Part shown: piece by piece, positions 1 to 64,000 of the stretch
Numbering within the stretch: the first letter of the stretch is position 1
Layout: every line of letters begins with the position of its first letter
NCBI RefSeq assembly: GCF_008642295.1
Contig: NZ_CP029190.1
Coordinates: 6,927,501 to 6,991,500 of the forward strand
Reading direction: 5' to 3'
Length of the DNA stretch: 64,000 bases
Origin: Streptomyces venezuelae
Lineage (GTDB): Bacteria; Actinomycetota; Actinomycetes; Streptomycetales; Streptomycetaceae
Position numbers and translations under genes: made by a program
The notes under the pieces: model-generated
The model's input: the letters and a program-made list of their open reading frames with translations, nothing else
Database searches by the model: none
What the model was told of the DNA's origin: nothing

Positions 1-1716
1 CATCGCGGGGCCGATGGTGGAACCCGCCCCCGCATAGCTGTGGCCCATCACGGCCGCACTCGCGTTCCCCGCCGCATACAGGCCGGTGATCACCGAACCG
101 TCCGGCCGCAGCGCCCGGGCCCGTGCGTCCGTCACGATGCCGCCCTTCGTCCCCAGGTCCCCGGGCACGATCCGGAACGCGTAGAACGGCGGCGCCCACA
201 CCGGTGCCAGGCAGGAATTCGGCTGTACGGCCGGGTCGGTGTAGTAGTGGTCGTACGCCGTGTCCCCGCGCCCGAAGTCCGTGTCGGTGCCCTGCCACGC
301 CTGCGCGTTGAACCGGTTCAGGGTCGCCCGGAACGCCGCCGCCGGAACCCCGATCTGCCCCGCCAGCGCATCCCACGTCCAGGCCTTCTTCACCGCACCC
401 GCCTGGTACCAGGAGTCCGGGAACACGATCGTCGGAAGCACGTCCTTGAACAGGTACTTGCTGCGGTAGTTCTGATCGACGATCAGCCAGGCCGGGATGT
501 GCGAACCCGGCGCCCCCTTGTCCCGCTCGTACATCACATGCACCACATCGCTGTACGGGGCCGCCTCGTTGACGAACCGCGCGCCCTGCCCGTTCACGAT
601 CAGCCCGCCCGGCAGGGTCCGCTCCGCCAGGCAGAAATACGGCTCACCGGGCAGCGGGATCGAGGGACCCCACCACGCGTCCTCCATCAGACCCAGCGCC
701 GCACCCGCCCGCTGCCCCGCCCGGATGCCGTCCCCGGTGTTCTCCTTCGCCCCCACCGACCACTGGGTGCCGATCGGCTGCTGCTGGTACTGCGCCCGCA
801 TCTCCGCGTTGTGCTCGAACCCGCCCGAGCCGACGATCACACCGCGCCGTGCCCGCACGACCCCGCGGACCCCCTCCTTCTCCACCACCGCACCGGTCAC
901 CGCACCGCCCTCCTGCACCAGGTCCAGGAGCGGACTGTTCAGCCACACCGGCACCCCGGCACCCATCAGCCCGGCCCGCAGACCGGCCGCCAGGGCCTGG
1001 CCCATGGTCAGCGGCTTCTCCCCGCGCAGCGCCGCCTTGGTGCCGCGCGCCAGGCATTCGGTGGACACCGCGAGACCCCTGGCGTTCACGGCGGCCAGGG
1101 TCAGCCACTTGTAGTCCTGGCTGAACACCACCATCCCGGCCGGCACGGGCATGTACGCCGAGTTCAGCCGGGCGAGTTCGGGGCCGAGGACCCGGCCGTC
1201 CAGCTGGTCCGGCTCGATGGACCGGCCGTTCGGCAGACCACCGGGCAGCTGGGGGTAGTAGTCGCTGTAGCCCTCCATGAACCGGAATCGCAGCGGGCTG
1301 TTGGCCATCACGAAGTCCAGCATCCGCGGCCCGTTGGCGAGGAACGCCGCCTGCCGGTCCGCCGGCACCTCGTCCCCGACCACCGCCGCCAGATACGCCG
1401 CCGCCTTCTGCGGGGTGTCCGGCACCCCGGCACCCAGGATCACGGAGTTGTTCGGCAGCCAGATCCCGGCACCGGACCGCGCCGCGGACCCGCCGAAGGT
1501 GGCGGCCTTCTCGACCACGACCACACTGAGGCCCCGCCGGGCGGCGGTGAGCGCGGCGGTCATCCCGGCCGCCCCGGAGCCGACCACGACGACGTCGTAC
1601 AGGCCGAGGGAGGGCAGGTCCGCGGCCTGCGCCGGGCCGCCCGGCAGCACGGTGGCGGCGAGCGCTCCGGCGCCGGCCCCGGCCAGGACCGTACGGCGGG
1701 AAGGGGAGGAAGACAT
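1..1716 (-). CDS. FAD-dependent 3-ketosteroid delta1-dehydrogenase-like protein (3' end outside window)
   Basis: Likely FAD-dependent desaturase/oxidoreductase of the 3-ketosteroid delta1-dehydrogenase / fumarate-reductase flavoprotein family. The ATG is at 1716-1714. 572 codons are visible and the frame is still open at base 1; it ends at TIGPAM, which in this family lies shortly before the C terminus, so only a few residues should be missing. Residues 6-20 (SRRTVLAGAGAGALA) look like a twin-arginine signal, so the enzyme may be exported with FAD bound. The dinucleotide-binding motif VVVGSGAAG follows. A late segment, VPGDLGTKGG then LYAAGNASAAVMGHSY, is typical of KstD-like enzymes. Steroid specificity is inferred from these motifs; another FAD-dependent reductase of the family is possible. 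Transcribed divergently from the flavodoxin-like gene. Confidence 0.8.
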   Translation of the reverse strand, partial: MSSSPSRRTVLAGAGAGALAATVLPGGPAQAADLPSLGLYDVVVVGSGAAGMTAALTAARRGLSVVVVEKAATFGGSAARSGAGIWLPNNSVILGAGVPDTPQKAAAYLAAVVGDEVPADRQAAFLANGPRMLDFVMANSPLRFRFMEGYSDYYPQLPGGLPNGRSIEPDQLDGRVLGPELARLNSAYMPVPAGMVVFSQDYKWLTLAAVNARGLAVSTECLARGTKAALRGEKPLTMGQALAAGLRAGLMGAGVPVWLNSPLLDLVQEGGAVTGAVVEKEGVRGVVRARRGVIVGSGGFEHNAEMRAQYQQQPIGTQWSVGAKENTGDGIRAGQRAGAALGLMEDAWWGPSIPLPGEPYFCLAERTLPGGLIVNGQGARFVNEAAPYSDVVHVMYERDKGAPGSHIPAWLIVDQNYRSKYLFKDVLPTIVFPDSWYQAGAVKKAWTWDALAGQIGVPAAAFRATLNRFNAQAWQGTDTDFGRGDTAYDHYYTDPAVQPNSCLAPVWAPPFYAFRIVPGDLGTKGGIVTDARARALRPDGSVITGLYAAGNASAAVMGHSYAGAGSTIGPAM

Positions 1717-1868
1717 GGGCGGGCTCCAGCGTCGGGTGGACGGACCGTGGGAGGACATGCCTGGTGCTGAATCAGAAAAGGTGTTCGGGGGATCATGTGA
1801 AGTCAAGGCATACGCACGGGTGGCTCACCGGGGTGGCGACCCGCCCGGCCCCGTCCCAGGCTGGACGC

Positions 1869-2582
1869 GTGACCGAGGACCACCGCCACCCGGACCTGCG
1901 TGCCGTCTATGTGAACTGCACCTTGAAGCGTTCGCCCGAGGTGAGCAATACCGAGGGGCTGATCGCCCGCAGCCGGGCGGTGATGGAGGCGAACGGGGTC
2001 ACCACCGAACTCGTCCGGGCCGTGGACCACGACATCGCCACCGGAGTCTGGCCGGACATGACGGACCACGGCTGGGACAGCGACGAGTGGCCGGTGCTGT
2101 ACTCGCAGATCATGGCCGCCGACATCCTGGTGCTCTGCGGCCCGATCTGGCTCGGCGACAACAGCTCCGTGATGAAGCGGGTCATCGAGCGGCTGTACTC
2201 CTGCTCCAGCCTCCTCAACGAGCGGGGCCAGTACGCCTATTACGGGCGGGTCGGCGGCTGCCTGATCACCGGCAACGAGGACGGGGTCAAGCACTGCGCG
2301 ATGAACGTGCTCTACAGCCTCCAGCACCTCGGCTACACCGTGCCGCCGCAGGCCGATGCCGGCTGGATCGGCGAGGCCGGACCCGGCCCCTCGTACCTCG
2401 ACAAGGACTCCGGCGGCCCGGAGAACGACTTCACCAACCGCAACACCGCGTTCATGTCCTGGAACCTGATGCACCTGGCCGCCCTGCTCAAGCGGGCCGG
2501 CGGCATTCCGGCACACGGCAACCAGCGCTCCGAGTGGGACGCCGGCTGCCGGTTCGACTACCCCAACCCCGAGCACCGCTGA
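1869..2582 (+). CDS. Flavodoxin-fold NAD(P)H-dependent reductase-like protein
   Basis: Predicted cytoplasmic FMN-binding protein of the flavodoxin/NADPH-dependent FMN reductase class, 237 aa. It opens with a beta strand and phosphate-loop-like stretch (AVYVNCTLKRSPEVSNTEGL) and has the family's central segment around ILVLCGPIWLGDNSSVMKRV, where FMN and a partner strand normally sit. The GTG at 1869 is chosen because homology-like sequence starts just after it; an in-frame ATG at 1764 would add 35 low-complexity residues. No strong Shine-Dalgarno precedes either start. Substrate unknown. A perfect inverted repeat overlaps the stop codon and should terminate this transcript. Confidence 0.72.
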   Translation: MTEDHRHPDLRAVYVNCTLKRSPEVSNTEGLIARSRAVMEANGVTTELVRAVDHDIATGVWPDMTDHGWDSDEWPVLYSQIMAADILVLCGPIWLGDNSSVMKRVIERLYSCSSLLNERGQYAYYGRVGGCLITGNEDGVKHCAMNVLYSLQHLGYTVPPQADAGWIGEAGPGPSYLDKDSGGPENDFTNRNTAFMSWNLMHLAALLKRAGGIPAHGNQRSEWDAGCRFDYPNPEHR

Positions 2583-2616
2583 GCCCCCGGGCGGAGGAGG
2601 TTCCCGGGGGCTCAGC
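2578..2616 (+). terminator. Perfect 14-bp hairpin terminator
   Basis: Arms 2578-2591 (GCTGAGCCCCCGGG) and 2603-2616 are perfect reverse complements with an 11-nt loop. The left arm overlaps the stop codon of the flavodoxin-like gene. There is no T-tract, as is usual for Streptomyces terminators. It lies between convergent genes and could act on both strands. Confidence 0.8.
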
Positions 2617-2642
2617 GACCATGGGGGTGGGGATCTGCGGGG

Positions 2643-3770
2643 TCAGCGGGTGCCGACGGCTGCCCGCACCGCTCTGCGGGCCATCCCGCAGTCGTCGTGC
2701 AGCCGGCGCAGCAGCAGCCGCTGCTCCTCCCCGGCGGACAGGTGACCGGCCGGCACCGGCTGGGCCGGGCCCGCGGACTGCATCGAGCGCTGCACCGCCA
2801 TCTCGGACATCCGGATCTCCCGGGTCAGTACCAGCATCAGGTTGACCAGGAAGGCGTCCCGGGCGGCCGGTCCCGCCGACTGGGCCAGCCGGCTGATCTG
2901 GCCGCGGGCGGCCGGGGCATCGCCCAGGACCGTCCACAGGGTGGCCAGGTCGTAGCCGGGCAGGTACCAGCCCGTGTGCTCCCAGTCCAGCAGGACCGGA
3001 CCGGCGGGCGACAGCAGCAGGTTCGACAGCAGGGCGTCACCGTGGTTGAACTGCCACTGGGGTCCCGACACCGCCAGCCCGTGCAGCAGCTTCTGCAGGT
3101 CGCCGAGGTCCCGGTCGGTCAGCAGTCCCAGCTCGTGGTAGCGGGAGATCCGCGAGGCGTAGTCCAGCGGCCGGCCGAAGAGTTCGGCCGGCGGGCGCCA
3201 CTGGTTGACCCGGCACACCGCGCCCACGGCGGCCCGTACATCGGCCCGCGGCGGGGCCTCCACCGGATGGCGCTGCAGGGCCGCGACCCGGCCCGCCATC
3301 CGTTCCACCACCAGCGTGCAGTTCTCCGGGTCCGCGGCGATCAGCCGCGGTACCCGGACCGGCGGGCGGTGCCGGACAAACGCCCGGTATGCAGCTATTT
3401 CGTGCCGGTACCGCTCACGCCATTCCGGCGAGTGGTCCAGTAATACCTTGGCCACGGCGGTCGCCCGCCCGGTGGTGCCCACCAGCAGGACCGACCGTCC
3501 GCTGCGCCGCAGCACCTGCACCGGGGCGAACTCGGGACAGATCCGCTGGACCGAGGCGAGGGCGGTGCGCAGCTGCGCGCCCTGCGGCCCCGACAGGTCG
3601 ATTCTTCCGCTGAGCGGCTGCGTGCCGGCCCCGGCCATCCGGCGGGCCCGTACGGTGCCCGGTACCACCGGGGCCGCGGGGCGGGACGGGTCGAGGTAGG
3701 GGCTGCCGCCCGCCTGCAGTGTGCGGTGCGGCCGGACGGGGGCGGTCACGGAGGACGATGCTGCGTACAT
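2643..3770 (-). CDS. Aminoglycoside-phosphotransferase-fold kinase-like protein
   Basis: 375-aa protein with the APH/choline-kinase fold. The catalytic loop [13 protein letters not shown] (HGDxxxxN) and the metal-binding segment [15 protein letters not shown] are both present, so kinase activity is plausible; the substrate is unknown and need not be an antibiotic. The N-terminal ~60 residues are Pro/Ser-rich and look unstructured. Start taken at ATG 3770 (MYAASSSV); a further 15 in-frame codons upstream begin at 3815. Codon 110 is TTA (bases 3443-3441), which would make translation depend on the bldA leucyl-tRNA. Transcribed divergently from the NsdA-like regulator. Confidence 0.8.
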
Positions 3771-3922
3771 GACGGATACGGATCCCTTCGTGCGCCGACG
3801 AGTTGCGTACGCCACCCCGCCGGATCCCGTGCATCACCCTGGGGAGTTCCGCCGGGGGACCGGGTCGGGGAGGCGCATTCCTACCTTACACCGTGGCGTG
3901 GGTGGCGGACCATCGAGCGTGC

Positions 3923-3941
3923 CCTGGCGAAGCCTGGCGAA
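3923..3941. promoter_or_regulatory. Direct repeat with 10-bp period in divergent promoter region
   Basis: CCTGGCGAA occurs at 3923-3931 and again at 3933-3941, one helical turn apart, 62 bp before the NsdA-like start and 153 bp before the divergent kinase-like gene. Phased direct repeats of this kind often bind a dimeric regulator. No binding protein is known from the sequence. Confidence 0.35.
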
Positions 3942-4002
3942 TAGTCGCTCGGCATCTGACCCGGGGTTACTGTCAACTCAGCCGAGAACCTGGGGGCTTG
4001 AC

Positions 4003-5493
4003 GTGAGCAAGGGACCAAACACCCGTCTGAACGACCTGTTCGGCCTGGCCGGCTGGTCCAAGGGCGAGCTCGCGAGGATGGTCAACCGGCAGGCGGCGGC
4101 CATGGGCCACCACCAGCTGGCCACCGACACCTCGCGGGTGCGGCGCTGGATCGACATGGGGGAGACCCCGCGCGAACCGGTGCCCACCGTGCTGGCAGCC
4201 CTGTTCACCGAGCGGCTCGGTCGTGTCGTGACCATCGAGGACCTCGGGTTCGTACGGCAGCGGCGTACTTCGAAACGGCAGCCGGACGGGGCGCAGGACA
4301 ACCCCGACGGCCTGCCCTGGGCGCCCGAACGCACAGCCGCGGTCCTCACCGAATTCACGGGAATGGACCTCATGCTCAACCGACGCGGCCTGATGGGAGC
4401 GGGTGCCGTGCTCACCGCCGGCTCCGCCCTCACCAACGCCATGTACGACTGGCTGCACAGCGACCCCGCGCAGCCCGCCGCCCCCCGATTCACCGACTCC
4501 TTCCAGGCCGACCCGGCGGGTTACGACCGCTACGAGGCGGCGCCGATCGGCTCCCAGGAGATCGAGGCGCTGGAGCGCTCCGTGGAGGTCTTCCGGGCCT
4601 GGGACGCCTCCCGGGGCGGCGGTCTGCAGCGCAAGGCCGTGGTGGGCCAGCTGAACGAGGTGGGCGGCATGCTCGCCTACCACCACCCGGACCACCTCCA
4701 GCGCCGGCTGTGGGGGGTGGCGGCCAACCTCGCCGTCCTGGCGGGCTGGATGTCCCACGACGTGGGCCTGGAACCGACCGCGCAGAAGTACTTCGTCATC
4801 GCCGCGCACGCCGCCCGGGAGGGCGGCGACCGCCCGCGGGCCGGGGAGGCGCTCTCCCGCGCCGCCCGCCAGATGGTCCACCTGGGCAAGCCGAACGAGG
4901 CGCTGGACCTGATGAAGCTGGCGAAGTCGGGGGCCGGCGAGGAGGCGCTGCCGCGCACCCGGGCCATGCTGCACACCATCGAGGCGTGGGCCCAGGCCGC
5001 CATGGGCAAGGGCCAGGCGATGCGGCGGACCCTCGGCGAGGCGGAGGAGCTGTTCGTGTCCGACCAGGGGGACGTGCCCCCGCCCTCGTGGATGCAGCAC
5101 TTCGACGAGGCGGACCTGCACGGGATGCAGGCGCTGGCCTACCGGACGCTCGCCGACCACGACGCCACGGCGGCGCCGATCGCCGCCCGGCATGCCAAGG
5201 AGGCACTGCGACTGCGCGCGTCCGGGCACAACCGGTCGCAGATCTTCGACTACATCTCGCTGGCCTCGGCCTGCTTCATCGCCGACGATCCCGAGCAGGC
5301 GGACCGGTACGCGCGGCTGGCGCTGGTCTCCATGAACGAGACCTCCTCGCACCGGACCTGGGACCGGCTGCGGGAGATGTACCGGCTCACCGGCCACTAC
5401 TCCGGCTACACGCGGATCGAGGACCTGCGGGCGGAGATCAAGCATGCCCTGCCGAGCAGCCCCGCGCCGAGGGCGCGGGGCGCAGAGATCTGA
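4003..5493 (+). CDS. NsdA-like TPR-containing regulator
   Basis: 496-aa protein resembling the NsdA family of Streptomyces, TPR proteins that repress sporulation and antibiotic synthesis. The N terminus (LFGLAGWSKGELARMVNRQA, then DTSRVRRWIDMGETPREPVP) looks like a degenerate HTH region. Residues ~130-150 (RRGLMGAGAVLTAGSAL) form a hydrophobic stretch common in this group. The remainder is helical and repetitive, consistent with TPRs (for example AGEALSRAARQMVHLGKPNEALDLMKLAKSG). GTG 4003 is chosen with the purine-rich GGGGG at 3992-3996 as ribosome-binding site; the frame is open further upstream but that part is not protein-like. Which family member this is (NsdA itself or a paralogue) cannot be settled here. 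Confidence 0.8.
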   Translation: MSKGPNTRLNDLFGLAGWSKGELARMVNRQAAAMGHHQLATDTSRVRRWIDMGETPREPVPTVLAALFTERLGRVVTIEDLGFVRQRRTSKRQPDGAQDNPDGLPWAPERTAAVLTEFTGMDLMLNRRGLMGAGAVLTAGSALTNAMYDWLHSDPAQPAAPRFTDSFQADPAGYDRYEAAPIGSQEIEALERSVEVFRAWDASRGGGLQRKAVVGQLNEVGGMLAYHHPDHLQRRLWGVAANLAVLAGWMSHDVGLEPTAQKYFVIAAHAAREGGDRPRAGEALSRAARQMVHLGKPNEALDLMKLAKSGAGEEALPRTRAMLHTIEAWAQAAMGKGQAMRRTLGEAEELFVSDQGDVPPPSWMQHFDEADLHGMQALAYRTLADHDATAAPIAARHAKEALRLRASGHNRSQIFDYISLASACFIADDPEQADRYARLALVSMNETSSHRTWDRLREMYRLTGHYSGYTRIEDLRAEIKHALPSSPAPRARGAEI

Positions 5494-5549
5494 GGACGGC
5501 GGGGGCGTGGCTCATCCCGGCCGCCGGTACCCGGCCTGGCCGGCAGGGC

Positions 5550-6977
5550 TCAGGTGCCGATGCGGGCCACCAGGACGCAGGCGTCGTCCTCCCGTTCGCC
5601 CTCGCCGAACTCCTCGATGACCATCCGGATGATGTCCTGGGCCGAGCGGGCCGCCGAGAAGCGGGGGGCCAGTGCCAGCAGCCGCTCGGTGCCGTCGGCC
5701 CGGCTGAACTCGATGCTGCGCGGGGTCAGTCCGTCGGTGTGCAGGACGAGTACGTCGCCCACCTCGAGCCCCACCTCGGCCTGTCCGTAGTTCGCCCCGG
5801 AGGTCGCGCCGAGCAGCACACCCTCCGGCGGGGCCAGCGCGCGGCCGGAGCCGTGCCGGAACAGCAGGGGGGCGGGGTGCCCGGCCTGGGCCCAGGTCAG
5901 CACCCGGCGGGCGGGGTCGAAGCGGCAGCAGACGGCGGAGCCGAGGGCCGGCTGCACCGAGGTCTCCAGCAGCTGGTTGAGCCAGCCCATCAGCGGGCCG
6001 GGGGCGATCCCGGCCATGGCCATGCCGCGCAGGGCGCCGAGCATCATGGCCATCCCGGAGGTGGCGGTGACCCCGTGCCCGGTCAGATCGCCGACGGTCA
6101 GCATCGAGCAGCCGTCGGGCAGTTCCAGGGCGTCGTACCAGTCGCCGCCGATCAGGGCGCTGGTCGCGGAGGGCAGGTAGTGCGCGGCCACGTCGAGGGT
6201 TCCGCTGCTGCCGTGCGGGAACCGCAGGGAGCCGCGCCACGGGGGGAGCACGGCTTCCTGCAGTTCGACCGCCAGCCGGTGCTCGGTCTGCGCGATCTCC
6301 CGCTGGCGCTGGAGCGAGTCCCGGGATTCGCGGACCGCCCGCTGGCTCCGGCGCAGGTCGCTGACGTCCCGGAGGACGGCCCACATGGAGGCCGTGCAGC
6401 CGTCCGGGTCGAGGACCGGCTCGCCCCTCATCTGCAGCGTCCGGACCCGGCCGTCGGCCCGGACGATGCGGAACTCCCCGTCTATCGGCCGCCCGTCCAC
6501 CAGACAGGCCGTCACCATGGAGGTGAGCAGCGGCTGGTCCTCGGAGAACAGGGTGGAGCCCAGCTCGTCCAGGGAGAGCGGGCCGGCTTCCGGGGAGCGG
6601 CCGAAGATCTGGAAGAGCTCCTCGGACCAGCTGACCTCGTCCGTGAGCAGGTTCCACTCGGCGCTGCCGACCCGGGTGAGGTCCGATCCGGCCTCCAGCG
6701 GGGCGGACAGCGCGGGGTCGCCCGGTGCGGCCTCGACCGCCGGGGGCATGCCCTCCTTGAGCTGTCCCAGGTGCTCGCCGAGGTCGTCGAGATGGTGCAC
6801 GGCGAGGTCGCACAGGGCACGCTGCCAGCGCCCCTGGGCGTCGTCGTCGTCCACGACGGCGTCGCGGCGCACTGCGTCCACTTCGCCACGTAGCCGTCGG
6901 GTCTGCTTGATCAGCGCGTCCACCGACCCGGGCTCGGGCGGCTGCGCGGGACGGTCCGCGAACAGATGGGACGGCAT
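5550..6977 (-). CDS. PAS domain / SpoIIE-type PP2C serine phosphatase
   Basis: 475-aa cytoplasmic signalling phosphatase. Residues ~100-215 form a PAS-like sensor (VGSAEWNLLTDEVSWSEELF, then FRIVRADGRVRTLQM and MWAVLRDVSDL). A short coiled coil (SQRAVRESRDSLQRQREIAQ) connects it to a C-terminal SpoIIE/PP2C domain with the metal-binding motifs SALIGGDWYDA and VGDLTGHGVTAT, and a terminal EDDACVLVARI. Such proteins dephosphorylate anti-anti-sigma factors in sigma-B-like partner-switching pathways; no anti-sigma gene is adjacent. Start at ATG 6977 preceded by GGAG; 31 more in-frame codons upstream are considered noncoding. Confidence 0.88.
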   Translation of the reverse strand: MPSHLFADRPAQPPEPGSVDALIKQTRRLRGEVDAVRRDAVVDDDDAQGRWQRALCDLAVHHLDDLGEHLGQLKEGMPPAVEAAPGDPALSAPLEAGSDLTRVGSAEWNLLTDEVSWSEELFQIFGRSPEAGPLSLDELGSTLFSEDQPLLTSMVTACLVDGRPIDGEFRIVRADGRVRTLQMRGEPVLDPDGCTASMWAVLRDVSDLRRSQRAVRESRDSLQRQREIAQTEHRLAVELQEAVLPPWRGSLRFPHGSSGTLDVAAHYLPSATSALIGGDWYDALELPDGCSMLTVGDLTGHGVTATSGMAMMLGALRGMAMAGIAPGPLMGWLNQLLETSVQPALGSAVCCRFDPARRVLTWAQAGHPAPLLFRHGSGRALAPPEGVLLGATSGANYGQAEVGLEVGDVLVLHTDGLTPRSIEFSRADGTERLLALAPRFSAARSAQDIIRMVIEEFGEGEREDDACVLVARIGT

Positions 6978-7086
6978 GGGAACTCCGATACAGGCGCGCA
7001 CGGCCAAGTAGGTCGAACTTGTCACGACTGTGGCACAGCCTGCGACGGCCTGTAAGCCGTTTGGCAACATCCGTTACGGTCTTGCT

Positions 7087-7102
7087 TTTGACATATGCCA
7101 AA
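7087..7102. promoter_or_regulatory. AT-rich imperfect palindrome upstream of SpoIIE-type gene
   Basis: TTTGACATATGCCAAA is palindromic except for one mismatched pair. It stands out as AT-rich in a GC-rich region, about 110 bp upstream of the phosphatase start. It is a candidate operator. Confidence 0.35.
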
Positions 7103-7176
7103 GGCCTCCCGTTCCCCTCCCGCGCCCCTGTTTTTGTGCGAATGATTCAGGTCAACGGCCATTCCGGCGCAGTGGC

Positions 7177-7425
7177 TCAAACGGTGAGCGGTACGGGGTA
7201 GATCTCGTCCGCCGGGTGCCCGGACCGTTTGTGGATCCGCTGCACGGCCTCCGCGGACGGGGCCTCGGACAGGCAGTACACGTGGCCGGACTCGGGGTCG
7301 CCCCAGGCCTGCTTGAAGTGCACTCCCTCTTCCTTCTCGATGGCCATGTCAGCCTTGTGCGCGGCCTCGAACTGCTCCTTGGTGATCCCCTTCATGCCCG
7401 TGTGGACGTCCATGTAGGTGGCCAT
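7177..7425 (-). CDS. DUF4242 (SCO4226-type nickel-binding) small protein
   Basis: 82-aa protein of the DUF4242 family. The S. coelicolor member SCO4226 is a nickel-binding ferredoxin-like-fold protein. Family features visible are MATYMDVHTGMKGITKEQF with a conserved His, AHKADMAIEKEEGVHFKQAW, SGHVYCLSEAPSAEAV and a C-terminal HKRSGHPADEIYPV; the histidines and the cysteine are plausible metal ligands. ATG 7425 is set by an excellent Shine-Dalgarno (AAGGAGG, 9 nt upstream). The family assignment is firm; nickel binding is inferred from the one characterised member. Confidence 0.85.
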   Translation of the reverse strand: MATYMDVHTGMKGITKEQFEAAHKADMAIEKEEGVHFKQAWGDPESGHVYCLSEAPSAEAVQRIHKRSGHPADEIYPVPLTV

Positions 7426-7658
7426 GTGTCCACACCTCCTTCCCTTCTCTTCCATGGTGGGCCGACGGCCGGAAAAAGGCCTCCCGACGGGTCCGTTCCG
7501 TACGTACGGCCGAGATGTGCGAAGAGGTGCGGCCGGACAACCCCGAGCACGAAGCTTCCCCGAACGGAGGACGCCGGTTCCCGTGCTTCCCACCACGGGG
7601 GCCACTCGCTACTCTACGTGCCGGTAATGACCTGATACTCGTATGGTACGGAGACCGG

Positions 7659-9878
7659 ATGACAGGGCAGCGGCACAGTCGGCGGACCTTCCTTACGTAC
7701 CTGGTCGCGGCTCCCACCCTCGCCGTCGCCACCCGGGCCGGGGCCGACGCCCTGGCCCCGCAGCAGGCCCGTGCCGTGATCCCCACCCTCCCGGCCCCCG
7801 CCGACCTGGTCGACCTCGGCGACCTGTTCATCCTGGCCGGCGCCCCCACCGCCGGGATGCTGGTGCTCACCGTGGAGACCGACGGGACCATCCGCTTCCG
7901 GCTGCCCCGCGAAGAGGTCGGCCAGGGCCTCACCACCGCCGTGGCCATGCTGGTGGCGGAGGAACTCGACGCGCCCCTGCACGACATCCGGGTGGAACTC
8001 GACGACGCCCGGCCCGAGCTGCTCTTCAACCAGCTCACCGGCAGCTCCAACGCCATCCGCTCGCTGTACGGCCCGGTCCGGCAGACCGCCGCCGCCGTGC
8101 GGGCCCGGCTGGTCGCCGCTGCCGCCGCCCGCTGGAACCTCTCCCCGGGCGGGCTGACCACGGCGGCCGGCGAGGTCCGCGCCCCCGACGGCCGTACCGC
8201 CGGCTACGGGGCCCTGGCCGAGGCCGCCGCCGACCCCGGCCTGATCGTGCTCGGCGCCACCCCCAAGCCCGAGTCCCGGCACACCCTGGTCGGCCGGCCC
8301 ACCGGCCGGGTGGACGCCCGCGCCATGGTCACCGGGCAGCAGCAGTACACCCTGGACCTGGACGTGCCCGGCGCCAAGCCCTGTGTGGTGCGCCGCCCGC
8401 CGACCCTCGGCGGCACCGTGAAGTCCGTCGCCAACGCAGCCGCCGTCCGGGCCATGCCCGGAGTACTCGACCTGGTCACCCTCCGCACCGGGGTGGCCGT
8501 GGTAGCCGAGACCTTCGGCCAGGCGCTGGACGCCCGGGCCGCCCTCCAGGTCACCTGGGGCCCCGGGCCCGCCGACCACCTCTCCGACGCGGAGATCCGT
8601 ACCAGGCTGCGGGCCGCCACCCCGCCGCTGCTGGTGCCGCCGCTGCTCACCCCGTACGTGGACGCCGAGTTCGACTTCGCCTTCGTCAGCCACGCCCCGC
8701 TGGAGACCAACTGCGCAGTGGCCGACGTACGGGAGGACCGGGCCGAGATCTGGTCCGGGCTGAAGTCCCCGATCGTGGCCCGGCAGACCATCGCCGCCGA
8801 ACTCGGCCTGCCGGTCGGCCGGGTGACCGTCCATGTGGTCCAGGCCGGCGGTTCCTTCGGCCGGCGGCTGTTCTTCGACGCCGCCCTGGAGGCGGCCCTG
8901 GTCTCGAAGGCCTGCCGCCGGCCGGTGCGGCTGATGTGGACCCGGGTCGACGACACCCGGCACGGCCGGATGCGGCCCGCCACCCACCACCGGATCCGCG
9001 CCACCTTCGCCCTCGGCGAGGTGCTCTCCTTCGAGCACCGGGTGGCCGCCGTCGAAACCGACTTCCGGCACGGCCTCGGCGAGATCATCACCGCCACCGC
9101 CGCGAAGCTCCCGCTGGGCATCGGCAATGCCACCCTCGCCCAGACCCTGTTCCTCACCACCGTGAAGTCCCCGTACCACTTCGGACTCACCACCCAGGCG
9201 CTGACCGAGGTCCCGACCGGCATCCCCACCGGGTCCTGGCGTTCGGTGTACTCCGCCAACACCCGCGGCGCCGAGGAGATCGTGGTCGACGAACTGGCCC
9301 GGCGCATGAACAAGGACCCGTACCGGTTCCGCCGGACCTTCCTGAAGAGCGACGCCCAGCGCGCCGTCCTGGACCGGGCCGCCGCCGAAGGGGACTGGGG
9401 GCGGGAGATGGCACCCGGCTGCGCCCAGGGCATCGCCTTCCACGAGGAGTACAAGTCCCGCACCGCCTGCCTGGTGGAGATCGACGCCCGGGACGCCCAG
9501 CGGATCCGGGTGACCAGGGCGGTGGTGGTCGTGGACGTGGGCCGGCCCGTCAACCCCCGTGGACTGGAGGCCCAGATGCTCGGCGGGCTCACCGACGCGA
9601 TCTCCACCACCCTCCGGGCCGGCCTGCACATCGACAAGGGCCTCCCGCTGGAGGGGAGTTACAGCCAGTTCCACTGGGCCCGCCAGCAGGACACCCCACG
9701 CGAGGTGAAGGTCATCGTGCTGCCCGCCACCCCGGGGGCCGAACCGGGCGGCGCCGGAGAACTCGGCGTCCCCGCCGCCGTGGGCGCCATCGCCAACGCC
9801 TACGCCCGCGCCACCGGCACCCGGCCCCGCAGCTTCCCTCTCGACTTCGACGTCGACTTCACCCCCTACCCCCGCTAG
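7659..9878 (+). CDS. Molybdopterin-binding large subunit of an isoquinoline-1-oxidoreductase-like hydroxylase
   Basis: 739-aa large subunit of the xanthine dehydrogenase/aldehyde oxidase superfamily, closest in architecture to IorB of isoquinoline 1-oxidoreductase. A Tat signal ([20 protein letters not shown]) covers residues 7-26, so the complex is probably exported. Molybdopterin-binding landmarks include [57 protein letters not shown] and [15 protein letters not shown], the last containing the Glu expected at the Mo active site. ATG 7659 is preceded by GGAG. It is followed 13 bp later by the [2Fe-2S] subunit; no FAD subunit, cytochrome or Moco-insertion gene is nearby. Substrate unknown (N-heterocycle or aldehyde). 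Confidence 0.87.
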
Positions 9879-9891
9879 CCCTGGAGCCCCC

Positions 9892-10347
9892 GTGCCCTCG
9901 CACACCTTCACCGTCAACGGGCAGAGCGTCACCGTCGACGCCCCCGACGATCTCCCGCTGCTCTGGGTGCTGCGCGACCTGCTGGGCATCCGCGGCCCCA
10001 AGTACGGCTGCGGGGTCGACGTCTGCAAGGCCTGCACCAGCCACCTCGACGGCACCGACATCAGACCCTGTGTGGTCCCCGTGTCCGCCTGCGCCGGCCG
10101 CGAGGTGACCACCATCGAGGGGCTGGCGGACGGCGACACGCTGCACCCCGTGCAGGAGGCCTGGCTGGAGCAGGACGTCTCCCAGTGCGGTTTCTGCCAG
10201 CCCGGTCAGATCATGGCGGCCGTCGCCCTGCTGAAGCGGACCTCGGAACCCACCGAGGAGGACCTCGACGCCATCGCCAACATCTGCCGCTGCGGTACGT
10301 ACGTCAGGATCCGCGAGGCGATCCGCAGCGCAGCCGCCCGCATGTGA
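9892..10347 (+). CDS. [2Fe-2S] small subunit of the molybdenum hydroxylase
   Basis: 151-aa electron-transfer subunit that pairs with the preceding large subunit. The N-terminal plant-type ferredoxin domain has CGVDVCKAC plus a later Cys (RPCVVPV). The second, helical [2Fe-2S] domain has CGFC and CRC ([14 protein letters not shown], then [15 protein letters not shown]). The usual Gly after the second cysteine of the first cluster is replaced by Lys. GTG 9892 follows the stop of the upstream gene by 13 bp with a CTGGAG ribosome-binding site, indicating co-translation. It has no leader of its own and would be exported with the Tat-bearing partner. The gene order (large, then small) is reversed relative to iorAB. 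Confidence 0.9.
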
Positions 10348-10406
10348 CCGCCCGCACCCCGCCCCCTGACGGGCCGTGACCTGCCCGTACGCCACCGAGC
10401 GAGAGC

Positions 10407-10444
10407 CGGGACCCCGGTGCTCCCCCGTGAACACCGGGATCCCG
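10407..10444 (+). terminator. Hairpin terminator after the molybdenum hydroxylase operon
   Basis: Arms CGGGACCCCGGTG (10407-10419) and CACCGGGATCCCG (10432-10444) pair at 12 of 13 positions around a 12-nt loop, 60 bp after the small-subunit stop. No T-tract. Confidence 0.65.
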
Positions 10445-10527
10445 TCCGCTCGTGCTCCAACCTAGGCGGGTGCGCGGCCCGTTGCAGGATTCGTTCTGCC
10501 CAGTCGTTCAAGGAGATCGGTATCACT

Positions 10528-10542
10528 GCGCACAGTGTGCGC
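10528..10542. promoter_or_regulatory. Perfect 7-1-7 palindrome before PucR-like gene
   Basis: GCGCACA-G-TGTGCGC is a perfect hyphenated palindrome ending 7 bp before the proposed TTG start of the PucR-like regulator. Its position is typical of an autoregulatory operator that would block initiation. Confidence 0.5.
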
Positions 10543-10549
10543 CCGGTGA

Positions 10550-12034
10550 TTGAATGCGCCCGACCCGCATCGAAGGGATCGTGCCATCCAGCCCTGGAAC
10601 CGCTCCGACGACATCCTCAAGGCCCACCGGCTCGCGCACACCGGAGGCTCGGCCGCCCTGCTGCGCTGGCTCTCCGTCCGGCTGGCCGGCTGGACCGGGG
10701 TACTGGAATCCGGAGGGCCGCCGGGCTGCCCGGAACCGGAGCTCGCCGCCCGGGCCGCCGCCGAGCTCACCGCCCGCGGGGTCCGCTCGGCCGTCCTGGA
10801 CGGTCCGGCCGCCACCGCCCTGCTGTTCGCGCTGGACGAGGGCAGCGCCCTGGCCGCCGTACTGCCCCGCCCCTACCCGCCGGGGGCGTCCGTCCTGCTC
10901 GCCGACACCGCTGTACCGCTCTCGCTGGTGCGGCGGGTCGAAGAGGCCGCCCGGCGCGAGGAACGGGCCCGGCTGGCCGAGTCCCGGGCCCGCGAGTCGG
11001 TGCTGCACCTGCTGATGGACGGCCGCCTCTCCCTCGCCCACCAGGTCGCCGGGGCACTGACCCCCGCACTGCCCGACCCGATGCGGATGTACGTCGTCGA
11101 ATGCCGCCCGGGAACGCGCGAGGAGGTGCTCCGGCAGTGCACCGAACTCACCGGCGGGCGCGCCTGGATCGTGCGCTGCCCGGTCTACGTCCGCCACCTC
11201 ATCGTGCTGGTCCCGCTCGAAGCCACCGTCACCGCCCCCACCGGCCACGACCCGCTCGCCGCGGCGCTGTCGGCGACGGCCCGGGACAGTGTGACCGGGG
11301 TCAGCGAGGTGACCTGCCTGCGGGACGCCCCGGCCGCCTACACCCAGGCCTTCCACGCCCTCGCCGTGGCCCGCGGCCGGGTGCAGCGGTACGCCCGGTT
11401 CGGCCCCGGCCCCGAGCTGGCCCTGGCCGCCCACACGGCCGGGGCCGGCTGGGCCGAGGCCATGCTGGCGCCGCTGCACGGCTATGCGCCCCGGCGGCCC
11501 CAGGACCCGGGCCCGCAGGAGCTGCGCGCCACCGCGCACGCCTGGCTGAACTTCACCTCGCACGCCACCCGGCTGCTGAAGATCCACCGGAACACCCTCG
11601 CCACCAGGATCCGGGTGGTGGAGGAACTCCTCGGCCTGGAGCTGGCCCGGCTGTCCGACCAGGCGGCGCTCTCACTGGCCCTGCGGCTCACCCCCGGCGG
11701 ACCCCCGCCCCGTCCTGCCCAGAGCCGCGCGGCCTCGCTGGACGAGGTGCTGAGCCACCCCAGCCTGACCCGCTGGGCCCACCGCCACCTCCGGCCGCTG
11801 ACCGGCCCGGAGGCCCCGGCAGGCGCCCGTGACACCGTCCGGGTCTGGCTGCGCCACGACGCCCGGCTGGTCCCGGCGGCGGCTGCACTCGGGATCTCCG
11901 TACCCGGTGCACGCAAGCGGCTGAGCAGGATCGAAGCGCTGCTGGAGCGGTCCCTGCTGCAGTCGCCCAGCGCCCGCCACGACCTGTGGCTCGCACACAG
12001 GGCCGAGGAGCTCGGTGTGTGTCACGCCGAATGA
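10550..12034 (+). CDS. PucR/CdaR-like transcriptional regulator with TTG start
   Basis: 494-aa regulator. The C-terminal half has the PucR-type HTH segment (LNFTSHATRLLKIHRNTLATRIRVVEELLGLEL), followed by a second HTH-like stretch near the end (PAAAALGISVPGARKRLSRIEALL). Residues ~135-170 (VEEAARREERARLAESRARE) look like a coiled-coil linker after an N-terminal sensor-like region. The start is uncertain: a stop lies immediately before the TTG at 10550 and no ATG or GTG follows in this frame for a long way. An ATG at 10554 is in another frame. Position suggests it may control the upstream hydroxylase or the downstream permease. Confidence 0.7.
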   Translation: MNAPDPHRRDRAIQPWNRSDDILKAHRLAHTGGSAALLRWLSVRLAGWTGVLESGGPPGCPEPELAARAAAELTARGVRSAVLDGPAATALLFALDEGSALAAVLPRPYPPGASVLLADTAVPLSLVRRVEEAARREERARLAESRARESVLHLLMDGRLSLAHQVAGALTPALPDPMRMYVVECRPGTREEVLRQCTELTGGRAWIVRCPVYVRHLIVLVPLEATVTAPTGHDPLAAALSATARDSVTGVSEVTCLRDAPAAYTQAFHALAVARGRVQRYARFGPGPELALAAHTAGAGWAEAMLAPLHGYAPRRPQDPGPQELRATAHAWLNFTSHATRLLKIHRNTLATRIRVVEELLGLELARLSDQAALSLALRLTPGGPPPRPAQSRAASLDEVLSHPSLTRWAHRHLRPLTGPEAPAGARDTVRVWLRHDARLVPAAAALGISVPGARKRLSRIEALLERSLLQSPSARHDLWLAHRAEELGVCHAE

Positions 12035-12063
12035 ATCGGCTGAAATCGGTTGATCATGCCTGA

Positions 12064-14010
12064 ATGAGGCGTATCAGAAGGCGTATCAACCCGAAGCGCA
12101 TGCTGGTCGGTGAACCGCTCGACACCGCCCGGCTGGGCGAGACCCTGCTGCCCAAGCGGCTCGCCCTGCCGATCTTCTGCAGCGACCCGCTCTCCTCGGT
12201 GGCGTACGCCACCGAGGAGATCCTGCTGATCCTCGCCCTCGGCGGGGTGGCCCTGCTGCACCTCGCCTGGTACGCCGCCGCCGCGATCGTCTTCCTGCTG
12301 GTGGTGGTCGTCGCCTCCTACCGGCAGACCTGCCACGCCTACCCCGGGGGCGGCGGGGCGTACGTCGTCAGTGCCGAGAACCTCGGCCAGACCGCCGCGC
12401 TGACCGCCGCCAGCGCCCTGCTGGTCGACTACGTGCTGACCGTGGCCGTCTCGGTGGTTTCCGGCGTGGCCGCCATCACCTCCGCCATCCCCGCCCTCTC
12501 GGACCACCAAGTCGGCCTGTCCGTGGCCTTCGTGGTGCTGCTGACGGTGATGAACCTGCGCGGCGTACGCGAATCGGGACGGGTCTTCGCCCTCCCCACC
12601 TACGGGTTCGTCCTCGTCATCTACCTGATGTTCGCCGTCGCCGCGGTCCGGCTGGCCACCGGTGAGACCATCCGCGCCGAATCGGCCGACCTGCCGATCA
12701 TCGCGGAGGGCACCTACACCGGAATCGCCCTGGTACTGCTCGCCATGCGCGCCTTCGCCTCCGGCTGTACCGCCCTGACCGGGGTGGAGGCGATCAGCAA
12801 CGGCGTCCCCGCCTTCCGGCCGCCCAAGAGCCGCAACGCCGCGAACACCCTGGCCGCCATGGGAGCCCTCTCGGTCACCATGTTCCTCGGGATCACGATC
12901 CTCGCCATGGTCTACCGGGTCCATGTCGCCGCCGACCCGACCGAACTCGGCCTGCCGCCCGGCACCCCCATGTCCACGGCCCTCGCCCAGATCGGCCGCG
13001 CCACCTTCGGTGACTGGCACTTCCTCTTCTACCTGCTCCAGGCCGTCACCGCGGGGGTGCTGATCCTCGCGGCGAACACCGCCTTCAACGGCTTCCCGAT
13101 GCTCGCCTCGATCCTCGCGCGGGACCGGTACGCGCCGCGCCAGCTCTTCAACCGCGGCGACCGGCTCGTCTACTCCAACGGCATCGTGCTGCTGGCGCTC
13201 GCCGCGATCGCCCTCATCGTCGCCTTCGACGCCGAGCTGACCCGCCTCATCCAGCTCTACATCATCGGCGTCTTCGTCTCCTTCACCCTCTCCCAGTCGG
13301 GCATGGTCCGGCACTGGAAGCGGGAGCTCGCCGACCCCGCCACCCCGGCCGCCGCACGCATCCACATCCACCGCCGCCGCGCCATCAACGCGGTCGGCGC
13401 CGTGATGACCTCGGTGGTCCTGGTCATCGTCCTGGTCACCAAGTTCACCCACGGCGCCTGGCTGGTGGTCATCGCGATGCCGCTGCTCTTCCTCGGCATG
13501 AAGGGGGTGCGCCGCCACTACGACCAGGTCGCCCGGCAGGTCGCGGTCGCCCCCGGGGTCCGCCCGCCGCGGCCCTCCCGCCACCATGTGGTGGTGCTGG
13601 TGGCCGCGGTGCACGCACCCACCCTCAAGGCCGTCGGCTTCGCCCAGGCGCTGCGCCCGGACAGCCTCACCGCGCTCAGTGTGGCCGCCGACGAGGCGGC
13701 GGCGGCCCGGCTGCGGGAGGCGTGGGACGCGCACGACCCGGGCGTACCGCTGACGATCCTGCACTCGCCCTACCGGGAGGTGATCCGACCGGTGCTGACA
13801 CGGATCCAGGAACTCGCGGCCGAGGAGAGCACCGACATCCTGTCCGTGGTGATCCCGGAGTTCGTGGTCGGCCACTGGTGGGAGCAACCCCTGCACAACC
13901 AGAACGCGCTGCGGCTGAAGGCCCGGCTGCTGTTCACCCCGGGAGTGGCCGTGATCGACGTTCCCTATCTGCTGGAATCGGCCAGACCGCCGGGGACCGC
14001 CGGCAGCTGA
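12064..14010 (+). CDS. KimA-like APC-superfamily permease (putative potassium transporter)
   Basis: 648-aa integral membrane protein with about 12 hydrophobic helices and a cytoplasmic C-terminal domain of roughly 150 residues. Several blocks match the KimA (YdaO) potassium importer group: LPIFCSDPLSSVAYATEEIL, SYRQTCHAYPGGGGAYVVS, then ENLGQTAALTAASALLVDY and VEAISNGVPAFRPPKSRNA. In Bacillus KimA the C-terminal USP-like domain binds c-di-AMP; a comparable domain remains here (HHVVVLVAAVHAPTLKAVGF to VAVIDVPYLLE). Potassium is therefore the best guess, but an amino-acid substrate is possible. It starts 30 bp after the PucR-like stop. No c-di-AMP riboswitch is recognisable upstream. Confidence 0.8.
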   Translation: MRRIRRRINPKRMLVGEPLDTARLGETLLPKRLALPIFCSDPLSSVAYATEEILLILALGGVALLHLAWYAAAAIVFLLVVVVASYRQTCHAYPGGGGAYVVSAENLGQTAALTAASALLVDYVLTVAVSVVSGVAAITSAIPALSDHQVGLSVAFVVLLTVMNLRGVRESGRVFALPTYGFVLVIYLMFAVAAVRLATGETIRAESADLPIIAEGTYTGIALVLLAMRAFASGCTALTGVEAISNGVPAFRPPKSRNAANTLAAMGALSVTMFLGITILAMVYRVHVAADPTELGLPPGTPMSTALAQIGRATFGDWHFLFYLLQAVTAGVLILAANTAFNGFPMLASILARDRYAPRQLFNRGDRLVYSNGIVLLALAAIALIVAFDAELTRLIQLYIIGVFVSFTLSQSGMVRHWKRELADPATPAAARIHIHRRRAINAVGAVMTSVVLVIVLVTKFTHGAWLVVIAMPLLFLGMKGVRRHYDQVARQVAVAPGVRPPRPSRHHVVVLVAAVHAPTLKAVGFAQALRPDSLTALSVAADEAAAARLREAWDAHDPGVPLTILHSPYREVIRPVLTRIQELAAEESTDILSVVIPEFVVGHWWEQPLHNQNALRLKARLLFTPGVAVIDVPYLLESARPPGTAGS

Positions 14011-14020
14011 TCACTGCTCC

Positions 14021-14323
14021 TTACTTCGGAGCCTGCCCGCAGGCCTCGTCCGAGGTGGCCCTGGAGACGCCGGCCTGCTGGAGGCTGGCGGTGCAGCTGG
14101 TCTGGTTGCCGATCTGCCCCTCGTAGCACGCCTGCCGGGCGGCGTCCTTGAGGTCCGCGGTGTCCTTGCCGACGTGCTGCGCGACGTACTGTTCGCAGGC
14201 CTGCTGGTCCGCCTGGGCGGCCGGGGCGGCGAGGACGAAGCCGCCGGCGGCGAGGACCAGGGCGGCCAGGATGCCGGGAATACGAGCCGGCATACGAGTC
14301 GGGATGCGAGTCGACGGACGCAT
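14021..14323 (-). CDS. Small secreted protein with four cysteines
   Basis: 100-aa precursor with a clear Sec signal (PGILAALVLAAGGFVLAAPA, cleavage likely near AQA-DQ), leaving a mature chain of about 60 residues. Four cysteines (ACEQY, ACYEG, SCTAS, ACGQA) suggest two disulfides. No known domain recognised. ATG 14323 is chosen because the signal peptide then has a short basic N terminus; in-frame starts at 14353 and 14293 are alternatives. It converges on the KimA-like gene with 10 bp between stops. Confidence 0.65.
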   Translation of the reverse strand: MRPSTRIPTRMPARIPGILAALVLAAGGFVLAAPAAQADQQACEQYVAQHVGKDTADLKDAARQACYEGQIGNQTSCTASLQQAGVSRATSDEACGQAPK

Positions 14324-14479
14324 GCGGATGCACCTGCTCTCTCGGTCGGTCACACGATCCGCACATACGCCGGACCGCGGCGGGGGCGGCGCGGAGCAGG
14401 CTCTCCGAGGGGCGACCGGCTCGACGCATCGGTCACCCTCGCCCTTCCGACGCTAGAGCACGGCTCCGGTGCACGCACC

Positions 14480-15667
14480 TCAGGCTGGCCCGCCCTGGAG
14501 GACCGCCGCGTGGGCCAGCGCCAGTTCGACCACCTGGGCCGGATCGGCCAGCGTGCGGCCGGTCAGCTGTTCCAGCCGGCGCAGCCGGTTCGAGACGGTG
14601 TTGCGATGGCAGAACAGCCGCTGTGCGGCATGGGTGGTGGAGCCCTGGCAGGCCAGCCAGGTGCCCAGGGTGCTGAGGAGTACCCGGCAGTCCTCGCCCG
14701 GCAGCGCCAGCACCGGCCCCAGCACCACCTGCCGCAGCCGGTCGGCGAGTTCGCCCTGGGCGGCCACCAGCGCCGCCGGCAGGGCCTCGTCCAGCAGGAC
14801 CGTGCGCCGGGCGGTGGAGCCGGCGGCGGTACGCAGCGCCAGCCCGGCCAGCCACCGGGCCCGGGCCAGCGCGGTCGGGGTCTCCACCACCGGGCTGACC
14901 CCGGCCCGCGCGCCGAGCGGCGCCAGCAACTCCCGTACGGAGTCCAGCGGGAGCCCGCCCAGATCCACCAGTCCGGTGTCCCCGTCGGCCCGGATCCGCC
15001 ACAGCACCCGGGGTCCGCCCGCCCCGGCCTGCGGTTCGCCGGCAGCCCCGGGCCCGGACCCGGCGCCGGCTCCGGAGCCCGGTTCCAGCACCACCACCGC
15101 GAACCGCCCCCGCTCGGCCAGCCCCAGCTGCGCCGCCGCCTCCGACACCAGCCCGCGGGCCGCCCCCGTACCGTCCAGCAGGGCGTCGAGCAGGGCCGCG
15201 CGGCGCTCCCGGTCGCGGGCGCTGCGGGCCGCCTCGGTGTGCCGGTAGGCCTCGGCGACCGCGTCCGTCAGCTGGTCCAGTACGTCCCACAGCACGGCCG
15301 CGGCCGGCAGCAGCCCGGGCAGCCGGGTCCGGTCGTGTGCGGCCACCGACTCGGTGAGGGCCTGCCAGAGCAGCCGGCCTCCGTGCCGGTAGGTGCGCAG
15401 CAGTGAGGTGAGGGGCAGCCCCTGCCCGGCGCGCAGCACTCCGGTGGCGCGGGCGTCGGCGAGGTCCACCGGGAGGCCGCGGATGCTGCGGACCAGGCCT
15501 TCGACGGCCTGGCGGAGGTTGTGGTGGATCCGCTCGCGCAGCTCGGCGCGGCCGAGCAGGGCGGCGTACGCGGGGTCCTCGGCCAGGGTGCGGTCGGTCA
15601 GCCGGTCCGCGGCGGTGGCGATCCGCCGGTCCAGGTCCCCGCGTATCTCCTCGATGATCCTCTCCAT
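14480..15667 (-). CDS. PucR-family transcriptional regulator (CdaR-like)
   Basis: 395-aa regulator. The N-terminal half is helical (RIIEEIRGDLDRRIATAADR, then ERIHHNLRQAVEGLVRSIRG). The C terminus holds the PucR-type HTH, LFCHRNTVSNRLRRLEQLTG followed by DPAQVVELALAHAAVL. A flexible Gly/Ala/Pro insert (residues ~215-240) interrupts the middle domain. ATG 15667 is used; the open frame continues upstream through the divergent TetR gene and is not coding there. It shares a 120-bp intergenic region and a perfect palindrome with the TetR gene, so the two may be co-regulated. Confidence 0.85.
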   Translation of the reverse strand: MERIIEEIRGDLDRRIATAADRLTDRTLAEDPAYAALLGRAELRERIHHNLRQAVEGLVRSIRGLPVDLADARATGVLRAGQGLPLTSLLRTYRHGGRLLWQALTESVAAHDRTRLPGLLPAAAVLWDVLDQLTDAVAEAYRHTEAARSARDRERRAALLDALLDGTGAARGLVSEAAAQLGLAERGRFAVVVLEPGSGAGAGSGPGAAGEPQAGAGGPRVLWRIRADGDTGLVDLGGLPLDSVRELLAPLGARAGVSPVVETPTALARARWLAGLALRTAAGSTARRTVLLDEALPAALVAAQGELADRLRQVVLGPVLALPGEDCRVLLSTLGTWLACQGSTTHAAQRLFCHRNTVSNRLRRLEQLTGRTLADPAQVVELALAHAAVLQGGPA

Positions 15668-15725
15668 GGCGGGCAGCGTGCCATGCGGAACGGCGGCTGG
15701 GGAGGGGGCGGTGGCCGGCCGCTCG

Positions 15726-15747
15726 GAGTACTGCACTTGCAGTACTC
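15726..15747. promoter_or_regulatory. Perfect TetR-type operator in divergent promoter region
   Basis: GAGTACTGCA and TGCAGTACTC are perfect 10-bp inverted repeats separated by CT. The site lies between the divergent PucR and TetR genes, 41 bp before the TetR start. Size, symmetry and place fit a TetR autoregulatory operator. Confidence 0.75.
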
Positions 15748-15787
15748 TGTGGACGTTGCCGTTCCTCCGAGGGACCAGGGACCCGCC

Positions 15788-16360
15788 ATGCGCCAGAACC
15801 CCGAACGCCGCGCCGCGCTGCTCGACGCCGCCATCGAAGTCCTCGCCCGCGAGGGCTCGCGCGGGCTGACCCTGCGCGCGGTGGACAAGGAAGCCGGCGT
15901 CCCGACCGGCACGGCCTCGAACTACTTCGCCGACCGGGCCCAGATGCTCGGCCAGATCCTGCGCCGCACCCGCGAACGCCTGGTCCCGGACCAGGCCGCG
16001 CTGGCCGGGCCGCTGGACACCGCGGCCCTGCTGCGGGACCTGGTGGACCGGATGCGGCGGGAGCGCAGCGTCCACATCGCCATGCTGGAACTGCGCCTGG
16101 AAGGCACCCGGCGGCCCGAACTCCAGCAGGAGCTGGCCGCGTTCCAGGGCCTCGAACTGGAGGCCAACGTGACCTGGCACCTGGACGCCGGGCTGCCCGG
16201 GGACCGCACCGGCGTGGTGCTCCTCTACCTCGCCATGCTCGGTCTGATCGTGGACGACCTGACCGCCCCCGAACTGCTGGCCCGCTACCCGGTCGACGGG
16301 CTGATCGACACGATGGTGGAACGGCTGCTGCCGGAGGGTTCCGCCGGCTCCGGCGGCTGA
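15788..16360 (+). CDS. TetR-family transcriptional repressor
   Basis: 190-aa regulator. The N-terminal HTH is clear: RRAALLDAAIEVLAREGSRG, then LTLRAVDKEAGVPTGTASNY and FADRAQMLGQIL. The C-terminal ligand/dimerisation domain is helical and ends in a Gly/Ser tail. ATG 15788 has an AGGGACC ribosome-binding site. The frame is open further upstream but overlaps the operator. The divergent PucR gene is the obvious regulated neighbour. Ligand unknown. Confidence 0.88.
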   Translation: MRQNPERRAALLDAAIEVLAREGSRGLTLRAVDKEAGVPTGTASNYFADRAQMLGQILRRTRERLVPDQAALAGPLDTAALLRDLVDRMRRERSVHIAMLELRLEGTRRPELQQELAAFQGLELEANVTWHLDAGLPGDRTGVVLLYLAMLGLIVDDLTAPELLARYPVDGLIDTMVERLLPEGSAGSGG

Positions 16361-16399
16361 GCCCGCAGGTCTCCGACGTGTCAGCCGGTCCGCGATGCC

Positions 16400-17062
16400 T
16401 CAGCCGGCGCCCGACTCGCCCGCGTCGTGGACCAGCAGGGCGATCTGGACCCGGTTGTTCAGGTCCAGCTTGGTGAGGATCCGCGAGACATGGGTCTTCA
16501 CGGTCGGCAGCGACAGGTGCAGCTCGCGGGCGATCTCGGCGTTGGACCGGCCGCGTCCGACGGCCAGCGCGACCTCCCGCTCCCGGTCCGCCAGCAGGGC
16601 CAGCCGGGCCCGGGCGGCCTCGGCCCGGGTGTCGCGGCCGGTCAGCCCCGCCACCCGGTCGATCAGTGCCTGGGTGACGGCCGGGGACAGCACCGGCTCG
16701 CCGGCCATCACCCGCCGCACCGCGGTGACGATCTCCTGCGGCGGGGTGTCCTTCAGCAGGAACCCGGCGGCACCGGCCCGCAGGGCGCGCAACACGTGCT
16801 CGTCCGTGTTGAAGGTGGTCAGCACAATCACCTCGGGCGCACCGGGCCGGGCCCGCAGCGCCTCGGTCGCCGCCAGCCCGTCGGTGCCGGGCATCCGGAT
16901 GTCCATCAGCACCAGGTCGGGGGAGTGCGCCGCGACCAGCGCGGGCACCTCCGCCCCGTCGGCCGCCTCCCCGACCACCTCCAGGTCCGGCGCCCCGCCG
17001 AGCATCAGGCGCAGCCCGGCCCGCACGATCGGGTCGTCGTCGACCAGCAGCAGCCGGATCAC
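16400..17062 (-). CDS. NarL-type response regulator
   Basis: 220-aa two-component regulator. The receiver starts at the N terminus (IRLLLVDDDPIVRAGL) with acidic pair DDD, phosphoacceptor Asp in LVLMDIRMPGTDG, Thr in VIVLTTF and Lys in GFLLKDTPPQE. The C-terminal LuxR/NarL HTH is LADREREVALAVGRGRSNAE then IARELHLSLPTVKTHVSRIL. GTG 17062 or the in-frame GTG at 17068 could start it; both lie within 8 bp of the kinase stop, so the pair is translationally coupled to the preceding sensor kinase. Confidence 0.88.
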   Translation of the reverse strand: MIRLLLVDDDPIVRAGLRLMLGGAPDLEVVGEAADGAEVPALVAAHSPDLVLMDIRMPGTDGLAATEALRARPGAPEVIVLTTFNTDEHVLRALRAGAAGFLLKDTPPQEIVTAVRRVMAGEPVLSPAVTQALIDRVAGLTGRDTRAEAARARLALLADREREVALAVGRGRSNAEIARELHLSLPTVKTHVSRILTKLDLNNRVQIALLVHDAGESGAG

Positions 17063-17069
17063 GGGCACC

Positions 17070-18263
17070 TCACAGTTCTGGGTCGGCCGGACCCCAGGGT
17101 AGCCAGGCCGCCACCCGGAACTCCCCGCCGCCGTCCACCCCGTACTCCAGCCGCCCGCCGGCCAGCCGGGCCCGTTCACCCAGCCCGAGCAGCCCCTGCC
17201 CGCCGGGACCCGGCGGGGCCGCTGCCGCCGCTGCCGCCGCTGCCTCCGCCGTCGGGCCCGCCGGGGGCGGGTTGACGACCTCCACCGTCAGCCCCCGGCC
17301 CGGGCCACCGGTGACGGACAGCCGGACCGGGGCGCCCGGGGCGTGCTTGCGCGCATTGGTCAGCGCCTCCTGGACGATCCGGTACGCCGCCCGGCCGACG
17401 GCGGGGGCCGGCGCCGGCCGGTCCGACGGCAGCGGGCCGCACTCCACCCGCATGCCCGCCGCCCGGGACTCCGCCAGCAGCTCCACGATCCCGGCCGGAT
17501 CCGGCTGCGGACGGCTCCCGAACTCCCCGGGCGGGGCCCGCAGCACCCCGATCACCTCGCGTAGGTCCTGTAGCGCCAGGTGTGCGCTCTCCCGGATGAC
17601 GCCCGCCGCCCGGGCGATCTCCTCCCGCGGCGCTGTCGGGTTGAACTCCAGCGCCCCCGCGTGCACGCTCAGCAGCGACAGCCGGTGCCCCAGTACGTCG
17701 TGCATCTCGCGCGCGATCTCCTCGCGGGCCTGCTGCTGGGCCCGTTCCGCCCGCAGCGCCGCATCGGCCTCCGCCAGCTCCGCCCGTTCCCGCAGCGAAT
17801 CCACCAGCTGCCGTCGGGACCGCCGGTACAGCCCCCAGCCGATGGCCGCCGCGATCAGGGTGAAGTACGTCAGGGCCGATCCGGCCCGGTCCTCCGCCAT
17901 CCCGGGCAGCTGCACCAGGAACACCGGCAGCGGGGCGAAGGCCACGGCGGTCACCCAGGCCGTCACCCGCCACGGCCGGGTCGCGGCCACCGTGAACACC
18001 GCCACCAGGGCCGGGCCGGTCAGATAGTGCGCCCAGGCGCCGCCCACCAGCAGGGCCACGGCGAGCTGCACCGGCCACCGCCGGCGCAGGAACACCGAGG
18101 CGCAGCCCAGCGCACCGGCCAGCAGATCGGCGGCCCGCCAGGCGGGGGAGAGGTCCGCGGGAACCGGCACGGCCTGTGTGGTGAGGGCGGCGAAGCAGCT
18201 CGCGAAGACGAACATTCCCAGGTCGGCGGCCCAGTCCCGGCGGGTCCGGTGGAGGGTGTGCAT
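17070..18263 (-). CDS. DesK-type sensor histidine kinase
   Basis: 397-aa membrane kinase partnered with the response regulator immediately downstream. Four to five hydrophobic helices occupy residues ~10-160. A coiled coil (RERAELAEADAALRAERAQQ) leads to the HisKA_3 box EIAREMHDVLGHRLSLLSVH with the phosphoacceptor His, then an ATPase domain with IVQEALTNARKHAPG (N box) and GLLGLGERARLAGG. An Ala-rich run of about ten residues sits inside the ATP lid. ATG 18263 is used. Signal unknown; such pairs often respond to cell-envelope stress. Confidence 0.87.
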   Translation of the reverse strand: MHTLHRTRRDWAADLGMFVFASCFAALTTQAVPVPADLSPAWRAADLLAGALGCASVFLRRRWPVQLAVALLVGGAWAHYLTGPALVAVFTVAATRPWRVTAWVTAVAFAPLPVFLVQLPGMAEDRAGSALTYFTLIAAAIGWGLYRRSRRQLVDSLRERAELAEADAALRAERAQQQAREEIAREMHDVLGHRLSLLSVHAGALEFNPTAPREEIARAAGVIRESAHLALQDLREVIGVLRAPPGEFGSRPQPDPAGIVELLAESRAAGMRVECGPLPSDRPAPAPAVGRAAYRIVQEALTNARKHAPGAPVRLSVTGGPGRGLTVEVVNPPPAGPTAEAAAAAAAAAPPGPGGQGLLGLGERARLAGGRLEYGVDGGGEFRVAAWLPWGPADPEL

Positions 18264-18420
18264 GTCGTGGAATCTACGCGGCCCGGGTGGTCGCGGCCGG
18301 TGCCGCACTCCGATCGGATACTTAAGTACGACAGCCCCGGCCCCGGCCGCCTTCCTTGGTCGCGGCACCACCACCGGAGGGCCGACGCAGGAGCGTCCCG
18401 CCCGCGCCTACCGTCGGGCC

Positions 18421-18693
18421 ATGACTTCCTCTGACGCGAACTCCGCTGCGCCGCACCCGCTCAAGACCCTGGCCGGGATCGCCGCCTTCGTCCTCGTCGT
18501 CGGCGGCGCCTTCGGCCTCCTGCACGAATGGCTCGGCTGGATCCGCTTCTTCGGCTTCGTCCGCTTCCTGGTTCCGGCCGGCCACGAGGTCCTCGGCCAT
18601 ACGCTGCTGATCGTCCTGGGCCTGGCGCTCGGTGCGGCCGGCGACCTGTTCGACCGGGGCGCACGCCGCGGGAAGCGCGGAGGCCGTGGCTGA
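18421..18693 (+). CDS. Small two-helix membrane protein
   Basis: 90-aa protein of unknown function with two hydrophobic helices (TLAGIAAFVLVVGGAFGLLH and EVLGHTLLIVLGLALGAAGD) and a strongly basic C-terminal tail (RGARRGKRGGRG), predicting both ends in the cytoplasm. It starts at ATG 18421, divergent from the histidine kinase gene with 157 bp between starts. No domain recognised. Confidence 0.6.
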   Translation: MTSSDANSAAPHPLKTLAGIAAFVLVVGGAFGLLHEWLGWIRFFGFVRFLVPAGHEVLGHTLLIVLGLALGAAGDLFDRGARRGKRGGRG

Positions 18694-18806
18694 TCGCGGG
18701 CAATAGTTGATCTTATGCTCAGGTTTACGCGAGTCAGCTGGTTTTGGCGGGGCTGAGCGTCTTTGATGGGTTTGCCAGGCCTCGCACAGGAGCAGGGGGA
18801 CTACTC

Positions 18807-19109
18807 ATGGGCACTGATCACATCGAAGCCGCCGGCGAAGACCTCGGGCACGAGGCCAAGGACGATCACAGGGACGATTCCAGGGACAGAGACAGCGCGC
18901 CCACCCTGATCGGCTCCGTACAGCGCGCGTTGCGTCTGGTGGAGGCGATGTATGCCGAGGGCGGCGCGACGGCCAAGCGGCTCGCCCGCCTGACCGGAAT
19001 TCCGCTTCCCACCGTGTACCACCTGCTGCGCACCCTGAGCCACGAGGGCTATGTCCAGCGCGAGGGCGGCGCGTTCCGGTTGGCGGACGACCTCCCGTTG
19101 GCTTCTTGA
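18807..19109 (+). CDS. Stand-alone IclR-type helix-turn-helix protein
   Basis: 100-aa protein. An acidic N-terminal segment (DHRDDSRDRDSAPT) precedes an IclR-type winged HTH (LIGSVQRALRLVEAMYAEGG, then KRLARLTGIPLPTVYHLLRT and LSHEGYVQREGG). Ordinary IclR proteins are about 250 aa with a GAF-like effector domain; this one stops directly after the wing. The sequence after the stop does not resume a coding pattern in any frame, so it seems naturally short rather than recently frameshifted. ATG 18807 has a GGGGGA ribosome-binding site. It heads the roadblock/LC7 cassette and may bind the palindrome at 19193-19210. Confidence 0.75.
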   Translation: MGTDHIEAAGEDLGHEAKDDHRDDSRDRDSAPTLIGSVQRALRLVEAMYAEGGATAKRLARLTGIPLPTVYHLLRTLSHEGYVQREGGAFRLADDLPLAS

Positions 19110-19192
19110 TCCATCCCAGCCGGATTCGGCCAATCCCGGTCCGCTTCCGTGCATGTTCCGTTGGAAAATGCCAGAACCCCCTTCCGCAGTAT

Positions 19193-19210
19193 GGAACTTG
19201 AGTAAGTTCC
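19193..19210. promoter_or_regulatory. Perfect inverted repeat upstream of the roadblock cassette
   Basis: GGAACTT-GAGT-AAGTTCC: perfect 7-bp arms with a 4-bp spacer, 59 bp before the first roadblock gene and 83 bp after the IclR-type HTH gene. IclR-family sites are commonly GGAA/TTCC palindromes, so the adjacent HTH protein is the first candidate to bind it. Confidence 0.5.
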
Positions 19211-19268
19211 TCTCTGTCGCCGCCGTACGACCGTGCGCTACGGACATCTGGCCGGGAGGGGAGCCCGC

Positions 19269-19676
19269 GTGCCCGGGATTGACGAATGCCTGCTCGAGGC
19301 CATGACGCTGCCCGGTGCCCGCGGGGCCTCGCTGGTGGACTGGAGCAGCGGGCTGGCCCTGGGGACCGTGGGGGAGTCGCCCGTCGGCGACCACGAGACC
19401 ACGGCGGCCGAAACCGCCGAACTGGCCCGGGCGGCGGCCGAGTACGAATCCTTCGCGGCCGGTCCGGCGGAGCAGACCGAGGACGGGGAACCCCCCGGAC
19501 CACCCGTCGAGGACCTGATCGTCACCACCCGCACCGGCTACCACGTGCTGCGCTTCGTCGAAACCAGCTTCGACAGCAGCGTGTTCCTGCATCTGTGGAT
19601 GGACCGCGCCGACGGCAACCTCGCCCTCGCCCGCCTCCGGCTCCGCGACCTGGCCGAGGGACTGGTGCTCAGATGA
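19269..19676 (+). CDS. Roadblock/LC7-like protein (first of three)
   Basis: 135-aa protein with the roadblock/LC7 pattern: an N-terminal helix (IDECLLEAMTLPGARGASLV), the strand turn DWSSGLALGTVG, then C-terminal strands VEDLIVTTRTGYHVLRFVE and FLHLWMDRADGNLALARLRL. A charged insertion (residues ~40-75) separates the halves. GTG 19269 is preceded by GGGAGGGGA. Bacterial roadblock proteins act with Ras-like GTPases such as MglA or the Streptomyces conservon GTPases; no GTPase is encoded here. Similar in layout to the third roadblock gene. Confidence 0.75.
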   Translation: MPGIDECLLEAMTLPGARGASLVDWSSGLALGTVGESPVGDHETTAAETAELARAAAEYESFAAGPAEQTEDGEPPGPPVEDLIVTTRTGYHVLRFVETSFDSSVFLHLWMDRADGNLALARLRLRDLAEGLVLR

Positions 19677-19728
19677 CCGGCACACCCGCGACCGGCACCC
19701 GGCCGGCACTCACACGACAGGCACTCAC

Positions 19729-20535
19729 ATGACCGGCACCCGCCTCACCGGTGCCCAACTCACCGCCCCCGACCCCGCCGTGGTCTCCCCGCTGCTCAGC
19801 CGGCTCGCCGCCGAACGCGCCACCGGCGCCCTGTTACGCGACCGGGGCACCCTCTTCCTGGAGGACGGCCGGATCGTCCACGCGGAGAGCCCGGCCACCC
19901 CGGGCCTGGACGTCCTCCTCACCAGCGGCGGCGGGCTCACCCCCGAACGCTGGCGGGAGGCCGTGGACCGGGCCGGAGCCCGCCGCCAGGTCGCCCGCTT
20001 CCTGGTGGACAGCGGCGGCCTGGCCGGCGGCGAACTGGAGATCTGCCATATCGCCGCCATGTACGACGCCGCCTTCTTCGCCCTCTCCCCGGGTTCGGGC
20101 CCCTCCCGGTTCCGGCGCGGCGCCACCCACTGGATCGGCTCCGTCCACTCCGTCCCGGCCGCCTCGGTGGAGCGCGAGACCCGGCGCCGCCGCGAACTGC
20201 TGGACGCCGTCTGGCCCTATCCGGCCCTGGACACCGCCCCGGTGCTGCCCCGGCCGGCCGCCCCCGGCCAGACGGTGACCTGCCGCCAGCGGATCCTGCT
20301 CCGCCACGCGGACGGCATACGCACCCCGGCCGAACTCGCCTGGACCCTCGGCAGACCCGCCTTCCACACGCTGCTCGACGTCCGGCGGCTCGCCGCGGCC
20401 GGACTGGTCGAGACCCCGCACGCGCCGGCCCCCCAGCCGGTCGCGGCCCCCCTGCCCGACTGGGTCACCCAGGCCCAGAGCCCGGACGTGGCGCTGCTCC
20501 GACGGTTACGCGACGCACTGGAGGCAAGCCTGTGA
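19729..20535 (+). CDS. PATAN/DUF4388-like regulatory protein with two TTA codons
   Basis: 268-aa cytoplasmic protein. Residues ~25-60 (ERATGALLRDRGTLFLEDGR, then IVHAESPATPGLDVLL) resemble the PATAN/DUF4388 domain found with GTPases and response regulators. The C-terminal part (RQRILLRHADGIRTPAELAW, then HTLLDVRRLAAAGLVETP) looks like a winged helix. Two TTA codons, at 19834-19836 and 20506-20508, predict strong dependence on the bldA tRNA and so on developmental stage. It begins 52 bp after the first roadblock gene; the second follows closely, so the cassette is probably one transcript. Confidence 0.68.
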   Translation: MTGTRLTGAQLTAPDPAVVSPLLSRLAAERATGALLRDRGTLFLEDGRIVHAESPATPGLDVLLTSGGGLTPERWREAVDRAGARRQVARFLVDSGGLAGGELEICHIAAMYDAAFFALSPGSGPSRFRRGATHWIGSVHSVPAASVERETRRRRELLDAVWPYPALDTAPVLPRPAAPGQTVTCRQRILLRHADGIRTPAELAWTLGRPAFHTLLDVRRLAAAGLVETPHAPAPQPVAAPLPDWVTQAQSPDVALLRRLRDALEASL

Positions 20536-20588
20536 GGCTCCCGCTGCGCCCGCGCGCGGACCGGCGCCAGCCCGAAAGGAGAACGGTG

Positions 20589-20999
20589 ATGGTGCCTGCC
20601 GAAGCCGAAGCCGAGATACTCGCCGAGCTCCGGCGGCTGCGGGCCCGAGTCCCCCAGCTCACCGGAGCCCTCGCCGCCAGCGCCGACGGCCTGGTACTGG
20701 CCCGGGACACCGCCGCCACCGAGGCCGAAGCCGTGGCCGCGCTGACCGCCGCCGCCCTCGGCGTGGCCCAGCGGCTCGCCGACACCACCGGCCAGGGCGG
20801 CTTCCGTGAACTCCTGGTCCGAGGTGACAACGGCTATGTCGCCACCTACGCCGCCGGAGAAGCGGCCGTCCTCACCCTGATGGCCGAACCCCGTGCCAAT
20901 GTCGGCCGCCTCCATCTCGAGGCCCGCCGCTCCAGTCTGCACATCGCCGAGCTCATCCAGGAGACCATCGGTCGCCGGGGTCCCGGCAGCCGCCCCTGA
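20589..20999 (+). CDS. Roadblock/LC7 domain protein (second of three)
   Basis: 136-aa roadblock/LC7 protein. The core is EILAELRRLRARVPQLTGAL, then AASADGLVLARDTAATEAEA, a helix VAALTAAALGVAQRLAD, and strands ELLVRGDNGYVATYAAGE and VLTLMAEPRANVGRLHLEAR. ATG 20589 is set by AAAGGAGAACGGTG directly upstream; an in-frame GTG at 20532 overlapping the previous stop would add 19 basic residues and is less likely. It closely resembles conservon-type roadblock proteins, which act as GTPase-activating partners. Confidence 0.82.
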   Translation: MVPAEAEAEILAELRRLRARVPQLTGALAASADGLVLARDTAATEAEAVAALTAAALGVAQRLADTTGQGGFRELLVRGDNGYVATYAAGEAAVLTLMAEPRANVGRLHLEARRSSLHIAELIQETIGRRGPGSRP

Positions 21000-21074
21000 A
21001 CACACCCCACCCCGTACGCCGGGCAGGCCCGTCTGCCCCGGCACACCCATCGGAAAGTCTGAAGGAGAAACCCC

Positions 21075-21449
21075 ATGGCCAACGTGGACACCGTTCTCAA
21101 GCAAGCCACCACCACCATCGAAGGAGCCCTCGGCGCCGCCCTGGTCGACTACGGCAGCGGTATGGCGCTCGGTATCGCGGGCGGCGGCAAGGACCTGGAC
21201 CTGAACGTCGCCGCCGCCGGCAACACCGATGTGGTCCGCGCGAAGGTCCGTACCATGGAGCTGCTCAATCTCAAGGACGAGATCGAGGACATCCTGATCA
21301 CCCTCGGCGGGCAGTACCACCTCATCCGGCTCCTGAAGGGCCGCGGCGCCCAGGGGCTCTTCCTGTACCTCGCCCTGGACAAGCAGCGCGCCAATCTGGC
21401 GATGGCCCGGCACCAGCTGAAGACGATCGAGGCGGAGCTCGAGATCTGA
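21075..21449 (+). CDS. Roadblock/LC7 domain protein (third of three)
   Basis: 124-aa roadblock/LC7 protein. Features are [40 protein letters not shown], then [20 protein letters not shown] and [23 protein letters not shown] 21075 has a strong AAGGAG ribosome-binding site. It shares the [18 protein letters not shown] turn and the C-terminal [12 protein letters not shown] helix with the first roadblock gene, so those two are probably closer paralogues than either is to the second. A perfect hairpin follows, closing the cassette. Confidence 0.82.
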
Positions 21450-21490
21450 CCGTCTTCGACGGAGCTGTCACCAGCGGGTCACAGTCCGGC

Positions 21491-21519
21491 GGCGGGCGGC
21501 TTAAATCTAGCCGCCCGCC
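21491..21519 (+). terminator. Perfect 11-bp hairpin terminator after roadblock cassette
   Basis: GGCGGGCGGCT (21491-21501) and AGCCGCCCGCC (21509-21519) are perfect reverse complements around TAAATCT, 42 bp after the last roadblock stop. No T-tract. Confidence 0.8.
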
Positions 21520-21635
21520 CCGCCGACCTGCCGTTTATGACCCTATTCGCCCGGACTTCACAAAGTCATTACCGCGTAAGATGTTGTACTTAGCTGATCA
21601 TTGACTGACAAAATCCGCTGGAGAGCCCGCACCCC

Positions 21636-24600
21636 ATGTCCCCGCGCCTGAGCATCGTCGTCCCTGTCTACAACGTCGAGCTCTACCTTGACGAGTGTCT
21701 GGAATCCCTCGCGGCACAGACATTCCGTGACTTCGAGGTCGTCATGGTCGACGACGGCTCCACCGACTCCAGCGCCGTGATCGCGAAGGCCTTCGCGGCC
21801 AAGGACAAGCGGTTCCGCCTGGTCATGCAGGAGAACGCGGGTCTCGGCGCCGCCCGCAACGTCGGCGCCCGGCACATCTGTGCGGACAGCGAGTTCCTGG
21901 CGTTCGTCGACAGCGACGACACCATGCCGGACAACGCCTACCAGCTGATGATCGACACGCTGGACCAGACCGGCTCCGACTTCGTCGCGGGCAACGTGCT
22001 GCGGTTCCGCTCCGTGGGCATGAACCAGTCCTGGGGTCACAAGGCACCCTTCGCCAAGACCCGGCTGAAGACCCACATCTCGAAGTTCGCGCCGCTGGTC
22101 ACCGACCGCACCGCGTGGAACAAGGTCTACCGCCGCACCTTCTGGGACGAGCACGGCTTCCAGTACCCCGAGGGCATCCTCTACGAGGACGCCCCGGTCA
22201 GCATCCCCGCGCACTACTTCGCCAAGAGCGTCGACATCCTCGGCGACGTCGTCTACCACTGGCGGGTCCGCGAGACCGGTGAGCGCTCCATCACCCAGCG
22301 CTCCACCGACCCGGTCTCCCTCACCGACCGCGTCACCTCCGTCCGCCTGGTCCGCGAGGCCCTCAAGGGCAAGGAGGGCGCCGAGTACGCCAAGTACCTG
22401 CGCGAGTACGACCACAATGTGCTGGTCGAAGAGCTCCCGCTGATCTACAAGTACGTTCCGGAGGGCGGCGAGGACTTCCGCGCCGCGTTCGTCAAGGACG
22501 TCGGCGGCCTGGTCGCCGAGATCGGCACCAAGCCCTGGGCCGACCTGGCCGTCGGCGACCGCCTCAAGGCGTACTTCGCCCGCGAGGGCCGGGTCGAGGA
22601 CTTCATCGCTCTGCTCCGGCACCAGGACGACTTCGCCTGGAGCATCCCGGTCAAGGGCTTCGCCCGCCCGCAGGCCGACTACCCCTTCCTCCAGGGCCGC
22701 CCACCCGTCCCCGCCGCGCTGCTGGCCGTCGGCCGCCGCGAGCGCCGCCTGGTCAGCGGCCTGGAGACGGTCGCCTGGGCCGACGGCAAGCTGCTGCTCC
22801 GCGGCTGGGGCTTCCCCGGCCAGCTCGGCGCCGAGAGCCGGCTGCGGTCCCGCAAGAAGCTCGTCTTCCGCGAGAAGGGCCAGCGCCGCAAGGTGATCGT
22901 CGGCGCCCGTACCATTGCCAACCCGCTGGTCAGCGCGAACCACGCGCACCTCGCGCTCCGCCACGCCGACTGGGCCGGTTTCACCGCCGTCCTCGACCCC
23001 ACCGCCTTCCAGCAGGGCGGCGAGTGGCAGGACGGCGTCTGGAACGCCTCCATTGTGGTCAAGGACGTCGCCATCCCGTACCAGGCCCGGCTCAAGGGCG
23101 GCGAGCACGACAGCGCCCAGGCCCCGCCGGCCCACTGGGTGAACCAGGACGTCCGGATCGTCGCCTCCACCGCCGGCAACGCCCTCTCCCTGAAGGTGGA
23201 GAACGTCAAGGCCCGCGTCCTCGGCGCCAAGCCCGTCGGCAGCGACTCCGTCTCGGTGGCCGGCGAGCTCGCGCAGAACCCCGGCGACGGTGCCGTTCTG
23301 CGGGCCGAGCACCAGACCACCGGTACCGTCCTCACCTTCCCGCTGGAGCTCGGCGCCCTCGCCGGCAACGGCCGCACCCCCTTCACCACTGTGGTGCCGG
23401 TCGCCGACCTCGCCGCCGTACCCGACCGCGAGGTCGAGCCCGGCCACTGGACCCCCGAGCCCTGGAGCCTGTGCATCGAGAAGGGCGACGGCTCCCGGCT
23501 GGACCTCGCGCACGACGAGCGCGGCGGTTTCCACGGCCTGGTCGTGCCCGTCCCGGGCGACACCACCGGCCGCTCCCTGTTCCTCAAGCGCACCGCCGTC
23601 GGCTTCCTGCAGTTCTGCATGCAGCCCTCGCCGCCGCTGGTCGACCGGGCGAGCGCCGAGAACGGCGTCTTCACCCTCGGCGGCATCTTCCACAAGCCGG
23701 CCGACGAAGAGTACGAGCTCGTGCTGCACAACTGGCGCGGCGAGGAGTACAGCTACCCGGTCAGCACCGCGGACAACCGCTTCGAGGCCGTCTTCAAGCC
23801 GGTCCTGCCGGAGTCCTTCGCCGGAAACACCACCCTGCCCGAAGGCCGCTGGTGGCCGACCCTGCGCCCGATGAGCCAGGCCGGCACCACCGCGGGCCTG
23901 CTCGGCGTCGACCGCGGCGCGCCGGTCCAGATGATCGCCCCCGCCCTGGGCACCGGCCCGGTCGCGGCCACCGTCGACGGCCGCCGGATGCGGGTCGAGG
24001 CCCGCTTCTTCGACCGCATGGCCCTGGTCGCCGACTCGCTCCGCAGCCCGCACGACCGCGCCCGGTTCCACCAGCGCGTGATGCGCGACGAGACCTACCC
24101 GCAGCTGCGCACCGCCCCGCTGCGCGACGTGGTCGTGTACTCCACCTTCCAGGGCAACGCCGCCGGCGACTCCCCGCTCGCCATCCACCGCGAGCTGGTC
24201 CGCCGCGGCGAGCCGCTGGAGCACATCTGGCTGGTCAACGACGGCCGCGCCGAGGTCCCCCCGACCGCCCGTGCCGTGGACCCGGCCTCCCACGAGGCCT
24301 GGGAACTGCTCGCCCGCGCCCGGTACTTCGTCACCAACGACAGCGTTCCCGGCTGGTTCAAGCGCCGCGAGGGCCAGACCGTCGTCCAGACCTGGCACGG
24401 TACCCCGCTCAAGCAGATCGGCCACGACTACATCCACGACTACTACACCAGCCCCGGTGTGCTGGAGTCGCTGGAGCACGACAGCGCCCAGTGGACCCTG
24501 CTCGCCTCCCCGAGCAGCTTCGCCACCCCGGTCCTCACCCGTGCCCTCGGCTTCAAGGGCGAGGTGCTGGAGGTCGGCAGCCCGCGGACCGACGCCCTGG

Positions 24601-25202
24601 TCAACCGGGACGAGGAGCGGGCCGCCGAGGTCCGCCGCCGGCTCGGCCTGCCCGAGGGCAAGAAGGTCGTCCTGTACGCCCCGACCTGGCGCGAGAACCG
24701 CGAGGGCTGGAGCGGCGGTTACAAGCTCGACCTGCGGATCGACCTCGATGCGGCCCGCCGCGAGCTCGGCGAGGACCACGTCCTGCTGATCCGCGGCCAC
24801 TACCGGGTCAACGAGCAGCTCCGGGACTCCGTCCGGGACGGCTTCGTCATGGACGTCTCCCGCTGGCCCGACACCGCCGACCTGCTGCTTGTCGCCGACG
24901 TCCTGATCAGCGACTACTCCTCGGTGCTGTGCGACTTCGCGCTCACCGACAAGCCGATCCTGCTGTTCACCTACGACCTGAAGCACTACCGCGACACCCT
25001 GCGCGGCTTCACCTTCGACTACGAGGAGAAGGCCCCCGGCCCGCTGCTCGAGGACTCGGAGAGCCTGATCGCGGCGGTGCGCAACGCCGACGCGCTGGGC
25101 GCGGAGTACGCCGGGGCCCGGGCCGCCTTCCGGGCCGGGTTCGCCGACCTCGACCGGGGCGACGCCGCCGCCAAGGTCGTCGACCGGATGCTCGGGAAGT
25201 AG
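21636..25202 (+). CDS. Bifunctional GT2 glycosyltransferase / TagF-like CDP-glycerol glycerophosphotransferase
   Basis: 1188-aa cell-wall polymer synthase. Residues 1-230 form a GT-A family 2 domain (LSIVVPVYNVELYLDECLES, VMVDDGSTDSSA, and AFVDSDDTM as the DxD). The central ~500 residues hold beta-rich modules without clear homology. Residues ~830-1188 are a TagF-type glycerophosphotransferase domain (QTWHGTPLKQIGHDY, ADVLISDYSSVLCDFALTDK, PILLFTYDLKHY). It probably polymerises glycerol- or sugar-phosphate teichoic acid at the inner membrane face. ATG 21636 follows GGAGAG. The 187-bp upstream region contains an AT-rich stretch with the inverted repeat GACTT-CACA-AAGTC (21554-21567) and a TAAGAT -10-like element. 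Stands alone with its own terminator. Confidence 0.88.
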   Translation: MSPRLSIVVPVYNVELYLDECLESLAAQTFRDFEVVMVDDGSTDSSAVIAKAFAAKDKRFRLVMQENAGLGAARNVGARHICADSEFLAFVDSDDTMPDNAYQLMIDTLDQTGSDFVAGNVLRFRSVGMNQSWGHKAPFAKTRLKTHISKFAPLVTDRTAWNKVYRRTFWDEHGFQYPEGILYEDAPVSIPAHYFAKSVDILGDVVYHWRVRETGERSITQRSTDPVSLTDRVTSVRLVREALKGKEGAEYAKYLREYDHNVLVEELPLIYKYVPEGGEDFRAAFVKDVGGLVAEIGTKPWADLAVGDRLKAYFAREGRVEDFIALLRHQDDFAWSIPVKGFARPQADYPFLQGRPPVPAALLAVGRRERRLVSGLETVAWADGKLLLRGWGFPGQLGAESRLRSRKKLVFREKGQRRKVIVGARTIANPLVSANHAHLALRHADWAGFTAVLDPTAFQQGGEWQDGVWNASIVVKDVAIPYQARLKGGEHDSAQAPPAHWVNQDVRIVASTAGNALSLKVENVKARVLGAKPVGSDSVSVAGELAQNPGDGAVLRAEHQTTGTVLTFPLELGALAGNGRTPFTTVVPVADLAAVPDREVEPGHWTPEPWSLCIEKGDGSRLDLAHDERGGFHGLVVPVPGDTTGRSLFLKRTAVGFLQFCMQPSPPLVDRASAENGVFTLGGIFHKPADEEYELVLHNWRGEEYSYPVSTADNRFEAVFKPVLPESFAGNTTLPEGRWWPTLRPMSQAGTTAGLLGVDRGAPVQMIAPALGTGPVAATVDGRRMRVEARFFDRMALVADSLRSPHDRARFHQRVMRDETYPQLRTAPLRDVVVYSTFQGNAAGDSPLAIHRELVRRGEPLEHIWLVNDGRAEVPPTARAVDPASHEAWELLARARYFVTNDSVPGWFKRREGQTVVQTWHGTPLKQIGHDYIHDYYTSPGVLESLEHDSAQWTLLASPSSFATPVLTRALGFKGEVLEVGSPRTDALVNRDEERAAEVRRRLGLPEGKKVVLYAPTWRENREGWSGGYKLDLRIDLDAARRELGEDHVLLIRGHYRVNEQLRDSVRDGFVMDVSRWPDTADLLLVADVLISDYSSVLCDFALTDKPILLFTYDLKHYRDTLRGFTFDYEEKAPGPLLEDSESLIAAVRNADALGAEYAGARAAFRAGFADLDRGDAAAKVVDRMLGK

Positions 25203-25222
25203 CCCGTACGAGTGCTTCCACG

Positions 25223-25267
25223 GACCGGCCCCGGGCCCACCGATGAATTTCGGGCCCGGGGCCGGTC
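25223..25267 (+). terminator. Perfect 16-bp hairpin terminator after TagF-like gene
   Basis: GACCGGCCCCGGGCCC (25223-25238) and GGGCCCGGGGCCGGTC (25252-25267) pair perfectly around a 13-nt loop, 20 bp after the stop codon. Confidence 0.88.
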
Positions 25268-25307
25268 TGTATGTGCGAGAAGGTCCACCACTCGCCAGGA
25301 GGCAGTC

Positions 25308-25799
25308 ATGAGCGGCAACGGGTTCACCACATGCCTGTGGTTCGACGGCAAGGCCGAGGAGGCGGCCGAGTTCTACGTCTCGGTGTTCAAGGACGGCAGG
25401 ATCGGCCGGATCGACTACTACACGGAGGCGGGACCGGGTGAGCCCGGTTCGGTCGTGACCGTCGAGTTCGAGATCAACGGGCAGAAGTTCGTGGCCCTGG
25501 ACGGCGGGCCGGAGTTCACCTTCAACGAGGCCGTCTCCTTCATGATCGACTGCGCGGACGAGACCGAGGCCGACTACTACTGGGACGCTCTGACCAAGGA
25601 CGGCGGCCAGGAGGTCGCCTGCGGCTGGCTCAGGGACAAGTACGGGGTGTCCTGGCAGGTCGCCCCGGCCGAGGCGATGGAACTGCTCCGCGACCCGGAC
25701 CCGAAACGGGCGGCCCGGGCCACCAAGGCCATGCTCGCGATGAAGAAGCTGGACGTGGCGGCGATGCGCCGGGCCGCGGACGGCGAAGAGCCGGTCTAG
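25308..25799 (+). CDS. VOC-superfamily (PhnB-like) protein
   Basis: 163-aa protein of the vicinal-oxygen-chelate fold, PhnB / '3-demethylubiquinone methyltransferase' subgroup. Typical pattern: TTCLWFDGKAEEAAEFYVSV, GEPGSVVTVEFEINGQKFVA, LDGGPEFTFNEAVSFMIDC, and WLRDKYGVSWQVAP. Members act as isomerases, dioxygenases or antibiotic-binding proteins; the reaction here is unknown. ATG 25308 is preceded by AGGAGG. Its TAG stop lies inside CTAG and shares three bases with the convergent sirtuin stop. Confidence 0.85.
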   Translation: MSGNGFTTCLWFDGKAEEAAEFYVSVFKDGRIGRIDYYTEAGPGEPGSVVTVEFEINGQKFVALDGGPEFTFNEAVSFMIDCADETEADYYWDALTKDGGQEVACGWLRDKYGVSWQVAPAEAMELLRDPDPKRAARATKAMLAMKKLDVAAMRRAADGEEPV

Positions 25800-26536
25800 C
25801 CGTTCCAGGGGGTCGCCGCGATCCGGCGCAGCAGCTTGGGGAGTGCCGTGCCGATCGGCTCCCGGATGACCTCCTCGGCGAGCGGATCGTACGGGGTCTC
25901 CTCGGCATTGACGATGATCAGCCGGGCGCCGTGCTCCGCGGCGATCCCGGCCAGCGAGGCGGCCGGCTGCACCTGGAGGGTGGTCCCCACGGCGATGAAG
26001 ATCTGGCACCCCTTCGCCACCGCCATCGCCTGGGCGAGCACCTCAGGGTCCAGCGGTTCACCGAACATGACGGTGGCCGATTTGAGGATCCCGCCGCAGG
26101 TCAGACAGGCCGGATCGGGTTCCCCGGCGGCCACCCGACGCAGCGCCTCGTCCATCCCGGACCGGGCATGGCAGCGGGTGCAGACCACGGCCCGCGCGGT
26201 GCCGTGCAGCTCGAAGACTTTGCGGTCGGGCAGCCCGGCGAGCTGGTGCAGGCCGTCCACGTTCTGGGTGAGCACCCGGACCGGCGTCCCGCCGCGCATC
26301 AGCTCGGCCACGGCGAGGTGGGCGGCATTGGGCCTGGCGTTCAGAGCGCCCGCCTCGGCGCGCATCAGCCAGGAGCGGCGGCGGATTTCGGGGTCCGCCA
26401 TGTAGTACGCGTAGGTGACGAGTTTTTCGGCATCGGGGTCGCGGCGCCACAATCCGTTCGGCCCCCGATAATCCGGAATTCCAGAATCCGTGGACATTCC
26501 GGCCCCACTGAGCAATGCGACGAGCGGCTTTCCCAT
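25796..26536 (-). CDS. Sir2-family NAD-dependent protein deacylase
   Basis: 246-aa sirtuin. NAD-binding motif GAGMSTDSGIPDYRG, then TQNVDGLH, the catalytic His in ELHGT, and four zinc cysteines (CTRC and CLTC). ELHGTARAVVCTRC is followed by the ribose-binding GTTLQVQPA and IIVNAEETPYD. It would deacylate lysines on cytoplasmic proteins, producing O-acyl-ADP-ribose and nicotinamide. The Ala-Tyr-Arg signature of SIRT5-like desuccinylases is not evident, so a general deacetylase is the safer call. ATG 26536. A membrane-protein gene lies just upstream on the same strand. Confidence 0.92.
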   Translation of the reverse strand: MGKPLVALLSGAGMSTDSGIPDYRGPNGLWRRDPDAEKLVTYAYYMADPEIRRRSWLMRAEAGALNARPNAAHLAVAELMRGGTPVRVLTQNVDGLHQLAGLPDRKVFELHGTARAVVCTRCHARSGMDEALRRVAAGEPDPACLTCGGILKSATVMFGEPLDPEVLAQAMAVAKGCQIFIAVGTTLQVQPAASLAGIAAEHGARLIIVNAEETPYDPLAEEVIREPIGTALPKLLRRIAATPWNG

Positions 26537-26578
26537 GAGGCGACTCTACGAACCCCCGGATCGCTCTGGCCAACGGAA

Positions 26579-26899
26579 TTACCAGGCCGTGAACACCAGG
26601 CCCGCCGTCGCCGCCCACACCAGGCCGACCGAGGCCAGCAGGGTCTGCAGTTCCCGGCCGACCGTGGCGAACCGGGCGGTGAGTCCCAGCGTGCCGGCCG
26701 CCCCGGCCAGCAGCCCGAGACCCGCGGCCAGCAGCCCGGGTAAGGGGACCAGCAGTACGGCGGCCACCGCCGGCCCGGCACCGCCGATCAGTGTCAGTCC
26801 GTAGAAGACCACCGCGACCTGCCGTGCCGCGCGACTCTCGACGAGCACCGCGCCCCCTGCCTGCTGTTGTCCGTACCACCCGTTTTGCGCTGGGAGCAT
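26579..26899 (-). CDS. Small membrane protein with three hydrophobic segments
   Basis: 106-aa protein of unknown function. Three hydrophobic helices are visible: QVAVVFYGLTLIGGAGPAVA, VLLVPLPGLLAAGLGLLAGA and LLASVGLVWAATAGLVFTAW. The 30-residue N terminus is hydrophilic. ATG 26899 is the first in frame with only a weak ribosome-binding site. It sits 42 bp upstream of the sirtuin gene on the same strand, so co-transcription is likely. Confidence 0.6.
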   Translation of the reverse strand: MLPAQNGWYGQQQAGGAVLVESRAARQVAVVFYGLTLIGGAGPAVAAVLLVPLPGLLAAGLGLLAGAAGTLGLTARFATVGRELQTLLASVGLVWAATAGLVFTAW

Positions 26900-26970
26900 G
26901 CCTCACGGGAGAGGGGTCTAATCGGGCGAAGCACTGCGAAGCCCTGCGAAGCGCCGCCATCGGGCGGCTG

Positions 26971-27010
26971 GGGCGGGGCTTCTGAGTACGGGTACTCAGG
27001 AGCCCCGCCC
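26971..27010. repeat. 40-bp near-perfect palindrome in a divergent intergenic region
   Basis: Arms 26971-26989 and 26992-27010 (19 bp each, 2-bp centre) match at 18 positions; the exception is a T/G pair that would wobble in RNA. The central core is GAGTAC-GG-GTACTC. It lies between divergent genes, 57 bp before the lipoprotein start, so it is not where a terminator is needed. It could be a regulatory hairpin in the lipoprotein leader or a large operator. Three 10-bp-spaced GCGAAGC-like units (26926-26952) stand next to it. Confidence 0.6.
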
Positions 27011-27067
27011 GTCCCGCCGGACATAATCGGCTGTCCGCCCTGCCCGTCCGGTCCTCTGGAGTACCGC

Positions 27068-27727
27068 GTGATACGCCGCCCCGCCCCCCTCGCCTCCGCT
27101 GCCGCCGCCCTCACCGCCGGGCTGCTCGTGCTGACCGCCTGCGGGACGACCAGGACCACGGCCGGCTCGGACGGTGCCGGGGGTGGCTCCGGAAGCGGTT
27201 CCGCCTCGGCCCCCGCGTCTCCGTCGGCCACGCCCGACTATGTGGCCGCGGCAAAGGCTTCCGCCGCCGCGGCGGAGCAGCGTCACAACCGGCAGTTTCC
27301 GGACATTGTGGCCCGCTGCAAGAACGCCGCCCCGAGCCCGACGGCGAGCAAGGGGACCGGAGACGGCCGCCCGTTGGACCCCGAGGCGGCCAAGTACGCA
27401 GAGAACCACGCCTTCAAGAAGAAGCGCGAGCTGAGTCCCGAGGCCCAGTGCACGGGCCGGGCGCATGCCACCCGGATCGCCGACGCCCTGACGGGGGCCG
27501 GGAAGACGGCCCCGGCCGGCGAGGCCGAGCTCCGCACCTCGCTGGAGAAGCTCGGCTATCGGGTCGCCGAGGGCGAGGTGTTCCGTTCCGGCGGCGCCCT
27601 GGGCTTCGCCTTCTTCGTCGAGGGCACCGGCGCCTGCGTCACCGGCCGGCTGGGCACCCCGTCCGGGGTCGAGGCGCACGGCCCCTATATGGAGGGCGGC
27701 TGCCAGGAACCCCGCGGGGGTCACTGA
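27068..27727 (+). CDS. Putative lipoprotein
   Basis: 219-aa precursor with a lipoprotein signal (PLASAAAALTAGLLVLTAC; lipobox LTAC, Cys near residue 23), so it should be membrane-anchored outside the cell. A Gly/Ser/Pro spacer follows, then a helical region (YVAAAKASAAAAEQRHNRQF) and two cysteine-containing segments (QCTGRAHATRIADAL and TGACVTGRLG). No enzyme motif is recognised. GTG 27068 has a GGAG ribosome-binding site; the open frame upstream passes through the palindrome and is not coding. The GNAT gene follows after 64 bp. Confidence 0.75.
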   Translation: MIRRPAPLASAAAALTAGLLVLTACGTTRTTAGSDGAGGGSGSGSASAPASPSATPDYVAAAKASAAAAEQRHNRQFPDIVARCKNAAPSPTASKGTGDGRPLDPEAAKYAENHAFKKKRELSPEAQCTGRAHATRIADALTGAGKTAPAGEAELRTSLEKLGYRVAEGEVFRSGGALGFAFFVEGTGACVTGRLGTPSGVEAHGPYMEGGCQEPRGGH

Positions 27728-27791
27728 CCGTTGACGGGATCCGGCTGCCGGCGGTCTCACGGACCGGCCGGGGTCTGGTACAACACCCGGC

Positions 27792-28661
27792 ATGACGGAA
27801 TTCGAGATCTCCGGCGCGAGCGCCGCCGACATGGCACTGATCCGGGACTGGGCCGATGAGGAGGGCTGGAACCCGGGGGACACCGACCGGTTCGCGTTCG
27901 CCGTCGCCGATCCGGAGGGGTTCCTGGTCGGGCGGCTCGACGGCGAGCCGGTGGCCTGTATCTCCGCCGTCCGCTACGGCGCCGGTTTCGGCTTCATCGG
28001 CTTCTACATCGCCCGGCCCACGTTCCGCGGCCAGGGGTACGGGATCCGGATGTGGCGGGCCGGCATGGAACGGCTGGACGGCCGGCTCGTCGGCCTCGAC
28101 GGGGTGGTCGAGCAGCAGGACAACTACCGCACGTCCGGGTTCCGTTCGGCCTGGACCAATATGCGGTACGAGGGCGTGCCGGAGGGCGCCGGCGACGAGT
28201 CCGGTGCCGACCGCGGCGCCGGTGGCGGTGTCGAGGTGGTGGATGCCGCCTCGCTGCCCTTCGCCCGACTCGCCGCGTACGACCGCCGGTTCTTCCCGGA
28301 GGCGCGCGATGCCTTCCTCGCCGCCTGGACCGGGCTGCCCGGCCGGACCGGGCTGGCGGCCCTCCGCGACGGCCGGATCGAAGGCCTCGGGGTGATCCGT
28401 CCGAGCAGCGGGGCTGCCCGGATCGGACCCCTGTACGCCGCCACGCCCGCCGTCGCGGCGGCGCTCATCCGGGGCCTGGCCGGCCGGGTGCCCGGCGGGG
28501 CCGTGGCCCTGGACGTGCCCGGTGCCAATCCGGCCGCCGAACCGCTGATGGCCGAGCTCGGCCTGGCCCCGACCTTCGAGACGGCCCGGATGTACACCGG
28601 GCCCGCACCCGAGGCGGACCTGGCCGGGCTCTACGGGGTGACCAGTCTCGAACTGGGCTGA
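27792..28661 (+). CDS. GNAT-family N-acetyltransferase with C-terminal acetyltransferase-like domain
   Basis: 289-aa protein with two GNAT-like halves. The first carries the acetyl-CoA signature region FIGFYIARPTFRGQGYGIRM (RGQGYG pyrophosphate loop). A Gly/Ala-rich hinge (DESGADRGAGGG) separates it from a second domain (EVVDAASLPFARLAAYDRRF, LAALRDGRIEGLGVIRPSSG) resembling the 'acetyltransferase 18' type domain often fused to GNATs. Substrate unknown. ATG 27792. The SSI-type gene converges on it, 13 bp between stops. Confidence 0.82.
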   Translation: MTEFEISGASAADMALIRDWADEEGWNPGDTDRFAFAVADPEGFLVGRLDGEPVACISAVRYGAGFGFIGFYIARPTFRGQGYGIRMWRAGMERLDGRLVGLDGVVEQQDNYRTSGFRSAWTNMRYEGVPEGAGDESGADRGAGGGVEVVDAASLPFARLAAYDRRFFPEARDAFLAAWTGLPGRTGLAALRDGRIEGLGVIRPSSGAARIGPLYAATPAVAAALIRGLAGRVPGGAVALDVPGANPAAEPLMAELGLAPTFETARMYTGPAPEADLAGLYGVTSLELG

Positions 28662-28674
28662 GCCGGCCGGGCCG

Positions 28675-29118
28675 TCAGAAGCCGAACAGCACGCCGCTGC
28701 CGTTCCGGAATGCGCACGGATTGGCGAAGGTGTGCTCGAAGGTGACCAGTTGGCCCTCCCAGACCCCGGCCGCGGTCACCGACATCGGGTCCCACTCCCG
28801 GGTACACGCGATCTCCTGGCCGCCTTCGGTTATCGCCGCGAACTCGCCCTCCTCCGCGCGTAATTCGGCGCAGGCGCCGGCCGGGTCCGGGTGCGTGCCG
28901 GACGGGCCGGGCATGCAGGAGAGGGTGACCGCCCGCAGCACCGTCCCGTACGCCGGGTCCTCGCCGGCGCTGAGGGAGAGCACCAGCGCGGACGGCGCGT
29001 AGAGGCTCTCGGTGCCGGCCGGTGCCGCGCCGGCCGGTCCGGCCGCGGCCAGCGCGGTGACCGCGGTGAGTGCCATGGCGGCGGACGAAAGCCCCAGACT
29101 GCGTGCGATGGATCGCAT
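28675..29118 (-). CDS. SSI-family subtilisin/trypsin inhibitor
   Basis: 147-aa precursor of a Streptomyces subtilisin-inhibitor-type protein. A Sec signal occupies residues 1-32; the mature part begins near APAGTESLYAPSALVLSLS. Four cysteines (68, 83, 105, 135) fit the two conserved disulfides. The reactive-site loop is CTREWDP, putting Arg107 at P1, so trypsin-like proteases should be the preferred target (SSI itself has Met). Codon 86 is TTA (28863-28861), implying bldA-dependent, late expression, which fits the known developmental role of these inhibitors. ATG 29118 has GGAG 9 nt upstream. Confidence 0.93.
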   Translation of the reverse strand: MRSIARSLGLSSAAMALTAVTALAAAGPAGAAPAGTESLYAPSALVLSLSAGEDPAYGTVLRAVTLSCMPGPSGTHPDPAGACAELRAEEGEFAAITEGGQEIACTREWDPMSVTAAGVWEGQLVTFEHTFANPCAFRNGSGVLFGF

Positions 29119-29335
29119 TGCGAACACTCCTCGGTTGGTTGTGCCGGATAACGGACAGGAGTCTTGCTCACGTTCGCCGTGCACGCCTACCGGTGGCGCC
29201 AATTCCGGTCACCCGATGTGATCGCATGTGTGCAGAGTGCGGCGGTGCGGGTGCCGTCCACCTGCGGCGCAGCAGCCCGCGGATTCGGCCGAACCCCACC
29301 GGAAACCCACCCCGGGGCGGCCCGGGGCCCGCGGC

Positions 29336-29797
29336 TCAGAGGACCGGGCTGGTCCGCGGTATGGACAGGTCCAGCAGCCGGGTCCGGGTCTGGTGCAGCC
29401 GGTGGGCGAGCACCCGGCCGACCCAGTGCCCGAGGGCGGAGCCGAAGGCGGGGTCGGCGTCCATCTGCATGCGTACGGTCGCCCCGTCGAACTCGTACGC
29501 CCGGACCGGGGTCATCGCCTCCGCGCCGAGCTGCCAGACGTACGGCGGGAACAGCCAGGACCAGCCGACCAGCTCACCCGGTCCGAGGCTCTCGATGGCG
29601 GCCGGACGGCGGCCCGGAACCGGCAGCTCCAGGGTGACCGTGCCCGACCGCACGATCCAGAAGGATTCGGCCGGGGCCCCTTCGTCGAAGATCCGGGCGC
29701 CTTCGGGAAAGTTCACCTCGCGGGCGAGGTTCATCAGCCGGTGGCGGTGCTCGGCCGACAGGACGGCGGCGATGCGGGTGGGGGAAGGTGTGCTCAC
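29336..29797 (-). CDS. Single-domain cyclic-nucleotide-binding (Crp-like) protein without HTH
   Basis: 153-aa protein consisting of a cNMP-binding beta-roll: VNFPEGARIFDEGAPAESFW, IVRSGTVTLELPV, SLGPGELVGWSWLFPPYVWQ, then a helix FGSALGHWVGRVLAHRLHQT. The usual phosphate-cassette Arg is not at the expected place in the GELVGW segment, so ligand may differ from cAMP. No DNA-binding domain follows. GTG 29797 is preceded by GGAGG. It is divergent from the large secreted-protein gene with a long palindrome between them. Confidence 0.82.
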   Translation of the reverse strand: MSTPSPTRIAAVLSAEHRHRLMNLAREVNFPEGARIFDEGAPAESFWIVRSGTVTLELPVPGRRPAAIESLGPGELVGWSWLFPPYVWQLGAEAMTPVRAYEFDGATVRMQMDADPAFGSALGHWVGRVLAHRLHQTRTRLLDLSIPRTSPVL

Positions 29798-29898
29798 GAC
29801 GGCCTCCGATCAGGGCCCCCCGTTCCTCCAGTGTCCGCTGCCGGCCGGAAGAAACACGAATCGGCCAAGTCGGGTGCCGGCCGGGGCCGGTAGCCCTA

Positions 29899-29933
29899 TT
29901 GTGCGCCCGTACGGATGCCGTACGGGCGCACAA
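29899..29933. repeat. 35-bp perfect palindrome with ATG centre
   Basis: TTGTGCGCCCGTACGG (29899-29914) and CCGTACGGGCGCACAA (29918-29933) are perfect 16-bp inverted repeats separated by 3 bp, 37 bp before the start of the secreted multidomain protein and 101 bp before the divergent cNMP-binding gene. It could be an operator or a 5' leader hairpin; its position between divergent genes argues against a simple terminator. Confidence 0.65.
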
Positions 29934-29970
29934 CCGGACGTACGGTCGATCGCATCGCACTGGGGGGTTC

Positions 29971-32709
29971 ATGCGTCGTAGATCCAGGTGGCTGACAACC
30001 GCCCTCGCCCTGTCCGTGACCGCAGCCGGTGCAGGCCTCGGGCCGGGCCTCGTACCGGAGGCGGCGGCCATCACGCCGCCCGTGGCCTTCACCGCCGACC
30101 CGCTTCCCACCTGGCAGCCCAACGGGGTCGTATGGGCCCTCGCCGAGGCCGGCGGGACGGTGTTCGCCGGCGGTACCTTCTCCGCCGTACGCCCGCCCGA
30201 CGGGGCCGGCGGGGCCGCGCAGCAGGCCCTGAACTTCACCGCCCTCGATGCGGGGACCGGTGCGCCCACGGCCTGCAAGCTGTCCTTCACCATCGGCAGC
30301 GGCACGGCCACGGTGCGTGCGCTCGCCCTCTCGCCCGACCAGAAGACCCTGTACGCGGGCGGGTACTTCGGCGCCGTCAACGGCACCCCGGTCAGCAGTC
30401 TGGCCGCCATAGACGTGGCCACCTGCACCCCCAAGGCCTCGTTCCGGCCGGCCTTCGCCGCCACCGTCCGTGCCCTCGCCGTCACCGGCGACACCGTCTA
30501 CGCGGGCGGCGACTTCCTCACGGTCGCCGGGCAGCCGCGGCACCGGTTCGCCGCCGTCGCGACCGCCGACGGGGCCCTGCGCCCCTTCACCGCCAACGCC
30601 GACGAACCCGGCCGGGCCGTCGAGGTCACCCCGGACGGAAGCAAGGTCCTGCTCGGCGGGGACTTCTTCACCGTCAACGGCACGAACACGCATGCGCTCG
30701 CCGTGGTCGACGCCACCAGCGGATCGCTCACCAAGACCTATCCCGGATTCATCGAGACCAACTCGGTGGTCAAGGACATCGCCACCGATGCCACCGGCTT
30801 CTACACCGCCAACGAGGGCACCGGCGGCGGGGTCTTCGACGGCCGGATCGCCCTCAACCTGGCCGATTTCAACCAGCGCTGGCGGGACACCTGCCTCGGC
30901 GCCACCCAGGCCGTGCTCCCGCACCGGACCGTGCTCTACAGCGCCTCGCACGCGCACGACTGCTCCAGCGTCGGCGAGTTCCCCGACGGGCGCCGCTACC
31001 ACCTGCTGGCCCAGCCCACCACCGGCGTCGGCAAACTGGGCTGGGCTCCGGACACCAACGACGGCATCGGTGAGGGCATCGGCCCGCGGGTGATGTCGGT
31101 CGGCTCCAAGGGCGGAGTCGAGTACCTGTGGGTGGGCGGCGAGTTCACCACGGTCAACGGTGCGGCCCAGCAGAGTCTCACCCGGTTCGCGTCCACCGGT
31201 GACACCGGCGCACCCACCACGCCGGTGGCGAGCGCGGTCAGCTTCCGGCCCGGCCAGGTGCAGGTCCGCTGGCGCACCAGCCTCGACCTCGACGACAGCA
31301 GGCTGACCTACCGCATCTTCCGGAACGGCGCCGCCACCCCGGTCGGCACCGTCACCGCCGACTCGCTGTTCTTCCTCCGCCCGCAGGCCTCCTGGACCGA
31401 CACCACGGTCGCGGCCGGCCAGACGTACACCTACCGGGTGACGGCCACCGACGCGGCGGGCAACACCAGCGCCCTGTCCGGTACCGCCGCGGTGACCGTC
31501 CCGACCGTGCCGGAGGCCTACCCGGACCGGGTCCGCTCGGACGGCGCCGGGCTGTACTGGCGCTGGGACGAATCCGCCCTGCCGTACGTCGCCGACTCCT
31601 CCGACGGCGGCAACACCAGCGGCGTCCACCACAACGCCCCGGCGCTGCGGCAGACGCCCGCGGCCGTGACCGGGGCGAGCACCGCCATCGGGTTCAACGG
31701 CACCGATGCGAAGGTGTACAGCGACCGGCGGACCCAGGTGGGCGGCAGCTACACCCTGGAGACCTGGGTGAAGACCGGCACCACCCGGGGCGGCAAACTG
31801 CTCGGCTTCGGCAACAACCAGGACCGCGGCAGCAGCCAGTACGACAAGCACCTGTACATGACCAACGACGGCCGGATCGTGTTCGGCGTCTACACCGGAG
31901 CCACCCGGACCATCACCACCGGCGGCACCGCCCGCTACAACGACAACACCTGGCACCACGTGGTCGCCACCCAGGGCCCCGGCGGGATGGCGCTGTACGT
32001 GGACGGCGTGCAGAAGGGCACCCTCAACGTCACCACCCACGAGAACTTTGCGGGCTACTGGCGGGTGGGCGGGGACAGCCTGGGCGGCTGGCCGGAGCGC
32101 CCGGCCAGTGAGTTCTTCGCCGGACAGCTCGACGAGACGGCCGTCTACCCGACCGTGCTCACCCCCGCCCAGGTGCAGCAGCACCACGCCCTGGCCACGG
32201 CCCCGGCCCCCTCGGTGGTCCAGGTCACCGCGGCCGAGGACACCTACGCCAATGCGGGCGCCCCGGGCACCAACTACGGCAGCTCCGGCTCGCTCGCCGT
32301 CCGCGGTACCCCGCTCTACTCCTCCTACCTGCGGTTCAACCTGCCGGCAGCGCCGGCCGGAACCGTGCTCACGTCGGCCACGCTCAGCGTGAAGACCAGC
32401 ACCATGGCGGGCGCCGGCACCGCCGACACCGTCTCCGTGGTCCCGGTCACCGGGGCCTGGAGCGAATCGGGCACCACATACGCCAACCGACCCGCGACCG
32501 GGGCCCCGGCCCTGGGCCACTTCGCCGGCATCCCGGACGGTTCGGCGGTGCACACCACCGGACTGGACACCGCGGCCGTGTCCGCCGCCCTGGGCGGCAG
32601 CTACAACCTCGCGCTGACCGGCTCGGGGGCGGACGCGCTCTGGCTGTGGTCCTCGGAGGCCGCGGCCGGTGAAGGCACCCCGCGGCTGACCCTCACCTTC
32701 GGCCCGTAG
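29971..32709 (+). CDS. Large secreted protein: beta-propeller, Fn3, LamG and C-terminal DNRLRE-like domains
   Basis: 912-aa exported protein. Residues 1-35 are a Sec signal (WLTTALALSVTAAGAGLGPG). Residues ~45-400 contain repeats of the type VYAGGDFLTVAGQPRHRFAA / VLLGGDFFTVNGTNTHALAV / LWVGGEFTTVNGAAQQSLTR, a delta-60/kelch-like propeller. A fibronectin type III domain (~410-515) follows, then a LamG-like lectin domain (~520-745, with TWHHVVATQGPGGMALYVDG). The C terminus (~755-912) matches the DNRLRE/CBM96 type (DTYANAGAPGTNYGSSGSLA, YLRFNLPA). No catalytic site is apparent; it probably binds extracellular polysaccharide. ATG 29971 has GGGGGG upstream. Confidence 0.82.
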   Translation: MRRRSRWLTTALALSVTAAGAGLGPGLVPEAAAITPPVAFTADPLPTWQPNGVVWALAEAGGTVFAGGTFSAVRPPDGAGGAAQQALNFTALDAGTGAPTACKLSFTIGSGTATVRALALSPDQKTLYAGGYFGAVNGTPVSSLAAIDVATCTPKASFRPAFAATVRALAVTGDTVYAGGDFLTVAGQPRHRFAAVATADGALRPFTANADEPGRAVEVTPDGSKVLLGGDFFTVNGTNTHALAVVDATSGSLTKTYPGFIETNSVVKDIATDATGFYTANEGTGGGVFDGRIALNLADFNQRWRDTCLGATQAVLPHRTVLYSASHAHDCSSVGEFPDGRRYHLLAQPTTGVGKLGWAPDTNDGIGEGIGPRVMSVGSKGGVEYLWVGGEFTTVNGAAQQSLTRFASTGDTGAPTTPVASAVSFRPGQVQVRWRTSLDLDDSRLTYRIFRNGAATPVGTVTADSLFFLRPQASWTDTTVAAGQTYTYRVTATDAAGNTSALSGTAAVTVPTVPEAYPDRVRSDGAGLYWRWDESALPYVADSSDGGNTSGVHHNAPALRQTPAAVTGASTAIGFNGTDAKVYSDRRTQVGGSYTLETWVKTGTTRGGKLLGFGNNQDRGSSQYDKHLYMTNDGRIVFGVYTGATRTITTGGTARYNDNTWHHVVATQGPGGMALYVDGVQKGTLNVTTHENFAGYWRVGGDSLGGWPERPASEFFAGQLDETAVYPTVLTPAQVQQHHALATAPAPSVVQVTAAEDTYANAGAPGTNYGSSGSLAVRGTPLYSSYLRFNLPAAPAGTVLTSATLSVKTSTMAGAGTADTVSVVPVTGAWSESGTTYANRPATGAPALGHFAGIPDGSAVHTTGLDTAAVSAALGGSYNLALTGSGADALWLWSSEAAAGEGTPRLTLTFGP

Positions 32710-33010
32710 CGTCCGGAGCGTGGTCGACGTGCGCCAGGATCTGGCGGAGGAGTGCCGCCACATGCGCGTCGTGGAGCTCGTAGACCACGCTCCGGCCGGC
32801 CCGCCGGCCGGTGACCAGCCCGAGGTGGCGCAACAGCCGGAGGTGGTTGGAGACGGCCGGCTGGCTCAGGGAGAGGTCGGCGGCCAGGTCGCCGACCGGG
32901 CAGGGGGAGAGCAGCAGGCGGGCCAGGATGCGCACGCGGGCGGGGGAGGCCAGGCCCTGCATGACCTCCGCGACGGTCTCGGCGTCCGCCTCCGAGAGCA
33001 TGGGTTCCAT
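32693..33010 (-). CDS. ArsR/SmtB-family transcriptional repressor
   Basis: 105-aa winged-helix repressor: VAEVMQGLASPARVRILARL, then CPVGDLAADLSLSQPAVSNH, LRLLRHLGLVTGRRAGRSVV and YELHDAHVAALLRQILAHVD. The C-terminal helix with spaced His/Asp (YELHDAHV, then AHVDHAPD) resembles the alpha-5 metal site of SmtB/NmtR-type sensors for Zn, Ni or Co. ATG 33010 is used; ATG 33001 and 33058 are alternatives. It is divergent from a P1B-4 metal ATPase over an AT-rich operator-like stretch and very likely represses it. The stop overlaps the upstream secreted-protein gene by 17 bp. Confidence 0.9.
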   Translation of the reverse strand: MEPMLSEADAETVAEVMQGLASPARVRILARLLLSPCPVGDLAADLSLSQPAVSNHLRLLRHLGLVTGRRAGRSVVYELHDAHVAALLRQILAHVDHAPDATGRR

Positions 33011-33054
33011 GGTCGGCAGCCTAGGGCAACGATCGGCGTCGGACGTTCGGGCAT

Positions 33055-33080
33055 TCATATATGCAGAAGTCTTGATATAT
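33055..33080. promoter_or_regulatory. AT-rich ArsR-type operator candidate
   Basis: TCATATATGC then TTGATATATTGA form an imperfect AT-rich inverted repeat just before the ATPase ATG (33088) in an otherwise GC-rich region. ArsR/SmtB repressors typically bind such AT-rich dyads that overlap the promoter of the transporter gene. Confidence 0.55.
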
Positions 33081-33087
33081 TGATGTC

Positions 33088-35213
<2,126 letters not shown>

Positions 35214-35229
<16 letters not shown>

Positions 35230-36608
35230 CCGGCCATGTCCTCCATCGTCCGGGTCAGCGTCCCGACGAGCGCCGCCTTGGTACGCCGCGCCTGCGGGGT
35301 GTCCACATGGACCGAGTTCAGGTAGACCCCCTCGTCGGTGCGGTACAGCCAGAGGAACATGCCGTTCGTCGAGGGGATCGAGGTGTACCAGCGGGACTGC
35401 CACTCGGCGTGCCGCGCTGCGCCGGGCGCGTCCCTGGAGTCCATGTACGAGAAGAAGTTGACCGCGTGCGGCCAGGGGCGGGCGGCGAGCTCCGGGGCGA
35501 GCAGCCGCAGCACGACGACGAAGGGGACCCGACCGCCCCTGATCATCCGGGTCGACGCGTCCCGGGCGGCGGCCACGGTCTGCGCGAAGTCCGCGCCCTC
35601 CGGCACCGGGACCTCGACCGGGAGCAGGTTGACGAACCATCCCGTGCTGTGCGCGTGGCGGCTGCGGCCCCGGGTGCCGACCGGTACCAGGGCGCGGTGG
35701 ACCTCGGGGCCGCCCTCCTTCCGGAGACTGACGCCGACGGCGGCCAGGGCACCGGCGGACACGCCCACGCCGGCCGCCCGGCAACGGTCCTCCAGGGCCG
35801 CCGCGCCGGAGCGGTCCAGCAGCAGCTCGGTCGTGTTGACGGCGGGGCGGGCGGCGCCGGGCTCGATCCCGAGGTCCAGCGGGAACCTCGGGAACAGGCC
35901 GCCGTTGCGGGCCATGAACCCCTTCCAGTGGTCCAGCCCGGGATCGTCGGGTCCGGTCGCCGCAGCCCGGCGGCGCTCCTCGCGGCTGTGGTCGAGGAAG
36001 CCGCCCGCCGCGGGCAGATCCGGTTCCCGGCCGCACGAGAAGGCCGCGTAGGCGGTGGCGATGTCATGGAGGACGATCATCATCGAGGCGCCGTCGGTCA
36101 CCAGGTGGTCGCAGGCGAAGTGGACCGTGGTCGACTCCGCGCGGATCATCGCGCCCATCACGAACCAGGGCCCGCGGCGGGTGTCGGTGGCCCGCAGGAA
36201 CCGCTCCACATGGGTGCGGGCCTCGGCGGGCGAGACCACCGGCCCCCGGTCGACCGCTTCCAGTTTGACGTCCTCCGGCGCGGCGACCTCGACGGTGAGA
36301 CCGCCGGACGAGGCGCGGAACACACAGCGCAGCGCCTCGTGGCGGCGGACGCAGTGGAGCAGCGCGGCCTCGAGCGCCGGACGGTCGAGCCGGCCGCGGA
36401 TCTCGAAGGTTCCGGCGAAGCAGTCGGTGCGCGGGCGCGGGCCCACCACCGGGTCCTCGCACCCGCCGAAGTGGTACTCCTGGTTGAACGACGGCAGGGC
36501 GCCTGCGCGGTACGGATCGGGACCGGCGGAGCCGGTTGCCGTGTGCACCCGCCATGCGACGGCGTGCCCGGGTGCGATGACCAGCTCGGAGCTGGGCTGT
36601 TGAAGCAC
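35214..36608 (-). CDS. Stand-alone condensation-domain protein (second gene of the pair)
   Basis: 464-aa protein of the condensation/acyltransferase superfamily (NRPS C domains, PapA). The active-site motif is ACDHLVTDGAS, matching HHxxxDG with the first His replaced by Asp. Further C-domain-like segments are CVRRHEALRCVF, VPVGTRGRSRHAHSTGWFVN and DTPQARRTKAALVGTLTR. GTG 36608 starts 37 bp after the stop of its paralogue (36646-38046), so the two form an operon. No carrier protein or adenylation gene is in the window; acyl donor and acceptor are unknown. The stop overlaps the convergent ATPase gene by 16 bp. Confidence 0.8.
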
Positions 36609-36645
36609 CGGTCGGTGCCCCCTTCGATCTTCGATGGGTGGTCCG

Positions 36646-38046
36646 TCAGAACCGGCCGGTCCGGGCGATGTTGTCGAGGGTCTGCACGAGGGTCCCGGTG
36701 AGGGCCGCCTTGGCCCGGCGGGCCTGGGGGGTGTCCACGAAGATGGAGTTCAGGTGGAGACCGGTGTGGTTGCGGTGGAACCAGAGGAACATGCCGTTGC
36801 TGTGCGTGGTGGAGACGTACTTGTGCGCCTTCCACGCGAGGTGGCTGTGCGCCCCCGGCGTCCTCCTGAAGTCCAGGTAGGAGAAGAAGCTGACGGCGAA
36901 CGGCCAGATCCGCGGCCCGGTCTGATCGGCTGTCAGCAGATCGAAGGCGCGGACGAACGGAACGCCGGCATACGGCCGCATCGTGTCCATCGCCTCCTGG
37001 GCGCCCGCCATGACGCCGGCGAAGTCGGAATCGTCGGCCACCGGGAACTCGACGGGCAGCGTGTTCACGAACCAGCCCATGCCGTGTTCGTACGGGCCCC
37101 GGCCGCGGGTGCTGACCGGTACGAGGGCCCGGTGGACATCCGGCCCGCCTTCCCGCTTGAGGCTGACACCGAGCGCGGCCAGCACCCCGGTGGACGTCCT
37201 GGCGCCCACCGAGCGGCAGCGGGCCTCCATCGCCTCGAGGCGGCCGGCGGGCAGCAGCGTGTCCGCCTCGTTGACGGCGCGGTACGGCACTCCCGGCTCG
37301 ATCCCCAGGTCCAGGGGGAGCGACGGGAAGACCTGTCCGCCGTTGCGGGCGACGAACCGCTTCCAGTGGTCCAGCAGTGCATCCTCGGGGCCCATGGCCT
37401 CGCCGCGGCGCCGCTCGGCGGCACCGTGGGCGAGGAAGCCGCCCGCCTCGGGGAGGACCGGCTCCCGGCCCTGGGCGTACGCCGCGTAGGCCGTGGCGAT
37501 GTCATGGATGGCGACGGGGGTGGAAACCCCGTCGCTCAGCAGGTGGTCACAGGCGAAGTAGACCGAGGCGGACCCCTCACGGATCATCGCGCCCATGACG
37601 ATCCAGGGCCCCCGCAGAGTGTCGGTGCCCCGGAGGAACTGCTGTACGTAGGCCCGGGCTTCGGCCGCGGAGCCGATCCGCCCCACGTCGACGCGTTCGA
37701 GCTTCACGTCCTGCGGCGGCACGACCTCCACCGCGGGCCCGTCGGCGGCCTCCCGGAACACACACCGCAACACCTCGTGCCGCCGCACCAGATGGAGCAG
37801 GGCGGCTTCGAGTGCCGCACGGTCCAGGCTTCCGGGGATCTCGAAGGAGCCGCCGATGTACGAGGCGTAGCCGACGTCCGCCGCGCGCAGCGCCTGGGCG
37901 ACGGAGAAGTGGTCCTGCTGGTTGTAGGAGGCGAGGGCGGCCGGATCGGACTCCTCGGGGTGCCCGGCGGTTCCGGCGGCGGACACCGTCCATTCCACGG
38001 CGTATCCGGGTGCCATCTCCATGTCCTCGACGGGCAGCTGCAGCAC
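36646..38046 (-). CDS. Stand-alone condensation-domain protein (first gene of the pair)
   Basis: 466-aa paralogue of the adjacent downstream protein, colinear along its whole length (MLQLPVEDMEMAPGYAVEW against MLQQPSSELVIAPGHAVAW; both end near DTPQARR-KAAL-GTL). The catalytic motif is ACDHLLSDGVS, again with Asp at the first His position. GTG 38046 has an AGGAAGG ribosome-binding site. The two copies have diverged substantially, so this is an old tandem duplication and they may form a heterodimer or act on different partners. Confidence 0.8.
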   Translation of the reverse strand: MLQLPVEDMEMAPGYAVEWTVSAAGTAGHPEESDPAALASYNQQDHFSVAQALRAADVGYASYIGGSFEIPGSLDRAALEAALLHLVRRHEVLRCVFREAADGPAVEVVPPQDVKLERVDVGRIGSAAEARAYVQQFLRGTDTLRGPWIVMGAMIREGSASVYFACDHLLSDGVSTPVAIHDIATAYAAYAQGREPVLPEAGGFLAHGAAERRRGEAMGPEDALLDHWKRFVARNGGQVFPSLPLDLGIEPGVPYRAVNEADTLLPAGRLEAMEARCRSVGARTSTGVLAALGVSLKREGGPDVHRALVPVSTRGRGPYEHGMGWFVNTLPVEFPVADDSDFAGVMAGAQEAMDTMRPYAGVPFVRAFDLLTADQTGPRIWPFAVSFFSYLDFRRTPGAHSHLAWKAHKYVSTTHSNGMFLWFHRNHTGLHLNSIFVDTPQARRAKAALTGTLVQTLDNIARTGRF

Positions 38047-38147
38047 GGGGAGCCTTCCTGATCGGTCGTCACATCGCTCCGCCCCTGGGTTCGCCGCCCC
38101 GGGTCATATACCCGTAACGAGCCGGACACCGGGCGGTGACGGCCGGA

Positions 38148-39671
38148 TCAGCGCGGGCCCGGGCCCGGACGATCGTGCGACGGCGCTACGGCCGGTCCGG
38201 CCGCGGCAGCCGCCTCCCGGAGCGAGGCCGGCAGCGGGCCGGGCAGCCGGGCCAGCAGCGCCGTGCCGGCTGCCCACGCCGCCTCGGCCTCCGGGTGCAG
38301 CCCGGCCGCGGCAGCGGCGTGCGCCACCCGGAAGTGCTCCTCGGCCACCGTCGCCCCGAGGGCCAGCCCGTCCCAGCCGATACCGGACAGCGCCACCGCA
38401 GGCGGCCCGTCCAGGGTGGCGACGGCGCGGCGCAGCGACTTCCAGGCCGCGGCCACCTCCCCGGCGCACCGCTGCGCCGAGGCGGCCGAGGCGAAGGCCG
38501 AGCCCCGCGCGAAGGGCTCGTCCAGCAGGCTCGCGTGGAGATACCGGGCACGGGCCGCCTGCCAGAGGTCCCCGATCTCCCGGAACGCCGAGGCCAGTTC
38601 GCCGATCAGATTGCGGTCGGCCGGCCCGGTGGCGTCGAGCAGCCGGATCAGCGCCGCCCGGGCCGTCTCCGTCCGGCCCTGCCGCCCGGCGAGCCGGGCC
38701 CAGAAGACCTCCGGCTCCTCCCGCGGGTCCTCCCCGAACTCCGAGTCGTCCCACGAGGCCGCCCAGCCGCGCAGCTCCTGCGCCTGCTCCGGGAACTCGC
38801 TGCCGCCCAGCCCGTAGTACAGATCCGGCTGTTCTGCCGCGAGCGAGCGCAGCAGGGCGTGGTCGGCGGGCTCGCCGTACCGGCCGAGCAGCACCGCGGC
38901 GAGCCGGAACTCCGAGGAGTCACCGCCGAACCGGGCCTCCTGCTCCACCAGCGCCCGCAGGACCGGCCGGTCCCCGGGCCGCCGGTCGTACTGCGCGGCC
39001 CGCAGCACTCCGGCCCGCCGGCCTGCATCGGCGAGGATCTCCGGGCCCGCCGCACCCTCCCGGAGCAGGTCGAGGTCGGCGCGGGCGGGGGCGAGGACGG
39101 TCTCGTACAGCGCCGGCCTCGGCAGCTCGTCCAGCCGCCGGTACGCCAGCCCCTCCTCCGCGTTCAGCAGCAGGAACTCCGGTTCCGTACGGAGCAGGGC
39201 CCGCTGCAACCGGGCCGCCAGCTCGCGCACCGGCAGCCGGCGCAGCCCGAGCCCGGCCAGCAGCCGGTCCCGGTCCGCGTCCAGGGAGGGCCCGTAGTGC
39301 TCGGCGATCATCTCCTCCACCTCGGCGGCGTAGGCGGCGAGTTCGGCATCGTCCAGGGACAGGTCGAGATCCGCGTACGCCTCCCAGTCGCCGAGCCCGA
39401 CGATGGTCTCCAGCGCTTCGGAGACGCTCTCGCCGAGCAGCCCGGACTCGCCCTCCGACCCGCCGTACAGCACCTCACCGCCCGCACACAGGTAGAAGGT
39501 GCCGCCCGTGTCATCGCCCGCGGTGATCCGCAGCGGGGCATCGGAGGCCAGCCGGACCTCCTCCACATTGCGCTTGCGGCGCACGTCGAAGTTGAAGGGG
39601 TACGCGGCCAGGTCCGCCAGCTCGGGACGGCGGTGCAGCAACTCCAGGGCGGGATCGTCACGGTGAGTCAT
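38148..39671 (-). CDS. Conserved-looking protein of unknown function
   Basis: 507-aa acidic cytoplasmic protein. The N-terminal 90 residues (PFNFDVRRKRNVEEVRLASD, then ITAGDDTGGTFYLCAGGEVL) have a weak resemblance to SUKH/SMI1-type immunity domains, but I cannot confirm it. The rest is helical with many Leu/Ala/Arg positions, like an alpha-solenoid (for example LVEQEARFGGDSSEFRLAAV, then GEVAAAWKSLRRAVATLDG). ATG 39671. The Pro/Gly-rich tail looks disordered. Transcribed in the same direction as the small unknown gene at 39721. Confidence 0.6.
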   Translation of the reverse strand: MTHRDDPALELLHRRPELADLAAYPFNFDVRRKRNVEEVRLASDAPLRITAGDDTGGTFYLCAGGEVLYGGSEGESGLLGESVSEALETIVGLGDWEAYADLDLSLDDAELAAYAAEVEEMIAEHYGPSLDADRDRLLAGLGLRRLPVRELAARLQRALLRTEPEFLLLNAEEGLAYRRLDELPRPALYETVLAPARADLDLLREGAAGPEILADAGRRAGVLRAAQYDRRPGDRPVLRALVEQEARFGGDSSEFRLAAVLLGRYGEPADHALLRSLAAEQPDLYYGLGGSEFPEQAQELRGWAASWDDSEFGEDPREEPEVFWARLAGRQGRTETARAALIRLLDATGPADRNLIGELASAFREIGDLWQAARARYLHASLLDEPFARGSAFASAASAQRCAGEVAAAWKSLRRAVATLDGPPAVALSGIGWDGLALGATVAEEHFRVAHAAAAAGLHPEAEAAWAAGTALLARLPGPLPASLREAAAAAGPAVAPSHDRPGPGPR

Positions 39672-39720
39672 GACCGGACGGTAACAGCCGGGTCCGACAG
39701 GGCAGTCGGCCGGCCCGGGG

Positions 39721-40182
39721 TCAGCCCGGCGGCGGCTCGACCTCCAGGAAGCGGCGCCGGCGCGGGCCGCGGTAGAGCAGGGTGTGCCAGCCCAGGTGCT
39801 CCAGCACCTCGGCGCAGGCGGCCAGTTGCCGCTCCTCCTGTTCGGCGGCCCGGCTGCCCGCCGGACCGGACCAGGTCACCCGGACCAGCCCGGGGCCGTC
39901 TCCGGGGGTGGCCACATACCCGGTGGCCAGGCGGGCGCCGGTCACCGGGTCGACGGCCGACGGCGGGAGGCCCGCCGCCTCCAGGGCCACCGCGACCGCG
40001 CGCAGCGGCTGCTCCCGCTCCCAGCCGGCCGGACCGTCGGCCGCCAGGACCCGGCGGATCTGCAACAGCCCTTCGAAGGCGGTCCGCACCTCCTGTGCGC
40101 GCCGGCCGACCGCCTCCGGCGCAGGCGCCGGTCCGTCACCCGTGGCGGCCTCGAAGGGCCCGTTTCCCGCCGCTGCCGTCAT
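39721..40182 (-). CDS. Small hypothetical protein
   Basis: 153-aa cytoplasmic protein with a central helix-rich region (RAQEVRTAFEGLLQIRRVLA) and a C-terminal alpha/beta segment (ERQLAACAEVLEHLGWHTLL, YRGPRRRRFLEVEPPP). No domain recognised. ATG 40182 is the first plausible start; an overlapping open frame runs upstream through the minisatellite but is not coding there. It ends 49 bp before the start of the next gene on the strand. Confidence 0.55.
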   Translation of the reverse strand: MTAAAGNGPFEAATGDGPAPAPEAVGRRAQEVRTAFEGLLQIRRVLAADGPAGWEREQPLRAVAVALEAAGLPPSAVDPVTGARLATGYVATPGDGPGLVRVTWSGPAGSRAAEQEERQLAACAEVLEHLGWHTLLYRGPRRRRFLEVEPPPG

Positions 40183-40281
40183 CGTCCACCACCCCCGTCC
40201 CGAGGATCTGAGTATGGGGGCCCGGCCGTCTGAGTACCTGCTCCGATGTCCGGCCGGGCGCCCGCCGGTCGAATGGGAACC

Positions 40282-40632
40282 ATGATCTCCGCAGCCCGCC
40301 GGCACCCGCACGTCCAGCACGTCACCCTGGCCGGCCAGGCCCTGGCCACGGCCCTGGTGCCGCTGGTGGTCGGTGTCCTGCTCGCCAAGGCCGTGGCCGG
40401 GGACCCGATGACCCCGGTGAACGCGCTGATCGCGGGCGGCGGCCAGCGGGCCCGGATGGTACCGGCCGAACTGCGCCGGCGGGGCCGGGACACGGTGCGC
40501 CGGGTCCGGCCCGCGGTCCGCCCGGGCCGCCGGCGCCCCGGGCGTCAGCGGCCGTACTGGCCCACGCACAGGTCGACCACCGACGGCGGGACCGCCGCCT
40601 CGGCGGCGGCACAGAGGTCGTCCATGCCGTAG
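40282..40632 (+). CDS. Possible small protein with one hydrophobic segment
   Basis: 116-aa open frame. Up to about residue 85 the codons have the strong G/C third-position bias of real genes here, and residues 12-36 (QHVTLAGQALATALVPLVVG) are hydrophobic. The last 88 bp overlap the convergent lipoprotein gene and look less like coding sequence. It may be a genuine gene whose true end is earlier or an overlapping convergent gene. ATG 40282 has a weak GGGAA upstream. Confidence 0.42.
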   Translation: MISAARRHPHVQHVTLAGQALATALVPLVVGVLLAKAVAGDPMTPVNALIAGGGQRARMVPAELRRRGRDTVRRVRPAVRPGRRRPGRQRPYWPTHRSTTDGGTAASAAAQRSSMP

Positions 40633-40997
40633 GCGGTCCCCGGGGCCGGCGGGGCCGGGCGCGGGCGCGGCCGGTGCGGGCGCGCCGTGCGGGGCTTGGC
40701 CGGCTTCGCGGCCCGGCGGGCGGCCGGCGGCGCAGCCGGGGCGGGGGCCTCCGGTACGGGCGGCTCTGCGCGGGCCGGCCCCGGCCGCCCGGCCGGCCCG
40801 GGGTGCGGCAGCCGGCCCAGCGGGAGGGCCGGCTCCGCCGTGGGGGAGGCCGGTACCGGTACCCCGGCCGGCGCGGGACCGGATGCCGGGGCCGTGCTTC
40901 CGGCCGCCGGGCCCGCCGGGGCGACGGAGACACACCCCGCGCTCGCCAGGAGTGCGGCGAGGGAGAGGGACAGGCGGACGGCCCGGTGCAACTGCAT
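40545..40997 (-). CDS. Pro/Ala-rich putative lipoprotein
   Basis: 150-aa precursor. The first 22 residues are a lipoprotein signal (RAVRLSLSLAALLASAGC; lipobox SAGC). A long Pro/Ala/Arg-rich linker, probably wall-spanning, follows, ending in a short C-terminal module with two cysteines (GMDDLCAAAEAAVPPSVVDL, CVGQYGR). This last part is the likely functional domain. ATG 40997 lies 104 bp from the start of the 30-bp minisatellite, which is therefore in its upstream region. Confidence 0.68.
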   Translation of the reverse strand: MQLHRAVRLSLSLAALLASAGCVSVAPAGPAAGSTAPASGPAPAGVPVPASPTAEPALPLGRLPHPGPAGRPGPARAEPPVPEAPAPAAPPAARRAAKPAKPRTARPHRPRPRPAPPAPGTAYGMDDLCAAAEAAVPPSVVDLCVGQYGR

Positions 40998-41100
40998 CGG
41001 TCCACCATGCCGCCGCGCCGCACCCAGGGCCGCCGGTGCCGTTGTCGATCACCCGTGTGGGTGACGGCCCGCGGGCTGACGGCCGCCGGCACCGGCACTG

Positions 41101-41653
41101 CTGCCGCGCGGGCCGTCGGCCACGGCACTGCTGCCGCGCGGGCCGTCGGCCACGGCACTGCTGCCGCGCGGGCCGTCGGCCACGGCACTGCTGCCGCGCG
41201 GGCCGTCGGCCACGGCACTGCTGCCGCGCGGGCCGTCGGCCACGGCACTGCTGCCGCGCGGGCCGTCGGCCACGGCACTGCTGCCGCGCGGGCCGTCGGC
41301 CACGGCACTGCTGCCGCGCGGGCCGTCGGCCACGGCACTGCTGCCGCGCGGGCGTCGGGCACGTGCCGCGGGCCGCACGGCACTGCTGCCGCGCGGGCCG
41401 TCGGCCACGGCACTGCTGCCGCGCGGGCCGTCGGCCACGGCACTGCTGCCGCGCGGGCCGTCGGCCACGGCACTGCTGCCGCGCGGGCCGTCGGCCACGG
41501 CACTGCTGCCGCGCGGGCCGTCGGCCACGGCACTGCTGCCGCGCGGGCCGTCGGCCACGGCACTGCTGCCGCGGGCCGTCGGCCACGGCACTGCTGCCGC
41601 GCGGGCCGTCGGCCACGGCACTGCTGCCGCGCGGGCCGTCGGCCACGGCACCG
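41101..41653. repeat. 30-bp minisatellite, about 17 units
   Basis: Unit begins CTGCCGCGCGGGCCG and ends TCGGCCACGGCACTG. Eight exact copies run 41101-41340, a 45-bp variant occupies 41341-41385, six exact copies run 41386-41565, a 28-bp copy lacking two bases is 41566-41593, then one exact and one single-substitution copy end at 41653. Each unit contains GCCGT-CGGCC-ACGGC and CCGCGCGG, so each strand could form serial hairpins. The 2-bp deletion breaks every reading frame that runs through it, so this is not a conserved protein repeat although all frames are long and open. There are no spacers between units. Confidence 0.95.
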
Positions 41654-41779
41654 CTGCCGCGCCGGCCGCCGGTCACGGTGCCGGCACCGCTGCTGCGCTG
41701 GCCGTCGGCCACAACACTGCTGCCGCGGCCGGCCACGGCGCCGGCACCGCCGCCGCGCCGGCCGCCGGCCATCGCGCCC
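41654..41779. repeat. Degenerate copies of the 30-bp repeat
   Basis: Four diverged units of 36, 30, 30 and about 30 bp continue the array (41654-41689, 41690-41719, 41720-41749, 41750-41779). All divergence lies on this side and just before 41101, so the exact copies in the middle are the youngest, as expected for expansion by slippage or unequal exchange. Confidence 0.8.
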
Positions 41780-41784
41780 GTACT

Positions 41785-41806
41785 CCGCCGGGAGTACTCC
41801 CGGCGG
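41785..41806. promoter_or_regulatory. Perfect 22-bp palindrome upstream of MMPL gene
   Basis: CCGCCGGGAGT and its exact reverse complement ACTCCCGGCGG abut with no spacer, 123 bp before the MMPL start. The absence of a loop favours a protein-binding site over a terminator. Confidence 0.6.
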
Positions 41807-41929
41807 CTCACCGGCCGTCCCCCGCCACCCCCCGGAGCAGCCCCGATATCCCCCCTGCGCCCCACGAACCCGGCCCCCGCGGACGGTTGGCTGGAAGCAC
41901 ACCAGTCAGCTGCCAGGAGGGAGGCCCGT

Positions 41930-44035
41930 ATGAGGGCCGCAGTGAAACAAGGCCGGTCCCGGGTATGGGGGGTGCTCGCACTCTGGGTGGTGGTGCTCGC
42001 CGTCGCCCTGCCGTTCTCCGGCGAACTCGCCGACGTCACCCGGAACCGGGTGGTCGACTACCTGCCGGCCAACGCCGATTCCACCCAGGTCGCCCGCATC
42101 CAGGAGACCCTGCCCGGCGGCGGCTCCACCGATCTCGTCCTCGTCTACCACCGCGAGGGCGGGCTCACCGCCGCCGACCGCGCCGAGGCCGACGCACAGC
42201 GCGACCGGATCGCCGGCGAACACCGCCTCACCACCCGCCCGGAGGCCGTGCCCTCGCCGGACGGCAGCACCCTCATGTACCCGGTCTCCACCACCGAGGT
42301 GGACCCCGACGGGCCCGCCCGGGTCGCATACGTCGAACGGATACGGGAGACCGTCCGCGGCGGTGACGGACTGACCGCCGAGGTCGGCGGGCCGGCCGCC
42401 GCCGCCACCGACGCCGACGAGGTCTTCGAAAGCCTGGACGGCCCGCTGCTCTGGACCACGGTCACCGTCGTCGCCGTCCTGCTCGTCCTGATCTACCGGA
42501 GCCCGCTGCTGTGGATGGTCCCGCTGTTCGCCGCGGGCGCCGCCAACTTCCTGGCCAACGCCACCGTCTACGCCCTCCACCAGGGCTTCGGTCTCACCGT
42601 CACCGGCCAGAGCACCGCCGTCATGGCCATCCTGGTCTTCGGCGCCGGCACCGACTACGCCCTGCTGCTGGTCGCCCGCTACCGCGAGGAACTCCGCCGC
42701 CACGAGCGCCCGTACCAGGCCATGACCGCCGCCCTCCGCGGCTGCGGCCCCGCCGTCCTCGCCTCCTCCGGCACCGTCGCCGCCGGCCTGCTCTGCCTGC
42801 TGGTCGCCGACCTCAACAGCAGCCGCGGCATGGGCCCGATCGCCGCCGTGGGCGTGCTGTGCGCCCTCGTCGCCATGACCACCCTGCTGCCCGCCCTGCT
42901 GGTCCTGCTCGGCCGGCGGGTGTTCTGGCCGCTCGTCCCCGCGTACGGGAGCGAACCGCGGGTACGCCGTTCGCTGTTCGCCGCGATGGGCAGCTCGGCG
43001 GGCCGCCGCCCCGTCACCGTCCTGCTCACCGGGGCCGCCGTCCTCGGGGCCCTCGCCCTCGGCTCCCTCAACCTGCCCGGCCCCCTCAAGCAGGAGGACA
43101 GCTACGTCACCACCCCGGAATCGGTCACCGCGCAGACCATCCTCACCCGCAGCTTCCCCGGCCAGAGCAGCCGGCCCCTCGACGTCGTCGTGCCCACGAA
43201 GACGGCGGACACCGCCCTGGCCCGGATCCGCGGGACCGCCCGGGTGGTGTCCGCCGAACCCGGGCGCAGCGCCGGCGGCTGGACCGAGGTCTCGGTCCTC
43301 GCCCGGGACCAGCCCGAGTCCGCCGGCGAACGGACCACCATCAAGGCCCTGCGCGCCACCCTGGACGGGCTGGGCGGCCATGTCGGCGGACCGAGCGCCC
43401 AACAGCTCGACATGGAGGTTTCCAACAACGCCGACCTGCGCCGGGTGGTGCCGCTGGTCGTGCTGTCCGTCCTGCTCATCCTGATCGTCCTGCTCCGCAG
43501 CCTGGTCGCCCCGCTGCTGCTGGTCGCCGCCGTGATCGCGGTCTGGGCAGCCTCCCTCGGCATCGGCGGCCTGGTCTTCGGGCCGCTGTTCGGCTTCGAG
43601 GGCACCGATCCCGGGCTGCCGCTGCTGTCCTTCGTGTTCCTGGTCGCCCTCGGCGTCGACTACGGCATCTTCCTCATGCACCGGATGCGCGAGGAGTCCC
43701 TGGCCGGAGCGGAGCCGGCCGCCGCCGCCCTCACCGCCCTCCACACCACCGGCGGGGTGATCGCCTCCGCCGGACTGGTGCTCGCCGCCACCTTCGGCGT
43801 CCTGCTGAGCATGCCGATGGTGGCCCTGGCCGAGATGGGCTTCTTCATCGCGGTCGGCGTGCTCCTCGACACCTTCCTGGTCCGCACCTACCTCGTCACC
43901 GCGGCCAGTGTGGCGCTGGGCCGGAAGGTGTGGTGGCCCGGACCGCTCGGCCGGCCACCGCTGCAACCCGCCGCCGGGGGCACGCAGGCCACACCGGGAA
44001 CCCAGGGCACCCCGGACCCCCTCAAGGTGCCCTGA
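41930..44035 (+). CDS. MMPL/RND-family membrane exporter
   Basis: 701-aa transporter with two repeats, each of one transmembrane helix, a large extracytoplasmic loop and five more helices. The first loop begins ELADVTRNRVVDYLPANADS. Signature segments are TVVAVLLVLIYRSPLLWMVP, VFGAGTDYALLLVARYREEL in repeat one and LVALGVDYGIFLMHRMREES in repeat two, the Asp-Tyr pairs being the proton-relay positions of MMPL proteins. ATG 41930 has AGGAGG. It is followed after 7 bp by a histidine kinase and response regulator and may export a lipid or drug to which they respond. Confidence 0.9.
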   Translation: MRAAVKQGRSRVWGVLALWVVVLAVALPFSGELADVTRNRVVDYLPANADSTQVARIQETLPGGGSTDLVLVYHREGGLTAADRAEADAQRDRIAGEHRLTTRPEAVPSPDGSTLMYPVSTTEVDPDGPARVAYVERIRETVRGGDGLTAEVGGPAAAATDADEVFESLDGPLLWTTVTVVAVLLVLIYRSPLLWMVPLFAAGAANFLANATVYALHQGFGLTVTGQSTAVMAILVFGAGTDYALLLVARYREELRRHERPYQAMTAALRGCGPAVLASSGTVAAGLLCLLVADLNSSRGMGPIAAVGVLCALVAMTTLLPALLVLLGRRVFWPLVPAYGSEPRVRRSLFAAMGSSAGRRPVTVLLTGAAVLGALALGSLNLPGPLKQEDSYVTTPESVTAQTILTRSFPGQSSRPLDVVVPTKTADTALARIRGTARVVSAEPGRSAGGWTEVSVLARDQPESAGERTTIKALRATLDGLGGHVGGPSAQQLDMEVSNNADLRRVVPLVVLSVLLILIVLLRSLVAPLLLVAAVIAVWAASLGIGGLVFGPLFGFEGTDPGLPLLSFVFLVALGVDYGIFLMHRMREESLAGAEPAAAALTALHTTGGVIASAGLVLAATFGVLLSMPMVALAEMGFFIAVGVLLDTFLVRTYLVTAASVALGRKVWWPGPLGRPPLQPAAGGTQATPGTQGTPDPLKVP

Positions 44036-44042
44036 AATTCCC

Positions 44043-45347
44043 GTGATCGACAATGTGCGGGTGCCCGCGACCACACGAACGGGCGGCTGGGCCGAACGCG
44101 TGCTGGCAGCCGTCCACCGCGACCCGGTGTCGGCGCCCCGCCGGCAGCGCACCGACGCCCTCCTCGCCGTGGGCGCCGGTGCGCTCTCGCTCCTGATCGC
44201 CCTCACCCTGAACGGCGGCCGGGAACCCGACGCCCTGGGCCTGGCCCTGCTGGTGGCGGCTGCCGTGCCGCTCGCCTGGCGGCGCCGCGCGCCCCTGCTC
44301 ACCCTGTTGGCCGTCGCCGCCTTCGAAGGCCCGTACCACATCCTCGACAACCCGGACCAGGGACCGGTGGCCCAGTCCGTCATCGCCCTGTGGACCGTCG
44401 GGGCCACCGGCTCGATGCTGCGGACCGTCCTCACCGGCCTGGCCGGCGTGGCCGTGGCACTCGCCCTGATGCTGGCCGGACACATGGACTCGGGCCGGGA
44501 GATCCTGGAGGTCTGCGGCTGGATCCTGGCCATTCTCTTCCTCGGCCAGGACATCCGGATCTACCGGCGGTACGTGGCCACACTGGTGGAACGCGCCGAA
44601 CGGGCCGAACGCACCCGCGAGGAGGAGGCCGCCCGCCGGGTCGCGGAGGAGCGCCTGCGGATCGCCCGCGACCTGCACGACCTGTTGGCGCACAGCATCA
44701 CCCTGATCGGGGTGCAGACCTCGGTGGCCGCGCACGTCCTGCGGGCCGACCCCGACCGGCTGGACCGGGAGGCCGTCGCCCAGGCCCTCGCCGACATCAG
44801 CGCCACCTGCCGGGAGGCCCGGACCGAACTCCGAGGCACCCTGGAGGTGCTGCGGGCCGACAGCGGCAGCCCGTCCCCGCCGGCCGGCGCGGACGGCCCG
44901 CTGCCCGGCCTGGACGCCGTGCCCTCCCTGGTGCGGGCCGCCGAGACGGCGGGGGCCCGGGTCGCGCTCACCCTCCGCACCCCGCCGTCGGGGCCGCCCC
45001 CGGCCGTCGGCGCGGCGGCGTACCGCATCGTGCAGGAAGCCCTGACCAACGCGGTGCGGCACGCCGGACCGGCCGTCGGGATCGCGGTGGTGGTGGAGCC
45101 GCTGGCCGACGGCCGGGAGCTGCGGGTCGGCATCGCCGACGACGGCCCCGGCCCCCGGCCGCAGAGCGGCCCGCCCGGCTTCGGCATCATCGGGATGCGC
45201 GAACGGGCGCGCAGCACGGGCGGAACGCTGACGGCCGGACCCGGCCCGGACGGCGGCTTCACGGTGGAGGCGGTCCTGCCGCTGTACGGGGCCGGGGACC
45301 GTGGGCAGACCGCACGGCGGGCACAGGACGAGGAGACGGTGACATGA
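44043..45347 (+). CDS. Sensor histidine kinase (HisKA_3 type)
   Basis: 434-aa membrane kinase. Four to five hydrophobic helices lie between residues ~40 and 175. A coiled coil (LVERAERAERTREEEAARRV) leads to AEERLRIARDLHDLLAHSIT with the phosphoacceptor His; the ATPase domain has AAYRIVQEALTNAVRHAG (N box), IADDGPGP and GFGIIGMRERARSTGG. GTG 44043 starts 7 bp after the MMPL stop. The 3' end overlaps the response-regulator start as ATGA, so the three genes are an operon. Confidence 0.88.
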   Translation: MIDNVRVPATTRTGGWAERVLAAVHRDPVSAPRRQRTDALLAVGAGALSLLIALTLNGGREPDALGLALLVAAAVPLAWRRRAPLLTLLAVAAFEGPYHILDNPDQGPVAQSVIALWTVGATGSMLRTVLTGLAGVAVALALMLAGHMDSGREILEVCGWILAILFLGQDIRIYRRYVATLVERAERAERTREEEAARRVAEERLRIARDLHDLLAHSITLIGVQTSVAAHVLRADPDRLDREAVAQALADISATCREARTELRGTLEVLRADSGSPSPPAGADGPLPGLDAVPSLVRAAETAGARVALTLRTPPSGPPPAVGAAAYRIVQEALTNAVRHAGPAVGIAVVVEPLADGRELRVGIADDGPGPRPQSGPPGFGIIGMRERARSTGGTLTAGPGPDGGFTVEAVLPLYGAGDRGQTARRAQDEETVT

Positions 45348-46051
45348 CGGGCATCAGGGTGCTGCTGGCGGACGATCAGGCGCTGGTCCGGGCCGCCTTC
45401 GCGATGCTCCTCGACTCGGCCCCCGGAATGGAGGTGGTCGGGCAGGCGGGCACCGGGGCCGAGGCGGTGGCCCTGGCCCGCTCGGCACGGGCCGATGTGG
45501 TGGTGATGGACATCCGGATGCCGGAGATGGACGGCATCGAGGCGACCCGCCGGATCGCCGCGGACGAGGACCTGGCCGGCGTCCGGGTGCTGGTCCTCAC
45601 CACGTACGACACCGACGAACACGTCCTGGAGGCGCTGCGCGCCGGGGCCTCCGGCTTCCTGGTCAAGGACACCGAACCGGCCGACCTGCTGGCCGCGATC
45701 CGTACCGTGGCCGCCGGGGACGCGCTGCTCTCGCCGGGACCGACGGCCCGCCTGATCGCCCGGGTGCTGCGCACCCCGGGCCCGCCCGAACCGGCCGCCG
45801 GCCCGGCCCTCGGCGGGCTCTCGGACCGTGAGCGGCAGGTGCTGGCCCTGGTCGCCCGTGGCCAGAACAACACCGAGATCGCCGAGACCCTGGGTCTGAG
45901 CCCGCTCACCGCGAAGACCCACGTCAGCCGGATCATGGGCAAGCTCGATGTCCGCGACCGTGCCCAACTGGTCATCGTGGCCTACGAGTCGGGGATCGTC
46001 GTGCCCGGCGGGGACCGGGCCGCCGGCCGGCCGGACGGCGGCGCCCGGTGA
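45344..46051 (+). CDS. NarL-type response regulator
   Basis: 235-aa regulator paired with the overlapping kinase. Receiver: IRVLLADDQALVRAAFAMLL, VVVMDIRMPEMDGIEATRRI (phosphoacceptor Asp), VLVLTTYDTDEHVLEALRAG and GFLVKDTEP. HTH: LSDRERQVLALVARGQNNTE, IAETLGLSPLTAKTHVSRIM. ATG 45344 overlaps the kinase stop by four bases. Likely targets include the upstream exporter operon; the 22-bp palindrome at 41785 is a candidate site. Confidence 0.9.
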   Translation: MTGIRVLLADDQALVRAAFAMLLDSAPGMEVVGQAGTGAEAVALARSARADVVVMDIRMPEMDGIEATRRIAADEDLAGVRVLVLTTYDTDEHVLEALRAGASGFLVKDTEPADLLAAIRTVAAGDALLSPGPTARLIARVLRTPGPPEPAAGPALGGLSDRERQVLALVARGQNNTEIAETLGLSPLTAKTHVSRIMGKLDVRDRAQLVIVAYESGIVVPGGDRAAGRPDGGAR

Positions 46052-46156
46052 CCGGGGCGGCAGGCGGGTTTGACCTGGACTGCGGGGTGCGCGAGAGTGC
46101 CGCCGGAGCCCGGGGCGCAGTGCCGCGCCGGCCCCCGTGCCTGCCAGGAGCCCATC

Positions 46157-46891
46157 GTGTCCCACCCTCGTGACCTGGGCGGCCCCGTCGCCGACGACGG
46201 CCCGCTCGTACGCCCCTACATACCGGCCGGACCGGGGCACTCCGCCCCGGCGGGAGCCTGGCCACCGCCCGTCCCCGGGCCGGGGCCGGGAACGGCCCCG
46301 GCACGGCCGCCGGTCCCGCCGACGGCAGCCCCCGGCCCCGGCCCCGTAGCCGCCCGCCGGCGCCCCCGTACGCCGCTGGTGCTGCTCGGGCTGACCGCCG
46401 TCACGGCGGCGGCCGTACTGCTCCTGCTGCTGCCGTCCCAGGAGCCGGTACCGCCGAAGGCGGCGGAGCCGCCGCTGAGCCGCGTCCCCGGACTCCCGGG
46501 CGGGGGCGGCCCGGACACCGCCCCGACGGCCCCGGCCACCGCGGGCCCCGGCACCTCCCGCCCGGCCGCCTCCCGGGCCGCGACCCCGTCGGCACCGACG
46601 CCCTCGACGTCCCCGCCCGCGACCGGCCGGACCCCGGCCGCGCAGCCCACCCCGTCGCCGGACCGGCCGCACCGGTCCGGTGGCACCCTGCGTCCGGGTG
46701 CCACCGGACCCGAGGTGGAGGCCCTTCAGGAGGCGCTCTTCGGACAGGGCTTCACCTATGTGTCCGTCACCGGCAGCTACGACGAGGACACCGAGCGGGG
46801 GGTGGCCCAGCTCCAGCGCGACCGCAGTCTGCGCGGCGACCCGGCGGGCGTGTTCGGCCCGGCCACCCGGGCCGCCCTCTACGGCTCATGA
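46157..46891 (+). CDS. Membrane-anchored peptidoglycan-binding domain protein
   Basis: 244-aa single-pass protein. A Pro/Gly-rich cytoplasmic region (~75 aa) precedes one transmembrane helix (PLVLLGLTAVTAAAVLLLLL), then a Pro/Thr/Ser-rich wall-spanning stretch and a C-terminal PG_binding_1 domain (LRPGATGPEVEALQEALFGQ, YDEDTERGVAQLQRDRSLRG, GVFGPATRAAL). GTG 46157 is preceded by AGGAG. Probably tethers the membrane to the wall; no catalytic domain is fused. Confidence 0.85.
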   Translation: MSHPRDLGGPVADDGPLVRPYIPAGPGHSAPAGAWPPPVPGPGPGTAPARPPVPPTAAPGPGPVAARRRPRTPLVLLGLTAVTAAAVLLLLLPSQEPVPPKAAEPPLSRVPGLPGGGGPDTAPTAPATAGPGTSRPAASRAATPSAPTPSTSPPATGRTPAAQPTPSPDRPHRSGGTLRPGATGPEVEALQEALFGQGFTYVSVTGSYDEDTERGVAQLQRDRSLRGDPAGVFGPATRAALYGS

Positions 46892-46963
46892 CCCGGCCGG
46901 GAAGGGCATAGCAGAGTCGAAAACCGGTCGACCAGCGAAAATCGACGGTCCAGGGTGAAGTCC

Positions 46964-48031
46964 ATGTCGACCTTGAAAGTCACCGCCGAAGTCCTGACCG
47001 TCCACGAGCATCCCAACGCCGACGCCCTCGAACTGGCCCAGGTGGGCCTCTACCGGGCCGTTGTCGCCAAGGGCCGGTACCGCACCGGGGACATCGCCCT
47101 GTACATACCCGAACAGGCCGTGCTGCCCGAGGCGTTGATCGAGGAGCTGGGCCTGACCGGCCGGCTGGCCGGCAGCGCCGCCAACCGGGTCAAGGCGGTC
47201 CGGCTGCGCGGGGAGCTCTCCCAGGGCCTGGTCTGCCTGCCCGCCGCGCTCAAGGGCACCGATCTGAAGGCGGCGGCCGAGGAGGGCACCGACTTCGCGG
47301 GGCAGTTCGGCATCACCAAATGGGTGCCGCCGGTTCCGACCACCATGAGCGGCGACGTGGAGTCCGCCCCCGATCTGCTGCCCTGGGTCGACATCGAGAA
47401 CCTGCAGCGCTATCCGCACATCTTCGAGCCCGGCGAGCCGGTGGTCCTGACCGAGAAGCTGCACGGTACGGCCTGCCTGCTGACCTACCTCGCCGCGGAG
47501 GGGCGCGTCCTGGTCTCCTCCAAGGGCTTCGGGGGGAAGGGCCTGGCCCTGAAGGAGGAGGAGCGCAACCTGTACTGGCGGGCCGTCCGCGCCCACGGGG
47601 TCCCGGAGGCCGCCGCCCGGCTCGCGGCCCGGCTCGGCGCCACCCGGGTCGGGGTCTTCGGCGAGGTCTTCGGGGCCGGCGTCCAGGACCTGGCGTACGG
47701 GTCGGACGCCCGCACCACCGGACCCGGCTACGCCGTCTTCGACGTGTCCGCCGAGATCGACGGCCAGGTCCGCTGGCTGGACCCGGCCGCGCTGCTCGAC
47801 GGCGAACTGCCCCTGGTACCCCGGTTGTACGAGGGACCGTACGAGCTCGGCACGGTGCTGGAGCTGACCACCGGCCGGGAGACGGTCTCCGGCCGGGAGG
47901 AACACCTGCGCGAGGGCGTGGTCATCCGTCCGGCCACCGAGCGGTACAGCCCGGTGACCGGCGGCCGGGCCATCGCCAAGGCGGTCAGCCCGGCCTACCT
48001 CACCCGCAAGGGCGGCACCGAATACGAGTGA
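46964..48031 (+). CDS. ATP-dependent RNA ligase, DRB0094 type
   Basis: 355-aa RNA ligase. Residues 1-120 form the family's N-terminal OB-like module (LKVTAEVLTVHEHPNADALE, YIPEQAVLPEALIEELGLTG). The nucleotidyltransferase domain follows with motif I TEKLHGT (Lys165 as the adenylated residue), SSKGFGGKG, motif III-like VGVFGEVFGAG, motif IV EGVVIRP and motif V AKAVSPAYL. All catalytic blocks are intact. The Deinococcus enzyme seals 3'-OH/5'-PO4 nicks in RNA, including RNA in duplex with DNA. ATG 46964 is used; GTG 46955 is an alternative. Placed within 5 kb of the RNA-repair operon at 50313-55030. Confidence 0.9.
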   Translation: MSTLKVTAEVLTVHEHPNADALELAQVGLYRAVVAKGRYRTGDIALYIPEQAVLPEALIEELGLTGRLAGSAANRVKAVRLRGELSQGLVCLPAALKGTDLKAAAEEGTDFAGQFGITKWVPPVPTTMSGDVESAPDLLPWVDIENLQRYPHIFEPGEPVVLTEKLHGTACLLTYLAAEGRVLVSSKGFGGKGLALKEEERNLYWRAVRAHGVPEAAARLAARLGATRVGVFGEVFGAGVQDLAYGSDARTTGPGYAVFDVSAEIDGQVRWLDPAALLDGELPLVPRLYEGPYELGTVLELTTGRETVSGREEHLREGVVIRPATERYSPVTGGRAIAKAVSPAYLTRKGGTEYE

Positions 48032-48063
48032 GATACGAGTGAGCGGAGCGAGGTCTCACTCGT
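48024..48063. terminator. Bidirectional hairpin spanning two convergent stop codons
   Basis: ACGAGTGAGA (48024-48033) and TCTCACTCGT (48054-48063) pair perfectly. The left arm contains the RNA ligase stop and the right arm the stop of the radical-SAM-like gene, so the stem can serve both transcripts. Confidence 0.72.
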
Positions 48064-49405
48064 CGTTCGCCGGCAGGCTGTCCATGAAGGAGCTCACCGA
48101 GAACACGGCCCGGCCCGGACCGGCCGGGCCGTAGCCGGGCGGGGAGCTCAGGCCGAACTCCTCCATCGTCGCCCGGTACGACTCCAGCAGCCGGATGTGG
48201 TACTCCAGCGGAGCACCCTGCGGATTGGCCTTGCCCAGCGGGGTGGTGGGCTCCGGGCACCAGGTGGTGAACCGCGGGGTGATCCCGTGCGACATGAAGT
48301 ACCGCAGGCCCTCGGTGGTCGACTCGATCGCCTCGTCCACCGACCGGAAACCGAACGGCTCGGCCATCTCCACGCCCGCGACGAAGTTGGGGATCACATT
48401 GCGCGCGCCGAACACCTCGGCGGACTCCAGGATCCGCCGGTGCCATTCGTCACGTCCGATGTACTGCTCCTTCCCCGGGCAGTACAGCTCGAACAGGCGC
48501 TTGTCCCACACCTCGTAGTTGGGGTGGTAGATCCGCACCCCGTAGTCGTAGAAGCGCTGGACGTCCTCGCGGGGCAGCGCCTGCGCGACCACCTTGCCGG
48601 TCCACCGGCCCGGGAACCGCTCCTCGATGGCCTTCGCGTACTGGCCGTAGAAATCGGCCTCGTCCTTGCCGCCGACCTGGGAGGTGATGGCCCCGCCGGT
48701 CAGCGTGTAGGCCTTGGACGCCTTGGCGGTGTCGTACCTGTCGATGATCTCCAGGGCCTCGAGGATCTCGTCGAGCTGCTTGACCCCGGTGTAGGGGCGG
48801 CCGGCCGCCTTGTGCTGGCGCCAGTTGTGGTTGATGTCGCAGTACTGGCACTCCTGCTTGGCGCCGAAGTACTGGCAGACCCGGAACACCGTCAGGTAGA
48901 TCAGGTAGCCCCACTGGATGGTGGGGGCCACCTCCATCACGGACTTCCCGTTGGACAGCTTGTGCCGGTAGTACTCCGGCATCGGCGGCAGCCCGACATC
49001 GGCGATCCGTACGCCGTCCAGCCACAGCCCGAGCATGCCGTCCTCGCCCGCCGCGACCCGGTACGGGGAGGCGGGGTTCACCCGGACGGACACCACGGTG
49101 CGGCGCAGGCCGTACGGGCCGCCGGTGAGCACGATCTCCTCCGGCGGGCGGCGCAGGGCCGCGGCGCCCAGTTCGGGCAGGGTGCGGTGGTCGAAGGAGA
49201 AGATGAAGTACGACTTGGGCTTGACGTCGCCCGCCTCGTTGTCGCTGAGCGCGGATTCGTCGAAGGCGATGCCCCCGCGGAGCAGGTCCTCCTTGATCAC
49301 CGCTTCCCGTGGTACCTGTGGGAAGCGCGCCATCAGCGACTCGATCATGTCGGTGCGGCGCTCGGCGTCGGGGGTGTGCGGCGTGGGTGCGATGTCTCCG
49401 GTCAC
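48056..49405 (-). CDS. Radical-SAM-like protein with unusual cysteine spacing
   Basis: 449-aa protein annotated here as radical-SAM-like because of a cysteine cluster followed by TIM-barrel-like strands (AYTLTGGAITSQVGGKDEAD, VVAQALPREDVQRFYDYGVR, NVIPNFVAGVEMAEPFGF). The presumed iron-sulfur ligands are CQYFGAKQECQYC: eight residues separate the first two cysteines, not three. Upstream there is a 150-residue N-terminal domain (KPKSYFIFSFDHRTLPEL). GTG 49405 directly follows GGAGGG; ATG 49348 is an alternative. The substrate is unknown. It ends opposite the RNA ligase. Confidence 0.72.
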   Translation of the reverse strand: MTGDIAPTPHTPDAERRTDMIESLMARFPQVPREAVIKEDLLRGGIAFDESALSDNEAGDVKPKSYFIFSFDHRTLPELGAAALRRPPEEIVLTGGPYGLRRTVVSVRVNPASPYRVAAGEDGMLGLWLDGVRIADVGLPPMPEYYRHKLSNGKSVMEVAPTIQWGYLIYLTVFRVCQYFGAKQECQYCDINHNWRQHKAAGRPYTGVKQLDEILEALEIIDRYDTAKASKAYTLTGGAITSQVGGKDEADFYGQYAKAIEERFPGRWTGKVVAQALPREDVQRFYDYGVRIYHPNYEVWDKRLFELYCPGKEQYIGRDEWHRRILESAEVFGARNVIPNFVAGVEMAEPFGFRSVDEAIESTTEGLRYFMSHGITPRFTTWCPEPTTPLGKANPQGAPLEYHIRLLESYRATMEEFGLSSPPGYGPAGPGRAVFSVSSFMDSLPANDE

Positions 49406-49459
49406 CCCTCCAGGAATATCAGCCCGGCCCGCCGCCGTGCGCGCCGGGGGGCGGGGGAC

Positions 49460-50266
49460 TCAGGTGTCCCAGGGCAGCCGGACGGCCTCGATCTCGGTGT
49501 CCTCGACCAGGCGCCGGACGAGCTCGGGCGGGCCGGCGACCTTGGTGCCCCACAGGTCCTGGTCGGTGTAGGTGACCCAGGAGCGTTCGGCCGCCCAGAG
49601 GTTGGAGGGGCTGGCCGTCATCCCGGGGTAGTCGTACAGGGCGAGTGCGTCACCGAGCCGCCCGCCGACCACGCGGTAGGCGCGGAGGTCGTCCCAGTCC
49701 TGGGTCAGGATCGGGCAGAAGTAGGCGAAGCAGCGGGTGTCGGGGCCGTCCGGGGCGAAGTCGGTGAGGATCCGTATCAGCCGGTTCCAGGTCTCCCGGT
49801 CCAGGGAACCCTCGGTGGGCGGCCTGATGCCGACCGGCCAGCTGCGGTCGGCGAGCCTGCCGTCGGGTGCGCTGAGGTACGAAGGTGACTGGCCCTCGGC
49901 CACCACCGGGTCCCCGGTCCGCTCGGCCAGCTCGGCCCAGCGCAGCCGCCGCCATCCCGGGCCGGGGTGCTCGGCCCGGCCGAGCCCGCCGCCGGTGGCG
50001 ACGCCCACCGGGGACTGGCTGAAGTCCACACCGCCCACGCCGCTCGGCACCTCGATGTCCCCGGCGGCGATATCGGCCCGCAGCAGCTCGTCGTGCGAGA
50101 CCACCCCGGGCCCGAGCTCGCTCTCGTACATGGGGTTGAGCACCCAGGCGGCGTCGGGCCGCCCGGGGACGGGGAAGCCGAGTATTCCGTCGTCCTCGCA
50201 GAGCTCGGCGAGCCAGTCGGCCTCGGTGGAGGCGACGACCGGCCACAGCCGGGTGACGTCGTGCAT
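49460..50266 (-). CDS. Hypothetical protein
   Basis: 268-aa acidic cytoplasmic protein, Trp-rich. I do not recognise a domain. Noticeable segments are LNPMYESELGPGVVSHDELL, FAYFCPILTQDWDDLRAYRV and AAERSWVTYTDQDLWGTKV. The spread of conserved-looking Trp, Tyr and Asp resembles proteins encoded beside toxins or in immunity loci, but this is only an impression. ATG 50266. Downstream of and on the same strand as the RNA-repair operon (46 bp gap), so it may be its third gene. Confidence 0.55.
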   Translation of the reverse strand: MHDVTRLWPVVASTEADWLAELCEDDGILGFPVPGRPDAAWVLNPMYESELGPGVVSHDELLRADIAAGDIEVPSGVGGVDFSQSPVGVATGGGLGRAEHPGPGWRRLRWAELAERTGDPVVAEGQSPSYLSAPDGRLADRSWPVGIRPPTEGSLDRETWNRLIRILTDFAPDGPDTRCFAYFCPILTQDWDDLRAYRVVGGRLGDALALYDYPGMTASPSNLWAAERSWVTYTDQDLWGTKVAGPPELVRRLVEDTEIEAVRLPWDT

Positions 50267-50312
50267 GTGTCCATCTTCCCACCCCGCACATCCGCCCCGG
50301 CGGCGGAGGTGG

Positions 50313-53165
50313 TCAGCCGAGGGTCGGGAGGGTGCCGCCGTCCGAGCGGGTGAGTTCGACTCCGGGCAGGTCGCGGGCCCATGCCTCGCCGAGGGCCGCC
50401 AGGGCCGCAGCCGGCGGCGGGGTGCGGCCGAGGCCGATCGCGAAGCAGGCCGAGGCGGGTCCGCTGCGGTACGGGCGCGGCCAGGCGTGCGCGTCGGGCG
50501 CGCCCGAGGCCTCCAGCGCGCCGAGCAGGGCCCGCATCCGGCCCCGCACCCGGCCCAGGGTCTCCTCGAACTCCACCGGCCCGTACGCCCGTACGGTCAC
50601 CAGCGCCCAGGCCGTGTGCCGCCGGTGCAGCGGCGGAGGCGACAGCAGCGCCTCCGCGGAGCCGCCGCCCTCCAGGGTCTCCCAGGCCTGGTACAGCTCC
50701 CGGACCAGCAGGTCCCGGAACCCGGCAGACACCTGGCCGGTGCAACTCCGCACCGGTGCGGACGGGGTCAGCACGACCACCGGCCCGTCCTCCGGTTCCG
50801 CTTCCGCCGTGCCGTGCAGGGCGACCGGCTGCCGCCAGTCCCAGGCCGCCCAGGTCGCGAAGAACTCCCGCAGCAGACCCTCCGGTTCGGACTCGTCCGG
50901 CTCCTCCGCCCCGGCCACCACGCGCGCCGCCAGCACCGCCCAGGCGAGCCCGGGCAGGCCGCCGTGCGGGGCCGAGTCCAGGCCGCGGGCGCGGGCCCAG
51001 GCCTTCACCTGCCGGGCCAGGGCCTCGAAGGCCGCCGTCCGGCCGGCGACCGCCGCCCGCACGGCGTCCGCGTCGGAGACCGCGCTCAGCGCGACCGCCG
51101 CGGTCTCGCCCAGCTCGGCCCGCCGGGCCACCGCCCCGGCCGGGGGCACCATCCCGGCGCCCACCAGCACCAGATCCACCGCCAGTCCGCCCACCGCGAA
51201 CCGCAGCCCCGGCACCCGGGCACCCTGCACCCGGCGAAGCCGCGCCGCCTCCGGCAGGGCGGCGGCGATCCGGGCCTCGGCAGCCGCCGGCCCGGCCTCG
51301 CCGGGCAGCACCGCGACCAGGTCCAGATCCGCGCCGGGCAGCGCGCAGCCCATCCGCCGCGACCCGGCCGTCTCCAGCACCGCCTCTCCGCCCAGCGCGG
51401 CGGCCACCCGCTCCGCCACCGCCTCGGCGAAGCCCGGTCCGCCCGCCTCGACCGCCCCGGTCGGTGCCGGCTCCGGCACCCAGCGGACCTCCCCGGAGCC
51501 CAGCGCCACCGTGGCCCGTACCCGCATCGGCTCCGCACCGCGCCGCGACAGCAGGGCCAGCTCCCCGAGCCGGGTGGCCGGCAGCCCGGCCGACACCCCG
51601 GCGCACTCCGCCACAAGCCGCTGCGGGTCCGGCGTACGGCCCAGCGACAGGTGCGGGGTGAAGCCCGCGGCCCGGCCCCGGCAGCGCGGGAACCGCTCCG
51701 CCAGTGCCGCGTACAGCTGCTGCCAGGGCGCCTCCCCGGCGCCGGCCGGGTCCAGCCAGACCGTGGCGTCCTCGCGGTGCCCGAAGCTGTGCACCCCGCC
51801 CGGCCGCACCTCGAACGCCGGCGTCCCGGCGGCCACGGCCGAAACCAGCTCCGCAGCCCGCTCGAACTCCGCCTCCGGCACAAAGCCGAACAGCAGGTTC
51901 ACATGCGGCGGCCACCGGTCGATCTGCGGGTCGTGGGCCCGCCGGATCCGCTGGACCGCGGGCCACAGCTCCTCGGGCGGCAGCCAGGCCAGCGCCGTCC
52001 GGGGCGTCGGCGGTGCCTCCAGTAGGCCGGCCGGGTCGGCCGCCGGGCCGAAGGACAGGTCCGCCCGTACCCCGTAGTGGTCCGAGATGAACAGCCCGTC
52101 TGCCTCCGGCACGTCCCCCAGCAGGCCCGCGCCCGCCACCCGGCCGCCGCCCCGCACCAGCACCCGGTCCAGTCGCGCGGCCCGCCCGGTCAGCGAGGAG
52201 ACCGCGGCCAGCGGATTGGCCCCGGGGTCGAAGGTCGGCGTGCGGTCCGCCGGACCGTACGCCTCCGTCCACGCGTCCCGCATCCCCAGCGCGGCGGCCG
52301 GACCCTCCCGGCCGTCCCGGCCGTCGTTGAAGTCGCCCAGCAGGACGAGATCCCCGCCGACAGCGCCGACACCGGCCAGCCCCTCGGCCAGCCGGGCCAG
52401 TTCGGCCTCCCGCCGTTCCCCGCCGCGTTCCGAGTGGTCGCTCGACAGATGGGTGGCGGCCACCACCAGCGGTCCGCCGGCCGTCTCCACCACCACGGCC
52501 GTGACCGCCTTGTGCGGGCCCAGCTCATGGAAGCCGGCCTCCCGCACCGGCAGCCGGCTGAGCAGCAGCAGCCCGCTGTCGTCCACGTCCCGGCTGCCCG
52601 GATCGGTGCCCAGGGTGTATCCGGCGCGCACCCAGTCCGCCGCCAGCAGCGACTCCAGCAGCTCCGGTTCGACCTCCTGCAGGGCGATCACCTCCGCCCC
52701 GGCCGCCGCGAGCGCGGCCAGCAGCCGGGGCCGCCGCCGGGCGGTGTCGATCAGCTCACCGTCGTACCGGTCCCAGAGCGTGTTCCAGGTCAGCAGCCGC
52801 ACCCCGGTACCGCCCGCGGGCCGCGGCTCCGGCCCGGGGCCGGCCGCCGGAGCCCACCGGCTGCCGTCCCAGGCGTACGGGGTCCGCGCCGTGAAGAACG
52901 GCGCCCGCAGCAGCCGCGGCTCCCGCACCCGCCCGGCCTCCGACAGCCCGACCCGGTCCAGCCCGCTGCTCCGGTCCCACACCAGTTCCCCGTCCGCCTC
53001 GACGAACAGCACCCGGTGCCAGGGGATGTCGCCGCCCGGGACGAACGCCGGCAGCGGAATCCGCTTCGGTGCGGCCCCGCGCTGGAGCAGGCCGAGCACG
53101 AACCGCGCGGGGTCCAGGCGCGGATCCCAGCGCACCTGGTGGTAGATCTCCTCACTGGTCCGCAT
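50313..53165 (-). CDS. Multidomain RNA-repair protein: MJ1316/DUF504 - EEP nuclease - 2H phosphoesterase - poly(A)-polymerase-like
   Basis: 950-aa protein of four modules. Residues 1-75 are the MJ1316/DUF504 domain, thought to recognise RNA ends ([40 protein letters not shown]). Residues ~120-400 are an EEP phosphoesterase ([36 protein letters not shown]). Residues ~430-600 are a 2H/LigT domain with HVNLLFGF and HLSLGR, expected to open cyclic phosphates. Residues ~620-950 are a poly(A)-polymerase-like nucleotidyltransferase ([20 protein letters not shown], with the DxD pair). ATG 53165 overlaps the stop of the upstream ligase-kinase as TGATG. Together the modules can trim, de-cyclise and extend RNA 3' ends. 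Roles are inferred from the families. Confidence 0.87.
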
Positions 53166-55030
53166 CAGTTCCTCACACCCAACTCGGCCCACTCGGCCCA
53201 TTCGCCGCACTCGTCCAGGCCGCCCGCCCGGTCCTCGATCCTGCCGTCCGGTCCGGCGTACCAGGTGCGGTGCGCCCGCCCCGGATACGGCGGAGCGAAC
53301 CGGCGCAGCTGCCCGGCCAGCACCGCCGCGGGCACCGGATGCGGCCGGACGCCGTTGCGCCGGACCAGTTCCTCCTCGTCCACCACCAGCACCAGCTGGG
53401 TGACCAGGGCGTTGTGCCGCTCGGCCACGCCCAGCACCGGCCCGCGCTGCCGGTCGGTCAGCGAGGTGGCGTCCCACACCACTGTGCCCCCGCCGGCCAG
53501 GGCGCTGTCCAGCCGGTCCAGACCGGCCCGCAGCACCTCCGCGTTGGCCCGCTGGTCCGCCCGGTCCCCCCGCTCGGCGCGCAGCTCGTCCATGGATACG
53601 TACGCGTCCACGCCCGGCAGGGCGCGGGCCACGGTGCTCTTGCCGCTGCCCGAGGGGCCGACCAGCTGGATCAGCCGGGGGAACGCCCCGTCCCGCCACC
53701 GCCAGGTCGCCGCGACCGCCTCGGCCACGGTGGAGATCCGGCCCCGGGCGTACGCCTCCCGGGCCTCCGCCCAGCACCGGTCGGCGGCCTCGGGGTCCAG
53801 CCCGGCCAGGGCCTCGCGCAGTCCGGCGCGCAGCGGCTCCAGCGGCGGGCCGGCCAGCAGCCCCGCGTCCTCGGCGTACAGCTCGGACCACTCCAGGTTG
53901 GCGCGCGCCTCGGCGGCCTCCGGGCCGGTACGCCCGGCCAGGGCGGCGGCGGACACCGCGTGCAGCAGGCCGGGATCGGCGGCGGAGGCCAGCCGCAGCA
54001 GCCCGGACCGCCGCGCCTCGTCGGGGAACGGGAGGTGCAGCAGCGGATGCAGGCCGACCAGGTCGGCGATCCGGCGGGCGAGCGGCAGCCCCAGCGGGAC
54101 GGAGAGCCGCGCCGTCAGCCCGGTCCGGCGGGTGCCGTGCAGGGCAGCCGCGAGGATGCCGGCCAGCCGGGCGTCCCCGGTCGCCCGGAGCAGCCCCAGC
54201 CGGCCGGTGACCTCCTGCACGGCGGCTGCGACGGCCTCCCCGGCCGGCGCCACGTCGTGATCCGCCGGGCCATCCGCTCCGTCATCGGCCGGGCCATCCG
54301 CACCGTCATCCGCCGGGCCGTCCGCCGGCCGGGCCCCGGCCACCCCCGCCGCCGCGAGCAGCGCCGCCGGGTCGGGGTCCGCCCCCGACCGGACGTCCCA
54401 CAGTGCGGCGGCCGGGCCCCGCCCGTTCGCCACCACGGCTGCATGCATCCAGTGGGTGTCGGTCACCACGTGCCCGGCCCGTACCCACTTGGCCACCCGG
54501 GCCCCGAACTCGGCCTGCCCGAAGCCCTCGACGGTCCGGACCACGTACCCCTCGCAGCGGGTGGTGTCCAGCCGCAGCCGGCGCAGCGCCCGCTCGTCGA
54601 ACACGCCCCGCCACAGCACCCGCGGGACCGGCACCCCCAGCCGGCGCAGGAAGGTGACGGTGGAGTCCCAGTCCAGGCAGCGGCCGGTGTCGTCCCAGAC
54701 CGAGAACCCGTAGAACCAGCTGTCCAGGTCCTCGTACGCCAGGGAGTGCCGGGCGTACAGGTTCTCCCCGCACACCCGCCAGCCCCGCGGGATCCCGGCC
54801 CCGATGCGCCCCTGCAAGCCCTTCACCCAGGCCCGCGACGGATGGTGGCCGGAGTCCAGGGAACGGGCATGCAGCCCGTCCGCGTACAGAGTGGTGTTCT
54901 CCCCGTCGAGCTTCTCGGTGACCACGATCTCGCATCCGGCCAGCCCGGCGAGCCCGGTGCTGCGCACGTCGTCCGAGGAAGCCCCCGGCGACCAGGGCAG
55001 ATGCGGAGTCCGGGGATAGTGCGTACGCAT
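53165..55030 (-). CDS. RNA ligase - polynucleotide kinase fusion
   Basis: 621-aa fusion. The N-terminal ~230 residues are an RNA ligase of the T4 Rnl/AAA-associated type: motif [15 protein letters not shown] (Lys40), [16 protein letters not shown], motif [10 protein letters not shown] and motif [14 protein letters not shown]. An acidic repeat linker ([17 protein letters not shown]) and a ~200-residue helical region follow. The C terminus is a P-loop kinase ([16 protein letters not shown], Lys464; [25 protein letters not shown]), able in principle to phosphorylate RNA 5' ends and remove 3' phosphates' partner ends for sealing. ATG 55030. First gene of the operon, divergent from the hydrolase/caspase pair over 154 bp. 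Confidence 0.88.
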
Positions 55031-55137
55031 GGTGATCTGACCCGACCCGTTCCTGTAAGAGATGCCCCACTGTAGGAATCCACCGGAGGCGGATCCACTC
55101 AATAAGCTCGCTCGGAAGCAGGTGCCGGGACCGGATT

Positions 55138-55162
55138 GTTCGCTAAGGTCCTTCACGCGAAC
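55138..55162. promoter_or_regulatory. Inverted repeat in the shared divergent promoter region
   Basis: GTTCGC (55138-55143) and GCGAAC (55157-55162) flank a 13-nt spacer, 22 bp before the hydrolase start, within the 154-bp region between the RNA-repair operon and the caspase operon. Either an operator or a small leader stem. Confidence 0.35.
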
Positions 55163-55184
55163 GGGACTTGGGCGAGGGGGTGCG

Positions 55185-56045
55185 ATGGCGCACGTGGTCT
55201 GTGTCCACGGCATCGGGCAGCAGTTCGGCGGCGAAGAGGAACAGCACGGCCGGTGGTGGCCCGCACTCGCCGACGGCCTGCGGCGGGCCGGCCACGGGGA
55301 CCGGCTGAAGCCGGCCGACGTCACCTGCGTGTTCTACGGTGACCTGTTCCGGCCGCCCGGCCGGGTGCTGTCCGGCCACGAACCGCCCTGGGACGCCGCC
55401 GATGTGGAACCGGAGTTCGAGGCGGAGCTGCTGCGGCTGCTGTGGGCCGAAGCCGCCCGCACCGACCCCGCCGTGGTACCGCCGGACGCGCCCACCCTGG
55501 CCCGCACGCCCCGGTCCGTGCAGCGCGGCCTCGATGCGCTCAGCCGCTCCCGGTTCTTCTCCGGCCTCGCGCAGCGCGCCCTGGTCGCCGACCTCGGACA
55601 GGTCCGGCGGTACTTCTGCGAGCCCGGGATCCGCCCGGCCGTCGCCGACCGGGTCGCCGCCCGCATCGGCCCCGACACCCGTCTGGTGATCGGCCATTCG
55701 CTGGGCAGCGTCGTCGCGTACGAGAACCTTGCCGCGCACCCCGAATGGCCGGTCCGCGCCTTGCTGACGGTCGGCTCCCCGCTGGGCATCCGGAACCTGG
55801 TCTTCGACCGGCTCCGGCTGCCGGCCGGCGGCGCGCCGGGCGACTGGCCCGGCTCCATCGGGCACTGGACCAACATCGCCGACGAGGGCGATGTGGTCGC
55901 CCTGGCCAAGGACCTGCGACCGCTGTTCGGGGACCGGGTCCGCAGCCATCTGGTGCACAACGGCGCGCACGCCCACGACATGGCCCGCTACCTCGACTCC
56001 GCAGCGGCCGGCGCGGCCGTCGCCGATGGCTGCGGACTCCGCTGA
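55185..56045 (+). CDS. PGAP1/lipase-like alpha/beta hydrolase coupled to the caspase-STAND gene
   Basis: 286-aa serine hydrolase-like protein. It starts with VVCVHGIGQQFGG, an oxyanion-hole motif of the PGAP1/esterase type, and has the nucleophile elbow VIGHSLGSVVAYENL with Ser172. A later Asp (HWTNIADEGDVVAL) and the His in NGAHAHDMARYL complete a plausible triad. No signal peptide, so it acts in the cytoplasm. ATG 55185 has AGGGGG upstream. The 3' end overlaps the next gene by 20 bp, indicating coupled translation and a functional link. As a partner of a caspase-NTPase it may be an effector (membrane lipid or small-molecule cleavage) or a processor. Confidence 0.86.
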   Translation: MAHVVCVHGIGQQFGGEEEQHGRWWPALADGLRRAGHGDRLKPADVTCVFYGDLFRPPGRVLSGHEPPWDAADVEPEFEAELLRLLWAEAARTDPAVVPPDAPTLARTPRSVQRGLDALSRSRFFSGLAQRALVADLGQVRRYFCEPGIRPAVADRVAARIGPDTRLVIGHSLGSVVAYENLAAHPEWPVRALLTVGSPLGIRNLVFDRLRLPAGGAPGDWPGSIGHWTNIADEGDVVALAKDLRPLFGDRVRSHLVHNGAHAHDMARYLDSAAAGAAVADGCGLR

Positions 56046-59000
56046 CCGCCCGCGCCGCTTCGTGCTGGCCACGGCGGTCGCCCGGATCGCCGGGCATCCC
56101 GAGTACGACGTACCCGAACTCGCCGGTGACGTCAGCCGGATGACCGGACTCTTCACGGAACTGGGCTACGAGCCGGTCACCCCACCGGGGACGTCCCCCG
56201 CCCCCGGCCCGAGTCCGAGCCCTGGCCCGGGCTCGGCGGCCGGGTCCGAGCCGCGGATCTGGCTCGACCCCACCCGCGCCGAGCTCACCCGTGCCCTCCG
56301 GGCCTTCTGCACCGACCCCGCCCGCCGCCCCGACGACTACCTGGTCTGCTACGTTGCCGCCCACGGCGCGGTGGCACCCTCCAGCGGGGTCCACTACCTG
56401 ATGCTCGCCGACACCGACCCCGAGGACCTGCGCGGCACCGCCCTGCCCACCGCCGACCTGGTCTCCCTGATCTGGGAGGACACCCCGCTCGAGCGGGTCC
56501 TGCTGCTCCTCGACTGCTGCAACGCCGAGGCCGGTACCGACGACGCCCTGCACGCCGCCCTCCAGGCCCGCCGGTTCCGCACCCCGGTCGGCCCGGCCGG
56601 CCCGGCCGCCCGGGCCGGAGCGGACGGCGGACCCGGCGAACCGCACACCACCGGCCTCGCCCTGATCGCCGCCTCCCGCCGCAAGGACGTCACCCGCCCG
56701 GGCGCCCTGCCCGCCGCCTTCGAACGCGCCGTCCGCAGCGGCGCCACCGCAGGCCGCGCACCCGCCGCCATCAGCCTCGAACACGTCATGGCCGCCGTCA
56801 GCACCGACCCGCAGGTCCCCGAATGGCAGCGGCCCGTCTGGTCCCTCGGCCAGGCATCCGCCGCCATCCCCGACTTCCTGCCCAACCCCTGGTACGTCCC
56901 GGGCGCCGCCGACCTCAAGGTCGACGAGATCGACCGGCTCGTCGCACTCCGCTCCCGCGAGCGCACCGCCCGCGGCGAGGAACTCCTCAGCCACTTCCTG
57001 CCCCGGGCGCGCGGCACCGACGTCCCCACCGAGGAGGTCTGGGACTTCACCGGCCGCCACCAGGCCCTGCACGCCACCGCCCGCTGGCTGGACGCCCGCC
57101 CCCACCACCGGCTCTGCGTGGTCACCGGAGACCCCGGCTCCGGCAAGTCCTCCCTGCTCGGCATGGTCACCCTGCTCACCGACCCGGTCCGGGCCGCCGC
57201 CGTGCCCCGGGACCGGCTGCCCGACGGCGACCTGCCCGCACCCGGAGCGGTCCACGCCGCCGTGCACGCCGGCCACAAGTCCACCCGGCAGCTGCTCGAC
57301 GCGATCGCCGCCGCCGCGGACTGCGCCGCCGACACCCTCGGCACCCTCACCGCCGCCCTGCAACGCCGTGCCGAGCCCCTGATCATCCTCGTCGACTCGG
57401 TGGACGAGGCCCTCGATCCGCGCGGCGCCACCGACGAGCTGCTCCTCCCGCTCGCCGACCCCGAACTCGGCCTCCCGCTGCGGCTGCTGCTCGGCGCCCG
57501 CCGGCACGTCGCCCGGCGGCTGCCCTCCTCGGCCCTGTGTATCGACCTCGACGAGGAGGAGTACGCCGACCCGCTCGCGGTCCGCGCGTACGCGCGCACC
57601 CTGCTCACCGGGCCCGGTTCCGTGCTGGCCGCCGCCGACCCGCAGCGCGTGGACGCGGTCGCCGAGGCCATCGCCGAAGCCGCCGGCCGGTCCTTCCTCG
57701 TCGCCCGGATCACCGCCCGTACCGTCGCCCGAGAGATCCGCGTCCCCGACCCGGCGGACCAGGCCTGGCGGGACGCCCTGCCCCGGCTGCCCGGCGAGGC
57801 CATGGAACGCGACCTCCGCCAGCGGCTCGGCGACCGCGCCGGCACCGCCCGCGACCTGCTGGTGCCGCTCGCCTTCGCGCAGGGTGTCGGCCTGCCCTGG
57901 GCGGGGATCTGGCCCCAGCTGGCCACCGCCCTGGCCGGCCGCCCGTACGGGGACGCCGACCTGTTCCGGCTCCGGGACGAAGCCGGTTCCTACATGGTCG
58001 AGAGCGTCGAGGACGGCGGCTCCGTCTACCGCGTCTACCACCGCGCCCTGATCGAGTACCTGCGGGAGGGCCGGGACGAACGCGCCGTCGAGGCGACCGT
58101 CACCGCCGTCCTGCGGGCCGCCGTCGACCGCCACCGGGGTGGCTGGCGCTCCGCCCACCCGTACGTACGCCGCTATCTGGCCCTGCACGCGGGCGCGGCC
58201 GGGGTCCTCGACGAGCTCGTCCAGGACGCCGAGTTCGTACTGGCCTGCGCCCCCGGCCAGCTGATGGCCGCACTGCCCGGGCTGCACACCCCGGCCGGCC
58301 GCCGGGCGGGCGCAGCCGTACGGGAACGCGAGGCCGAACTCCGCGGCCTGGAGGGCCGCCCCGGCACCCCGGAGGCCCGCGCCCGGCTCCGGCTGGCCGC
58401 CGTCTGCCGGGGCGCCGCGGCCCTCGCCGACTCCTGCGACCCGGCACCGGGGGAGGAGCGGCCGGAGTGGCGGGCCCGCTGGGCGGTGTGGAACCCGCAC
58501 GGCGGCAAACGGGACTACGCAGGGGTGTCGGACTGGAACGGGCTGGTGGTGCCGCGGGCCGGCGGCGGCGCGGACTTCTGCGGCCTGCGGGACGCGCGGA
58601 CCCTCTTCCGGTGCGACCTGGATTCGGGGGAACAGCCCGCCGATGCCCAACTGTGGGGGCCGCAATGGCTGCGGAGGGGGCCGTGGGCGGTGCTGCCCGG
58701 GCAGCGGGGCCGGGCAGCCGTAGTGCTCGACGACTTCATTCCGAAGCCACCGGAGGACAGCTCACCGCCCTATGGCCGGCGGACCCCGCGCGTCGAATCC
58801 GCCTGGGAGCTTCGGGTGTTGGACGTCCGGAGCGGTGACATGACGTCCTGGCGGCTGCCGCTGCCGCCCGGCGAGCCCGCCTCCGTGCAGCGCACTCCCC
58901 TGGACGTGGCGGTCGTCCCCGGCCGAGGTGACACCGGCCTCGCGATCCTGCGGGTCTCACCCACCCAGCTGTTCGCCTACCGCCTCGGCAGCCGTCCCGG

Positions 59001-61734
59001 GCGGCCGGGGCTCACCCGTGCGATGGACCGAGTCGGGGACGACTACGAACGGCAGCAGGCCCAGGAACGGTCCTACCAGCGTGCCGCCGTGCTGCTCCAT
59101 TCTCTGGGCAACGCCACCGGCCCGGTCTCGGTGTGTGCCGTGCCGGACGGTCTGCCGGAGGGCACCTTCCTGCTGGGCCTGACCGACGGCGATGTGGTGA
59201 AGGTCAACGCGTTCCTCGAGCACGGTATGACGACCACGCCCATCCCCAGTTCCCACCGGTCCGAGGTGCTCGCCATGGCGGTGATCCACCCGCATCCGCT
59301 GGGGCGGCTGCTGGTGTCGGGCGGGCGCGACGGGCGGGTGCAGATCACCCCGATGAGTTCCTCCTCGGAGGAGCCCGCACGGACCGTGCTGAAGTGGCCC
59401 TACGTCGTCACCTCGGTGGCCGTCCTGCGGTCGGACCGGCAGTGGCTGATCGCCGCCGCCACCGCCGACGGCCTTGTCCACCGCATCGATGTCGAAAGCG
59501 GCCGTCCCATTGGACGTCCGCTGCACGTCGGCCGGTGGGGCGGACGGCTGTCGGCCTTCCGGATCGGTGTGACGGACTGCGTGGCCGTCTGGGACGGCGG
59601 TCGCGGCCTCCAGCTCTACGACCTGGTCTCCGGAGAGCGCATCGGCGGCCAGGAGGACGCGCACGAGGTGTGGGCCCTGGCCCGGGTGGACGGCATCCGG
59701 AGCCTCGGCGGATCGGACGGCATCGTCCGGCTGCTGCCCACCCCGCACGCCGTCGACGCACAGCAATTCGTCGCGCACGACCGGCCCGTGCTCGCCCTCG
59801 GCGAGATCCGTGGGCCCGCCGGTGTCCCCTGTCTGATCAGCGTGGGAGCCGACCTCGGGATCCGCTGCTGGGATCCCGGCCGGCGGGCCGAACTTTGGAC
59901 CCGCCCGGCCGAGCCGCTGCCCCCGGGCATCACGGAACGGACGGACTCCCTCGCCCACGCCGTGTGCGGCCGGACCGCGGACGGCCTCGACTACGTGGCG
60001 ACCACCCGGTACGTGGGCCTCGGCCGGGTCCGGATCCTGCTGCTGGACGCCGGAGTGCCGGTGCGCGAGCAGGAGTTCACCGCGCCCGGCCCGGTCACGG
60101 CGCTGTGCGCCGGCCGGGTCCGCGGCCGGGACGTGGTGGTGGCGGGCACCGACGACGGGCGGATCCTGTGCTGGGACCTGGCGGACGGCGGACGCCCGTT
60201 CGGGCAGAACCCGCCGGCCGCCGACGGCGGGGCGGCCGGCCCGTGGATCACCGCGCTCGCCCTCGCCCCGGACGGCTCGGGCCGGCTCGCGGGCGGCGCC
60301 GGCGACGGCACCCTGCGCCTGTGGTGCCTGCCCGGCGGGCGGCTGCTGTCCGACCCGGTGGCCGCCCACCGGCGCCCGGTCACGGCCCTGTCCTTCGTCA
60401 CGGCCGACGGCCCGGATCTGTGGCTGGCGAGTGCGGGGGACGACCACCGGCTGGCCGTCCACGAGCCGGACGGACGCGGGGTGCTGCATCCGGTGTGGGA
60501 GCGCCGGACCGACCGCCGCATCCGCTCCCTGTATTCCGAGGACCGCGGACTCGCCTGCGGCGACGAAGGGGGCGGCATGTTCCTGCTCGTCCGGGAGCCG
60601 GGCGGCGGCTGGACCCTGACGGACGGCCGGGAACCGGTCCCCTCCGGACTCGCCGTCGCCACCACCTCCCTCGGCGGCCGGCCGGTCTGTGTCTCCCCGG
60701 ACGCCCGGGACGGGCTGCTGGTGCACGACCTGGCCGACGGTGCGACCGTACGGCGTCTGGCCTCCGCCTGCGGCAGCGGCTATCGCGCGGTGGCCGCGGC
60801 CCGTAGGCACCCGGCCGGCGCACTCGTCGTCGCCCGGAACCACCACGGGCTGCTGGAACGCTGGGACTTCACCGATTCGGCGGCGCTCGCCCCGGCCGGA
60901 ACTCCGCTGCGGCTCTCGGCCCCGCACGAGAAGGGACCGGGCGGCAAGCGACTGACCGCACTGCCGGACCCGGCGGGGGAGACGGAGGACCTGTTCTCCC
61001 TCTCGGCCGGCCGCGGCTTCCTTGCCGTCGAGGACCTGGAGAGCGGCCCGCTGTTGCATCAGATGCTGTGGGCCGGCAGACACCGTGGGCTGCACGCCCT
61101 GCGCCCGGAACCCGTACCGGTACACCCGCACCGGTTGGGTTACGACGCGTTCCGGCTCCGGTTCTCCGTGCTGCGCGATGCCTGGGTCGTACGCTGCGGC
61201 GGCCACACCTTCGGGTTCGCGGAGACGGCCCAGGGGGTATGGCTCGCCGACCCGTACACCGGCCGGTGGGCCCGCGCGCGGCTCGACGGGGCCGGGATGC
61301 GGGCGGCGTTCACCGCCGCCCACGACGGTGCTCCGGGGGTGCTCCTGGTCCACGGCGACCGGGCCCGGTTCTATGCGCTGACGGACCTGCTCGCCGCCCT
61401 GGCCCGGCCCGAACCGCCGCTGGAGGGCCTCCGGTTCCTCGGCCGGGAGCGGCTGCTGCGGCGCGGCGGCGGGCCCGTGCTCCGCGCGACCGCGGAGCAT
61501 GCCACCCCGCATGCGGTCCGGCACGCCGCCCCGCTCCCCGGCGGGCACGCGTACGTCGCGGCCGGGACCCGCGAGCTGCACGTCCGCCCGGTGGACGGCG
61601 GGCCGCCCCGCCACAGGGTCGAACTCCCCTCCCCCTGTACCGGCCTCGCCGTCTCCCCGGCCGGCGAGATCGCCGTCGCCACCCGCAACGGGTTGCTGCT
61701 CTTCGACCCGCCGGGGAGCCCCGATCGCCGCTAG
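56026..61734 (+). CDS. Caspase - NACHT/STAND ATPase - WD40-like repeat fusion protein
   Basis: 1902-aa cytoplasmic protein. Residues 1-270 are a caspase-like (C14) peptidase with catalytic His113 (CYVAAHGAVAP) and Cys165 (LLLLDCCNAEAG). A NACHT/STAND NTPase follows: Walker A GDPGSGKSS (Lys374) and Walker B LIILVDSVDEAL (457-461), then a helical region (FRLRDEAGSYMVESVEDGGS, VYRVYHRALIEYLREGRDE). From ~830 onward are many WD40/PQQ-like repeats (LLVSGGRDGRVQITPMSSSS, LGGSDGIVRLLPTP, VVVAGTDDGRILCWDLADGG, LAGGAGDGTLRLWCLPGGRL). The repeats are presumed to sense a trigger, the NTPase to oligomerise and the caspase to cut. Long Gly/Pro stretch at ~50-70. ATG 56026 overlaps the hydrolase gene. Confidence 0.9.
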   Translation: MAADSADRPRRFVLATAVARIAGHPEYDVPELAGDVSRMTGLFTELGYEPVTPPGTSPAPGPSPSPGPGSAAGSEPRIWLDPTRAELTRALRAFCTDPARRPDDYLVCYVAAHGAVAPSSGVHYLMLADTDPEDLRGTALPTADLVSLIWEDTPLERVLLLLDCCNAEAGTDDALHAALQARRFRTPVGPAGPAARAGADGGPGEPHTTGLALIAASRRKDVTRPGALPAAFERAVRSGATAGRAPAAISLEHVMAAVSTDPQVPEWQRPVWSLGQASAAIPDFLPNPWYVPGAADLKVDEIDRLVALRSRERTARGEELLSHFLPRARGTDVPTEEVWDFTGRHQALHATARWLDARPHHRLCVVTGDPGSGKSSLLGMVTLLTDPVRAAAVPRDRLPDGDLPAPGAVHAAVHAGHKSTRQLLDAIAAAADCAADTLGTLTAALQRRAEPLIILVDSVDEALDPRGATDELLLPLADPELGLPLRLLLGARRHVARRLPSSALCIDLDEEEYADPLAVRAYARTLLTGPGSVLAAADPQRVDAVAEAIAEAAGRSFLVARITARTVAREIRVPDPADQAWRDALPRLPGEAMERDLRQRLGDRAGTARDLLVPLAFAQGVGLPWAGIWPQLATALAGRPYGDADLFRLRDEAGSYMVESVEDGGSVYRVYHRALIEYLREGRDERAVEATVTAVLRAAVDRHRGGWRSAHPYVRRYLALHAGAAGVLDELVQDAEFVLACAPGQLMAALPGLHTPAGRRAGAAVREREAELRGLEGRPGTPEARARLRLAAVCRGAAALADSCDPAPGEERPEWRARWAVWNPHGGKRDYAGVSDWNGLVVPRAGGGADFCGLRDARTLFRCDLDSGEQPADAQLWGPQWLRRGPWAVLPGQRGRAAVVLDDFIPKPPEDSSPPYGRRTPRVESAWELRVLDVRSGDMTSWRLPLPPGEPASVQRTPLDVAVVPGRGDTGLAILRVSPTQLFAYRLGSRPGRPGLTRAMDRVGDDYERQQAQERSYQRAAVLLHSLGNATGPVSVCAVPDGLPEGTFLLGLTDGDVVKVNAFLEHGMTTTPIPSSHRSEVLAMAVIHPHPLGRLLVSGGRDGRVQITPMSSSSEEPARTVLKWPYVVTSVAVLRSDRQWLIAAATADGLVHRIDVESGRPIGRPLHVGRWGGRLSAFRIGVTDCVAVWDGGRGLQLYDLVSGERIGGQEDAHEVWALARVDGIRSLGGSDGIVRLLPTPHAVDAQQFVAHDRPVLALGEIRGPAGVPCLISVGADLGIRCWDPGRRAELWTRPAEPLPPGITERTDSLAHAVCGRTADGLDYVATTRYVGLGRVRILLLDAGVPVREQEFTAPGPVTALCAGRVRGRDVVVAGTDDGRILCWDLADGGRPFGQNPPAADGGAAGPWITALALAPDGSGRLAGGAGDGTLRLWCLPGGRLLSDPVAAHRRPVTALSFVTADGPDLWLASAGDDHRLAVHEPDGRGVLHPVWERRTDRRIRSLYSEDRGLACGDEGGGMFLLVREPGGGWTLTDGREPVPSGLAVATTSLGGRPVCVSPDARDGLLVHDLADGATVRRLASACGSGYRAVAAARRHPAGALVVARNHHGLLERWDFTDSAALAPAGTPLRLSAPHEKGPGGKRLTALPDPAGETEDLFSLSAGRGFLAVEDLESGPLLHQMLWAGRHRGLHALRPEPVPVHPHRLGYDAFRLRFSVLRDAWVVRCGGHTFGFAETAQGVWLADPYTGRWARARLDGAGMRAAFTAAHDGAPGVLLVHGDRARFYALTDLLAALARPEPPLEGLRFLGRERLLRRGGGPVLRATAEHATPHAVRHAAPLPGGHAYVAAGTRELHVRPVDGGPPRHRVELPSPCTGLAVSPAGEIAVATRNGLLLFDPPGSPDRR

Positions 61735-61769
61735 AGTCCCTGCATCGGGAGCAGCGAGGAGGGGGACCC

Positions 61770-61973
61770 ATGGCCAAGGTCAACATCAGCCTGGATGCCG
61801 AGCTGGTCGTGGAGGTGATGGTGCTCGCCGGAGTCGGGTCACCGCAGGACGCCGTCGAGGCCGTCGTGCGCGACTACATTGCGCGGAGCCACCGGACCGA
61901 GGCCCGCGTCGAACTCAAGGACCACCAGCGCCACCGGCCCGACCTCCGCAACCGGGACGTCCAGGAGGGCTGA
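61770..61973 (+). CDS. Small RHH/VapB-like antitoxin-type protein
   Basis: 67-aa protein: AKVNISLDAELVVEVMVLAG then SPQDAVEAVVRDYIARSHRT, matching the ribbon-helix-helix N terminus of VapB-type/DUF2191 antitoxins, and a charged tail (ELKDHQRHRPDLRNRDVQEG). ATG 61770 follows GAGGAGGGGG, an excellent ribosome-binding site. It lies 35 bp after the caspase-STAND gene on the same strand, with no PIN-type toxin gene next to it, so it is either an orphan antitoxin or the regulator of the upstream operon. Confidence 0.75.
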   Translation: MAKVNISLDAELVVEVMVLAGVGSPQDAVEAVVRDYIARSHRTEARVELKDHQRHRPDLRNRDVQEG

Positions 61974-61988
61974 GCCTCCGTACGGTGG

Positions 61989-63896
61989 CTAGCCGACCCG
62001 GACGCTGACCGTCCGGCCCGGGGCGACCGGGGTGGTGGCGTAGGTGTACGTCACCCCGTCCACCACCTTCGTCCGGGCCGGCCGGGACACCCCGTTGACG
62101 GTGATCCGGCTGTGCCGGCCCGGGAACCGCGCCTCCCAGGTGTACGTGGCGCTGCCGGAGGTGTTGGACAGGGTGGACCGGGTGGCGCCGTCGTGCCGCA
62201 GCGAGAACCCGGAGGCCCCGACCCGCAGGTCGTCGATCTTCAGCCAGTCCATGCCGGACGGCAGCCGGGACTGGGTGGTGAGGGTCCGGGCGGGGGCGTC
62301 GGGGGTGACGCCCATCAGGCCGCGGACGGTCTGGCCGAGGAGGGTGAAGGACACCTCCGGGTAGTCGCCGTTGGTGCCCTGCTTGGCGTTGACGTGCTGG
62401 ACGTCCTTCCGGTCGTACACCTCCTTCATCCACTTCCAGGCGGTGTCGTTGCGGTTGTTGGTGAAGAAGGTGTCGGGCAGGTAGGTGAGGGCCTCGATGT
62501 TGTCGGGGCGGCCGGGACCGGAAGCCTCCCGGTCGATGAAGTCGAGGTAGGCCTCCCGGCGCGTGCCCGGGTCGACGATCTGCTTCATCGGCATGAACCA
62601 GCTGTTCTCCTTGCCCCAGCCGGTCAGCGCCCGTCCGTCGGTGGTGTAGCCGCGCACCATGTCCGCGCCCGAGCCCGAGCCGCTCCACACCGTGTTGTAG
62701 TACGTCTTGAGGTCCTTCGCCCGGCGGTCGAAGGTGTCGGCCAGGTCGCAGTCCCCCTTCGCCCGGGCCAGCGAGGCCATCGCCAGATAGGCCTGGTACT
62801 GGGAGCCGATCGCGTCGCCCGCCTCGGCGAGGGGCTCGCTGCTCTGCTCGTTGTAGCTGGCCGTGCCCTGGAAGATGCCCCCGCCGGTGCCCTCGGCCAC
62901 CTTCACGGTGCCGTTGTCCTTCAGGCCGTTGTGCAGGTCGATGAACTCCTCCGTGGTGCGCCGGTAGAACTCCCACAGCACCGGGTCGTCGAGGTAGCTG
63001 CGGTCCCCGCTCCAGCGGTAGGCCTCCTCGGCCTTCTGCACCAGCTCGAAGGGGGCCGGCACCTCGCGCACGAAGTTGGTCGCGCTCCGGTAGTCGATGG
63101 CGAGCGGGGTCCCGTTGTCGAAGTTCAGGGCCCAGACCGGGTAGTACTTGTGCTGCGCGGTGGCGGACGCCGCGAAGGACCTGAGCATCGCCTTGTTCTC
63201 GGCGGTGAGGCCGAGCACGCCCGCGCCCGCCAGCTGGTGGGCCATGTCGCGTGAGTAGTAGCCGCTGCGGTTGGCGTAACCGGCCCAGTAGGAGGGCCCG
63301 TACGTACCGGTGCCGGTCCCGCCGGTGCGGTTCTCGTCCACGTTGAGCGGGCCGGGGGTGCCGGGCAGGTGCACCCAGCTGTTGGCCTTGCGCTTGGACC
63401 AGTCGAACATCTCGACGATCTTCGGGTCGGAAGAGCTGATCCTGGGGTCGGCGGGCGCGGCGGGGGAGAGCATCAGGTCGTCGGCGTTGACCCAGCCGTC
63501 CCCGGACTCGAAGGCGATCTCCAGCCGGTCGCCGGGCGCGAGGGCGATCCGGCTCAGCGTGTAGCGGCGGTAGTTCGAGGCGGCCGGCAGAGTCAGGGCC
63601 GCCCGCTCGGTGCCGTTGACACGGGCGATGTAGCGGCCGTTCGGGCCGCCGGTGGCGATCCAGGCCGATATGTCGAAGCTGCCGTGCGCGGTGGCCGTCA
63701 GGGTCTGGGCGACCTTCCGGCCCGCCCCCGCATCGAGGTAGATCAGCCGGCTCCCGCCGTGCGGGTAGTTGGTGGCCACCCCGGTCCCCGGACTGAACTC
63801 CCATCCCTGACCGCCCTGTTCGAAGCCTGGGTCGAGGAGGGTGAGCGGGGCGAGCAGGGCGAGCGCGGACAGCAGCGGCACAGGGGAAAGCGGCAT
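61989..63896 (-). CDS. Secreted glycoside-hydrolase-like protein with N-terminal carbohydrate-binding module
   Basis: 635-aa exported protein. Residues 1-20 are a Sec signal (PLSPVPLLSALALLAPLTLL). Residues ~25-160 are a jelly-roll module (LDPGFEQGGQGWEFSPGTGV, RYTLSRIALAPGDRLEIAFE) of the CBM type. The rest (~165-560) resembles an (alpha/alpha)6-toroid glycosidase (YYSRDMAHQLAGAGVLGLTA, TASYNEQSSEPLAEAGDAIG, GWGKENSWFMPMKQIVDPGT), followed by a short beta domain. The family number cannot be assigned by eye. ATG 63896 is preceded by GGGAG. A LacI-type operator candidate lies 63 bp upstream, so sugar induction is likely. Confidence 0.78.
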   Translation of the reverse strand: MPLSPVPLLSALALLAPLTLLDPGFEQGGQGWEFSPGTGVATNYPHGGSRLIYLDAGAGRKVAQTLTATAHGSFDISAWIATGGPNGRYIARVNGTERAALTLPAASNYRRYTLSRIALAPGDRLEIAFESGDGWVNADDLMLSPAAPADPRISSSDPKIVEMFDWSKRKANSWVHLPGTPGPLNVDENRTGGTGTGTYGPSYWAGYANRSGYYSRDMAHQLAGAGVLGLTAENKAMLRSFAASATAQHKYYPVWALNFDNGTPLAIDYRSATNFVREVPAPFELVQKAEEAYRWSGDRSYLDDPVLWEFYRRTTEEFIDLHNGLKDNGTVKVAEGTGGGIFQGTASYNEQSSEPLAEAGDAIGSQYQAYLAMASLARAKGDCDLADTFDRRAKDLKTYYNTVWSGSGSGADMVRGYTTDGRALTGWGKENSWFMPMKQIVDPGTRREAYLDFIDREASGPGRPDNIEALTYLPDTFFTNNRNDTAWKWMKEVYDRKDVQHVNAKQGTNGDYPEVSFTLLGQTVRGLMGVTPDAPARTLTTQSRLPSGMDWLKIDDLRVGASGFSLRHDGATRSTLSNTSGSATYTWEARFPGRHSRITVNGVSRPARTKVVDGVTYTYATTPVAPGRTVSVRVG

Positions 63897-63959
63897 CGGG
63901 TGCTCCCGGGTCGACGGCCGGATCTCGGCGCGCGGCACGCTAGCAACGCTTCCCGAAGA

Positions 63960-63979
63960 CTTGCAATGGATCTGGCAAG
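63960..63979. promoter_or_regulatory. LacI-type operator candidate upstream of glycoside hydrolase
   Basis: CTTGCAATGGATCTGGCAAG: arms CTTGCAA and TGGCAAG pair at 6 of 7 positions around 6 bp. CTTGCAA-like half-sites are typical of Streptomyces LacI-family sugar repressors. It sits 63 bp before the start on the minus strand. Confidence 0.5.
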
Positions 63980-64000
63980 ACTTTCTGCGCGGCACAACTG

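Follow-up and report, generated by a model that had tools for sequence, protein, structure and literature searches.

In a 64,000-nucleotide stretch of the Streptomyces venezuelae genome (hereafter the window; 6.93-6.99 Mb of a single 7.5-Mb contig), the gene for an alpha/beta-hydrolase overlaps the gene for a large caspase-STAND-WD40 protein, and we propose that the two genes may form one cell-death or defence module in which the caspase controls the action of a lipase. We put the probability of this reading, which is drawn from sequence comparisons, at about one half. The comparisons show that the two genes are linked in either order, that the active sites of both partners are intact, and that the partners diverge in a correlated manner. 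In addition, the hydrolase partner follows the caspase domain and not the STAND domain, and an LCAT-type lipase can replace the hydrolase family of the window. The coordinates of the features are given in Table 1.

Table 1. Features of the two-gene locus; positions are counted from the first nucleotide of the window.
Feature	Position	Strand	Remarks
Alpha/beta-hydrolase gene	55185..56045	+	286 aa; PGAP1/LCAT-like, HGIG...HSLGS; ATG at 55185, stop codon ends at 56045
Ser172 (nucleophile, GHSLGS)	55698-55700	+	
Asp236 (triad)	55890-55892	+	
His264 (triad)	55974-55976	+	
Two-gene overlap	56026..56045	+	exactly 20 bp
Caspase-STAND-WD40 gene	56026..61734	+	1902 aa; ATG at 56026 inside the hydrolase gene
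Caspase (metacaspase-like) region, residues 10-290	56053..56895	+	Peptidase_C14; metacaspase-4 match
His113 (AAHG)	56362-56364	+	
Cys165 (LDCC)	56518-56520	+	Asp163 two residues before
STAND NTPase region, residues 335-700	57028..58125	+	
Walker A Lys374 (GDPGSGKS)	57145-57147	+	
C-terminal WD40-like beta-propeller region, residues 860-1902	58603..61731	+	probable sensor

An earlier note on this DNA had described a GHSLGS hydrolase whose end overlaps a 1902-aa protein by 20 bp, and both open reading frames were re-derived with this result. The caspase residues His113 and Cys165, the Walker A/B NTPase and the WD40-like repeats that it had read in the large protein were likewise borne out. The caspase residues lie in AAHG and LDCC motifs of a region that matches Peptidase_C14 in Pfam (24.4 bits against a cut-off of 21.4), and the same region used as a profile matches metacaspase-4 in the PDB (E 1.4e-4), which places it among the caspases. 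The Asp163-x-Cys165 arrangement may reflect a basic P1 specificity, as in metacaspase structures. The NTPase contains both Walker A (GDPGSGKS) and a Walker B-like VDSVDEA (Asp457, Asp460 and Glu461), as a STAND NTPase does; it falls just below the Pfam cut-off for nSTAND1 (26.0 vs 27.1 bits) and below that for NACHT (17.7 vs 26.7 bits). The WD40 model was matched at 43.8 bits (cut-off 27.0), with divergent repeats of which two stretches pass the cut-off singly.

The smaller protein has the nucleophile elbow and the Ser-Asp-His triad of the alpha/beta-hydrolase superfamily. No Pfam model was matched above its cut-off, the best being PGAP1-like (16.6 vs 24.3 bits), and the best PDB match of the hydrolase profile was a carboxylesterase (E 0.12), with lipases and acyl carrier proteins among the others. 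A lipid substrate is suggested by the distant family resemblance to PGAP1 and LCAT. Neither protein contains a hydrophobic stretch resembling a membrane helix (maximum 19-residue hydropathy mean 0.99 for the hydrolase and 1.40 for the large protein). In PADLOC, the hydrolase matched no family and the large protein gave mad3 alone (E 0.075), and membership of the PADLOC anti-phage systems was therefore rejected.

The genome of S. venezuelae contains four clear-scoring hydrolases of this family (and one weak one), each adjoining a caspase-STAND gene. The order is hydrolase-caspase in the window and in L015, caspase-hydrolase in L014 and divergent in L016, and a fifth caspase-STAND gene (L017) has no hydrolase beside it. 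Across 246 genomes of the genus, a listed caspase-STAND gene adjoins 31 of the 34 listed hydrolases that score 300 bits or more and 62 of the 69 that score 170 bits or more, counts that refer to related sequences and not to independent events. Conversely, among the matches listed for the caspase-STAND profile A2 (built from 13 loci, 12 of them paired; four candidates scored per genome and the best 150 matches listed), 30 of 32 caspase-STANDs of at least 600 bits adjoin a listed hydrolase, as do 60 of 90 of at least 300 bits with a hydrolase of the same family. The three hydrolases of at least 300 bits that lack a listed partner are L015, which proved to be paired on inspection, L173, which adjoins a caspase-ATPase gene, and L174, where no partner was seen; the close hydrolases with no caspase match nearby are L159, L174 and, beside an ATPase gene, L178. 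Presence in the genus is patchy (the 246 genomes yielded 34 listed hydrolases that reach 300 bits), and a phylum-wide search at E 1e-40 found matches in 3 of 198 genomes, all Streptomyces, which shows that the close family is far from universal.

Among 66 listed paired hydrolases, the hydrolase gene comes first in 40 and the caspase gene in 16, while 8 pairs are divergent and 2 convergent. The junction is tight: of 120 same-strand pairs (from 125 pairs, the start codons being assigned by script), 104 have an overlap or gap of 30 bases or less, and in 53 the genes overlap by exactly 4 bp.

Among the 80 named loci listed for the hydrolase profile, a caspase match lies no more than 3 kb from the hydrolase in 78, and 76 have both a caspase and the same STAND; the two exceptions for the caspase are L149, on a 3.6-kb contig, and L159. 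These 80 loci are mostly actinobacterial, mainly from Streptomyces and other filamentous actinobacteria, and named pairs from outside the actinobacteria were found in Chitinophaga (L161), Lyngbya (L163) and an acidobacterium (L165). The five closest named relatives (L093-L097) sit in another, largely shared neighbourhood, and thus the window pair stays together with different flanks. Pairs were also found on plasmids, in Leptolyngbya (L284; caspase 143 bits, 4-bp overlap) and in a Rhodococcus plasmid record (L286; caspase 92 bits); on a Sinorhizobium plasmid (L285), a gene annotated as a caspase family protein overlaps a 141-bit hydrolase, and the caspase profile gave no match there. One plasmid copy lies near PIN-domain and recombinase genes. 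No hydrolase match was found in 50,697 phage records; three viral contigs encode relatives, two of them together with a caspase match. On a Streptomyces canus plasmid (L287), the gene for a CHAT protein, which we take to be caspase-like, is divergent from another alpha/beta-hydrolase gene (1-173 and 315-1580), and this is perhaps a further protease-hydrolase pair.

The active sites are conserved in both partners. In 125 non-redundant pairs (window excluded), the hydrolase triad is kept at Ser172 in 124, at Asp236 in 124 and at His264 in 123, and caspase His113, Asp163 and Cys165 are each present in all 125. Lys374 is found in 120/120 rows with a STAND match, Asp460 in 116/120 and Glu461 in 115/120. 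In one locus (L101), the caspase is flanked by two hydrolase copies, of which one is degenerate and the other intact. The invariant or near-invariant residues and the recurrence as a pair indicate that the hydrolase and caspase features read from the sequence are more than chance. The dedicated two-gene pairing proposed in the earlier note is strongly supported, since close caspase-STAND relatives are mostly paired across genomes; it had named two outcomes that would speak against it, caspase-STAND genes nearly always found without the hydrolase and a dyad that is not conserved in homologues, and neither occurred.

The distances among hydrolases and among their caspase partners were compared in 119 pairs, from which we excluded hydrolases below 180 bits and caspases below 60 bits, along with the degenerate L101 copy and seven loci that were truncated or broken, with the caspase and STAND regions cut at fixed residues. 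The two distance matrices correlated with a Pearson coefficient of 0.77, which was reached by none of 1000 permutations, and a Spearman coefficient of 0.85. The same comparison gave similar values, 0.68 and 0.83, for caspase and STAND, which lie in one chain, and 0.65 and 0.79 for hydrolase and STAND, somewhat below the values for hydrolase and caspase. The partial rank correlation of the hydrolase was 0.58 with the caspase given STAND and 0.28 with STAND given the caspase, and the bootstrap range of the hydrolase-caspase minus the hydrolase-STAND correlation (-0.002 to 0.175) just includes zero. When partners were swapped within genomes that have several pairs, the cognate partners were clearly better in 7 of 11 comparisons, one swapped value exceeded one cognate value in three (L014/L015, L015/window and G146), and the remaining one, Nocardia takedensis, was about equal. 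Compared with the 7 closest of 11 relatives, the identity was 65-69% for the hydrolase, 54-58% for the caspase, 59-69% for STAND and 36-44% for the C-terminus; in 18 other pairs, the medians were 65.5, 63.5, 71.5 and 40.5%, respectively. The C-terminal region is therefore the fastest-changing part, which fits the expectation for a sensor.

These results bear on whether two ordinary genes merely happen to be adjacent. Three close hydrolases and nine intact caspase-STANDs do stand unpaired, but chance adjacency is refuted by the recurrence of the pair in different orders, genomes and phyla together with the correlated divergence, and its probability is negligible.

Among the best 150 genus matches listed, an alpha/beta-hydrolase gene adjoins 109 of 118 intact caspase-STANDs; its product is of the same family as that of the window in 65 and an LCAT-type lipase in 44. 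In contrast, no adjacent hydrolase or LCAT was found for any of the 29 STANDs in this set with a trypsin-like protease or no protease, two of which (L244 and L245) lie at a contig end with one side unseen, and none for the one STAND whose caspase Cys is lost (L271). The catalytic Cys region of L271 reads VVDIRLA. The Fisher p of 8e-24 for the association of caspase and partner refers to 110/119 and 0/30, the counts that stood until one row was removed. The nine intact caspase-STANDs with neither partner are L017, L187-L191, L231, L235 and one of the two in L234, a locus in which two caspase-STAND genes stand in tandem behind one LCAT gene.

In the script tally underlying this census, 66 caspase rows had a window-type hydrolase (15 of them taken from the genus adjacency listing), 34 had an LCAT and 8 had neither, and the 42 rows below the caspase score comprised 10 with an LCAT, 1 with a window-type hydrolase and 31 with neither. 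The N-termini of the rows missed by the caspase profile were read by eye: the 10 LCAT rows and one row without carry GHG...[D/E]xC, 10 rows have a trypsin-like stretch (classed without Pfam), and 19 leave no room for a protease, as STAND starts at residue 16-147. Two entries were dropped, namely G250, whose match stops short of the caspase, and the second half of the broken gene G143. For 14 rows, including that of the window, the caspase was taken from the profile-match span and the neighbour from the genus adjacency listing, and the census holds a few identical copies (G113 and G201).

The earlier note had taken the hydrolase for a co-effector or for a substrate activated by the caspase, and either may be right. 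That the partner follows the caspase and not STAND favours a caspase-dependent role of the hydrolase. The two enzymes could instead be parallel effectors, with STAND, once oligomerised, activating its own caspase and independently recruiting the hydrolase, so that neither acts on the other. This would agree with the retention of both active sites in the 125 pairs, with a locus in which a hydrolase accompanies a STAND without caspase (L023), and with a 1705-aa frame that joins NACHT and hydrolase and has a caspase trace of only 13 bits (L184, 9574-14688). It agrees poorly with the 0/29 caspase-less STANDs among the best 150 matches listed, and with the same hydrolase family lying beside caspase-motif VMAP-M2 proteins (L037 and L039) or being fused to trypsin, and we consider parallel action unlikely.

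The LCAT-type partners were assigned from that of L192, the one scanned by Pfam (PF02450, 47 bits against a cut-off of 21), the others being called by comparison with it and with a profile made from 12 such lipases. Of the 44 LCAT partners, 40 have Ser as nucleophile and 4 have Ala, and the caspase His and Cys are kept in all 44 LCAT-paired loci; one LCAT-paired group has Asn-x-Cys instead of Asp-x-Cys in the caspase. An enzyme that is tied to a protease domain, that has a full triad and whose slot can be taken by another lipase family is most simply explained as a downstream effector under the control of the protease. The reverse arrangement, in which the killing is done by the caspase while the hydrolase keeps it inactive or else makes or removes a small acyl or lipid signal, would suit a complete active site, and tight coupling in either gene order is also what a toxin-inhibitor pair might show. 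However, an inhibitor need not keep a catalytic triad, and an LCAT lipase in the same slot better suits a shared enzymatic output than a specific inhibitor; an upstream enzyme or brake is thus rather improbable.

The hydrolase family of the window also occurs beside caspase-motif proteins of another kind. In L036, L037, L039 and L042, a caspase-motif protein and an AAA-like gene follow a hydrolase of about 320-350 aa. The caspase-motif proteins of L037 and L039 match VMAP-M2 (181 and 167 bits, cut-off 27.7), the hydrolases beside them match the hydrolase profile A1 at 134 and 138 bits, and the next gene encodes an AAA_5 domain; Pfam gave no vWA match for the third gene of either locus, that of L039 being helicase-like. 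Judged by the VMAP domain, these two loci are ternary systems of Kaur et al. In the accessible text on these systems, a caspase lies beside an alpha/beta-hydrolase gene and the two were suggested to operate together (Kaur 2020, PMC7159879), so the principle of a caspase beside a hydrolase is already in print. The window pair shares with the vWA-MoxR VMAP systems a caspase-superfamily domain and a neighbouring alpha/beta-hydrolase of the same family; unlike in those systems, its caspase shares one chain with a STAND NTPase and WD40 propellers. Membership of the VMAP ternary systems was rejected because the large protein has no VMAP match in Pfam and no MoxR or vWA gene was found in the seven neighbouring frames scanned.

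Trypsin takes the place beside the hydrolase in a family of fusion proteins from Streptomyces (L185, L186 and L193-L204). Trypsin_2 is fused to a C-terminal hydrolase of the window's family in all 12 long proteins scanned, two further long fusion proteins (L201 and L202) were found by the hydrolase profile, and the hydrolase triad is kept in 14/14 of the fusions. The fusion gene of L185 adjoins a gene for Endonuclease_NS, a DNA/RNA non-specific endonuclease.

Avs and bNACHT defence proteins consist of an N-terminal effector, a STAND NTPase and C-terminal repeats. Such bacterial NACHT/STAND defence proteins are named in the accessible part of PMC10907252; unlike them, the large protein has no notable PADLOC match, scores below the NACHT and nSTAND1 cut-offs and has a second, effector-like gene attached. 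According to the available text of Tuck 2025 (PMC12799240), proteolysis activates a separately encoded effector in the canu, HamM-Hachiman and Avs1 pairs, nucleases with trypsin or caspase partners were shown to be protease-activated, and further effector classes were suggested. The window resembles these pairs, as described there, in combining a separate hydrolytic effector with a protease that is either joined to a sensing or oligomerising protein or encoded next to one, but their effector is a metallo-beta-lactamase-fold nuclease, whereas that of the window is a serine alpha/beta-hydrolase whose activation we infer. Membership of the canu caspase-nuclease systems was rejected, as the partner has an HSLGS serine-hydrolase triad and is not such a nuclease. 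The EACC1 systems, as set out in the accessible text of Kaur et al. 2020, also have two genes with an N-terminal caspase in the 3′ one; the window was not assigned to them, because its 5′ gene is a hydrolase without a membrane-like stretch and the NCBIfam model caspase_w_EACC1 scored 53 vs 140 bits. The domain order of the large protein is that of the metacaspase-NACHT-WD40 proteins in the available part of Asplund-Samuelsson 2012 (PMC3501461), which names hydrolases among metacaspase operon genes in general and none as an alpha/beta-hydrolase partner of the NACHT-WD40 architecture. In the open-access journal text searched (as opposed to paywalled articles, preprints and supplements such as the source data of Kaur 2020), we found no caspase-hydrolase pair with STAND-WD40 or with LCAT, no trypsin fusion and no dependence of the hydrolase on a caspase domain, and by this measure all four features are new here.

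The domains of the large protein follow the order of an NLR (propellers as the sensor, an NTPase for oligomerisation and a protease as the effector), which leads us to propose that it works in the manner of NLRs. The C-terminal WD40 propellers would sense a ligand, the STAND NTPase would then oligomerise, as in NLRs, and oligomerisation would bring the N-terminal metacaspase-like domains together. The caspase domains would activate the cognate alpha/beta-hydrolase, or release it from inhibition, and the hydrolase would attack ester bonds, most likely in membrane lipids, so that the cell is stopped or killed. Alpha/beta-hydrolases are listed as effectors that hydrolyse membrane lipids in the accessible text of Kaur 2021 (PMC8195603). 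A candidate cut-site loop lies around Arg107, with a basic residue in 65% of the 60 sequences that have a residue there; hydrolase residues 103-110 hold Lys or Arg in 58 of 64 sequences, a frequency that many other stretches reach as often.

Architecture and precedent suggest a role in phage defence, with phage as the putative trigger. The module could also serve developmental cell death or competition in multicellular bacteria and not phage defence, given that most of the 80 listed named loci come from Streptomyces and other filamentous actinobacteria and that PADLOC has no model for the module. The fast-changing C-terminus, the patchy presence in the genus and the plasmid copies suit a conflict system, however, and a purely developmental or competitive function seems doubtful to us.

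More broadly, we tentatively propose, at somewhat less than even odds, a widespread bacterial class of caspase-activated lipases. In it, a cognate pro-lipase would be switched on by the metacaspase-like domain of an NLR-like sensor (STAND combined with WD40 or TPR) or of a VMAP module, either of two alpha/beta-hydrolase families could occupy the lipase slot, and trypsin fused to a lipase would form a side branch. If this holds, such systems would parallel caspase-gasdermin death by enzymatic means, hydrolysing lipids instead of forming pores. The published remark on VMAP caspases beside an alpha/beta-hydrolase would become a testable rule, namely that most intact caspases of these families come with a lipase-like partner regardless of the module to which they are joined, whereas the caspase-less STANDs inspected here lack one. 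This rule points to a target of the bacterial caspases in NLR-like proteins, and the small two-gene cassettes are suited to bench work.

The seven flanking frames scanned around the window pair gave matches to RNA ligase/kinase, a weak match to radical SAM and a VapB-like match. Two RNA ligase genes (PF09414) lie upstream of the pair, at 46955-48028 and at 53168-55033, the second joined to a kinase-like AAA_33 domain; between them, on the - strand, is a gene for a radical-SAM-like protein (48059-49405; 19.4 bits, below the cut-off). In the same genome, genes for an RNA ligase (RNA_lig_T4_1) and a PNKP-like kinase-phosphatase lie close to the unpaired caspase-STAND L017 (L017 11897-14037). The presence of RNA ligases near both loci may be due to chance or to a shared repair or defence island. 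Downstream, a gene for a VapB-like antitoxin of 67 aa (61770-61970; 26.2 bits, cut-off 23.4) starts 35 bases past the caspase gene.
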